DNA of 42,633 bases, taken from assembly GCA_035574235.1 (NCBI GenBank), contig DATLZA010000143.1, forward strand, positions 1 through 42,633. Direction: 5' to 3'. The DNA is from Planctomycetota bacterium. Its GTDB lineage: Bacteria; Planctomycetota; MHYJ01; JACPRB01. The position numbers were made by a program, and so were the translations under genes. Below, piece after piece: positions 1 to 42,633 of the stretch. Position 1 is the first letter of the stretch, and each line of letters starts with the position of its first letter. Under the pieces are notes generated by a model. The model saw nothing but the letters and a program-made list of their open reading frames with translations, was not told where the DNA came from and searched no databases.

Positions 1-2
1 GT

Positions 3-533
3 CTACCAGCACCAGCCGTAACGCACCCCCCATCCGGTATGCCGTCCGAACCGGTAGTACGAGAAACCCACCGACGGATAGGACCAGTAATACCGATAGG
101 TCGGGTAGCAGTACGTCGTGGAAGAGTAGGGCGTGATATACGTCACGCACGTGTCGTACCGGTAGTGCGTCCCGCACCAGACGGTGCTGTAGCTCGGGAC
201 GTAGACGTAGGTGGTCTGCGGCACGTACACGGGGCGCTCGACGACGCGTTCCACCGTCCGTTCCGGGGCGGGCGCGGGGGCCGGGGCGGCCTGGGGATTC
301 ACGAGCGCGCCGAGAACCCGCTCGCTGGCGCCGGCCTGCTTGAGCTCCACGAGGTCGTCGGCGGACATTCTGGCCACCGGACCGTGAGCGCGGATGTAGG
401 ACAGGATCACGTCGTCGGAGACGCCGGCGGCGACGAGCTTCTTGATTTCATCCTTGCCGACGTCGGCCGCCGCGGCCAAGGGAAGCCCGGCCAGGAACGC
501 CAGGCTCAGCAGGGCTTTCTTCGGAATTCTCAT
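3..533 (-). CDS. Exported protein with Tyr-rich tail, paralogue of the next gene
   Basis: 176 aa, function unknown. Start chosen at 533 because GGGAGGAGG lies just upstream; a longer reading to 563 has no such site. Residues 1-23 form a signal peptide (MRIPKK, hydrophobic core, AAAA). Residues about 25-80 are a helical domain (KDEIKKLVAAGVSDDVILSYI, then SADDLVELKQAGAS) that also occurs in the gene at 551-970. A Pro-Ala linker follows. The last 75 or so residues hold about 17 Tyr, 5 Trp and 4 Cys, giving a sticky, probably surface-exposed tail. It follows the paralogue by 17 nt and likely shares its transcript with the sigma factor. The function of the family is not known to me; an envelope or surface role is inferred. 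Confidence 0.8.
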   Translation of the reverse strand: MRIPKKALLSLAFLAGLPLAAAADVGKDEIKKLVAAGVSDDVILSYIRAHGPVARMSADDLVELKQAGASERVLGALVNPQAAPAPAPAPERTVERVVERPVYVPQTTYVYVPSYSTVWCGTHYRYDTCVTYITPYSSTTYCYPTYRYYWSYPSVGFSYYRFGRHTGWGVRYGWCW

Positions 534-550
534 CGTTCCCTCCTCCCGAC

Positions 551-970
551 TTAATGCACGCAATAAGCCGTATGGACATGGACCCGGGTCCGCGAATGGC
601 GGCCCAGAACGTACCCGAACACGGCCGCCGCGCCGACCAGGATCGCGGGCTCATAATCATATACGACGGTCCGGGTCTCCCGGGCGGGGCGGGGAACCGT
701 GACGGGCGCCTCCAGAAGCGCGTTGAGGACGGCGCTGGAAACCCCCTGTTCCTTGAGGGCGACGATGTCGTCGGCCGTCGGGCGGCGTTCCACGCCGTCC
801 TTTCGAATCCGCTCGAGGATCGCGGCTTCGGAGTATCCCGCCCGGGTCATGGCAACCACTTCGTTGTGGCTGACGGGGGTGACGCCGGGATCGTAGGAGC
901 GGTGTTCGTACGCCACGCACCCTCCCAGGAGAAGGGAGCCGCACAGGGTCAGGATCAGAGCCTTCCGCAT
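551..970 (-). CDS. Lipoprotein of unknown function, paralogue of gene at 3-533
   Basis: 139 aa. Start at 970 has GGGGAGGACTGCC before it. Residues 1-18 are a lipoprotein signal peptide ending in the lipobox LLGGC, so Cys18 would be lipidated. The middle (HNEVVAMTRAGYSEAAILERI then TADDIVALKEQGVSSAVLNAL) matches the helical domain of the downstream gene with the same spacing: two helices, each with a 'G-[VY]-S' turn. Near the C-terminus, AILVGAAAVFGYVLG is a short hydrophobic segment. It sits between the sigma factor (75 nt upstream) and its paralogue, which suggests one operon. Unknown function. Confidence 0.8.
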   Translation of the reverse strand: MRKALILTLCGSLLLGGCVAYEHRSYDPGVTPVSHNEVVAMTRAGYSEAAILERIRKDGVERRPTADDIVALKEQGVSSAVLNALLEAPVTVPRPARETRTVVYDYEPAILVGAAAVFGYVLGRHSRTRVHVHTAYCVH

Positions 971-1045
971 GGCAGTCCTCCCCGCAAAACCTACGAGGGT
1001 TAGACGACCCGGCATAGATCATGTTACCGGGGCGGGGGAGCCGGT

Positions 1046-1582
1046 TCAAGGAGCGCCCGCGGGGGGCTCCAGCGCTTTCCTCAGGCGTCGCAAGGCGTTG
1101 AAAATCCGGGATTTGACGGTTCCCTCGGGGATGCCGAGGATTTCGGCGATCTCGTCGTATTTGAGGCCTTGGTATTCGGCCAGGAGCAGGCAGGCCCGTT
1201 CGCCTTCCGGGAGGGTCTTGAGCGCTTGGAGGAGGGCGAGGTGCGTGTCGCGGCGGTCGAGGTCGGGTTCGGGGGCTTCGGAGATGGCGCCGTTCACGTC
1301 GGGGAGGGGGCTTTCACGACGCTTGGCCGCATCGTTGGCGAAAAGATTGTGAGCGATGTGGAAGAGGTAGGTGGAGACTTTGGCCGAAGGGACATAGCGC
1401 CGGGCGGCGCGCCAGACGCGCAGGAAGGTTTCCTGGAGGAGATCCTCGGCGCGGGCGCGGTTTCCGGAAAGCCGGAAGAGGTAGTTGAAAAGCGGCCGCT
1501 CGTAGCGGCGATACAGTTCCTCCAGGGCGGCCGCGTCGCCCGCCTTGACGCGGAGCATGAGGTCGGTTTCCGGGTCGGCCAC
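1046..1582 (-). CDS. ECF-family RNA polymerase sigma factor
   Basis: 178 aa, the usual ECF length. It directs RNA polymerase to a small set of promoters. Sigma-2 region at residues 10-88 (LLQETFLRVWRAARRY core), acidic linker at 90-115, sigma-4 helix-turn-helix at 118-170 (YDEIAEILGIPEGTVKSRI). The start is a GTG. It has no Shine-Dalgarno but lies 8 nt downstream of a -10 box with a perfect TTGACA -35, so the mRNA is probably leaderless. No anti-sigma factor is adjacent; the two exported proteins downstream are candidate partners or targets. The only FecR-type protein in the window is at the far end. Family assignment is firm; the regulon is unknown. Confidence 0.93.
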   Translation of the reverse strand: MADPETDLMLRVKAGDAAALEELYRRYERPLFNYLFRLSGNRARAEDLLQETFLRVWRAARRYVPSAKVSTYLFHIAHNLFANDAAKRRESPLPDVNGAISEAPEPDLDRRDTHLALLQALKTLPEGERACLLLAEYQGLKYDEIAEILGIPEGTVKSRIFNALRRLRKALEPPAGAP

Positions 1583-1590
1583 CGACGCCG

Positions 1591-1620
1591 AGTCTAAGGG
1601 GCCTTTTCTCCCATTGTCAA
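1591..1620 (-). promoter_or_regulatory. Promoter of the sigma factor gene, leaderless type
   Basis: TTGACA at 1615-1620 and TAGACT at 1591-1596 with an 18-nt spacer. The -10 ends 8 nt before the GTG start, so the expected transcription start falls at or next to the start codon. Confidence 0.65.
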
Positions 1621-1643
1621 CGCTCGCGAGGCGCCGCTATCAT
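1614..1643 (+). promoter_or_regulatory. Divergent promoter for the mogA-like operon
   Basis: TTGTCA at 1614-1619 and TATCAT at 1638-1643, spacer 18 nt. Its -35 occupies the same bases as the -35 of the opposing sigma-factor promoter, so polymerase cannot use both at once. Confidence 0.45.
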
Positions 1644-1703
1644 CCGGGTCGGTCGCCGGACCCATCGCCGGGAGCGGGGAATCGTTGAAAAGAGGAGGGA
1701 TCC

Positions 1704-2213
1704 ATGGGCGCACGCGATCATCGGGAACAGGCCGACCAGGAGAGCGCTCGGGTGGCCATCCTCACGGTGAGCGACACCCGGACGCCGGAGACGGACACCT
1801 CGGGAAAGGAGGCCTTCGAGATCTTCCGCAAGTTCGGCCACACGGTCGTGGAGCACGCGCAGGTGCCCAACGAGCGCAAGAAGATTTCCGAGGCGGCCGA
1901 GAAAGCGCTGCGCGAGGCGGATCTCGTGGTCACGATCGGCGGGACGGGGGCCAGCCGCAAGGACGTGACGGTGGAAGCGCTGCGCCCGCTGGTCGAGAAG
2001 GAGCTTCCCGGGTTCGGGGAGCTGTTCCGGTCGATGTCGGCGCGGGAGATCGGGACGGCGGCCATTCTTTCCCGGGCGCTTCTCGGGGTTACGTCGGCCG
2101 GCCGCATCGTGGTGGCCCTTCCGGGCTCGACGGGCGCGGTTCGGCTGGGGCTGGAAGGGATCCTCATGAACGAACTCAAACATCTCCTCTGGGAGCTGCG
2201 GCGGTACGCATGA
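1704..2213 (+). CDS. MogA/MoaB-family molybdenum cofactor biosynthesis protein
   Basis: 169 aa, the full length of the family. MogA/MoaB proteins bind molybdopterin and adenylylate it before metal insertion. Diagnostic motifs: TVSDTRT at 21-27, TIGGTGAS at 77-84 and LPGST at 139-143. The start has a strong Shine-Dalgarno (GAGGAGGGATCC). The stop overlaps the start of the next gene (ATGA). No other moa/moe genes are nearby, so the pathway is encoded elsewhere. MogA and MoaB cannot be separated here from sequence alone. Confidence 0.88.
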   Translation: MGARDHREQADQESARVAILTVSDTRTPETDTSGKEAFEIFRKFGHTVVEHAQVPNERKKISEAAEKALREADLVVTIGGTGASRKDVTVEALRPLVEKELPGFGELFRSMSAREIGTAAILSRALLGVTSAGRIVVALPGSTGAVRLGLEGILMNELKHLLWELRRYA

Positions 2214-3970
2214 GCCTTTGGGCATGGTACCGGGCGCGGCGTTGGGGCTGGAAGATCGGGATCGCCGTCGCGGCCCTTCCGCTGGGAGCGGCGCTTCTCT
2301 ACGGGGTCGGTCGGACGGTCCAGTACTGGGGCGCCGAGGGGGACCCCGCGCTCTACGTGCCGCGCGAGGCGAACGTGGTCTTTCGCGCCCGGGACCTGGA
2401 GGCGCAGCTCGAACGGATGGAGGGGACGGTCGCCTGGCGGGCGATCCGGCGGCGGCTCCTGCGCCACCCGGCGATTCGGGGGGCGATCAACGAAACCCTT
2501 CGCCAAGCGGGGCTTCCGACGCTCGATGATCTGGAGGACCGCCGGCAGGGGACGGCGGAGGGGCTGCGCCGTCTCCTGTGGATCGCAGGCCGGGACGCCG
2601 TCGGAGCGCTGAAGATGGGGACGCCGGGTCGTGCTCCGGAGGGGCTCGGCGTGGTCCGGCTTCCCTGGACGCTCTACCTGGCGGCGCCGTTTGCGTCCTG
2701 GGTTCTGCCCTCCGAGGAGGAAGGCGGGAGGAAGCTGCTGAAGGTACGGCAAGGTCGGGGGGCGATCTACGTCGCCTTCGCGGGGCGGCTGGCGCTGGCC
2801 AGTACGGACAAGGCATTTCTGGTTCGGGCGCTCGCCCGGGCGGGAACGCCGCGGGAGGCGGGGGCGCCTCTCGAACTTACGGTGGAATTCGACGGCTCGC
2901 CGGCTTTGGAATCCCTGCGGCGGGAGTTCGGATGGGTGGAAGGGGTCCTGGGGGCGGAGGGGACCCGGGCGCTGACGGTTTCCGCGGATCTGCGCGAGGA
3001 GGCGCTGGTCGTGGAGGGAACGCTCGCGGGGGCGCGGCCGGTGGGTGGGGAACCCGCGCCGCACGCGCGGGCCGCGTGGGCTCCGGCGGGAGGCTCGGGG
3101 GTCCTGGCGCACCGCGCGGGGCTGTCGGATCTGCACGCGGGCCTCAAGGGGCTCGGCGGTTCGGCAAAGAATCTCCGGCAGGCGTTCGAGACGCTCGACG
3201 AGGTGGGGAAGTTCGCCTCGACCGTGCTTCCGCTTCTGGAGCCGGGGATGACGGTGGTGACGGGGGGCGTCGGCGATACGCGGGTGTTCCCGGCGGTGGC
3301 GCTGATTTGTCCGAGTCGGGAGCCGCGGCGGGCGGTCGAGGCGCTCGACGGAGTCATTCGCCGGATCGGCGGGAAGTTCATCGAGCAGCGGCCTCTGCAG
3401 GAGCACGTCGTGGGGGACGTGGCGATTCACTCCTGGGCTCCTCCGGGGGCGCTTCCGGCGGACGAAATTCTTCAGCCGTGCTACGCGGCGGTTCGGGACG
3501 CGTTCGTCCTGGGGAACAATTTGGCCTTCACGGAGGCGGTCGTGCGCGTCGCTTTGGGGGAAGCGGGGAGCCTGACGGAGCAGGCGCATTTCCGGGCGCT
3601 GCGGCGGGAGCTGGGGCGGCACGGGTTCGTGGTCGAGCCGGACGGGGCGGGCGGGGTGTTCCTGGCGGGGCCGATCCGGGAGTCCCTGGACGGTCTCCTG
3701 GGGCCGGCGGCGCAGTTTCTCGTGGACGCGCGCTTGCCGGGGCCGGTGCTGCGGCAGGAGATCGAAACGGAGCTGCGGGAGCAGGGGCGCGCGCTTCCGC
3801 CGCCGGAGGTGGATCAGCTTTTCTACGAGCGGCAGCGGCAGAAATATCGGGAGGAGGAGGAGGCGCTCCGGGCGCGTCTGGGATTTCTCGACGCCTTCAA
3901 GTGGTTCGCGTTCGAGTCCCGTTCCGGGCCCCGCGGAATGTCGTTTCGGGCGGCGGCGGCGTTCCGGTGA
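2210..3970 (+). CDS. Membrane-anchored protein of unknown function
   Basis: 586 aa. The ATG at 2210 overlaps the mogA-like stop, so translation is coupled. The same frame stays open upstream, but that part lies over the mogA-like gene and is a shadow. Residues about 14-38 form one N-terminal membrane segment (KIGIAVAALPLGAALLYGVG); the rest is probably periplasmic. The start of the soluble part (DPALYVPREANVVFRARDLEAQLERM) and the alternating strand/helix pattern resemble DUF3352-type exported proteins. A charged helix (FYERQRQKYREEEEALRARL) lies near the C-terminus. The gene ends 3 nt from the convergent riboflavin synthase gene. Function unknown; the link to mogA may be only positional. Confidence 0.75.
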   Translation: MSLWAWYRARRWGWKIGIAVAALPLGAALLYGVGRTVQYWGAEGDPALYVPREANVVFRARDLEAQLERMEGTVAWRAIRRRLLRHPAIRGAINETLRQAGLPTLDDLEDRRQGTAEGLRRLLWIAGRDAVGALKMGTPGRAPEGLGVVRLPWTLYLAAPFASWVLPSEEEGGRKLLKVRQGRGAIYVAFAGRLALASTDKAFLVRALARAGTPREAGAPLELTVEFDGSPALESLRREFGWVEGVLGAEGTRALTVSADLREEALVVEGTLAGARPVGGEPAPHARAAWAPAGGSGVLAHRAGLSDLHAGLKGLGGSAKNLRQAFETLDEVGKFASTVLPLLEPGMTVVTGGVGDTRVFPAVALICPSREPRRAVEALDGVIRRIGGKFIEQRPLQEHVVGDVAIHSWAPPGALPADEILQPCYAAVRDAFVLGNNLAFTEAVVRVALGEAGSLTEQAHFRALRRELGRHGFVVEPDGAGGVFLAGPIRESLDGLLGPAAQFLVDARLPGPVLRQEIETELREQGRALPPPEVDQLFYERQRQKYREEEEALRARLGFLDAFKWFAFESRSGPRGMSFRAAAAFR

Positions 3971-3973
3971 GCT

Positions 3974-4555
3974 TCAGAAGCCGGCGCGCTTGAGCCATTC
4001 CCGGGTGATGCGGGAGGGGGAACGGCGCCGAGCCAACTTCGCGAGAATGTCGAGCTCGAGGTTGACGAGGTCGCCCTTCTTGAGCCGTCCCAGCGTGGTC
4101 CGGCGGCGGGTGGTCGGGATGAGCGCGACGGTGAAGGCGTCGGGCTCCACGTCCACGACGGTGAGGCTCACGCCGTCCACCGCGATCGATCCTTTGGGCA
4201 CGAGTTCCGAAGCCAGCGGCGTTCCGATCTTGAGAAGCGGACGGACGTCCAGGACGCGTCCGGTGCCGTCCACGTGGCCCTGGACGATGTGGCCGCCGAG
4301 ACGTTCGCCGAGCCGGAGGGCGCGTTCGAGGTTGACGGGGGATCCGCGGCGGAGCCGCCCCAGGTTGGTACGGGCGAGGGTTTCGGGAACCAGATCGAAT
4401 CCCGCCTGATCGTCCTGGAGCCGGGCGACGGTCAGGCAGACGCCGTTGACGGCCACGCTTTCGCCCGGGACGAGGTCGGGGAAACCCGTCTGGACCACCA
4501 GTCGACGGCCGGGGCGGATCACCCGGCCGACCCGCTCCACGATTCCTGTGAACAT
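3974..4555 (-). CDS. ribE: Riboflavin synthase, alpha-type
   Basis: 193 aa. It joins two 6,7-dimethyl-8-ribityllumazine molecules to give riboflavin, the last step of the pathway. Two lumazine-binding barrels: MFTGIVE at 1-7 with VNGVCLTV, then GGHIVQGHVDG with VDGVSLTV. It is shorter than the usual 200-215 aa because both barrels lack about seven residues at equivalent places before VNGVCLTV and VDGVSLTV. No Shine-Dalgarno precedes the ATG; an AT-rich -10-like box lies 11 nt upstream. Other rib genes are absent here. I saw no FMN riboswitch in the 148-nt upstream gap. Confidence 0.93.
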   Translation of the reverse strand: MFTGIVERVGRVIRPGRRLVVQTGFPDLVPGESVAVNGVCLTVARLQDDQAGFDLVPETLARTNLGRLRRGSPVNLERALRLGERLGGHIVQGHVDGTGRVLDVRPLLKIGTPLASELVPKGSIAVDGVSLTVVDVEPDAFTVALIPTTRRRTTLGRLKKGDLVNLELDILAKLARRRSPSRITREWLKRAGF

Positions 4556-4566
4556 GGGGGCATCAT

Positions 4567-4572
4567 TTTATA
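4567..4572 (-). promoter_or_regulatory. Candidate -10 box of ribE
   Basis: TATAAA (overlapping TAAAAT two bases on) ends 9-11 nt before the ATG. No convincing -35 lies 16-18 nt upstream. It matches the pattern seen at other starts in the window without a Shine-Dalgarno. Confidence 0.35.
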
Positions 4573-4614
4573 CACACCCCCGGCGGCGTGCACGCGGAAA
4601 ACCGGACGCGCAAT

Positions 4615-4663
4615 CCGCGGGCGCCGGGGGCTCCGGCGGGGGGCCGGAGGTCGGCGCCCGCGG
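4615..4663 (-). terminator. Large GC-rich stem-loop after the hsp20 gene
   Basis: A perfect 12-bp outer stem (CCGCGGGCGCCG at 4615-4626 with CGGCGCCCGCGG at 4652-4663) encloses a second 7-bp stem (CTCCGGC at 4631-4637 with GCCGGAG at 4643-4649). It lies 41 nt after the hsp20 stop and before the ribE promoter region. There is no U-run, so it may stop transcription without one, protect the mRNA 3' end, or act with Rho. Confidence 0.5.
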
Positions 4664-4703
4664 GAAGGAGAGGGAGGTTCCGGAGGAAGGCCCCTTGGGC
4701 CGG

Positions 4704-5078
4704 TCAAACGGATATCGGAATGCGCCGCCGGACCGAGGAGGGGATCTTGGCGAAGCGTACGGTCAGAACTCCGTCGGCGCAGGTGGTGTGGACGCGATCC
4801 GGATCGGCCGACGGCGGCAGGGGGATGAGCCGGCGGAAGGGGCCGAAGCGTCGCTCCAGCTTCACGACCGCGCCCGGACGGCCGTAGTCGGGTTCCCTTT
4901 TCTCTCCGGCCACCACGAGTCCGTTGCGGGAAACGGTGACCAGAAGGCTCTCCGGGTCCACGCCGGGGATCTCGATCCGCACGAGGATTTCGTCGTCCGT
5001 TTCGGCGACGTCCACGGGCGGAGACCATGCCGGGGTGTGGGCGGTGTAAGCGGGACGGTCCAAAAGCGTTCGCGCCAT
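4704..5078 (-). CDS. Small heat-shock protein (Hsp20/alpha-crystallin)
   Basis: 124 aa. An ATP-independent chaperone that holds unfolding proteins. Start chosen at 5078, preceded by GGAAGGAGAGC; an upstream reading to 5231 has low-quality sequence and no site. Alpha-crystallin domain at 20-112: VDVAETDDEILVRIEIPGV opening, and GVLTVRFAK, the conserved closing strand. The C-terminal IPI (120-122) is the I-x-I motif that docks neighbouring dimers. No CIRCE or ROSE-type element was recognised upstream. Confidence 0.92.
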   Translation of the reverse strand: MARTLLDRPAYTAHTPAWSPPVDVAETDDEILVRIEIPGVDPESLLVTVSRNGLVVAGEKREPDYGRPGAVVKLERRFGPFRRLIPLPPSADPDRVHTTCADGVLTVRFAKIPSSVRRRIPISV

Positions 5079-5348
5079 AACAGCTCTCCTTCCACAGACC
5101 CTCGCGGAGTCAACTCGTCCGCTTGGGAAAGTGCAAGCAGCGTGCCAGCGATTTTCTCGCCGCCGGGCGCAACCGTTCTTTTTCGAAGCGGTTGCGTTGA
5201 AGAGAGGACCCGGCCGCGCGGGGGGTGTCAAAGTGGCAGCGTTTTGCGGTCGCTCTCTCTTAGAAGGCGTTGGGGGCGAAGGTCATAGGCTTGTCGGACG
5301 CGAAGGTATGCGGATTGCAGGGGAAGCGGGAGGATAAAGGAGGCGGGC

Positions 5349-5471
5349 ATGGAGCGAGGTGATTCTTTCATTTCGCTTCTGGGCTGCGGGGTGTGGTTGT
5401 TGGTGTTCAGTTTGGCGGCGGCGGGGTTTCTGGCCTTGGCGGCGGCGATGGGTTCCTGCGTGGCCGGTTGA
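5349..5471 (+). CDS. Candidate 40-residue single-span membrane peptide
   Basis: A short reading frame with a strong Shine-Dalgarno (AAAGGAGG, then GCGGGC, then ATG). It encodes about 8 polar residues, then one continuous hydrophobic segment (residues 8-40, LLGCGVWLLVFSLAAAGFL followed by more Ala/Leu/Val) with two Cys, ending in VAG. It lies in the otherwise empty 483-nt gap between hsp20 and trmD. A 5-bp hairpin (AAGGC at 5471-5475, GCCTT at 5484-5488) follows the stop directly. I do not recognise the family. The rest of the gap, 5079-5348, shows nothing I can call. Confidence 0.5.
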   Translation: MERGDSFISLLGCGVWLLVFSLAAAGFLALAAAMGSCVAG

Positions 5472-5486
5472 AGGCCATAAAAAGCC

Positions 5487-5514
5487 TTGACCGATCGGGG
5501 TCGATAGAGATAAT
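5487..5514 (+). promoter_or_regulatory. Promoter of trmD-rplS
   Basis: TTGACC at 5487-5492 and GATAAT at 5509-5514, spacer 16 nt. It would give a leader of about 41 nt before the trmD ATG at 5562. Confidence 0.55.
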
Positions 5515-5561
5515 AGTTGCTCCCTTCGCAGGGTGCACACCGCAGCCGTACCGAGGTGGGC

Positions 5562-6269
5562 ATGATCATTGACGTGGTGACGCTTTTCCCCCGGATGTTC
5601 GAGGGGGTCCTGGGCGAGAGCATCCTGAGGCGCGCGCAGGAGGAGGGCAAGGTTCGGGTCAACCTGATCAACCTGCGCGACTTCTCCCGGGAGCGTCACA
5701 AGAAGGTGGATGCACCGCCGTACGGGGGCGGCCCCGGCATGGTGATCATGGCCGAACCCGTTTTCGAGGCGGTCGAACATCTGCGGAGGAACGGCCGCGA
5801 GGAGTCGCTCCTGGTCCTTCTGACGCCGGGGGGCGTCCGGTATACGCAAACCCTGGCGCGGGAGCTGTCCCGGAAGAAGGGGTTGATTCTTCTGTGCGGT
5901 CACTATGAAGGCTTCGACGAGCGGGTCAGCCAGGGGTTGGCCCCGCTGGAGCTTTCGATCGGCGATTACGTCCTGACGGGCGGCGAAATTCCGGCGATGG
6001 TCGTGCTGGACTCGGTGGTCCGGCTGATTCCGGGAGTGCTGGGAGCGCCCGGTTCGCTCGCCGAAGAGTCGTTCTCGGAGGGGATGCTGGAGTACCCGCA
6101 GTACACGCGGCCGCCGGACGTCCGCGGGATGAAGGTGCCCGGGGTGCTCCTTTCGGGCGATCACGCGGAGATCGCCCGGTGGCGGCGGCGGGCGTCGGAG
6201 GAACGCACGAAGGCCCGGAGGCCGGACCTCCTGGATCCGGGGGCGGAAGGGACTCAAGGAACCGTATGA
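5562..6269 (+). CDS. trmD: tRNA (guanine37-N1)-methyltransferase
   Basis: 235 aa, the normal size. It uses S-adenosylmethionine to methylate G37 next to the anticodon and so prevents frameshifting. Start at 5562 has GAGGTGGGC before it; the N-terminus MIIDVVTLFPRMF is typical. The knotted SAM-binding region shows LCGHYEGFDERV (111-122) and SIGDYVLTGGE (132-142), followed by LEYPQYTRP (177-185). The residue corresponding to the catalytic Asp of E. coli-type TrmD (in 'DSF') reads Glu169 (AEESFSEG). The stop overlaps the rplS start. The usual rpsP-rimM partners are not upstream. Confidence 0.95.
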   Translation: MIIDVVTLFPRMFEGVLGESILRRAQEEGKVRVNLINLRDFSRERHKKVDAPPYGGGPGMVIMAEPVFEAVEHLRRNGREESLLVLLTPGGVRYTQTLARELSRKKGLILLCGHYEGFDERVSQGLAPLELSIGDYVLTGGEIPAMVVLDSVVRLIPGVLGAPGSLAEESFSEGMLEYPQYTRPPDVRGMKVPGVLLSGDHAEIARWRRRASEERTKARRPDLLDPGAEGTQGTV

Positions 6270-6721
6270 CGATGGTGGCTGCCATGCGAGCGCTCGACGG
6301 CATCGAAAAGGACTGGCTGCGCAAGAAGACGCCCAAGTTCGACGTGGGCGACACGGTGGACGTGCACGTCAAGATCATCGAGGGAGACCGGGAGCGCATT
6401 CAGATTTTCAGCGGCACGGTGATCGCCAAGCGCCACCAGGGCCTTTCCGAGACCTTCACGGTGCGCCGCATCGTCCAGGGCGAAGGCGTCGAGCGCATTT
6501 TCCCGCTTCAGTCGCCGCGCGTCGTGGACGTGGTCGTCCGCAAGAAGGGCAAGGTGCGCCGGGCGAAACTCCACTTCCTGCGCGAGCGCGTCGGCCGCGC
6601 CACGCGCGTGGAGGAGAAGCTGGGCGGCGCGAAGGAAGAGGCTCCCGCGCCCGCGGCTCCGGAGGGCGCCGCCCCGGCCGCCTCCGAGACGCCCAAGGAG
6701 AAGCCGGCCCCCGCCAAGTGA
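6266..6721 (+). CDS. rplS: Large-subunit ribosomal protein L19
   Basis: 151 aa. It sits at the 30S-50S interface of the ribosome. The L19 core covers about residues 10-115 (FDVGDTVDVHVKIIEGDRER, SETFTVRRI, GEGVERIFPLQSP). A tail of about 35 residues rich in Ala, Pro, Glu and Lys follows, which E. coli L19 lacks. The ATG overlaps the trmD stop (ATGA), so the two are translationally coupled. In-frame ATGs at 6272 and 6284 are possible alternatives. Confidence 0.95.
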   Translation: MTMVAAMRALDGIEKDWLRKKTPKFDVGDTVDVHVKIIEGDRERIQIFSGTVIAKRHQGLSETFTVRRIVQGEGVERIFPLQSPRVVDVVVRKKGKVRRAKLHFLRERVGRATRVEEKLGGAKEEAPAPAAPEGAAPAASETPKEKPAPAK

Positions 6722-6727
6722 AGGCCT

Positions 6728-6756
6728 TTGCTTTCGGGACGGGCGGCCTTTAGAAT
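6728..6756 (+). promoter_or_regulatory. Promoter of ruvB, leaderless type
   Basis: TTGCTT at 6728-6733 and TAGAAT at 6751-6756, spacer 17 nt. The -10 ends 8 nt before the ATG, and no Shine-Dalgarno is present. Confidence 0.6.
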
Positions 6757-6764
6757 CAGGCCCC

Positions 6765-7766
6765 ATGGCCGGCCCGGGTCCCTACGAGCGCGACGCGAAA
6801 TTCGAGGACGCGCTCCGCCCCGCTTCTTTCGGCGAATTCATCGGGCAACGCAAGACCGTTCAGAACCTCCAGATCGCCATCAAGGCCGCCCGCAAGCGCA
6901 AAGAGGCCCTCGATCACGTCCTGTTCAGCGGCCTGCCCGGCCTCGGGAAGACCACCCTGGCGCGCCTGATCGCCTTCGAGATGAAGGCTCAGCTGCACAC
7001 GACGTCGGGCCCCGTCCTCAAGCGCCCCGGGGACCTCGTCGGCACGCTCACCAAGCTCCAGCAGGGGGACGTTCTTTTTATCGACGAGTGCCACCGGATG
7101 CTTCCGGACGTCGAAGAATTTCTCTATTCGGCGATGGAAGACTTCACGGTCTCGATCGCCATGGAGACGGGCCTGGCGGGCAAGACGATCACGCTTCCGC
7201 TCAAGAAGTTCACCCTCGTGGGAGCGACCACGCGCGAGGGCCTCCTCAGCGAACCGTTCCGGGCCCGGTTCGGGATCCTGGAGAAGCTGGAGTGGTACCC
7301 CGTCGAGGATCTGATCGAGATCCTCAAGCGTTCGGCGCGCCTTCTCGGGACCCAGATCGACGACGAAAGCGCCCGGCTCATCGCGGAGCGATCGCGCGGC
7401 ACGCCCCGGATCGCCAACCGATACCTGCGGCGGGTGCGGGACCTGGCTCAGGTGAAGTCCGGCAATCGCATCACCCGGCCGGTGGCCGAGGAGGCGCTGG
7501 CGATGCTGGGGGTGGACGAGGTCGGGCTGGAGGAGATGGACCGGCGGATCCTTCGGACCCTCGTGAGCCATCCCGGTCCCGTGGGGCTCAAGACGCTGGC
7601 GGTGGCGGTGGGGGAGCAGGAGGATACGATCGAGGAGGTCTACGAGCCCTACCTCATCCAGCAGAATTTTCTGGTCCGCACGGCGCGCGGCCGCAAAGCC
7701 ACGGAAAAGGCGCACCGTCATCTCAACCTGGAGGGGGCCCCCGAACCGCAGAAAAGGCTCTTCTGA
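6765..7766 (+). CDS. ruvB: Holliday junction branch-migration helicase RuvB
   Basis: 333 aa, full length. The hexameric AAA+ motor drives branch migration with RuvA during recombinational repair. Walker A GLPGLGKTT (56-64); Walker B LFIDECHR (104-111), where most RuvBs have DEIH; sensor GATTREGLLSEPFRARFG; C-terminal winged-helix domain ending in ARGRKATEKAHRHL. ruvA and ruvC are not adjacent, so the complex is assembled from scattered genes. It has its own promoter and no Shine-Dalgarno. It ends 15 nt from the convergent mlaD-like gene with no clear terminator between. Confidence 0.96.
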   Translation: MAGPGPYERDAKFEDALRPASFGEFIGQRKTVQNLQIAIKAARKRKEALDHVLFSGLPGLGKTTLARLIAFEMKAQLHTTSGPVLKRPGDLVGTLTKLQQGDVLFIDECHRMLPDVEEFLYSAMEDFTVSIAMETGLAGKTITLPLKKFTLVGATTREGLLSEPFRARFGILEKLEWYPVEDLIEILKRSARLLGTQIDDESARLIAERSRGTPRIANRYLRRVRDLAQVKSGNRITRPVAEEALAMLGVDEVGLEEMDRRILRTLVSHPGPVGLKTLAVAVGEQEDTIEEVYEPYLIQQNFLVRTARGRKATEKAHRHLNLEGAPEPQKRLF

Positions 7767-7781
7767 CCCGCGCCGCGGCGG

Positions 7782-9407
7782 CTATCGCGCCAGCCCAATG
7801 AGGCTCACCAGCGTGCGCAGGTCCTCGTCCGGCCACTCCAGCCCGAGCCCCACCAGGAACTCGGGATCTTCACCGATGCGGTTGACGCCGCCGTAGAGGC
7901 GCACCGTGCTCAGGAGAAGCTCCACCCAGCTCTCCTTGCGGGTCCACAGAGGGGTCTTCACGAAAAACCGAAGCACCGGACCGTCGATCCGCTCGTCGAT
8001 GTCCTCCTGATCCACGTCGTTGTAGGCGTCCCGCCCTTCGAAGACGAACTCGACGGGGTGGCGGAAGAGGAGCCAGTCGTCCCACGTGAATTCCACGCCG
8101 CCCCCGGGTTTGCCCTCGAGGAGACCCCCGCGCACCGCCAGCCGGCGGTCGAGGAACCAGGGGATCCGGTACGCGGCCTGGACGTCGGGCCGGATGATCG
8201 TGTCCGCGTCGCCGTCCTCGAGGAGGGCCTCGTAGACGACGTCTCCTTCGGGGTCGAGCGAGAGAAACGCCGCCCCGACGAAGAAATATTTGTCCTCGCT
8301 GGGCGTGATGCGGATGCCGAGCCGCGAGATCTGCATGTGGCTTTCGTCGTAGAACTTCGAGTCCGCGGCGACCTCGACGACCGACCGGGCGGCGCGGCCG
8401 AGCACGCGGTCCACGTCCCGCAGCGCCTGCCTGGCCTGCTCGTAGAGCTCGTCGTCCTGCAGGAGCTTGCCCACGGTGCCTTCGCCGTTCTCCAGGCGCT
8501 CCGTGATCGTCCGGAGCGATTCGCTCGACTTTTCGACGTTCTCGACCGTGCGCTTGAGCCGCTCGCCCATCTCCTTGTCGTGCACGAGCGTCCCGAGGGG
8601 GCCCTCGCCGGACTGGATGCGCGCGGTGATCGCCTCGATGTTCCGGCCGGCCTTTTCCACATGCTCCAGGGTCTTCTGGAGACGCTCCGTCATCGCCCGG
8701 TCGTGGAGGAGCGCCCCGAGGGGGCCTTCCCCCTTGCGGAGGGCTTCGGTCGCCTCCCGCAGGTTGGCCGTCGCCTGCGCCACGTTGTCGAGCGCGGCGT
8801 CGATGAATTCCGAGCTCAGCCGCTCCTGGAGCTTGTCCACGGCCTTTTCGATCGACTCGAGCGCGCCCACCGCCTTGCGATGAAGCTCGTCGGTGGCCAG
8901 GAGCTTGTGGACCGTGCCGGGGCCTTCCTTGATCGTCTGGGTGATTTCGCGGAGATTCCGGATGAGCTCGCGGACGTTCTCGCGGTTCTCATCGACGAGC
9001 GAGCCGATCTCCTCGAGGCCCAGGCGGGCCTCTCCCGTGAGGACCGTCCGCTCGTCCACCGGCACGCGGGGTTCCCGGGAGCCGCGCAGGATCGAAACGT
9101 AGCTTCCGCCCAGGACCGAGGAGGACTCCACCGCGATCCGGGCGTCGGAATAGAGCGTCAGAGGGCGGTCCAGGGTCATCGTGGCGACGACGCCGCGGTC
9201 CGGATGCAGCTCGAGATCCTCCACGCGCCCCATGCGGAGGCCTTCCACCCGGACGTCGTCCCCCTTGCGGAGCCCCTGGACGCGCTCGAAGTGTACCCGG
9301 AGCGCGTAGCGGCGGCCGAAGGGCAGCTCTCCCACGACGAGCGTCGCGAAGGCCAGGAGGATGAGCGCCGCCAGGAACAGGAAGCCGAGCCAGACGTTTC
9401 GGTTCAC
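7782..9407 (-). CDS. MlaD-like MCE protein with helical repeats and C-terminal beta domain
   Basis: 541 aa, far longer than E. coli MlaD (about 180). MCE proteins bind lipids and pass them between membranes. The GTG start at 9407 overlaps the ATPase stop (GTGA). One N-terminal membrane span (5-25), MCE domain at about 35-115, then a long helical region with four similar units of about 60 residues, each carrying GEGP/GEGT followed by a [LV][LV]-x-D-x-x motif. The last 170 or so residues alternate as beta strands (YFFVGAAFLSLDPEG, RRLAVRGGLLEGKPGGGVEF, LYGGVNRIG, FLVGLGLEWPDEDLRTLV) and resemble outer-membrane barrel strands. The inferred role is a bridge from inner to outer membrane. Confidence 0.85.
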   Translation of the reverse strand: MNRNVWLGFLFLAALILLAFATLVVGELPFGRRYALRVHFERVQGLRKGDDVRVEGLRMGRVEDLELHPDRGVVATMTLDRPLTLYSDARIAVESSSVLGGSYVSILRGSREPRVPVDERTVLTGEARLGLEEIGSLVDENRENVRELIRNLREITQTIKEGPGTVHKLLATDELHRKAVGALESIEKAVDKLQERLSSEFIDAALDNVAQATANLREATEALRKGEGPLGALLHDRAMTERLQKTLEHVEKAGRNIEAITARIQSGEGPLGTLVHDKEMGERLKRTVENVEKSSESLRTITERLENGEGTVGKLLQDDELYEQARQALRDVDRVLGRAARSVVEVAADSKFYDESHMQISRLGIRITPSEDKYFFVGAAFLSLDPEGDVVYEALLEDGDADTIIRPDVQAAYRIPWFLDRRLAVRGGLLEGKPGGGVEFTWDDWLLFRHPVEFVFEGRDAYNDVDQEDIDERIDGPVLRFFVKTPLWTRKESWVELLLSTVRLYGGVNRIGEDPEFLVGLGLEWPDEDLRTLVSLIGLAR

Positions 9408-10231
9408 GGGCGGCCCTCGGTCAGGGGTCCCTTGGAGAGACCGTCCACGAATTGGCGGACCACGGGATCGTCGCTGGATCGGAACTCCTCGGGGGGGCCG
9501 CATTTGGCGACCCGCCCGTTGAGGAGGAACGCGATCCGGTTGGAGACGCGGAAGGCGCTCGGCATGTCATGGGTCACGAGGACGGACGTGACGCCGAGCT
9601 TCTTCTGGAGATCCAGGATGAGATCGTTGATGACGGCGGAATTCACGGGGTCCAGGCCCGCCGTGGGCTCGTCGTAGAGGACGATCTCCGGATTGCGGAT
9701 GAGCGCCCGGGCGAGGCCCGCGCGTTTCTTCATGCCCCCGGAAAGCTCCGCGGGCATTTTGTCGGCGTGGTCCGCCAGGCCCACCAGGGCGAGCTTTTCC
9801 ATCACGCGCCGACGGACCTCCGCCTCGGGCAGGCGCTCGTGCTCGCGCAGGGGCAGCGCCACGTTCTCGAAGACGCTCATCGAGTTCAGAAGCGCCGCCC
9901 CCTGGAAACAGTACCCGATCTTCCTGCGCGCTTCCTCAAGGGCGCCGTTGGGGGAGCGGGCGATGTCCACGCCGTCGATCCGCACGGAGCCCCGGTCCGG
10001 CCGCAGAAGCCCCACGATGTGTTTCAGGGTGACGCTCTTGCCGGTCCCCGAGCCGCCGATGATGCAGAACGTTTCACCCCGTTCGACCGCGAACGTCAGG
10101 CCGTCGAGCACCCGGCGGCCGCCGAGCGTCTTGACCACGTCCTGGAACTCGATCGCGGGCGCGGCCAGAAGCGCGCGGGCGCTCACCGGCGCGGGGTGGG
10201 GGACCCGGGACGCTTCGTCGAGATTCACCAC
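9404..10231 (-). CDS. MlaF-type ABC transporter ATPase
   Basis: 275 aa. It powers the MlaE/MlaD lipid transporter. Walker A IGGSGTGKS (58-66), Q-loop YCFQGAALLNSM, signature ELSGGMKKRAGLARAL, Walker B VLYDEPTAGLDP and switch VTHDM. The GTG start at 10231 overlaps the end of the mlaE-like gene by 7 nt; the next codon is also GTG, so the exact start may be one residue later. The N-terminal 25 residues are an extra Pro/Ala-rich stretch. Family assignment within the Mkl/MlaF branch is firm. Confidence 0.92.
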   Translation of the reverse strand: MVNLDEASRVPHPAPVSARALLAAPAIEFQDVVKTLGGRRVLDGLTFAVERGETFCIIGGSGTGKSVTLKHIVGLLRPDRGSVRIDGVDIARSPNGALEEARRKIGYCFQGAALLNSMSVFENVALPLREHERLPEAEVRRRVMEKLALVGLADHADKMPAELSGGMKKRAGLARALIRNPEIVLYDEPTAGLDPVNSAVINDLILDLQKKLGVTSVLVTHDMPSAFRVSNRIAFLLNGRVAKCGPPEEFRSSDDPVVRQFVDGLSKGPLTEGRP

Positions 10232-11007
10232 TCTAGTTTATACAGGATCCACGTGAGGAAATAATTGAAGGCCAGCACGCAGATGAAGCCGATGACCACC
10301 GCGCGCAGGGTCGCCCGGCCCACCCCCTCGGCCCCGTGCTCGGCGCGCAGGCCCTGGCCGGCGGCCACGATCGCGATCGTCGTCCCGAAGACGAGCGCCT
10401 TGAGCAGACCGCCGTAGACGTCCTTGAGCTCCAGAACGTCGCGCGCGTTCTTGAAGAAGATCGAAAGATCCACCTGGAAGGTGGCCTTGGCCATGAGCGC
10501 TCCGCCGAGGATGCCGATCGCGTCGGCGTAGATCGTCAGAACCACCGCGGCCAGAGCCAGGGCCAGAAGCCTCGGCATGACGAGGTAGTAGACGGGGTCG
10601 ATCGACATGACCTCGAGCGCGTCGACCTCCTCGGACACCTTCATCGTGCCGATTTCGGCGGCGAACGTGGAGCCCACCAGGCCCGCCAGGGCGATCGCGG
10701 TGAACACGGGGCCCATCTCGCGGCACATGGCGGCGGCGACGATGTAGCCCAGGGTGCTTTCCTGCCCGAACCGCTGCAGCTGGTTGCCCGTCTGGAGGGC
10801 CAGCGTCATTCCGGTAAAGAGCGCCACGATGAAGACGACCGGGAGGCTTCCGAACGCACAGCGGGCGAGCTGCTGGAGGATCTCCCGGCGCTTGCGGCCC
10901 ACCTGGGTGAGCCGGAGCGTCGCGCGGAAGAGGAGATCCAGCGTGTAGCCCGCCCCGGCGCAGGTCTCCTCGAACCAGTGCTGGGCCTTGGCGATCGCGG
11001 CCGTCAT
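10225..11007 (-). CDS. MlaE-type ABC transporter permease
   Basis: 260 aa, the normal size, with about five or six membrane segments. It is the inner-membrane subunit of the lipid transporter. Family features: FTGMTLALQTG, REMGPVFTAIALAGLVGSTFAAEIGTMKVSEEVDAL (the diagnostic MlaE loop) and a C-terminal LAFNYFLTWILY. Its ATG overlaps the nadD stop by 4 nt and its stop overlaps the ATPase start, so nadD, permease, ATPase and MCE protein form one coupled operon. Confidence 0.92.
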   Translation of the reverse strand: MTAAIAKAQHWFEETCAGAGYTLDLLFRATLRLTQVGRKRREILQQLARCAFGSLPVVFIVALFTGMTLALQTGNQLQRFGQESTLGYIVAAAMCREMGPVFTAIALAGLVGSTFAAEIGTMKVSEEVDALEVMSIDPVYYLVMPRLLALALAAVVLTIYADAIGILGGALMAKATFQVDLSIFFKNARDVLELKDVYGGLLKALVFGTTIAIVAAGQGLRAEHGAEGVGRATLRAVVIGFICVLAFNYFLTWILYKLEW

Positions 11008-11582
11008 CGGCGATACAGTCCCCTGCGGCGGATGTACCGCTCCACGGCGTCCGGCACGAGGTAACGGATGGACAGGCCCCGCCGGACCCGGTCCCGGATC
11101 TCGGTCCCCGAGATCTCCAGGAGCGGCACTTCTACTATATCCTTTTTCGGCAATCCCGGGACCGTTCCGTGCCCCGGACGCGCGGCCACCGCGGGCCGGG
11201 CCAGCCGGACCACTTCCGCGGCCTCCTTCCAGCGCGGCAGGAGACGGGCCGCGTCGGCCCCGAGGATCAGCCGGTAGTCGGCCGGCCGGCGCCGGTGAAG
11301 CTCACGCAGGGTATCCACCGTGTACGACAGTCCGCCCCGTCGGAGTTCCAGGTCGCACGCTTCGAAGAGCGGGTTGCCCCGGATCGCCCGCCGCAGCATC
11401 TCCCAGCGATCCCGCGCGGGGGCCAGCGCGCCGGGATCCTTGAGCGGCGCGACGGCGGCCGGGATGAGCAGCACCCGCTCGAGGTCCAGGGCTTCCGCCA
11501 CCCGTGTGGCCACGATGAGATGCCCGTGGTGGATCGGATTGAAACTCCCTCCCAAGATCCCCAGCCGAGGTCGGCGCGGCAT
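11004..11582 (-). CDS. nadD: Nicotinate-nucleotide adenylyltransferase
   Basis: 192 aa. It transfers AMP from ATP to nicotinate mononucleotide in NAD synthesis. Nucleotidyltransferase motif [11 protein letters not shown] (10-20) and the C-terminal [13 protein letters not shown], where most homologues read IS[ST]T-x-IR. The start has GAGGAGGACC upstream. It is the first gene of the operon and couples to the Mla permease through a 4-nt overlap, an unusual partner; elsewhere nadD is often next to rsfS or proBA. Confidence 0.95.
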
Positions 11583-11687
11583 GGTCCTCCTCGTTCAGGA
11601 AGCCGAACCGCGTCCTCCGGATGGGGATTCGCCCGCGGTTCGGTTCCTTGAAGGTCCGGAGGCCCTTATATCCTTCCGGAGGCGGCC

Positions 11688-11717
11688 TTGCAAAGGCTTT
11701 GCGGCCTGTGCTATAGT
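11688..11717 (+). promoter_or_regulatory. Promoter of the meaB-mutase operon, leaderless type
   Basis: TTGCAA at 11688-11693 and TATAGT at 11712-11717, spacer 18 nt (17 if the -10 is read as CTATAG). The -10 ends 8 nt before the meaB ATG and there is no Shine-Dalgarno. Confidence 0.6.
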
Positions 11718-11725
11718 GCGGTCGC

Positions 11726-12654
11726 ATGCCGCTGGCGGACGAGGTGCTCCGGGGCGATTCCCTGGCGGTGAGCAAGGCCATTTCCCTCGTCGAAAACGGC
11801 GCCCCCGAGGGGCGCGCTCTGCTGGACGCGATCGCCCCCCGGGTGGGCCGGGCGCTGCGCGTCGGGGTGACCGGACCTCCGGGCGTCGGGAAATCCACCA
11901 CGCTGGACGAGCTTTCCGCCGCCTACCGCGCCCGGGGCGAGAAGGTCGGCATCCTCGCCGTGGACCCCACGAGCCCCTTCACGGGCGGCGCCCTCCTCGG
12001 GGACCGGGTCCGCATGGCCAAGGCGTCCGCCGGCGGGGACGTCTTCGTCCGCTCGATGGCCACCCGCGGGGCCGGAGGAGGGCTCGCCCGGGCCACCCAG
12101 GACGCCGCCGACATCCTCGACGCCGCCGGCTGCACGATCGTTCTCATCGAGACGGTGGGCGTGGGCCAGTCGGAGATCGAGGTCTCCCGCGCGGCGGACG
12201 TCGTGGTGGTGCTTCTGTCGCCGGAGTCGGGCGACGGCATCCAGGCCCTGAAATCCGGCCTTCTGGAGATTGCGGATCTTCTCGTCGTCAACAAGGCGGA
12301 CCGTCCGGGGGCGGAGCGGCTGCAGCAGGATCTTCGGTCGGCGTTCGAGCTGGGGCTGCGGCCCCGCCGGGAGGTGCCGATCCTTCTGGCCGAGGCCGCG
12401 CGCGGCCGGGGCATCGGGGAGCTCGTGGCCGCGATCGACGCGTTCGTCGCGGCGCGGCGCGCGGACGGCGGCTTCGAGGAGCGGCGCCGCCGGAACATGG
12501 AGACGCGCATCCGGCAGATCGCGGAGTTCCTCGTGCAGCGGAGCCTCTGGGACGGCGGCGGGGCCCGGCGGCTGGAGGAGGGCGCCCGCGAGGTCCTGGC
12601 GCGCCGGCGCTCGCCCTACCAGGCCGCCCAGGAGCTTCTCCAGGAGGCTCTGCG

Positions 12655-12658
<4 letters not shown>
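11726..12658 (+). CDS. meaB: MeaB/ArgK-family GTPase, chaperone of the B12 mutase
   Basis: 310 aa. A G-protein that gates delivery of adenosylcobalamin to the mutase and protects it from inactivation. Walker [10 protein letters not shown] (49-57), the family stretch [17 protein letters not shown], switch ETVGVGQSE and the base-recognition motif NKAD. First gene of the operon; its stop overlaps the mutase start (ATGA), giving a fixed ratio of chaperone to enzyme. Because the mutase looks like an isobutyryl-CoA mutase, this protein would serve that enzyme. Confidence 0.93.
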
Positions 12659-14265
<1,607 letters not shown>

Positions 14266-14274
14266 GGAGGTCGG

Positions 14275-14706
14275 ATGCCGGACGGGGAGCGCAGGTATCG
14301 GGTCATCGTCGCCAAACCGGGCCTGGACGGGCACGACCGGGGGGCCAAGGTGGTGGCCGCGGCGCTGCGGGACGCGGGCTTCGAGGTGATTTACACGGGC
14401 CTCCACCAGACTCCCGAGGCGATCGTGAACGCCGCGCTTCAGGAGGACGCCGATGCGGTGTGTGTCTCGATCCTCTCGGGCGCGCACATGACGGTCTTTC
14501 CGGAGATTCTTTCCCTCATGCGGGCCAAGGGGCTGCACGACGTGCTTTTGTGCGGGGGCGGGATCATTCCGCCGGAGGACGCCGAAGAGCTTCAGAAGAT
14601 GGGGGTGGGGCGCCTTTTCGGTCCCGGCACGGACACGCGGGAGATCGTTCAGTATCTTCGGGAGGAGATCGGCCGGCGCCGCCCCCAGGCGGCTCGGAGG
14701 GGATAA
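14275..14706 (+). CDS. icmB: B12-binding small subunit of the acyl-CoA mutase
   Basis: 143 aa, the size of a free cobalamin domain. It holds adenosylcobalamin in base-off form. Motifs: DGHDRG (18-23) with His20 as cobalt ligand, SIL (65-67) and GGG (94-96), the usual DxHxxG-SxL-GG set. The start follows a GGGAGG site. Together with the large subunit it forms a two-chain mutase like Streptomyces IcmA/IcmB rather than a single-chain methylmalonyl-CoA mutase. Confidence 0.9.
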
Positions 14707-14733
14707 GGCGGCGTCGCCCGCACCGGCGGTTCG

Positions 14734-14762
14734 TTGCCGCGCGGCGCGGCGAGGAGTAGACT
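14734..14762 (+). promoter_or_regulatory. Promoter of the mcc (leucine) operon, leaderless type
   Basis: TTGCCG at 14734-14739 and TAGACT at 14757-14762, spacer 17 nt. The -10 ends 6 nt before the GTG start of the next gene. Confidence 0.5.
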
Positions 14763-14767
14763 ACTCC
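14753..14767. repeat. Perfect 15-bp palindrome over the -10 box, candidate operator
   Basis: GGAGTAG, A, CTACTCC. It contains the whole TAGACT -10 and ends one base before the GTG. A repressor bound here would block polymerase. As RNA it could also fold as a 6-bp hairpin. Confidence 0.45.
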
Positions 14768-14768
14768 C

Positions 14769-16376
14769 GTGGACATCCTGCGCTCCCGCGTGGACCGCAC
14801 GTCCCCCGAGTTCCAGGCCAACGAACGCCACCATCGCGCCCTCGCCCGGCGGCTGCGCGAGCGCCTGGCCCAGGTCCGCCGCGGGGGACCCGAGGCCGCC
14901 GTGGCGGTCCACCGCAAGCGCGGAAAGCTCCTGCCCCGCGAGCGGATCGAACGGCTGCTCGACCCCGGGACGCCGTTTCTGGAACTTTCCCCCCTGGCCG
15001 CCTGGGACCGGCACGGGAACGAAGTGCCTTCGGCGGGCCTCGTCACCGGCGTCGGCCGTGTCGCGGGCCGCGAGTGCATGATGGTGGCCAACGACGCGAC
15101 CGTCAAGGGCGGCACCTATTTCCCCGAGACGATCCGCAAGCACCTGCGGGCCCAGGAAATCGCCCTCGAAAACCGCCTGCCGTGCATCTACCTTGTGGAC
15201 TCCGGAGGCGTGTTCCTTCCGCTCCAGGCGGAGGTCTTTCCCGACCGGGACCACTTCGGGCGCATCTTCTACCACCAGGCGCTCCTTTCGGCGCGCGGAG
15301 TCCCCCAGATCTCCGTGGTGCTCGGGATGTGCACCGCGGGCGGGGCCTATGTGCCCGCCATGTCCGACGAGAACATCATCGTCCGCGGCGCGGGCACGAT
15401 CTACCTGGGCGGGCCGCCTCTCGTGAAGGCCGCCACCGGCGAGGACGTCACGGCCGAGGAACTCGGCGGCGGCGAGATGCACGCCCGCGTGTCGGGCGTC
15501 TGCGACCACCTGGCCGAGGACGAGGAAGACGCCCTGCGCCGGTGCCGCGCGATCGTGGCCGGACTGAACACGGTCAAGCGCGTCGAGCTCGATCTGGCGC
15601 CTCCCGAAGAGCCCCTCTATCCGGCCGAGGAGATCTACGGGATCCTGCCGTCCGATCTGCGCCACCCGTTCGACGTGCGCGAGGTGCTCGCGCGCCTGGT
15701 GGACGGCAGCCGCTTCCGCGAATTCAAGGAGAACTACGGCTCCACGCTGGTCTGCGGATTCGCCCGCTGGTGGGGATACCCCGTGGGGATCCTGGCCAAT
15801 AACGGCGTCCTCTTCAGCGAGAGCGCTCTCAAGGGGACCCACTTCATCGAGCTGTGCGACCAGCGGCGGATTCCTCTCCTCTTCTTCCAGAACATCACGG
15901 GATTCATGGTCGGAAAGCGCTACGAGCAGGGGGGAATCGCCAAGGACGGCGCCAAGATGGTGCAGGCCGTCGCCACGGCGGGCGTTCCCAAGATCACGGT
16001 CATCATCGGCGCCTCGCACGGGGCGGGCAATTACGCCATGTGCGGCCGGGCGTACGGCCCGCGGTTTCTCTTCACCTGGCCGAACTCGCGCGTCTCCGTC
16101 ATGGGCGCCGAGCAGGCTGCCCGCGTGCTCGTGCAGGTCAAGCGCGACCAGTTCGCCCGGGAGGGAAAGACGCTCTCCGAAGACGAAGCCCGCGCGATCG
16201 CCGATCCGGTGCTGGCCCAGTACGAGCGCGAAGGGGATCCGTACTACGGGACGGCGCGGCTGTGGGACGACGGCCTTCTGGATCCCGCCGAGACCCGCCG
16301 CGCGGTGGCGCTGGCGCTTTCCGCCTGTCTGAACGCTCCGGTGGAGCCGGGGCGGGCCCCCGTGTTCCGGATGTGA
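14769..16376 (+). CDS. mccB: Methylcrotonoyl-CoA carboxylase, carboxyltransferase (beta) subunit
   Basis: 535 aa, full length. It moves CO2 from biotin to 3-methylcrotonyl-CoA in leucine breakdown. MCC-type rather than propionyl-type motifs: [68 protein letters not shown], and [21 protein letters not shown] in the C-terminal half. The start is GTG (MDILRSRV); the purine run GAGGAG lies 12 nt away, too far for a good Shine-Dalgarno, while a -10 box lies 6 nt away. It heads a tight operon and is followed 2 nt later by the hydratase. Geranoyl-CoA carboxylase is the main alternative, but the neighbours favour leucine. Confidence 0.92.
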
Positions 16377-16378
16377 CG

Positions 16379-17146
16379 ATGAAGACGGTCGCCGTCGAGA
16401 TTCGGGATTCCGTGGCGCGCCTGACGCTGCGCCGCCCGGACGCCCGCAACGCCCTGGACGAGGTCATGATCGCGGAGCTGGCCCGAGCGTTCGGGGAGCT
16501 TCCTTCCTCCATCCGCGCCGTGGTGCTTTCGGGGGAGGGGCCGGCCTTCTGCGCGGGGGCGGACGCCGCGTGGATGAAAAAGAGCCGGTCGTACACGGAG
16601 GAGGAGAACGTCCGCGACGCCTCGACCCTGGCCGCGATGCTGCGCGCGGTGGACGAGTGCCCGTGTCCCGTTGTCGCCCGCGTGCACGGAGCCGCCCTGG
16701 GGGGCGGAAGCGGCCTCGTCGCCGCCTGCGATGTGGCGGTGGCCGCCGAGGGGACGGTTTTCGGATTCACGGAGGTTCGGTTGGGGCTCATCCCGGCGGT
16801 CATCTCCACGTTCGTTCTTCCCAAGATCGGACTGAGCGCGGCGCGGCGGTATTTCCTGACCGGCGAGCGTTTCGGGGCGCGCGAGGCCCGTGAGATGGGG
16901 CTCGTCCATGAGGTGGCCGATCCGGCCGCGCTGGACGCCCGCGTGGACGCGCTGGTCGCCGAGATCCTTCAGGCGGGTCCGGAGGCGGTGGCCGCCGCCA
17001 AGCGCCTTCTCCGGGAGGCGCCCGCGCTCCCGCGCGACCGGGCGATCGAGCATACGGTGCGGCTCATCGCCCGGCTGCGGGCGGGGGCGGAGGCGCAGGA
17101 GGGGCTGACGGCGTTCCTGGAGAAGCGCAAGCCCCGCTGGGTATGA
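16379..17146 (+). CDS. Methylglutaconyl-CoA hydratase (enoyl-CoA hydratase family)
   Basis: 255 aa. It hydrates 3-methylglutaconyl-CoA to HMG-CoA. Crotonase fold: GPAFCAGADAAWMKK (oxyanion hole), then HGAALGGGSGLVAACDVAVA, and FGFTEVRLGLIPAVIST with the catalytic Glu region typical of the LiuC/AUH branch. ATG at 16379 follows the mccB stop; the reading frame stays open further upstream but that part overlaps mccB. Its stop overlaps the biotin carboxylase start (ATGA). The position between the carboxylase genes supports the specific role. Confidence 0.88.
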   Translation: MKTVAVEIRDSVARLTLRRPDARNALDEVMIAELARAFGELPSSIRAVVLSGEGPAFCAGADAAWMKKSRSYTEEENVRDASTLAAMLRAVDECPCPVVARVHGAALGGGSGLVAACDVAVAAEGTVFGFTEVRLGLIPAVISTFVLPKIGLSAARRYFLTGERFGAREAREMGLVHEVADPAALDARVDALVAEILQAGPEAVAAAKRLLREAPALPRDRAIEHTVRLIARLRAGAEAQEGLTAFLEKRKPRWV

Positions 17147-18588
17147 AGGTTCTCGTCGCCAACCGGGGGGAGATCGCCTGCCGCGTGCTGCGCGCGCTGC
17201 GGGAGATGGGATTGCCCTCCGTGGCGGTCGTGGCGGCCGGCGAGGAGGACGAGCCGCACGCGGATCTGGCGTCCGAGATCGTGATGGTGCCGGGGCCGGA
17301 GGCGTATCTGGATCCGGCGGCGATGGTGGCGGCGGCGCGGCGTTCGGGCGCGCAGGCCGTGCATCCCGGCTACGGGTTTCTGTCCCAGAGCGCCGCCTTC
17401 GCGCGCGCCTGCCGCGACGCGGGGATCGTGTTCATCGGGCCGCCGCCGGAGGCGATGGCCGCGCTCGGGGACAAGCGCGCGGCGCGCCGGACGGCCGAGG
17501 GGCTCGGGATTCCGGTGCTTCCCGGCGCGCGGGAGGTGGACGCGCCGGCGGCGGCCGAGCAGGCGGCCGCGCGGGTGGGGTATCCGGTGCTCCTCAAGGC
17601 GGCCGGCGGAGGGGGCGGGCGCGGCATGCGGCGCGTGGAGCGCGCGGACGAGATGCCCGAGGCCTTCGAGTCCGCCCGGCGCGAGGCGGCCGCGGCCTTC
17701 GGAGACGACCGGCTGCTTCTGGAAAAATACCTGAGTCCCGCGCGGCACGTGGAAGTCCAGATCCTGGCCGACGGGCGCGAGGCGGTGGCCGTGGGGGAGC
17801 GCGAATGCAGCCTCCAGCGGCGCTATCAGAAGGTGATCGAAGAAGCTCCCTGCGCGGCGCTTTCCGAGCGGGCGCGGCAGGAGATGTTCGAGGCGGCCGT
17901 GAAGCTCGCCCGCGCCGTGGGATACCGGAGCGCCGGAACGGTGGAGTTCCTGGTGGGATCCGACGGCCGGGCGTGGTTTCTGGAGGTGAATACCCGCCTG
18001 CAGGTCGAGCATCCGGTGACCGAGCTCGTGACCGGAATCGACCTGGTCCGGGCGCAGATCGAGCTGGCTCAGGGAGCGCGGCTGCCGTCCCCCGCCGCTC
18101 CGCGCGGGCACGCCATCGAGGCGCGCCTGAACGCGGAAGATCCGTACCGCGGCTTTCTGCCGCAGACCGGAAAGATCCTCGGGCTTCATTTTCCGCATCG
18201 CCCCGGCCTGCGGGTGGACGCGGGCATCCGGGAAGGGAGCCGCGTGGGGACGCGATACGATCCCCTTCTGGCCAAGCTCGTCGCGTGGGGAAAGGATCGG
18301 GAGACGGCGCGGCGGCGGCTCATCGAGGCGCTGCGGGAGACCGTGCTTCTGGGGGTGGTCACGAACCTGTCGTTTCTCCTCTCGGTGCTCGAAAGCGACG
18401 TGTTCGTCCGCGGGGAGACCTTTACCACGACGCTCGAGGCGGCCGCATGGCCCGAGCCGCCGGTGCCGCCAGAGGCGGCGGAGGCGGCGCGGCGGGTACT
18501 GGCGGCGCCGTCGGGGGAAGCCGGCGGAGGGCCGAGCGACCTGCACTCGCCGTGGGCGACGATGGGGCCTTTCCGGGTGGGATCGTGA
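17143..18588 (+). CDS. Biotin carboxylase subunit of methylcrotonoyl-CoA carboxylase
   Basis: 481 aa. It carboxylates biotin with ATP and bicarbonate. N-terminus KVLVANRGEIACRV, HPGYGFLS (74-81), ATP-grasp glycine loop GGGGGRGM (155-162), VEVQILADG, GERECSLQRRYQKVIEEAP and EVNTRLQVEHPVTE. After the carboxylase domain (about 445 residues) it ends with SDLHSPWATMGPFRVGS, which matches the start of the linker (BT) domain of fused MCC alpha chains. The biotin domain is in the next gene, so the alpha chain is divided. The stop overlaps the next GTG. Confidence 0.92.
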   Translation: MKVLVANRGEIACRVLRALREMGLPSVAVVAAGEEDEPHADLASEIVMVPGPEAYLDPAAMVAAARRSGAQAVHPGYGFLSQSAAFARACRDAGIVFIGPPPEAMAALGDKRAARRTAEGLGIPVLPGAREVDAPAAAEQAAARVGYPVLLKAAGGGGGRGMRRVERADEMPEAFESARREAAAAFGDDRLLLEKYLSPARHVEVQILADGREAVAVGERECSLQRRYQKVIEEAPCAALSERARQEMFEAAVKLARAVGYRSAGTVEFLVGSDGRAWFLEVNTRLQVEHPVTELVTGIDLVRAQIELAQGARLPSPAAPRGHAIEARLNAEDPYRGFLPQTGKILGLHFPHRPGLRVDAGIREGSRVGTRYDPLLAKLVAWGKDRETARRRLIEALRETVLLGVVTNLSFLLSVLESDVFVRGETFTTTLEAAAWPEPPVPPEAAEAARRVLAAPSGEAGGGPSDLHSPWATMGPFRVGS

Positions 18589-18965
18589 ACTGGATCGTTT
18601 TCGAGCATGAGGGGCGCCGGGTCCGTCTGGCGGTGGCGCGGTCGGGTCCGGGCGTGTGGGTCGGCTGGCCCGGCGGGGCGCGCTATTTCGGGCCGGAGGG
18701 GCGCGAGGCCGTCGGAAGCGCCGGGGCGCGGGGCAACGAGGTGCGCGCCCCCATGACGGGCAAGGTGATTCGGGTGGCGGCCGCGCCGGGGCGGAAGGTC
18801 GCCGCGGGCGAGGTGCTCGTCGTTCTGGAGGCCATGAAGATGGAGTACCGCCTGGTCGCGCCGAGGGATGGGACCGTGGAGTCCGTCCGTTGCAGGGAAG
18901 GGGAGCTGGTGGATCTAGGGGCGACCCTGGTGACCTTGGGGGCCGCGCCGGAAGGAACGTCGTGA
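18585..18965 (+). CDS. Biotin carboxyl carrier subunit (separated C-terminus of MCC alpha)
   Basis: 126 aa. It carries the biotin that shuttles CO2 between the two active sites. Residues 1-45 (NWIVFEHEGRRVRLAVA and following strands) look like the beta part of the MCC linker domain. Residues 50-120 are the biotinyl domain with EAMKME (82-87); Lys85 is the biotinylation site. The GTG start overlaps the carboxylase stop (GTGA), and a weak GGGTGGGA lies upstream. In most bacteria this is the C-terminal end of a chain of about 650 residues. The stop overlaps the next GTG. Confidence 0.9.
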   Translation: MNWIVFEHEGRRVRLAVARSGPGVWVGWPGGARYFGPEGREAVGSAGARGNEVRAPMTGKVIRVAAAPGRKVAAGEVLVVLEAMKMEYRLVAPRDGTVESVRCREGELVDLGATLVTLGAAPEGTS

Positions 18966-19819
18966 TCCGCATCGTGGAGGTCGGGCCGCGCGACGGGCTG
19001 CAGAACGAAGCCGCCGCGATTCCCACGGACGTCAAGGTGGCGTTCGTGAACGCGCTTTCGCAGGCGGGCCTTCCCGAGATCGAAGCGGGGGCGTTCGTCT
19101 CTCCGAAGTGGGTGCCGCAGCTGGCGGATTCGGAGGACGTCTTCCGGCGGATCGCGCGTCGCCCGGGCGTGGTCTACTCGGCGCTCGTTCCGAACCTCCA
19201 GGGCTACGAGCGCGCGCGGGCCTGCCGGGCGGACAAGGTGGCGGTCTTCACGGCGGCGAGCGAGACGTTCAACCGAAGGAACGTCAACGCCTCGATCGAA
19301 GAGTCTCTGGAGCGCTTCCGGCCGGTCCTGGCGGAGGCGCGGCGGGACGGGGTTCCCGTGCGCGGCTACATTTCGACGGCCTTCTGGTGTCCCTACGAAG
19401 GGAAGGTGAAGCCGGAGAAGACGCTCGAGGTGGCGCTTCGCCTGAAGGATCTCGGGGTGGCGGAGCTTTCGATCGGCGACACCATCGGCAAAGCTTCGCC
19501 CCCGGAGGTGGCGGAGCTTCTGGGGCTTTTGGCCGGGCGGGTGCCGGTGGAGATGCTGGCCGTGCATTTCCACGACACCTACGGGCGGGCGGTGGCCAAC
19601 GTGCTTGAGGCGCGGCGGCGGGGCGTGCGGACGTTCGACGCGAGCACGGGGGGGCTGGGCGGTTGCCCGTACGCCCCGGGGGCCTCGGGCAACGTGGCGA
19701 CCGAGGCGGTGGTGCGCGCCCTGCGGGCCGCGGGGGACGAGGTGGGGGTGGACCTGGAGGCGCTGGCGCGGGCGCGGGCCGTCATCGCGCCGGCGGTCGG
19801 CCGGGCGCTCGCGGAGTGA
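18962..19819 (+). CDS. Hydroxymethylglutaryl-CoA lyase
   Basis: 285 aa. It splits HMG-CoA into acetyl-CoA and acetoacetate, the last step of leucine degradation. VGPRDGLQNE at the N-terminus (metal and substrate residues), HFHDTYGRAVAN (metal-binding His-x-His) and the catalytic cysteine loop GGLGGCPYAPGASGN. The GTG start at 18962 overlaps the carrier-protein stop. It ends the operon; isovaleryl-CoA dehydrogenase, the step before the carboxylase, is not in this window. Confidence 0.93.
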   Translation: MIRIVEVGPRDGLQNEAAAIPTDVKVAFVNALSQAGLPEIEAGAFVSPKWVPQLADSEDVFRRIARRPGVVYSALVPNLQGYERARACRADKVAVFTAASETFNRRNVNASIEESLERFRPVLAEARRDGVPVRGYISTAFWCPYEGKVKPEKTLEVALRLKDLGVAELSIGDTIGKASPPEVAELLGLLAGRVPVEMLAVHFHDTYGRAVANVLEARRRGVRTFDASTGGLGGCPYAPGASGNVATEAVVRALRAAGDEVGVDLEALARARAVIAPAVGRALAE

Positions 19820-19877
19820 TGGAGCGTCGGGGACACATCGGATATAGTGCGGGACCTACGATCGCAGGGAGGACACG

Positions 19878-20180
19878 ATGGGACTGGGGCGCTACTTTCT
19901 CCACAATCTTCTCGATTCCGGCCGGTTCAGCAGGATCGACCAGGAGATGGACGACCGCAAGGCCTACGAGGACTTCAAGGGTCCGAAGGCGTCCGATCCG
20001 ATGACCCAGCTGGAGTTCGAGATCGGGTACGTCTCTCTCGTCTGCCGGACGCTCGTCGAGATGCTTCTGGCCAAGAAGATCTGCACGAAGGCGGAGCTCG
20101 AGGACCTGATGGACCGGATCGATCAGATGGATGGAGCCCGGGCCGGCGCCTTCGATCCGCGGAATTTCGGGATCGGGTAA
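19878..20180 (+). CDS. Small protein of unknown function
   Basis: 100 aa, probably cytoplasmic, no signal peptide. It has a clear start (GGGAGGACACG then ATG). The N-terminus is GLGRYFLHNLLDSGRF; the second half is helical with FEIGYVSLVCRTLVEMLLAKKICTKAELEDLMDRID, which resembles a short helix-turn interaction domain. A TATAGT lies at 19852-19857 without a clear -35. It follows HMG-CoA lyase by 58 nt and may be an extra member of that transcript. I do not recognise the family. Confidence 0.7.
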   Translation: MGLGRYFLHNLLDSGRFSRIDQEMDDRKAYEDFKGPKASDPMTQLEFEIGYVSLVCRTLVEMLLAKKICTKAELEDLMDRIDQMDGARAGAFDPRNFGIG

Positions 20181-20269
20181 AGGGGCGCGGCGGAACGATC
20201 CGCGCCCGCCGGTCGTTGAATAGGGAGGCTGAGGGGATCACCCGCGTCGTCCTTTGAAGGAGGTGGAGC

Positions 20270-20896
20270 GTGGATCTGGCGGGAGCGATTCTGGCGGGTC
20301 TTCTGGCGCAGGCCGCCCCGGAGGCGGGGGACGCGTATTTTCCGCTGGCCGAAGGGAACCGGTGGGTCTACCGGAACGACTACGACGAAGAGACGGAGAT
20401 GATCCACGAGGTGACGGGGGCCGAGGAGGTCGGCGCGGTCCGGTGCCTGGTCCTCGAATACCGCACCCATCTGGAGGCGGAGAAGCGCACGCGGGTTCTG
20501 CGCAAGGAGTGGCTGGAGGTGACTCCGGAGGGGGTGCGGATCCACAAGGTGGTCCGGGGGTTGAGCACGTATCCGGTCGAAGAACCCTTCTTCAAGCTCA
20601 AGCGCGAGCTTCGGTCCGGCGACGCCTGGGGGGGCTCCACGCGGGGCTCGGAGCTTGCGCCCCGGTATCGGTTCTCGGTGGAAGGGGAGGAGGACGTGCA
20701 GGTTCCCGCCGGGACGTACAAGGCGGTGCGGGTGCGGGTGGCGATCGAATCGGGGGAGCGCCACGCCGCGGAAGGGCACGAGTGGTACGCGAAAGGCGTG
20801 GGGCTGGTTCGGAGCCGGATGACGATCCGGGCCCGCGGCGAGGAGGTCACGATCGGCGCAGAGCTCAAGGAGTTCCGCAAGGGGCCGGCGAAGTGA
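20270..20896 (+). CDS. Exported protein of unknown function
   Basis: 208 aa. The GTG start is fixed by a strong AAGGAGGT six nt before it. Residues 1-20 are a short signal peptide (LAGAILAGLLAQAAPEA). The mature part opens with YFPLAEGNRWVYRNDY and alternates beta strands; VPAGTYKAVRVRV and EWYAKGVGLVRSRM follow. 'Y[FY]PL-x-x-G-x-x-W-x-Y' and the 'YA-x-GVGLV' signature are common in secreted beta-rich lipoproteins that share a DUF3108-like or LolA-like fold. Function unknown; the fold comparison is an inference. Confidence 0.75.
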   Translation: MDLAGAILAGLLAQAAPEAGDAYFPLAEGNRWVYRNDYDEETEMIHEVTGAEEVGAVRCLVLEYRTHLEAEKRTRVLRKEWLEVTPEGVRIHKVVRGLSTYPVEEPFFKLKRELRSGDAWGGSTRGSELAPRYRFSVEGEEDVQVPAGTYKAVRVRVAIESGERHAAEGHEWYAKGVGLVRSRMTIRARGEEVTIGAELKEFRKGPAK

Positions 20897-20929
20897 TTCG
20901 GGGCCCTGGGATCGCCCGCGGACAGCCGA

Positions 20930-20935
20930 TATAAT
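20930..20935 (+). promoter_or_regulatory. Perfect -10 box 9 nt before the gene at 20945
   Basis: TATAAT. No good -35 lies 16-18 nt upstream, and there is no Shine-Dalgarno before the ATG, which fits a leaderless start. Confidence 0.45.
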
Positions 20936-20944
20936 TCCCGTAGA

Positions 20945-21814
20945 ATGACACGGGTCGGCCTGGAGCTGGCCCGGGGGATCGCGTTCGCGGCGGCCTTCCT
21001 GGCGCCCGCGCGCCTGTGGGATCCGCCGCCTTCTCCGCTGGAACGGGCGCTTTTCCTCGTCCGCACGCAGGACTTCACGCCGCTTTTCGAATCCGTCTGC
21101 CGCCGGATCGAGACGCCCTTTTCGCCCGAACGGGAGGAGCGCTTTCTGGACGAGCTTTTCGGCCTGGCGGGCAAATGGAAGGCGCTGACGCGCAGCCGCG
21201 CGTCCTACGAGCGGCACGTCCGGAACGTTTTCGAGCGGCATCTCTTCGGTCCGGAGGAATTCGACCGGCTGATCGAGGGCGTGCGGGGCGACGCGAGGCG
21301 GGCCTTCGAGGCGGCGGAGAACCGGCTTCTCGTGGCGCTTTACGAGGACGTGCGGGCGGCGCGGCCGGAGCTGCGTTTCGAGCGGTTCCGGGACGATTAC
21401 GCGCGCCTCGCGGCGCGCCTGCTGCCTTCGATCCTGGGGGACGCCGGGTTCAACGTCGTGTCGTGGGTGGGAAGCGAAGCGGCCGCGGCGGGGGCCACGG
21501 CGGCCCTGGGGGCGGCGGGAATTCTGGGGGGCGCGGCGGCGGCGGGGTCGGCGAGCGGCGTGTGGACGCTCGGGGTGGGGCTTGTGGTGAGCGTGGGGGC
21601 GGGACTGGCCGTGGACGCGTGGATCGGGGGCATCTGGGAGGACGCGGCGCGGGCCGAGCTTCGGGCGCACGTGGCGGAGCTGCGCAACCGGCTGGCCGAG
21701 GAGGTGACGCGCGCGGTGGGGGAGGCGGTGGCGTGTTTCGTTCGTCTTCAGGAGTGCGCCGTGAGGGAGCTTTACGGGAGGATCGCCGATGGGCGCATGG
21801 CTGATCGCGATTAG
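20945..21814 (+). CDS. Membrane protein of unknown function, first of a pair
   Basis: 289 aa. It starts with a short hydrophobic segment (LARGIAFAAAFLAPA), then a charged helical region (35-165: FLDELFGLAGKWKAL, ERHVRNVFERHLF, RAFEAAENRLLVALYEDV). Residues about 175-225 are two Gly/Ala-rich hydrophobic stretches (AAAAGATAALGAAGILGG and VWTLGVGLVVSVGAGLAV), which could form a membrane hairpin. A helical tail follows. The downstream gene starts inside its last 26 nt. No family recognised; a membrane-remodelling or pore-like role is only a guess from the hairpin. Confidence 0.7.
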   Translation: MTRVGLELARGIAFAAAFLAPARLWDPPPSPLERALFLVRTQDFTPLFESVCRRIETPFSPEREERFLDELFGLAGKWKALTRSRASYERHVRNVFERHLFGPEEFDRLIEGVRGDARRAFEAAENRLLVALYEDVRAARPELRFERFRDDYARLAARLLPSILGDAGFNVVSWVGSEAAAAGATAALGAAGILGGAAAAGSASGVWTLGVGLVVSVGAGLAVDAWIGGIWEDAARAELRAHVAELRNRLAEEVTRAVGEAVACFVRLQECAVRELYGRIADGRMADRD

Positions 21815-22571
21815 CCTGGCTTGGGCGCCTGCGTCGCAGGCGGCGCGCCGGCTCGTGCAGGAGCTGGCCGAGGCGTTCGGCCGGGAGGCCGTGGAGCGGG
21901 TGGAGTCCCGGATCGTGCGTCTCGTGGAGGCGCACGGGGACGAGGCGGCGGCGGCGCTGCGGCGGGCGGGTCCGGCGGCGGTGCCCGTGCTGGAGGCGCA
22001 CGGGGCGACGGCGGCGCGTCTGGTGGCCCGCTGGGGGGACGAGGGGATGCGGCTCCTGGCGGCCGAGGGCGAGACGGCGATCCGGGCGGTGGGGCGGTGG
22101 GGGGATCGGGCGGCGGAATTCATGATCCGCCATCCCGGCGTGGGGAAGGATCTGCTGGAGCATTTCGGCGAACAGGCCCTTCGGGCCAACGTGTCGACGG
22201 AAGGAGCGATTCTTCTGGGGCGGCTTGCGGGTCCGATCCAGGCGTCGGGCCGGGCGGAGGAGATCTTCGGCGTGGTCGAGCGTTTCGGGGACCGGGCGTG
22301 TCAGTTTCTCTGGAGGAACAAGGGGACGGTCTTCACGGGGGCGCTGCTGGCGGCGTTCCTGGCGGATCCGAAGCCGTACCTCGACGGCGTCAGGAATCTC
22401 GTGGTGGAGCCGGCGGCGGAGGCGGCGCGGGAGGCGGTTCGGGGGACGAACTGGACGGTGGTGTTTCTGGCGATCGTGGGGGCGGGGGCGCTCGCCTTCG
22501 GGGTGCCGCGGTGGCTTCGGCGGCGCAAGGCGCGGGGAGCCGCGCTTGACTCCCCCGGAGGGGGGGCCTAG
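21789..22571 (+). CDS. Exported helical-repeat protein with C-terminal membrane anchor, second of a pair
   Basis: 260 aa. The start has GGGAGG seven nt upstream, inside the previous gene. Residues 1-18 are a signal peptide (AWLIAISLAWAPASQA). The centre is made of short Ala-rich helical units with a repeated 'hG/wG-[DE]-x-A' turn (AHGDEAA, AHGATAARL, RWGDEGMRL, RWGDRAAEF, HFGEQALRA, RFGDRACQF). One membrane span near the end (TVVFLAIVGAGALAFGV) is followed by RRRK. The topology suggests an inner-membrane anchor with the repeat outside. Unknown function; probably works with the upstream membrane protein. Confidence 0.7.
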   Translation: MGAWLIAISLAWAPASQAARRLVQELAEAFGREAVERVESRIVRLVEAHGDEAAAALRRAGPAAVPVLEAHGATAARLVARWGDEGMRLLAAEGETAIRAVGRWGDRAAEFMIRHPGVGKDLLEHFGEQALRANVSTEGAILLGRLAGPIQASGRAEEIFGVVERFGDRACQFLWRNKGTVFTGALLAAFLADPKPYLDGVRNLVVEPAAEAAREAVRGTNWTVVFLAIVGAGALAFGVPRWLRRRKARGAALDSPGGGA

Positions 22572-22574
22572 AAT
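22546..22574 (+). promoter_or_regulatory. Promoter of tRNA-Ala(GGC)
   Basis: TTGACT at 22546-22551 and TAGAAT at 22569-22574, spacer 17 nt. It lies across the 3' end of the preceding gene and predicts a start about 20 nt before the tRNA. Confidence 0.65.
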
Positions 22575-22599
22575 GTCGGGGCGCACGTCCTGGCCTGAC

Positions 22600-22675
22600 G
22601 GGGCTGTAGCTCAGATGGGAGAGCGCCTGAATGGCATTCAGGAGGTCGAGGGTTCGAATCCCTTCAGCTCCACCA
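22600..22675 (+). tRNA. tRNA-Ala(GGC)
   Basis: 76 nt including an encoded CCA. Acceptor stem GGGGCTG with CAGCTCC, including the G3-U70 pair that marks alanine tRNAs. Anticodon stem CCTGA/TCAGG with loop ATGGCAT, anticodon GGC. T-loop GGTTCGAATCC. Confidence 0.97.
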
Positions 22676-22727
22676 GGCCGGGACGCGCGGCGCCATTCTC
22701 CTCCCGCCCGATTCCGCCGGTCCGTTC

Positions 22728-22757
22728 TTGACGCCGTCCGTCCCTCCCGGTTAGCCT
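22728..22757 (+). promoter_or_regulatory. Promoter of the HEAT-repeat gene
   Basis: TTGACG at 22728-22733 and TAGCCT at 22752-22757, spacer 18 nt. Leader of about 22 nt with a GGAGG site at 22774-22778. Confidence 0.5.
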
Positions 22758-22785
22758 GAATTCGGCGTTCTTCGGAGGCTTTCGG

Positions 22786-24909
22786 ATGCTCGGCGCGATC
22801 CTGTTTTGGGCGCTGGCGGGCGCCGCGGCGGACCAGGACGGCGCGGCGGACGAGAAGGAGCTTCGGCGCCGGATCGAGCAGCTCGGGGCGGATTTTCTCG
22901 AGGAGCGCCAGGCGGCGCGGGAGGCGCTGGAGAAGTTCGGCGCCCGGGCGGAAGGAGCGTTGCTCGAGGCGCTCCGGAGTCCCGACCATCGCGTTCGCGG
23001 CGTCGCGCTGGAGCTTCTCACGCTTCTTAAGTCCGCGCGGGCGCTGGACGCGGCGCGGGCGATGTTCGAGTCCGACGAGGACGCGGGCGTCCGGGACGCG
23101 GCCTTTCGACTCCTGCGGGCGCTGGGGCCCCGGGCCGAGGAGGCGCTGATCGCCGCCCTGCGCAGTCCGCGCCCCGAGCATCGCGCGGGGGCCCTTCAGT
23201 CGCTCACCGAGTTCAAGAGCGCGCGGGCGGCCAGGGACGTGGCCGACCTTCACGACCGCGAGGAGGACCCGGAGGTCAAAGCCCTGGCCTTGCGGTGTCT
23301 GCAGTCGCTGGGTCCGCCGGCCGAGCCTTTTCTTCTGAAGTATCTGGGTTCGCCCGACGCGGCCCTCCGGCGCGAGGCGCTCGAGGGGCTGCGATCGTCC
23401 TCGAGCCCCGAGGCTCTCGAGGCGGCGGGGAAGCTCTTCGCGCGGGAGACGGAGGTGCCGGTTCTCAACGCGGCGTTCGATTTCCTGCGGCAGGCGGGCC
23501 CGCGGGCGGCGCCTTTCTTCGTCGAGGCGCTCCGCAGTCCCCAGGAGCACGCCCGGGCGCGGGCGATCGAGGGGCTCAAGGCGCTTCGCCACGAGGCGGC
23601 GATCGGGCCGGTGGGGGAGGTCCTGCGGAAGGACGGTTCGGAGGCCGTCCGCGCGGCGGCGGCGGATTTTCTGAAAGGCATGGGCCTGAAGGCGGAGGAG
23701 CCGCTTGTCGAGGCGCTCTCCGCGGAGGACCGGCGGGTGCGCCTCCTGGCGCTCGAGGCGCTGGGCGAGATCCGGAGCGAGAAGCCGCTGGAGGCGGTGC
23801 GCCGGCTGTATCGCGAGGATCCGGACCGGGAGGTGCATCGGGCGGCCTTCGAGTATCTGCGGCGGTTGGGCCGGCGCGCGGAGAAGGATCTGCTCGCGGC
23901 GCTTTCGGACGAGGACAAGGAGATCCGGCGGCGGGCGATTCTGGCGCTCGGCGAGGCGGGGTCGGAGGAGGCGATTGCGCCCCTGGTGGGATTTCTCGTG
24001 CAGCGGCACGATGCGGAGATCAAAGGAGCGGCGCGGGACGCGCTCGTGCGGATCGGGCCGAAGGCGCTGGAAGCGGTGCGGCGGGCGGCCGCGGCGGGCG
24101 AAGTGGACAAGGAGATCGCCGGGGAAATGGAGGCGCTCCGCGTCCAGGAGGAGGTCGAGGGGGCGCTGGACCGGTGGGTGACGGACTTCGGGCAGAGCGG
24201 GACGTTCGAAGGACAGTTCCGCGACCTCGAGGCGCTGGGGCGGGAGAAGGCGCTGCCGGTGCTCCGGCGGATGGCGCGGGAGACGGGCTTCGCCTGGCGC
24301 CTGGCGGACCGGCGCCCGCGGAATTACGCGTACGAGCTTCGGATGCGCGAGCTGGCGATCCTGGCCCTGGGAGCGCTGGGAGATCGCGAGTCGGTCGGAG
24401 TCCTCAAGGAGGCGCTGCGGGAGGCGGGACCGGCCGGGACGGAGGGAGGATTCCGGGAGGAGCTGCTGGTGGCGCTTCATCGGCTGGGGGAGAAGGAGCC
24501 GCTGGAGGAATTCGTGGAGCGGACGCGCCGGGAAGCGCAGGAAGCCCTCCGCGGCGACGCCAAGGAGCAGGGGTGCACGCTTCTTTTCTCGGTAGGGCTG
24601 GTGCTCAACCGCGTCGGGCGGAAGGACGAGGCGCGCGAGGCGTACCGGGCGATCGTGAAGGCGGTGGACGAGCATGGGATCGCGGACGCGGGGGTTCTTC
24701 CCACGGCGGCCTACAACCTGGCCTGTCTGGAGGCGCAGGCGGGGCGCAAGAGGGAGGCGGTCGAGTGGCTCGAAAAAGCCGTCCGCGCGGGGTTCAAGGA
24801 TCGCCAATGGATCCGGATGGACCGGGATCTCGATCCCATCCGGGACGAGGAGCGTTACCGCGCGCTTCTGGCCGACGAGGCGCTCTTCCGCGTCGAGGAC
24901 CGCAACTGA
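22786..24909 (+). CDS. Exported HEAT-repeat protein with C-terminal TPR-like region
   Basis: 707 aa. Residues 1-15 are a signal peptide (LGAILFWALAGAAA). Residues about 25-460 are a run of HEAT-like units of about 31 residues, each with a 'LRSPD-x-x-VR-x-x-AL-x-x-L' pattern (for example RSPDHRVRGVALELL, AEDRRVRLLALEAL, SDEDKEIRRRAILAL). Residues about 600-690 look like a TPR pair (GRKDEAREAYRAIVKAV, AAYNLACLEAQAGRKREAVEWLEKAVRAGF). Such proteins are scaffolds for protein binding, here in the periplasm. It has its own promoter and Shine-Dalgarno. It ends 10 nt from the convergent cupin gene. No specific partner can be named. Confidence 0.85.
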   Translation: MLGAILFWALAGAAADQDGAADEKELRRRIEQLGADFLEERQAAREALEKFGARAEGALLEALRSPDHRVRGVALELLTLLKSARALDAARAMFESDEDAGVRDAAFRLLRALGPRAEEALIAALRSPRPEHRAGALQSLTEFKSARAARDVADLHDREEDPEVKALALRCLQSLGPPAEPFLLKYLGSPDAALRREALEGLRSSSSPEALEAAGKLFARETEVPVLNAAFDFLRQAGPRAAPFFVEALRSPQEHARARAIEGLKALRHEAAIGPVGEVLRKDGSEAVRAAAADFLKGMGLKAEEPLVEALSAEDRRVRLLALEALGEIRSEKPLEAVRRLYREDPDREVHRAAFEYLRRLGRRAEKDLLAALSDEDKEIRRRAILALGEAGSEEAIAPLVGFLVQRHDAEIKGAARDALVRIGPKALEAVRRAAAAGEVDKEIAGEMEALRVQEEVEGALDRWVTDFGQSGTFEGQFRDLEALGREKALPVLRRMARETGFAWRLADRRPRNYAYELRMRELAILALGALGDRESVGVLKEALREAGPAGTEGGFREELLVALHRLGEKEPLEEFVERTRREAQEALRGDAKEQGCTLLFSVGLVLNRVGRKDEAREAYRAIVKAVDEHGIADAGVLPTAAYNLACLEAQAGRKREAVEWLEKAVRAGFKDRQWIRMDRDLDPIRDEERYRALLADEALFRVEDRN

Positions 24910-24919
24910 CGCGGACGGC

Positions 24920-25384
24920 TCACCCGTCCTTGCGGGACCAGTCGTAGGGGACGGAGGGATCGTTCCAGGAGAGCGTTGAGCCGCCGGGGGCCGACGGGTC
25001 GAACGCCTCGGACGCCGCGTGGAGAAGGAGGCATTCCTCGTCTCCGGCGCCTTTGAGACCGTGGAGCACGTCGGGAGGCACCGCGACGACCCGCGGCTGG
25101 CGGGGGCCCAGGAAGAGCTCGTTGATCGCGCCGCGGGTCGGGGATCCTTCGCGGTCGTCGTAGAGGACGAGCTTGGCCAGGCCGCGGACGCCGGCGAAAT
25201 ATTCCCACCGCGTGGGGTGCCGCCGCCACGCCCGGACCGCGCCGGGGTAGACGGTCACGACCGAGAGATGTTCGATCCTTCGCGGGGCGACGTCGCCGGA
25301 GCGGAGAATCGGGGCCCAGAATCCCCGTTCGTCGGGGAGCATCTCGAATTCGCGGACGGCGACGCCGTGAATGGTCTTCGGCAT
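24920..25384 (-). CDS. RmlC-like cupin, dTDP-4-dehydrorhamnose 3,5-epimerase family
   Basis: 154 aa, slightly shorter than true RmlC (about 180). RmlC enzymes epimerise a dTDP-keto-sugar; shorter relatives act on other sugars. A jelly-roll barrel: PDERGFWAPILRSGD, an AWRRHPTRWEYFAGVRG stretch carrying the conserved His, and VAVPPDVLHGLKG. The ATG at 25384 has no Shine-Dalgarno; a -10 box ends 6 nt upstream. The neighbouring epimerase/dehydratase is also a nucleotide-sugar enzyme, so the two may supply one surface glycan. Exact substrate unknown. Confidence 0.75.
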   Translation of the reverse strand: MPKTIHGVAVREFEMLPDERGFWAPILRSGDVAPRRIEHLSVVTVYPGAVRAWRRHPTRWEYFAGVRGLAKLVLYDDREGSPTRGAINELFLGPRQPRVVAVPPDVLHGLKGAGDEECLLLHAASEAFDPSAPGGSTLSWNDPSVPYDWSRKDG

Positions 25385-25390
25385 GACGGG

Positions 25391-25418
25391 ATGATAAGCC
25401 TTCCCCGGCGGGAAGCAA
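25391..25418 (-). promoter_or_regulatory. Promoter of the cupin gene, leaderless type
   Basis: TTGCTT at 25413-25418 and TATCAT at 25391-25396, spacer 16 nt. Only 6 nt separate the -10 from the ATG. Confidence 0.55.
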
Positions 25419-25433
25419 GTCTCTTCGCGCCGG

Positions 25434-26429
25434 TTACGGCCGGACCGCCCGCGGTTCGATCGCTTCGCGGCGGGTGCGCTCGTGGGCCACGACGCGCTCG
25501 ACGATTTCCTCGATGCCCAGGGTGGGACGGTAGCCGACGAGCGTTCGGATGCGGGAGAGGTCGGGGACGCGGCGGCGCATGTCTTCGAAGCCGGCCTCAT
25601 AGGCGCGGTCGTAGGGGACGTATTCGATCGCGGCGGCGGGGTTGGCGCGGTCGCGGACGAGGCGGGCCAGCTCCTCGATCGTGATTTCCCGGTCGCTGCC
25701 CACGTTGAAGACCTGTCCGTACGCGCGGGGTTCGGCCAGAAGGGCCAGGACGGCGCGGACCACGTCTCCGACCCAGCAGAAGCAGCGGCTCTGGCGGCCG
25801 TCTCCGAAGACGGTGAGGGGGCCTCCGGAGAGCGCCTGCTGGACGAATCGGGGCAGGACCATGCCGTAGCGGCCGGTCTGGCGGGGTCCCACGGTGTTGA
25901 AGAGGCGCACGACGATCGTGGGGAGGCGGCGCTCCTTGAAATAGGACAGCGCCAGGAATTCGTCCACGAGCTTGGAGGCGGCGTAGGCCCATCGACCTTT
26001 GGAGCTCGGGCCCAGGACGCAGTCGTCGTCTTCCGAGAAGGGGACCTTGGAGGACTTGCCGTAGACTTCGCTCGTCGAGGCCAGAAGGACGGGCTTCCGC
26101 TTTTTGGCGGCGTTCGACAGGACGATTTCGGTGCCGCGGATGTTCGTTTCGACCGTTCGGACGGGGCTTTCGACGATCTGGAAGACGCCGACCGAGGCGG
26201 CCAGGTGGACGACGACGTCCGCCCGGTCGATGAGTTCGGCCACGAGAGGCGCGTTGAAGATCGTGTCGACGGCCAGGTGGAAGCGGGGATGGGAGCGGAA
26301 GCCGGCCAAGTTTTCGACGGAGCCGGTGGAAAGATCGTCGAGAACCAGGACGTGGTGGCCCTGTTCGAGGAGGGCCTCGGCGAGGTGGGAGCCGATGAAT
26401 CCGGCGCCTCCCGTGATGAAGTAGTGCAT
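25434..26429 (-). CDS. NAD-dependent nucleotide-sugar epimerase/dehydratase
   Basis: 331 aa, extended short-chain dehydrogenase family. Such enzymes epimerise, dehydrate or decarboxylate UDP-, GDP- or dTDP-sugars. Rossmann motif TGGAGFIGSH (6-15), STSE (118-121), catalytic Tyr149 and Lys153 in YAASK, then RLFNTVGPRQTGRYGMVLPRF and GDGRQSRCFCWVGDVV. The sequence fits the UDP-glucuronate decarboxylase / UDP-glucose 4-epimerase group, but the substrate cannot be fixed from motifs. A TATAAT lies 22 nt before the ATG, with no Shine-Dalgarno and no clear -35. Confidence 0.85.
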   Translation of the reverse strand: MHYFITGGAGFIGSHLAEALLEQGHHVLVLDDLSTGSVENLAGFRSHPRFHLAVDTIFNAPLVAELIDRADVVVHLAASVGVFQIVESPVRTVETNIRGTEIVLSNAAKKRKPVLLASTSEVYGKSSKVPFSEDDDCVLGPSSKGRWAYAASKLVDEFLALSYFKERRLPTIVVRLFNTVGPRQTGRYGMVLPRFVQQALSGGPLTVFGDGRQSRCFCWVGDVVRAVLALLAEPRAYGQVFNVGSDREITIEELARLVRDRANPAAAIEYVPYDRAYEAGFEDMRRRVPDLSRIRTLVGYRPTLGIEEIVERVVAHERTRREAIEPRAVRP

Positions 26430-26451
26430 GGTTGAGGGCGGTCCCGGGGGG

Positions 26452-26457
26452 ATTATA
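26452..26457 (-). promoter_or_regulatory. Candidate -10 box of the epimerase gene
   Basis: TATAAT, 22 nt before the ATG, in the 52-nt gap after carB. No recognisable -35. Confidence 0.35.
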
Positions 26458-26481
26458 CCCCGTTTCCGGCCGGCCGGAGGG

Positions 26482-29718
<3,237 letters not shown>

Positions 29719-29769
29719 GGAGTGTCCCCTCGTGGATCGGTCGGCAAGGAGTCATCGGATCGGACGCGT

Positions 29770-29798
29770 ATGCTATCGACGCGCGCAGAGCCCGTCAA
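29770..29798 (-). promoter_or_regulatory. Promoter of carB
   Basis: TTGACG at 29793-29798 and TAGCAT at 29770-29775, spacer 17 nt. Predicted leader of about 45 nt. Confidence 0.6.
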
Positions 29799-29861
29799 GG
29801 AAGATGAATCCGTCGCGACGCGATCGCCTTCCGCGGGCGGCTTTTTTACGGCGCCGTATCG

Positions 29862-29889
29862 TTGACAGCCGGGCGTCCCGTGATATGAT
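29862..29889 (+). promoter_or_regulatory. Strong promoter of the lipoprotein pair
   Basis: Perfect TTGACA at 29862-29867 and TATGAT at 29884-29889, spacer 16 nt, with a TGA extension just before the -10. Leader of about 37 nt. Confidence 0.75.
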
Positions 29890-29932
29890 TCGTCAGGGTC
29901 GGTATTTTCTGGATTCTAGGGAGGGTTCACGC

Positions 29933-30232
29933 ATGAAGAAGGTTGCGGTCGTCCTGATCGCGCTGTTGCTGGTCGTGTCCGTGTCGGGCTGCTTCGGTCC
30001 GCGTAAAGTCACGCGCAGCTTCGACGACTGGCTCAATCAGGAGTATCACAACCAGCCGTGGCTCGTGGGCAACGTGATTTCGACCGCTCTGATCGGCATC
30101 GCGTTCTGGGTCACGAATTTCGTGGACAGCTTCATCGATCTGTACTACTTCTGGGCCGTGGACGCCTGGCCGTTCGGCTCCGGCACGGGAACGGCCTTCA
30201 CGCACAAGGCGGTGGTGCCCAAGGCGAAGTAG
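29933..30232 (+). CDS. Small membrane lipoprotein, DUF3332-like, paralogue A
   Basis: 99 aa. A good GGGAGG site precedes the ATG. Lipoprotein signal peptide (MKKVAVVLIALLLVVSV, then SGC with Cys20 as lipid site). The mature part is TRSFDDWLNQEYHNQPWLVGNVISTALIGIAFWVTNFVDSFI-like: a W-rich amphipathic start, then hydrophobic segments, then YYFWAVDAWP. It resembles the DUF3332 lipoprotein family, whose role is unknown. It has the strongest protein-gene promoter in the window, so the product may be abundant. Its sister gene follows after a terminator. Confidence 0.82.
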   Translation: MKKVAVVLIALLLVVSVSGCFGPRKVTRSFDDWLNQEYHNQPWLVGNVISTALIGIAFWVTNFVDSFIDLYYFWAVDAWPFGSGTGTAFTHKAVVPKAK

Positions 30233-30260
30233 GCGATCGCGCCCGTTCGAATGCCCGAAG

Positions 30261-30296
30261 CCCCCGGCGGGCCCGGCTCGCCGGGGGTTTCTTTTT
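30261..30296 (+). terminator. Rho-independent terminator between the lipoprotein paralogues
   Basis: CCCCCGGCG at 30261-30269 pairs with CGCCGGGGG at 30279-30287 (9 bp, 9-nt loop), followed by TTTCTTTTT. It is the only classical terminator I found in the window. Confidence 0.85.
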
Positions 30297-30312
30297 CCGG
30301 AAGGAGCTCGGA

Positions 30313-30594
30313 ATGAGACCGGCGGCGGCGCTCCTGGCGGGGCTTCTTCTGGCCGGGTGCATGGGGCCCCAGAAGATGACCCGCAACATGGACGACTGGG
30401 CCAACCAGACCTACGTGGACAACCCATGGTTCCTCGGAAACACGCTCTCCTGGGCGTGCCTGCAGGTCGTCTTTGCCGCCACCTGGACGCTCGACCTGGC
30501 GATCAACGCCTTCTACTTCTGGACCCGGGACGCCTGGAGGGGGGAGGGGACGATTTACGAGCGCGAACCGGTGGTGCTGCCGCGCCGGAAGTGA
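30313..30594 (+). CDS. Small membrane lipoprotein, paralogue B
   Basis: 93 aa. AAGGAG lies six nt before the ATG. Lipobox LLAGC (Cys16). The mature part (MGPQKMTRNMDDWANQTYVDNPWFLGNTLSW, then FYFWTRDAW) follows the sister protein residue by residue: GP-x-K, R-x-x-DDW-x-NQ-x-Y, NPWFLGN, and YFW at the end. No promoter lies between the pair, so this gene depends on read-through of the terminator just upstream. It ends 7 nt from the convergent ABC permease gene. Function unknown. Confidence 0.82.
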   Translation: MRPAAALLAGLLLAGCMGPQKMTRNMDDWANQTYVDNPWFLGNTLSWACLQVVFAATWTLDLAINAFYFWTRDAWRGEGTIYEREPVVLPRRK

Positions 30595-30601
30595 AGGGCG
30601 G

Positions 30602-31834
30602 TCAGCGCGCGGCGACCACCCATCTCCAGATCTCTCGCCAGCGGGGCTTCTTGCCGTAGAGGAGGAGTCCCGCGCGGAAAAGCCGGGCGGAGACCGCCAG
30701 CGCCCCCGCCGTGGCCAGGAGAAGAATCGCCGCCGAGAGCGCCACGTCCGTCCAGGGCGTCCCGGACGGGTCGATCGTCACGCGGAACATCATCGTGGTC
30801 GGAGCCGTGAAGGGGATCAGCGAGAAGATCCGCGCCACGGTCCCTTGCGGCGCCTCGATGAGCGCCAGAAGGATGAACGCGGGGCTCGTTCCGATCAGGG
30901 TCCAGACCGCTCCCATCTGCTGGCTCTCGCGGAGGTTCGTGCCCAGGGCCCCGAACCCGAGCATGAGCGATCCGTAGAGGGCGTAGCCGAGGAGGAAGTA
31001 GATCAGACAGGCCACGAAGGCGCCGGGCGCGAGCGACACCTGAACCGCCAGCGCCACCGCTCCCACGACGCTTCCCAGAAGAATCAGGCCCGCCCAGACG
31101 GCAAGCTGCAGAAGCCCCGCGGCCCCGAGGCCGATGAGCTTTCCCAGCATGAGTTCGCCCGGCGTCACCGACGAGAGCACCATCTCGAGGACCCGGTTCT
31201 CCTTTTCCTCGGCCATCCCGAGGAGCAGGTATTGGCTGGAGTTGAAGATGGCCGTGAAGAGGAGGAAGAAGAAAACGTACGCCACGCCGGAGCGCTTCAG
31301 CGCCTCCGCTTCGTTTTCGGCCGAGGGATGGCCCGACGTCGGCTCCAGGTAGACCGTCCGCACCTCGAGAGGATCCTTGGCGCGGCGGACGCGGTCCGGA
31401 TCGGTTCCCGCCAGGACGTTTTCGAGGAGCCAGTCCTTCAGGCGGGGAGGAAGCGGTGGTTGTGCGGCCGTCAGAAGCGTCGGCCGCCGGGTCGTCGCCA
31501 CGGTGACCGTGCCGGTCTCCAGATAATCCTTCGGGATCAGGACGTAGGCGCCCACTTCCCCCGCGGCCAGGGCGGCGCGCGCGGCCTGTTCGGTGGGGAA
31601 GCGGCGGGCGCTGAACGGGGGGTCCGTGGTCAGCCCTCCCCACGCGTCCACCACGCCGAGGGGCAGGTTCCGGATCGCGCGCGTGGATTCTTCGATCGCA
31701 TGCTTGCCGACGAGGCTCATGCCCGCCAGGATCGCGGCGAAGACGAGCGGCAGGACGAACGTGGCCACGACGAACCACACCCGGCGCACGGTCACCGAGA
31801 ACTCGCGCGCGGCGACGATGCCGGCCTTCCTCAC
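30602..31834 (-). CDS. ABC-2 type (NatB-like) export permease
   Basis: 410 aa. The membrane part of an exporter of the Na+/drug type. The GTG start at 31834 overlaps the ATPase stop (GTGA). One membrane span at residues about 20-40 (VWFVVATFVLPLVFAAILAGM), a large external domain of about 170 residues, then five spans (GVAYVFFFLLFTAIFNSS, LLQLAVWAGLILLGSVV and following). EEKENRVLEMVLSSVTPGELMLGKLIG is the ABC-2 family signature between the first two spans of the second block. The substrate is unknown. Confidence 0.88.
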   Translation of the reverse strand: MRKAGIVAAREFSVTVRRVWFVVATFVLPLVFAAILAGMSLVGKHAIEESTRAIRNLPLGVVDAWGGLTTDPPFSARRFPTEQAARAALAAGEVGAYVLIPKDYLETGTVTVATTRRPTLLTAAQPPLPPRLKDWLLENVLAGTDPDRVRRAKDPLEVRTVYLEPTSGHPSAENEAEALKRSGVAYVFFFLLFTAIFNSSQYLLLGMAEEKENRVLEMVLSSVTPGELMLGKLIGLGAAGLLQLAVWAGLILLGSVVGAVALAVQVSLAPGAFVACLIYFLLGYALYGSLMLGFGALGTNLRESQQMGAVWTLIGTSPAFILLALIEAPQGTVARIFSLIPFTAPTTMMFRVTIDPSGTPWTDVALSAAILLLATAGALAVSARLFRAGLLLYGKKPRWREIWRWVVAAR

Positions 31835-32730
31835 GGCGAACCCTCTCCTCCCACGACCCGCACGAAGATTTCGTCGAGCGAGGGCCGGGCCCGTTCGAAA
31901 CGGCCGACGCGCGCCCCGGAGGCCAAAAGATCCGCCAGGAACCGCTCGGGGGAGGCGCCTTCCCGAAGCCAGAGCCGAAAGCCGCGGCCTTCCGGCCGCG
32001 CGCGCTCGACGAGCGGATGTCCGTTCGGGGGCGGATCCGCTTCCACGAGCAAAGCGGTGTCCGCGAAGCGGTCCCGGATCTGCTCGACCGCGCCCGACAG
32101 GACGCCCCGTCCGCGATGGATGAGGAAGACGTGCCGGCACATCGCCTCGACCTGGTCCATGCGATGGGAGGACAGCACGATGGCCGTCCCGCGACCGGCG
32201 TGTTCCCGCAGGAGATCGGTGACGAGGACGCGATTGACGGGATCGAGTCCTTCGAAGGGCTCGTCCAGGACGGCCAGATCGGGTTCGGGCATGAAGACGG
32301 CGGCGATCTGAAGCTTCTGCTGCATGCCTTTGGACAGTTCCCGCAGGCGGCGCCGGCGGACGTCCAGCAGGCCCACGCGGTCCAGCGCCGCCTCGGCGCG
32401 GCGGGCGGCGGCGGCGCGGGGAAGTCCCTTCAGGCGGCCGAGATACTCGAGGACTTCGGAGACCCGCTGGCGGGGATAGAGTCCGCGCTCCTCGGGGAGG
32501 TAGCCCACGCGGTCCTTGAGGGAGGGATCGAGCCGCCGGCCCAGGACGAGGATCTCGCCGGAATCGGGCCGGAGGATGTCCATGATCATTCGGAGGAGGC
32601 TGGACTTCCCGGCGCCGTTGGGTCCCAGGAGACCGAAGATTTCCCCGCGTTCCACTTCGAGCGAGACGCGGTCGACGGCCACCTTGCCGTCGTAGGCCTT
32701 GACGACCTCGCGGACCTCCAGAACCGGCAT
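31831..32730 (-). CDS. ABC-2 type (NatA-like) export ATPase
   Basis: 299 aa. It powers the exporter encoded next to it. Walker A GPNGAGKSS (36-44), signature LSKGMQQK in place of LSGGQ-type, Walker B LAVLDEPFEGLDP and switch SSHRM. The last 80 or so residues (AVEQIRDRFADTALLVEADPPPNG and on) are a DUF4162-type domain typical of these ATPases. ATG at 32730, 23 nt after clpP; no clear Shine-Dalgarno. The frame stays open upstream but overlaps clpP. Confidence 0.9.
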   Translation of the reverse strand: MPVLEVREVVKAYDGKVAVDRVSLEVERGEIFGLLGPNGAGKSSLLRMIMDILRPDSGEILVLGRRLDPSLKDRVGYLPEERGLYPRQRVSEVLEYLGRLKGLPRAAAARRAEAALDRVGLLDVRRRRLRELSKGMQQKLQIAAVFMPEPDLAVLDEPFEGLDPVNRVLVTDLLREHAGRGTAIVLSSHRMDQVEAMCRHVFLIHRGRGVLSGAVEQIRDRFADTALLVEADPPPNGHPLVERARPEGRGFRLWLREGASPERFLADLLASGARVGRFERARPSLDEIFVRVVGGEGSP

Positions 32731-32753
32731 GGCGGGCCGTTCTCGGACGGAAC

Positions 32754-33350
32754 CTAGCCCATCTCGCCCCAGCTCTTGACCAGGCGGCCGACCAGACCGT
32801 AGGAGCGGGCCTCCTCGGCGGACAGCCAGAAGTCGCGGTCCGAGTCGCGCGTCACCTGCTCGAGGGACTTGCCCGTCTCGGCGGCGACGATTTGATTGTA
32901 CCGCTCGCGGAGCTTGATGATCTCCTCGGCGCTGATTTCGATATCGCTGGCGGAGCCCTGGACGTAGGTGGACGGCTGGTGAAGGAGGAAGCGCGAATTC
33001 GGCGTGGCGAACCGCCGCTCGCGCGGGGCGGCCAGGTAGATCAGGACGGCGGCGCTGGCGCACAGGCCGTTGACCACGGTGCGCACGGGAGGTTTGAAGA
33101 ACCGGAGCGCGTCGTAGATGGCGAAGCCGCTGTCGGCGCTTCCGCCGGGGGAGTTGATGTAGACGGTGATCGGCGACTTTTCGTCCTCCTGCTGCATCAG
33201 GATGAGCTGGCTCTGGACGCGGCGCGCCAGCTTGTCGGTGACCACCTCGGAAACGAGGATGGAACGGGTCTTGAGCATCCTCTTGAGGAGGCTTCCCTCG
33301 GAGGGCTCTTTGCCGTCGTCGTCTTCGGCGAGCCTGGGATCCAGATCCAT
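32754..33350 (-). CDS. clpP: ClpP-family serine protease
   Basis: 198 aa. The proteolytic chamber subunit that works with Clp ATPases. Catalytic Ser99 (in GLCASAA, where most ClpPs read GQAASMG), His124 (LLHQPS) and an Asp in RDSDRDFWLSAEEA (about 169). YINSPGGSADSGFAIYDAL is the family core. The first 20 residues are acidic and not typical. Start preceded by AAGGAG. It lies only 22 nt after tRNA-Ile with no promoter between, so it may be made from the tRNA transcript. The Ser-loop change could mark a ClpP2-like or alternative paralogue. Confidence 0.9.
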   Translation of the reverse strand: MDLDPRLAEDDDGKEPSEGSLLKRMLKTRSILVSEVVTDKLARRVQSQLILMQQEDEKSPITVYINSPGGSADSGFAIYDALRFFKPPVRTVVNGLCASAAVLIYLAAPRERRFATPNSRFLLHQPSTYVQGSASDIEISAEEIIKLRERYNQIVAAETGKSLEQVTRDSDRDFWLSAEEARSYGLVGRLVKSWGEMG

Positions 33351-33372
33351 GAGATTCTCCTTCGAGTCGAGA

Positions 33373-33449
33373 TGGTGGGCGTGGGCAGACTCGAACTGCC
33401 GACCTTTCGCTTATCAAGCGAATGCTCTAACCAACTGAGCTACACGCCC
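33373..33449 (-). tRNA. tRNA-Ile(GAT)
   Basis: 77 nt with encoded CCA. Acceptor GGGCGTG with CACGCCC, anticodon stem TTCGC/GCGAA with loop TTGATAA, anticodon GAT. In most bacteria it lies in the spacer between 16S and 23S rRNA; here it is 2.3 kb past the 16S gene. Confidence 0.97.
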
Positions 33450-33491
33450 GATTGTTTCAAAGAGCGAGCGCCGGGGCGCCCGGGGCTGAGA

Positions 33492-33566
33492 TGGTGGACC
33501 CGACCGGAGTCGAACCGGCAGCCTCCTGGTTGCAAACCAGGCGTTCTCCCATTGAACTACGGGCCC
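33492..33566 (-). tRNA. tRNA-Ala(TGC)
   Basis: 75 nt with encoded CCA. Acceptor GGGCCCG with CGGGTCC, including the G3-U70 alanine marker. Anticodon stem CCTGG/CCAGG, loop TTTGCAA, anticodon TGC. It lies 42 nt before tRNA-Ile, the reverse of the usual Ile-Ala order. Confidence 0.97.
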
Positions 33567-33682
33567 CCTTGGAATCGGCGGCGGAAGGTGGCCTCCGGCG
33601 CCGCTCGCGGGGGGGGCCGCGACGGCTGCCGCCCGCCCTCTCGGGGGATGGACCGCCTTCGAGCGCCGGGGCGACGCGCTTA

Positions 33683-33711
33683 TATATAATCGGCCCCGGT
33701 CGCAGGGTCAA
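33683..33711 (-). promoter_or_regulatory. Promoter of the tRNA-Ala/tRNA-Ile unit
   Basis: TTGACC at 33706-33711 and TATATA at 33683-33688, spacer 17 nt. Predicted start about 110 nt before tRNA-Ala. Confidence 0.6.
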
Positions 33712-33737
33712 CGCTTTCTTTCCGCAGGGCCGCGGCG

Positions 33738-34139
33738 CTATCGACGGGACTTGAAGGGGTCCACTTCGGGCAGGCGGGCGCCGTTGCCGACGACGATTCT
33801 CTGGAAGCGGTAGTGCCGCAGGGTCGGCGAGAGGTACTCGCACTTGGTGAGGATCCAGTCTTCGTTGAAGAGGTAGGGCGCCAGGCGGCGGGCCCCGGTG
33901 GGATCGGTCTGGTCGATATAAAGGTCCACGACGTCGAAGCGCCGATCCCCTTGGGGGACGGTGGTGGCGGCGGCCGAAGGGCGGGACTTGTCGGCGATCC
34001 CTTTCTGGCGCAGCTCGGCGGCCAGGGCGGTTTCCTGAGGGGCCGAGGCGGAAGCGAGGGGCGGGCGTTCGGACTCTTCGGGCGCGCCGCTGCAGGCGGT
34101 TCCGGCGGCCAGGGCGGTCGCGAGGATCCAGGTTCTCAT
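33738..34139 (-). CDS. Small exported protein of unknown function
   Basis: 133 aa from the ATG at 34139; an ATG at 34151 would add four residues. Signal peptide MRTWILATALAAGTAC; the Cys could be a lipidation site, but the box (GTAC) is weak. A low-complexity stretch follows, then VDLYIDQTDPTGARRLAPYLFNEDWILTKCEYLSPTLRHYRF, which reads like a short beta-rich domain. No Shine-Dalgarno; a perfect TATAAT ends 10 nt before the ATG. It lies between the 16S gene and its former tRNA partners. Family not recognised. Confidence 0.7.
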   Translation of the reverse strand: MRTWILATALAAGTACSGAPEESERPPLASASAPQETALAAELRQKGIADKSRPSAAATTVPQGDRRFDVVDLYIDQTDPTGARRLAPYLFNEDWILTKCEYLSPTLRHYRFQRIVVGNGARLPEVDPFKSRR

Positions 34140-34149
34140 GGGCCGGCCC

Positions 34150-34155
34150 ATTATA
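34150..34155 (-). promoter_or_regulatory. -10 box of the small exported protein gene
   Basis: TATAAT, 10 nt before the ATG. The intervening GGGCCGGCCC is a palindrome. No clear -35. Confidence 0.4.
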
Positions 34156-34239
34156 TCTTAAGGACGTTTCCACGGAGCGTTTTTCCGCCTCCGGTGGGGA
34201 GGCATTTTCGTATAAAGGACGAAAACGTCGGAGGTCTTC

Positions 34240-35493
34240 ATGGCCAAAGTTCTTTCATTCCTCGCCGCTTTTGTCCTTCTTCTCCAGGCCGACCCGCGGG
34301 TCGAGGCGCTTCGGGAGATCACGGAAGAGGGGCTTCGCTCCCATGTGAGCTTTCTGGCGGACGACGCCCTGGAGGGGAGGGCCGCCGGCTTTCCCGGCAA
34401 CGAAAAGGCGGTGGAGTATCTGGTCAAAGAGGTGACTTCGTACGGCCTGGTTCCGGCGGGGGAGGACGGGCGGTTCACGCAGGAATTCGTGACGGCGGCC
34501 GGGCGCCGGGCGAAGAACGTGATCGCGCTTCTGGAAGGCTCGGATCCCGAGCGGCGGGGCGAGTATGTGGCGATCGGCGCGCACCTCGACCATGTGGGAC
34601 GCAAGGGGCAAGGGGTGGGCGGGCAGGTGGGCGAGACCCGCGAGGGGGACGACATCTGGAACGGCGCCGACGACAACGCGAGCGGCACGTCGGCGGTTCT
34701 TGCGGCGGCCAAGGCTTTCTCGCGTCTGCGCGCGCGGCCGAAGCGGTCGGTGCTTTTCTGCTGGTGGAACGCCGAGGAATCGGGGCTGGAAGGGTCGCGC
34801 CACTGGGTGCGGCAGCCGACGCGTCCTCTGGAAAAGGTGGTGTACTACCTGAATCTCGACATGGTGGGGCGCAACCCCGGGCGGCCGATGGACCTTGAGG
34901 GGGTGAAGAACGCCGAGGGGGACGCGCTGGAGCGGATCCTGACCGAGGCGTGCCGGGCGGAGGATCTGGCGTTCACGAAGTACGACCACTACCACGAGGC
35001 GATGTTCCGTTCGGACGGAGCGTCCTTCCTGTGGGCGGGCATTCCGGCGTCGATGTTTTTCACGTCCTGGCATGCCGACTATCATCGCGTGGGCGATCAT
35101 GCGGACAAGATCGCCTACGGGAATCTCGCCAAGATCGCGCGGGCGGCCTTTCGGGTCGCCTACGACGTGGCGAATCTTCCGGAGGCTTTGCGGATCAACG
35201 TGGACACGCCGCTGCGGGGGCGGCCGCTTCGGATCCGGGCGGAGGACGCGCGGGTGGGCCAGGCCGGAGCGTGCCGGGTGACGGAGGTGGCGGAGGACAG
35301 CGCGCTGGGTCGGGCGGGGCTTCGGCCGGGGGACTTGGTGGTGGGGTTTCGGGGCCAGCCGCTTCCGGCGTCGCGTCCGGTGGCGGAACTCTGGCGGCGG
35401 ATTCAGGCGGCGCCGGCGGATCGGGAGCTGGAACTCGAGGTGGTGCGGGGCGGGGAACGGCAGACGCTCAAGGTCGTCTGGCCCGCGCGGTAG
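34240..35493 (+). CDS. Exported M28-family zinc aminopeptidase with PDZ domain
   Basis: 417 aa. It removes N-terminal residues from peptides outside the inner membrane. Signal peptide 1-16 (MAKVLSFLAAFVLLLQA). Zinc and catalytic residues of the M28 fold: His115 (GAHLDHVG), Asp144/145 (GADDNASG), Glu179-Glu180 (WNAEESGLEGS), Asp207 (NLDMVGR) and His282 (DYHRVGDHADKI). Residues about 325-410 form a PDZ-like domain (AEDSALGRAGLRPGDLVVGFRG), which may bind substrate tails. GGAGG precedes the ATG. Convergent with the 16S gene. Confidence 0.92.
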   Translation: MAKVLSFLAAFVLLLQADPRVEALREITEEGLRSHVSFLADDALEGRAAGFPGNEKAVEYLVKEVTSYGLVPAGEDGRFTQEFVTAAGRRAKNVIALLEGSDPERRGEYVAIGAHLDHVGRKGQGVGGQVGETREGDDIWNGADDNASGTSAVLAAAKAFSRLRARPKRSVLFCWWNAEESGLEGSRHWVRQPTRPLEKVVYYLNLDMVGRNPGRPMDLEGVKNAEGDALERILTEACRAEDLAFTKYDHYHEAMFRSDGASFLWAGIPASMFFTSWHADYHRVGDHADKIAYGNLAKIARAAFRVAYDVANLPEALRINVDTPLRGRPLRIRAEDARVGQAGACRVTEVAEDSALGRAGLRPGDLVVGFRGQPLPASRPVAELWRRIQAAPADRELELEVVRGGERQTLKVVWPAR

Positions 35494-35616
35494 GGAAGGG
35501 CGCGGGGAATAAAAAAAGACGGCAAGAGGGGTTTCGGCGCGCGTGGTTGGGCGCACGGCGCTTCCACCGGCGGAGATATCGGGACCCTTTTCTCTTCGCA
35601 GTTCCACGGATCGCTT

Positions 35617-35630
35617 CATCCCGAAGGATG
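35617..35630 (-). other. UUCG-type hairpin in the 16S trailer
   Basis: On the minus strand CATCC, TTCG, GGATG. It lies beyond the processing stem, about 80 nt after the 16S 3' end. A T-run on the same strand (35508-35517) lies further on and may mark the transcript end, without a clean hairpin directly before it. Confidence 0.4.
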
Positions 35631-35664
35631 GGCGTCCATGAAACGTGTCGTAGAGCCTGGGTGG

Positions 35665-35676
35665 AATCTCCCTTCG
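35665..35676 (-). other. 3' half of the 16S precursor processing stem
   Basis: On the minus strand CGAAGGGAGATT. It is complementary to AATCCCTTCG in the leader (37241-37250), with one bulged G. It would close a loop around the 16S sequence, as RNase III stems do. A second hairpin (CATCCC, GAAA, GGGATG at 35683-35698) lies between it and the 16S end. Confidence 0.55.
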
Positions 35677-35708
35677 TCGAATCATCCCTTTCGGGATGGG
35701 TCCTTAGA

Positions 35709-37231
<1,523 letters not shown>

Positions 37232-37240
37232 ATTTCTGAT

Positions 37241-37250
37241 CGAAGGGATT
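37241..37250 (-). other. 5' half of the 16S precursor processing stem
   Basis: On the minus strand AATCCCTTCG, ending 10 nt before the mature 16S 5' end. Pairs with the trailer element at 35665-35676. Confidence 0.55.
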
Positions 37251-37454
37251 TGATCTTGGTGAAGAAGCTCCAGGTTATTCGGAGCCTGGTTAAAACCCAG
37301 AAGGATCGACCTTTCGGTCTCTCCCAAGGGTCCCCATCTCCTCCCGCCTCCGCGAAAGCTCACGCAGGCAAGCCTGCCTTCGCTTTCCGAGAACGGTCAC
37401 CTCTTGCCGTCTTGATACGGACAAGATCGAGATGGGTCAGTTGGCTCTGACCCG

Positions 37455-37467
37455 ATTTTCAAAGATC
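37455..37467 (-). promoter_or_regulatory. boxA-like rRNA antitermination site
   Basis: The minus strand reads GATCTTTGAAAAT, close to the [GT][CT]TCTTTGAAAA boxA found in rRNA leaders. It lies between the promoter and the 16S 5' end, where NusB-S10 would bind. The rest of the 422-nt stretch 37232-37653 is leader RNA with short hairpins and no gene. Confidence 0.6.
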
Positions 37468-37595
37468 CGCTCTCCCGGCCGCCGCCGCTTCCCTTCAGGG
37501 GAGCGACAGCATCTCATCCTTGCGCGTGCGGGTTGTCGCCCCCACCCCTCAAGGAATGAGTACGGCACTCGAGAGAGCTGCTTACGACGCTCGTC

Positions 37596-37623
37596 ATTAT
37601 AGAGACGCGCTCCGGCGTGTCAA
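37596..37623 (-). promoter_or_regulatory. Consensus 16S rRNA promoter
   Basis: TTGACA at 37618-37623 and TATAAT at 37596-37601, both perfect, spacer 16 nt. An A/T-rich run lies just upstream (GGAAAATTTCTCGAAAAG), a likely UP element. Predicted start about 37589, giving a leader of roughly 360 nt. Confidence 0.88.
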
Positions 37624-37653
37624 GCGCTTTTCGAGAAATTTTCCGAGCCCGTT

Positions 37654-38898
37654 TCACGGCTTTTTTCGCAGCCGGATCGGTCCGACCCCCGCCGCCTGGC
37701 CCCGCTCCACCACCACCTGAGGACGGTCCAGCGCTTCGTACCCTTCCGCCTGCACTTCCACCGCGTACGCCCCCGGCGCCACGTCCTGAAGCGTGAACTC
37801 TTTCCTCCCCGCGAAGGACTTCGTCTGCACCCGCACCTCGCGCCCCAGCTCCGCGTCGTACTTCGAAAGACACACCGCGAACCACGCGGGCGCCGGCTCC
37901 GCTTCCACGCGCCCGGTCAGGCTTCCCGCCCGGGGCAGACGCACTTCCAGGTTCGCCGTGTTCGGCGCGACGCCCCGCCAGTAAACCGTCCCGTACCCCG
38001 GCGCGGCCGCCGAGCCGCTGATCGGCGCGTTTCCCAGACCGTAAAGCGCGAACCGCCCTTCGGCGTCCGTGCGCGCCATGCCGCCCCCCTCGTTGGCCGC
38101 CATCACCAGCGCCCCCGCCACCGGCGCGCCCGCCTCATCCACCACCCGCCCCGCCAGAAACGTTCCCTCCTCCAGCGCCACATTGACTTCTTTGGCGTCT
38201 CCCGGACCCGCCCAGACCAGCCCCATCCGGTCCTGCGGCCGGAACCGCTCGTGCCGGAACCGCGCGCCGAACTCGCCCGCCGGCACCGCTTCCAGCATGT
38301 ATCGCCCCGCCCGATCCGTCCACGCCCGAAGCTCGGGCACCACCGGAAGCTGCGTCGTCCCGTCCAAAAGCTGCACCGTGGCTCCCGCCAACGGGTTCCC
38401 CGCCGTGTCCGTCACGACCCCATACAGCCGCCCCCCCTCGCGGAGCTCCAGGATCGCCTCCGTCGCGCGACCGGCCTCCACGCGGACACGGGCCCCGCCG
38501 GGAAGGTAACGGGGGTGACGCGCCGTGATCTCGTACTCCCCCGGCGGAAGACCCGTCACGGTGCGCGTGCCGTCGGCGTGCGCCTCGTAGCCGCGCCCCT
38601 CCGCCGTTCCCGCGGGAGTCACGAAAATCCGCGCTCCCGCCACAGGCGCTCCGCGCGCGTGAACGGCGATGCGGAGGGTTCCCGCCGCCGCGCTCGAGGC
38701 TGACGGCGCGAGGTCCCAGGAGACGGCGGGGGGCTTCTCGACGCCCGCGGCGGGCGCCGGCAGCTCCGCGCGCGGCTCGGCGGCGGGCCCGCTTCCGGCA
38801 GGCCACGGCCGATCCGCTGGCGCCCCTCGACGCAGCGCCCAGAATCCGGCGCCCAACACCAGGCCCGCGAACCCGAAGATCAGCGGCCAGCGCTTCAT
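37654..38898 (-). CDS. Exported carboxypeptidase-regulatory-like domain protein A
   Basis: 414 aa. N-terminal anchor or signal (residues 5-23, LIFGFAGLVLGAGFWAL), Pro/Ala-rich linker to about 70, then four Ig-like beta domains of the CarboxypepD_reg type. Each repeats 'G-x-V-x-D-x-x-G-x-P-[VL]-x-GA-x-V' and 'T-D-x-x-GR-[YF]' (for example GVVTDTAGNPLAGATV, WTDRAGRYMLEAV, GRVVDEAGAPVAGALV, TDAEGRFALYGL). These domains bind surfaces or sugars; no catalytic domain is present. It is similar over its full length to the gene upstream (38945-40168). A TAGAAT lies 12 nt before the ATG, with no Shine-Dalgarno. Its 3' end abuts the 16S promoter. Confidence 0.82.
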   Translation of the reverse strand: MKRWPLIFGFAGLVLGAGFWALRRGAPADRPWPAGSGPAAEPRAELPAPAAGVEKPPAVSWDLAPSASSAAAGTLRIAVHARGAPVAGARIFVTPAGTAEGRGYEAHADGTRTVTGLPPGEYEITARHPRYLPGGARVRVEAGRATEAILELREGGRLYGVVTDTAGNPLAGATVQLLDGTTQLPVVPELRAWTDRAGRYMLEAVPAGEFGARFRHERFRPQDRMGLVWAGPGDAKEVNVALEEGTFLAGRVVDEAGAPVAGALVMAANEGGGMARTDAEGRFALYGLGNAPISGSAAAPGYGTVYWRGVAPNTANLEVRLPRAGSLTGRVEAEPAPAWFAVCLSKYDAELGREVRVQTKSFAGRKEFTLQDVAPGAYAVEVQAEGYEALDRPQVVVERGQAAGVGPIRLRKKP

Positions 38899-38910
38899 GA
38901 TGTCGCTTCG

Positions 38911-38916
38911 ATTCTA
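38911..38916 (-). promoter_or_regulatory. Candidate -10 box of protein A gene
   Basis: TAGAAT, 12 nt before the ATG. No strong -35; TTTCTT lies near the expected place. Confidence 0.35.
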
Positions 38917-38944
38917 CCGGGAGGAAGGGACGGAAGAAACGGCC

Positions 38945-40168
38945 TCAGCGGCCCCGGGCCAGGCGGATCCGCACGTCCTCGAGCTTTTGTCCGGCGCCCA
39001 GCGTCAGTTCCGGAACGTCGAGCGCGCGGTAGCCCGAAGCCTCCACCTCGAGCTTGTATGTTCCGGGGGGCAGGTTCTCGAGCGAGAATTCCCCGTCGTC
39101 GCCGAACATCACCGTCCGCTTGGGATAATAACCGCGCGTCTCCTCGTCGAGATGAAGGAGCCGCAGGGTGAACTGGCGCGGAAGCGGCGCCCCCTCGAGG
39201 CGCCCGGAGATCTTTCCCGCCCGGAAAAGCCGGATTTCGAGATCGGTGGTTCCCGGGGCGACGTCGCGGCGGAGCGCCGTCGCGTACCCGGGCGCGGACG
39301 CCAGGCAGTAGATCGGCTGGTCGGTGAGGCCTCCGATCATGAAACGACCTTCATCGTCCGTGGTGGCGGCTCCGCGTTCTCCATTGGACGCCGTGACGAC
39401 GGCGCCGGGCACGGGGGCGCCGGACTCGTCGAGCACCCGCCCCGAAATCCTCCGTCCGGGCTCCAGGACGGCGTTCACTTCGCGCTTCTCTCCCTCGGCC
39501 TGGAGCGTCACCTCGGCTCGGAAGCTCCGATAGTGAGGGTGGCGGAAATGAACGACGTATCGTCCCGGTTCGACGCGGACGAGCCGGTAGCGGCCGGAAG
39601 CATCCGTTTGAGTCCCGGCCGTTTCGCCGCCGGGGCCGCCGCTTTTCGGGTCGAGGAGGGTCACCTGCGTTCCCGGGAGCATCGTTCCCGCGAGATCCGC
39701 GACATGGCCGAAAATCTGGCCGGATTCCCGCAGGTCCACCACGACTTCCGAGACTTTGCCGGGTTCCACCCGCGCGGGGACGGCGGCGCGGAGGTAAGGG
39801 GAGTGGTCCACGTGGATGCGATAGTCGCCCGGGGGCATGCCGAGCAGGGACTGCCGGCCGCCGCGCGGCGTCTTGAAGCGGCGGTGCTCATACACCGCCA
39901 ACCTCAGCACTTCCACGGTGACTCCTTCGAGACCTACGCCCTGGGCGCGGACGAAAACGGTGAGCCCCGTGGGTCCCTGCTGGACCCTCGCGGCGTCGTT
40001 GGCCGGGGGGGGCGTCGCTTCGGGCGGCGGCGCCGTTCGGGGCGCGGTCCTGGGGGGTTCAGGAGCTGCGGGTCGGGAATCGGGGGCGTTGCGGCGCCCG
40101 GAGAGGAGAACAGCCAGGCCCAGCAGGAGGGCCGCCAGAAAAGGGATCGTCCAAAGGAGGCGTTTCAC
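38945..40168 (-). CDS. Exported carboxypeptidase-regulatory-like domain protein B
   Basis: 407 aa. The GTG start (MKRLLWTIPFLAALLLGLAVLL) follows GGAAGTTCT. One N-terminal membrane segment or signal peptide, Pro/Ala linker, then the same four beta domains as protein A: GHVADLAGTMLPGTQVTLLD, QTDASGRYRLVRV, GRVLDESGAPVPGAVV, TDDEGRFMIGGL, APGYATALRRDVAPGTTDLEIRL and LPPGTYKLEVEASGYRALD. The two proteins are clearly a tandem duplication that has diverged. Likely a structural or adhesive cell-envelope protein; the ligand is unknown. Confidence 0.82.
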   Translation of the reverse strand: MKRLLWTIPFLAALLLGLAVLLSGRRNAPDSRPAAPEPPRTAPRTAPPPEATPPPANDAARVQQGPTGLTVFVRAQGVGLEGVTVEVLRLAVYEHRRFKTPRGGRQSLLGMPPGDYRIHVDHSPYLRAAVPARVEPGKVSEVVVDLRESGQIFGHVADLAGTMLPGTQVTLLDPKSGGPGGETAGTQTDASGRYRLVRVEPGRYVVHFRHPHYRSFRAEVTLQAEGEKREVNAVLEPGRRISGRVLDESGAPVPGAVVTASNGERGAATTDDEGRFMIGGLTDQPIYCLASAPGYATALRRDVAPGTTDLEIRLFRAGKISGRLEGAPLPRQFTLRLLHLDEETRGYYPKRTVMFGDDGEFSLENLPPGTYKLEVEASGYRALDVPELTLGAGQKLEDVRIRLARGR

Positions 40169-40189
40169 AGAACTTCCGCGTCGTGCCGC

Positions 40190-40220
40190 CGCCCCGGCGG
40201 CGGTCCGCGCCGCCGGGGCG
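40190..40220 (-). terminator. 13-bp GC stem-loop after the CAP-like lipoprotein gene
   Basis: CGCCCCGGCGGCG (40190-40202) and CGCCGCCGGGGCG (40208-40220) form a perfect 13-bp stem with a 5-nt loop. It begins 12 nt after the stop codon of the gene at 40233. No U-run follows, like the hairpin at 4615-4663. Confidence 0.55.
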
Positions 40221-40232
40221 AAAGCGTGGAAC

Positions 40233-41213
40233 CTAGAACAGAATGATCGTCACCTCGGGGCCCGTCAGGAGCACCCGGGGATTCTCGGCGGCCACGAGGT
40301 TCCAGTAGTGGATGTCCGGCGAACCCTCGCCGGCCCAGTATCCGATCCCGAAATGCGTCCAGTAGGTTTGAAGAAGGAACTCCGGGAACGTGCTGGTCCA
40401 ATACTGGACGATGTTGCTGCTGATGCCGAGGTTGGTTCCCGAACCCACAAGCTGGCCGGCCCGGTAGTTGACGTCGATAAAGGATTTAATGAGCCGTCCG
40501 CCCGGATCCACCATGTTTGCGCCCGCCACGTTGTCGGTGTTATTGGGCACGGGAGGATTGGGCAGCGAAGTGGGCGGGACGGCCGTGATTTCCGTGTGCG
40601 TGCAGGGAGGGGGCGGGCAGGGCGCACCCGGAAGCAGCATTCGGTCTCCTTCGGCGTTCTGGAGCGGCAGATCGGGCACGTTGTGGCCCGGAGCGTTGAA
40701 GTGAACGGCGTAGTGTTTGCAATGGGCGCGGGCGTTGCGGCGCAGGTCGCCGTATTCGGACACGAAAGCCTGCCGGGGGAATCCCGGCTGGGTCCGGCGG
40801 ATTCCGATGAGTCGCTCGTACTCGCTGATGCGCCACTCGAAAATAAAGTCGCGGACCTGGTTTTCCAGCGTGATGATGACGGGGAACTCGCGCGCGTTGA
40901 CGTCGGTCATCAGGGGATGCCGGTTGCCCAGGATGTAGATGTCCGGATAGGTGTAGGTCCGGATATCCGTCGGGTCCAGGATCCCCATGACGAAGGTCGC
41001 CGTGTTGGGGTCGTTCCAGAGAAGCGGCGTGTCCCCGGCGGGACCGCCGCCCGTGGAGGAGACGTCGTTCCACAGGAGAGGGGTGTTGGCGCCCACGCCG
41101 CCGCCGCTCGTGGCGCCGCTTTCGTTTTCGTCCTTGCCGCAGCCGACGATCCCCAGCAAGACGAGCGCTACGGCCCAGGCCGCCTGTCGCCCCAGCAGTG
41201 CCTTTCTCATCAT
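40233..41213 (-). CDS. CAP/SCP-like domain lipoprotein
   Basis: 326 aa from the ATG at 41213, preceded by GGAAGGAG; the next codon is also ATG. Lipobox GIVGC with Cys25 as lipid site. Residues 44-50 and 62-68 are an exact duplicate of TPLLWND separated by a Gly-rich linker. From about residue 128 the pattern fits a CAP domain: ISEYERLIGIRRTQPG, ARAHCKHYAVHFNAPGH and the closing THFGIGYWAGEGSPDIHYWNLV. CAP proteins are secreted and bind lipids or act on cell surfaces. The domain call rests on pattern only. A proline-rich insert (about 195-230) splits it. Confidence 0.65.
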   Translation of the reverse strand: MMRKALLGRQAAWAVALVLLGIVGCGKDENESGATSGGGVGANTPLLWNDVSSTGGGPAGDTPLLWNDPNTATFVMGILDPTDIRTYTYPDIYILGNRHPLMTDVNAREFPVIITLENQVRDFIFEWRISEYERLIGIRRTQPGFPRQAFVSEYGDLRRNARAHCKHYAVHFNAPGHNVPDLPLQNAEGDRMLLPGAPCPPPPCTHTEITAVPPTSLPNPPVPNNTDNVAGANMVDPGGRLIKSFIDVNYRAGQLVGSGTNLGISSNIVQYWTSTFPEFLLQTYWTHFGIGYWAGEGSPDIHYWNLVAAENPRVLLTGPEVTIILF

Positions 41214-41278
41214 CCCATGCTCCTTCCGGCGCTCCCGTACTCTACGCCTAACTGGACGCTTCGCCAAAGCTTTTTCCG

Positions 41279-42633
41279 TCATTTCGCCGCTTCCTCGAGG
41301 TCGGCCGGGGTCACCCAGGCCGCTTCGACGTCGTCGAACCGGATCTCCTCATCCTGGGGGATCTCGGCGCGGGCGGCTCCCCCGAGGGCCACCTGGACCG
41401 TCCGGACGGGAGACGGGAAATCTCCCGCATAGGCGGCCCGGTCGTTTCGGCGGATCACCAGGCGTTCGCGACTGATCCAGATTTCGAATGTTTCCCATTC
41501 CTGCCGCGCGGGGACCTCCTCCGACCAGATCGGCTCGGCCCGCCCTTCCTTCCAGAGGCGAAGCAGGTTTCCGCGGCGCTCGAGGAGAACGGCCCGACCG
41601 AGCACCCCGCGGTTAAGCGCGATCCAGGCGCTCAGCCCCGGATCGTCCCCCGACCGCCAGAGCCGCAGACGGATCCGCAGCGGCGCTTCATTGCTCAGAG
41701 CGAAGGACGGGCGCGACTCCATCCAGGCCGCCCGCGCCCAGGCGCCCGAGGCGTCCACCCGGCGGAGGGGATTCTCGGAGGGCTTGCGGCCGGACTCCGG
41801 TCCCGCCGGCGGAAGCGAGCTGATCGGGGCCGGGGGACGGCGGGGCACGCGCAGCGCGAGAACTCCGCCGTCGTTGGAGAACTTCAGTCCGGCGGCGGAA
41901 GGTTCGGAGCCGGCCGCCCACAGGTTGCCCAGGTTGCGGCGCTCGAACCCTTCCTTGAGAGCCGGCCGCGGCGCGGGCAGGGTGCGTACCGCCAAAGGAG
42001 CGCCCCGTCCGGCCATCGCGTACTGACCGGCGCCCACGTCCACTGAAGCTCCGTCTTCGCGCCGGGATAGACGGACCCGGCCTTCCTTGACATCCAGGCG
42101 GGTCGAAGCCGGCGTCACCCGCAACGTCAGGCGCGTTCCGAGCACGCGGGCCTCCGCGTGCGGCGTCACGAAGATCGCCTCGGCGCCCTCGGGTTGCCGG
42201 GTCACGTAGGCGGCCAGCGTTCCCTCATGAACTTCAATCTTGCGGGCGGCGTTCGCGGGGAACGCCAGCCGCGTTTCCACGCCCAGGGCGAGGCGGGTGC
42301 CGTCCGGGTATTCGACCACGGCTTGGCTTCCGTTCCCCGCCGTGACCAGGCCGGTCCCTGCGACAATTTCCTGGCCCTGGGACGCCCGCCGGCGCCCTTC
42401 GGGACCCAGGAAGAAGACGTCCCCCTCCACCCGGGCGAGGGCGGCCACGGCGGGGCGGGTCAAAGGTCTCTCGGAGGGAGCGGCGGGACGCTCGGGGGCG
42501 CGGGAAGGTGCGGAAGGCGCGGGCGCCGGGGCGGCGGGCGGCTCCGGCGGCCGGACGGGAACGGCAGGCGTCGCCGGTCGCTCTCGAACGGTGGGGGGCT
42601 CCGCCGGAGCGGGCGTCGCGGGCGGCGGCACGG
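41279..42633 (-). CDS. FecR-domain protein, N-terminus outside the window
   Basis: About 451 residues are visible; the gene runs off the right edge, and the GTG near 42631 is probably internal. A long Pro/Ala/Glu-rich linker comes first, then a FecR-type beta domain at about residues 65-185 (ALARVEGDVFFLGPEGRRRASQGQEIVAGTGLVTAGNGSQAVVEYPDGTRLALG, then IEVHEGTLAAYV and VTPHAEARVLGTRLTLRVTPAS). The C-terminal 200 residues are a beta-rich domain that resembles a concanavalin-like/LamG fold (AWIALNRGVLGRAVLLERRGNLLRLWKEG). FecR proteins in this kind of bacterium often pair with an ECF sigma factor; any partner would be upstream, outside the window. Confidence 0.8.
   Translation of the reverse strand, partial: VPPPATPAPAEPPTVRERPATPAVPVRPPEPPAAPAPAPSAPSRAPERPAAPSERPLTRPAVAALARVEGDVFFLGPEGRRRASQGQEIVAGTGLVTAGNGSQAVVEYPDGTRLALGVETRLAFPANAARKIEVHEGTLAAYVTRQPEGAEAIFVTPHAEARVLGTRLTLRVTPASTRLDVKEGRVRLSRREDGASVDVGAGQYAMAGRGAPLAVRTLPAPRPALKEGFERRNLGNLWAAGSEPSAAGLKFSNDGGVLALRVPRRPPAPISSLPPAGPESGRKPSENPLRRVDASGAWARAAWMESRPSFALSNEAPLRIRLRLWRSGDDPGLSAWIALNRGVLGRAVLLERRGNLLRLWKEGRAEPIWSEEVPARQEWETFEIWISRERLVIRRNDRAAYAGDFPSPVRTVQVALGGAARAEIPQDEEIRFDDVEAAWVTPADLEEAAK

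What the first reader, a model, noticed from the sequence alone, without database searches (positions are those of the whole stretch)
20945..22571. Unrecognised two-gene membrane module
The first gene encodes a helical protein with a Gly/Ala-rich hydrophobic hairpin; the second, overlapping it by 26 nt, encodes an exported repeat of short 'G-[DE]-x-A' helices with a C-terminal anchor and RRRK tail. Coupling, complementary topology and lack of similarity to families I know suggest a dedicated envelope complex. The hairpin recalls membrane-inserting segments of pore-forming or translocator proteins, but that is speculation.
Basis: inference. Interest (0 to 1): 0.5.

Follow-up and report, generated by a model that had tools for sequence, protein, structure and literature searches.

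The report
Undescribed planctomycete two-gene membrane module
Two overlapping, unnamed genes encode a pair of exported, membrane-anchored helical proteins that stay side by side across distant Planctomycetota and sometimes ride on mobile DNA, which suggests they work together in the cell envelope, although what they do there is not yet known.

Summary
Gene A (20945-21814, 289 aa) and gene B (21789-22571, 260 aa) overlap by 26 nt; both have Planctomycetota homologues and no convincing match in Pfam, NCBIfam or PDB. Of 32 B loci examined, 29 have A adjacent on the same strand, including a lineage with reversed order. A has an N-terminal anchor, a helical bundle, a Gly/Ala hydrophobic hairpin (weak or absent in some members) and a long C-terminal helix. 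B has a signal peptide, a solenoid of 11-residue helices, a C-terminal TM and a basic tail. Neighbours differ: DUF3108-like genes and tRNA-Ala here; elsewhere MlaD, cas1-cas2, ZacAB, and in 8 of 31 loci a type IV coupling-protein and/or ParB gene, including plasmid pSINAC03. Best reading: a two-protein envelope complex whose bundle inserts a hairpin into a membrane, working like a GTPase-less dynamin trunk with paddle. A corrected profile comparison gives 58.9% for A's bundle against dynamin-like proteins, but other tests are weak, so homology is not established, nor is any link to pore-forming toxins. Function is inferred. One family (15 genomes) keeps B-like repeats, with no A found.

The parts
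20945..21814 (+). Gene A, 289 aa: N-terminal hydrophobic signal/anchor (about residues 4-22), helical bundle (30-167), Gly/Ala-rich hydrophobic hairpin (about 168-225), long C-terminal helix (229-285)
   Evidence: ORF; homologues in 4 of 5 family genomes and 2 other class members; hydropathy; AlphaFold2 model, mean pLDDT 70.8, most of the hairpin below 50
21789..22571 (+). Gene B, 260 aa: signal peptide, solenoid of short helices in 11-residue register, conserved core (FLWRNKG...LAAFLADPxPYLDG), C-terminal TM (222-240), basic RRRK tail
   Evidence: ORF; homologues; register test; AlphaFold2 model, pLDDT above 90 through most of residues 41-180
21789..21814 (+). 26-nt overlap of gene A and gene B; same length in sister genome G001
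20270..20896 (+). Upstream DUF3108-like protein gene, 208 aa, 48 nt before gene A; a related gene precedes the pair in G001, G002 and G003
   Evidence: Pfam PF21347, E 5.5e-9, over its cut-off (only the window's protein was scanned); 58% identity to the G001 gene and 35% to one of two in G003; the genes of G001, G002 and G003 cluster together
22600..22675 (+). tRNA-Ala (GGC) 28 nt after gene B; same tRNA follows gene B in G002 and G003; the G001 contig ends about 100 nt after gene B

Best explanation
The two genes encode a dedicated two-protein cell-envelope complex of Planctomycetota. B is exported, held in the inner membrane by its C-terminal helix with a basic tail in the cytoplasm, and presents a helical solenoid on the outer face. 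A is exported, tethered by its N-terminus (a hydrophobic segment, or lipid in some relatives) and folds into a long helical bundle that carries a Gly/Ala-rich hydrophobic hairpin. I propose that B's solenoid binds A and controls insertion of the hairpin into a membrane, so that the pair locally remodels, bridges or permeabilises the envelope, much as the trunk and hydrophobic paddle of a bacterial dynamin do, but without a GTPase domain. Shown: two genuine, adjacent genes; pairing across distant lineages; export and anchor signals by sequence; recurrent association with coupling-protein/ParB genes in one order and on one plasmid. Inferred: physical complex, hairpin insertion, control by B, and the physiological use.
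For: Pairing: 29 of 32 B loci have A adjacent on the same strand, also where the order is reversed; in the class 6 of 23 genomes have both and none has only one. The trees of A and B are correlated (r 0.67, Mantel p 2e-4, 27 loci), which shared descent also predicts. Topology: N-terminal and hairpin peaks in A, C-terminal TM in B, and 3-7 K/R in the last 22 residues of B in 14 of 14. Hairpin: hydropathy peak of at least 1.6 in the second half of 23 of 29 A sequences. Dynamin-like arrangement: profile-profile comparison of A with 25 dynamin-like GTPases of the phylum gives probability 58.9%, score 44.5 over 86 columns of the bundle, against at most 22.8 in 100 shuffled and 23.1 for the reversed A alignment, and 14.5 for gene B (this mends, see Tried and rejected). 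VIA-align has MxB (Z 9.1, rmsd 5.2, 198 aligned), MxA stalk (8.4, 4.7, 188), Drp1 and dynamin among its top rows. PADLOC's LeoBC model matches 3 of 14 A proteins, best E 1.4e-5, in the window at LeoBC positions 370-521, outside the GTPase part. Membrane-interface core of B: the NCBIfam aureocin A53 model matches 9 of 10 chosen B proteins at E below 0.1 over the same stretch of about 20 residues, one over the curated cut-off.
Against: No dynamin test is decisive: 58.9% is not a confident profile match and does not cover the hairpin; Z 8-9 is within what helical bundles give by chance, a designed helix bundle ranks second (Z 8.8), and the bacterial dynamin rows superpose badly (rmsd about 18). 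A plain profile search of A against 36 P-loop proteins does not separate real from reversed sequences. The LeoBC model is promiscuous in whole-genome use (338 of 339 genomes, many rows being GTPase stretches). The hairpin is weak or missing in five full-length A sequences, so it may not be essential. No complex was modelled. Aureocin matches at E 0.01 or better number only 3 of 14 (NCBIfam) and 2 of 14 (Pfam). The f50 family keeps B-like repeats with no A found.
Confidence: 0.35

Rival explanations
1. Passive structural or housekeeping envelope module: A and B tether or scaffold the envelope (for example around lipid or outer-membrane lipoprotein transport), with no membrane-inserting activity; the hairpin is just a second anchor.
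For: In the window's family the position is kept beside DUF3108-like genes and, where the contig reaches, tRNA-Ala, as for a vertically inherited gene; in G007 an MlaD-domain protein gene lies directly upstream; two relatives carry lipoprotein-like N-termini by eye.
Against: Patchy distribution (A in 11 of 392 genomes with the narrow profile; three more of these genomes, G123, G140 and G360, have A by the iterated profile) and presence on mobile elements are odd for housekeeping; the MlaD and DUF3108 contexts were each seen in one family only.
Confidence: 0.26
2. Defence or exclusion pair: A is a membrane-permeabilising effector held in check by B, used by mobile elements and host islands to exclude plasmids or phages or to abort infection.
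For: 8 of 31 loci lie beside coupling-protein and/or ParB genes; pair directly upstream of ZacA-ZacB in G360 and next to cas2-cas1 in G278; the pair is an accessory of such elements, since in 34 other coupling-protein loci read no pair was found; weak bacteriocin-like stretch in B.
Against: No PADLOC match to an effector family beyond the weak LeoBC hit; only two loci beside known defence genes; a kept chromosomal place in the window's family, where no defence gene was noticed in the close neighbourhood; no test of toxicity.
Confidence: 0.2
3. Part of a DNA-transfer route: on planctomycete elements with a MobF relaxase and a coupling protein but no detected VirB4, the pair supplies the envelope passage.
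For: pSINAC03 carries relaxase, coupling protein, ParB and the pair; the VirB4 model has no match there, and 0 of 12 genomes or records pass its cut-off. Association with coupling-protein/ParB genes appears in one f32 clade (support 0.94) and on pSINAC03 outside it.
Against: 34 other coupling-protein loci, 15 with ParB and 8 with MobF, show no pair; the window's own genome has no coupling protein; MOB-suite types pSINAC03 as MPF_T, so an undetected transfer system may exist; the hairpin is weak in 4 of the 7 A proteins of this context (L115, L140, L145, L146), though strong in L136 and L139.
Confidence: 0.1
4. Chance ORFs in high-GC DNA, or an annotation artefact.
For: The window is full of overlapping long ORFs on both strands.
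Against: Protein-level conservation at 22-54% identity across families, with the genes kept together.
Confidence: 0.01

Closest known systems
Bacterial dynamin-like proteins (LeoA/LeoBC, Nostoc BDLP1, C. jejuni DLP pair): trunk and hydrophobic paddle
   Same: Long helical bundle interrupted near its end by a Gly-rich hydrophobic hairpin, then a C-terminal helix; profile-profile 58.9% for the bundle; weak LeoBC profile match. PMC4159319 (passages read) describes a glycine-rich paddle with conserved hydrophobic residues and periplasmic localisation of LeoA.
   Different: Gene A is 289 aa without a GTPase domain and carries an export signal; plain profile search does not separate real from reversed dynamins.
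ClyA-type alpha-pore-forming toxins (AhlB, SmhB, YaxAB, MakA)
   Same: Helical bundle with a hydrophobic head (recalled); many rows in the Foldseek list for gene A.
   Different: No significant match (E above 0.2, TM at most 0.20); Z at most 5.8, below dynamin stalks; gene A has an N-terminal anchor.
Aureocin A53 family leaderless bacteriocins (NF033881, PF11758)
   Same: A stretch of about 20 residues in B's conserved core matches, one homologue (L064) over both curated cut-offs.
   Different: Only about 20 of 48-51 model positions, inside a 260-aa anchored protein; the window's own protein is far under the cut-off (14.2 of 27 bits).
Short-helix solenoids (TAL effector/BurrH repeats, designed helical repeats)
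   Same: Stack of short helices (best Z 5.7, rmsd 5.5, 111 aligned).
   Different: 11-residue spacing of the repeated glycine, exported protein, Z below the trusted level.
Type IV secretion / conjugation modules (VirD4/TraG coupling-protein elements)
   Same: In 7 of 31 loci the pair lies within 8 kb of a coupling-protein gene.
   Different: The pair matches no VirB/Tra/Trb family in the libraries searched, and the window's genome has no coupling protein.

Membership tests
Dynamin superfamily (LeoBC/BDLP) | GTPase domain with P-loop | tested here: not met
   Gene A is 289 aa of helices with no Pfam match
Dynamin superfamily (LeoBC/BDLP) | Trunk/stalk helical-bundle fold | tested here: inconclusive
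   Z 8.0-9.1 to several dynamin stalks, within chance range for bundles; profile-profile 58.9%, above 100 of 100 shuffles; real and reversed dynamins not separated by plain profile search
Dynamin superfamily (LeoBC/BDLP) | Hydrophobic paddle hairpin at the trunk tip | tested here: inconclusive
   Hydrophobic peak in 23 of 29 A sequences and in 33 of 36 P-loop proteins read beyond residue 250; position at a tip not resolved, pLDDT below 50
ClyA-type alpha-pore-forming toxins | Significant structural match to the ClyA fold | tested here: inconclusive
   Foldseek E above 0.2; Z at most 5.8
ClyA-type alpha-pore-forming toxins | Pore formation in membranes | not testable with these tools
   needs liposome or electrophysiology assay
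Aureocin A53 family bacteriocin (NF033881/PF11758) | Score over the curated cut-off | tested here: not met
   Window protein 14.2 bits of 27, no Pfam row; one homologue of ten (L064) passes both
Aureocin A53 family bacteriocin (NF033881/PF11758) | Short leaderless peptide of about 50 residues | tested here: not met
   260-aa protein with N-terminal signal and TM
Type IV secretion system component | Profile match to a VirB/Tra/Trb family | tested here: not met
   No such Pfam or NCBIfam match; A was scanned against NCBIfam only
Type IV secretion system component | Linked to coupling protein wherever it occurs | tested here: not met
   Coupling protein within 8 kb in 7 of 31 loci; none in the window's genome
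Known anti-phage defence family (PADLOC) | Convincing profile match | tested here: not met
   Gene A of the window: LeoBC at 15.2 bits; gene B best E 0.0042; LeoBC best E 1.4e-5 among 14 A proteins

The most novel reading that the evidence does not exclude
The pair is a Planctomycetota-specific, GTPase-less membrane-remodelling machine that hosts keep in the chromosome and that mobile elements without a detectable VirB4 have captured at least twice, placing it beside their coupling protein, where it forms or guards the envelope passage for DNA (transfer or exclusion). If so, planctomycete plasmids would move or exclude DNA through an envelope device unrelated to the VirB apparatus.
Probability: 0.1. 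Interest if true: 0.85.

Novelty: new variant of a known kind. Interest (0 to 1): 0.48.

Why it matters
Planctomycetota have an unusual envelope (recalled) and few understood envelope machines. This is a pair not described in the libraries searched, nearly inseparable, found both in chromosomes and on mobile elements of the phylum, one of them typed conjugative. It gives a concrete two-gene target: whether it remodels membranes, excludes DNA or aids its passage can be tested directly. It also draws attention to planctomycete relaxase/coupling-protein elements; in the seven element-bearing records tested no VirB4 reached its cut-off, so how they cross the envelope is open.

Tried and rejected
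Pfam, NCBIfam and PADLOC for single proteins and for whole alignments gave no convincing family. PDB sequence search gave only chance-level rows, E 0.66 for A and 0.033 at best for B. Foldseek gave no match at E 0.001 for either model; VIA-align rows stay under the level to trust.

The dynamin idea was tested with 36 P-loop proteins from 30 loci fetched with the LeoBC model. My first profile-profile run (score 38.8, 33%, 51 columns, at most 32.8 in 60 shuffles) held three wrong-frame ORFs among its 21 rows (L215, L221, L230). A plain profile search did not separate real and reversed proteins (reversed best independent E 0.002; real 0.0002, in the N-terminal part of its protein, and 0.0017). 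I therefore claim a like arrangement, not homology. The first 430 residues of an f50 repeat protein do not match gene A (probability 0.03%); its C-terminal half matches gene B (98.2%).

Other hosts: no relative in IMG/VR with two queries, none in phages with one; in plasmids three queries found only pSINAC03 and a fourth found none. Genome contigs with one narrow pattern gave 5 loci, all titled Planctomycetota. Phyla outside Planctomycetota were not searched with profiles, so phylum restriction is not proven.

The 323-aa protein before the B gene in L148 may be a diverged A, but the test is inconclusive (probability 0.5%). Rows dropped before the 32-locus count: L065 and L067 (same places as L145 and L146), L074 (repeat-only), and all f50, other f26 and G006 hits. 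L143 was dropped before the 31-locus count. L064 and L144 (a sequence under 150 residues) and the three loci without A are not in the 27-locus tree. Of the 34 coupling-protein loci several lie on short contigs (for example L156, L204, L205), so a pair could lie beyond the end; one weak gene B hit (E 5.8e-4, a 102-aa predicted gene in L188) was not counted.

Full report
What was checked. The two ORFs exist at the stated places, overlap by 26 nt and lie between a DUF3108-like gene and a tRNA-Ala(GGC) gene. The genome is taken as Planctomycetota because the 5 relatives recovered with gene B from named genomes are all titled so.

Are they genes? Yes. Of 5 genomes of the family (the window's own included) both proteins occur in 4; the fifth, 64% complete, has neither. 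The sister genome G001 keeps the same order, identity 45% (A) and 55% (B), and the same 26-nt overlap; in G003 the overlap is 20 nt and in G002 a gap of 9 nt separates them. The DUF3108-like gene upstream recurs in these genomes (58% identity to G001's, 35% to one of G003's), and tRNA-Ala(GGC) downstream recurs in G002 and G003; G001's contig ends too soon.

How constant is the pair? With family profiles, 6 of 23 genomes of the class have A and the same 6 have B. In f4 (G007, G016) the order is reversed, B then A, and an MlaD-domain gene precedes B in G007. In a sample of 392 genomes of the phylum the 6-row A profile finds 11 genomes and the broader B profile 36. By my count those 36 are 16 genomes with full-type B, 15 genomes of family f50 with repeat-rich single proteins, 4 genomes of f26 with repeat-only hits, and G006 with one weak hit. 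No A was found in f50 genomes by the narrow profile nor beside the B-like gene in the 7 f50 loci read. Adding an order-level sample (14 of 150 genomes) and a plasmid, iterated profiles over 32 loci with B found A adjacent and on the same strand in 29; the three without are L072, L143 (a weak partial hit) and L148. Members of the query alignments match by construction, and the loci were found mostly through B, so this counts how often B has A and is a less fair count of the reverse. All 11 genomes found through A also have B.

Anatomy. A: N-terminal hydrophobic segment, bundle, hairpin, C-terminal helix; hairpin peaks 1.44 and 1.88 in the window. In 29 A sequences the best peak of the second half is at least 1.6 in 23; the other six are L115, L142, L140, L145, L146 and the fragment L064. 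G002 and G003 A proteins begin like lipoproteins (my reading; no predictor was run). B: signal peptide, short helices in 11-residue glycine register in the window (3 of 20,000 shuffles) and to the same length in one of 13 others, a conserved core ending in AFLADPxPYLDG, a C-terminal TM, and 3-7 K/R in the last 22 residues in 14 of 14.

Structure. B's model (mean pLDDT 77, over 90 across most of residues 41-180) is a helical solenoid without a significant PDB match. A's model (mean 71) is a bundle of long helices; most of its hairpin is unresolved. Foldseek rows for A include many ClyA-type toxins at E above 0.2. VIA-align has dynamin-family stalks among the top rows (MxB Z 9.1, rmsd 5.2, 198 aligned; bacterial dynamin pair Z 8.4 but rmsd 17.6), with a designed helix bundle second at Z 8.8. 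PADLOC's LeoBC model hits 3 of 14 A proteins, best E 1.4e-5. Sequence tests are mixed. With 25 dynamin-like proteins of the phylum the profile-profile score is 44.5, probability 58.9%, over 86 columns of the bundle, against at most 22.8 in 100 shuffles, 23.1 reversed and 14.5 for gene B (which mends). A plain profile search does not separate real from reversed proteins. Passages of PMC4159319 report a glycine-rich paddle and periplasmic location for LeoA, the nearest published parallel I saw.

A stretch of about 20 residues in B's core matches the aureocin A53 bacteriocin model in 9 of 10 chosen proteins at E below 0.1, over the cut-off in one; at E 0.01 it is 3 of 14 and for the Pfam model 2 of 14. 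I treat it as a shared membrane-interface motif, not membership. PMC6072434 (outline only) groups such bacteriocins with saposin-like peptides.

Mobile contexts. Of 31 loci, 7 have a coupling-protein gene and 7 a ParB gene within 8 kb, 8 loci in all. In the order-level sample, which was not chosen by coupling proteins, 7 of 16 B loci are of this kind. The coupling-protein family gives 72 matching stretches in 44 of 150 genomes, so a chance neighbour within 8 kb would be expected in far fewer than one of 16. The plasmid pSINAC03 of Singulisphaera acidiphila carries MobF relaxase, ParB, A, B and coupling protein in a 32-kb circle typed conjugative, MPF_T. PMC5352709 (passages read) reports its synteny with pPALBO2; the words conjugat-, relaxase and type IV secret- were not found in its main text. 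The VirB4 model has no match on the plasmid; 0 of 12 records pass its cut-off, with weak sub-threshold rows (about 20 bits) in G477 and G368; in the 14 control genomes it passes the cut-off in 1. In the tree the f32 coupling-protein/ParB loci form one clade (support 0.94) and pSINAC03 falls outside it, so two recruitments are the simplest reading, though nodes around pSINAC03 have support of only about 0.6. Against an essential transfer role: all 34 other coupling-protein matches with E below 1e-30 were read and none showed the pair, 15 with ParB and 8 with MobF (some contigs are short), and the window's genome has no coupling protein.

Defence contexts. In G278 the pair is followed at once by cas2 and cas1; in G360 by ZacA and ZacB. 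Two loci are too few for a claim.

Verdict. A genuine, nearly inseparable two-gene envelope module that the libraries searched do not describe. The most likely mechanism is a two-protein complex with a membrane-inserting hairpin bundle (A) and a TM-anchored solenoid partner (B); this is inference at about one in three. I filed it as a new variant of a known kind because the leading reading is a dynamin-trunk-like or similar hairpin bundle with a new partner and no GTPase; if that likeness is only chance, it would be a family of its own. Paper searches for pSINAC03, planctomycete MOBF plasmids, planctomycete conjugation with a coupling protein, LeoBC/Eleos and saposin-like bacteriocins (listings seen) listed nothing that I recognised as describing the pair; the library lacks most subscription journals.

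Noticed in passing
window 33373-37230: 16S rRNA (35708-37230, -) is followed by tRNA-Ala and tRNA-Ile only after about 2.1 kb, and no 23S rRNA reached the Rfam threshold in the window: an unusually long spacer or a split rRNA operon.
   Followed up: no
L075:5238-7262 and other f50 loci (L076-L081): Single repeat-rich proteins (open frames 586-715 aa in 14 of 15 f50 genomes) carry many YGDDV-type 11-residue repeats; one tested has a B-like C-terminal half (profile-profile 98.2%) and an N-terminal part that does not match A.
   Followed up: partly
L115, L134, L136, L145, L146, L181-L193, L206, L207: Planctomycete mobile elements with ParB and a coupling protein, some with a MobF relaxase and, by eye, a serine recombinase. 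VirB4 was tested only in pSINAC03 and 11 genomes, six of them element-bearing (G123, G307, G412, G423, G477, G481), with none over the cut-off.
   Followed up: partly
L071:5866-11279: The pair lies directly upstream of ZacA and ZacB defence genes, all on one strand.
   Followed up: partly
L066:187-3611: A, B, cas2 and cas1 follow each other closely on one strand, at the end of a short contig.
   Followed up: no
L068, L070, L137, L138: An unknown family (SFxWFGxxKTL near its start) recurs within 4 kb of the pair in two lineages, in L068 and L070 beside an AAA ATPase gene.
   Followed up: no
L017:8969-9565: A short MlaD-domain protein gene sits directly upstream of B in G007.
   Followed up: no
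window 22786-24909: HEAT-repeat and TPR-like protein of 707 aa just after the tRNA gene.
   Followed up: no
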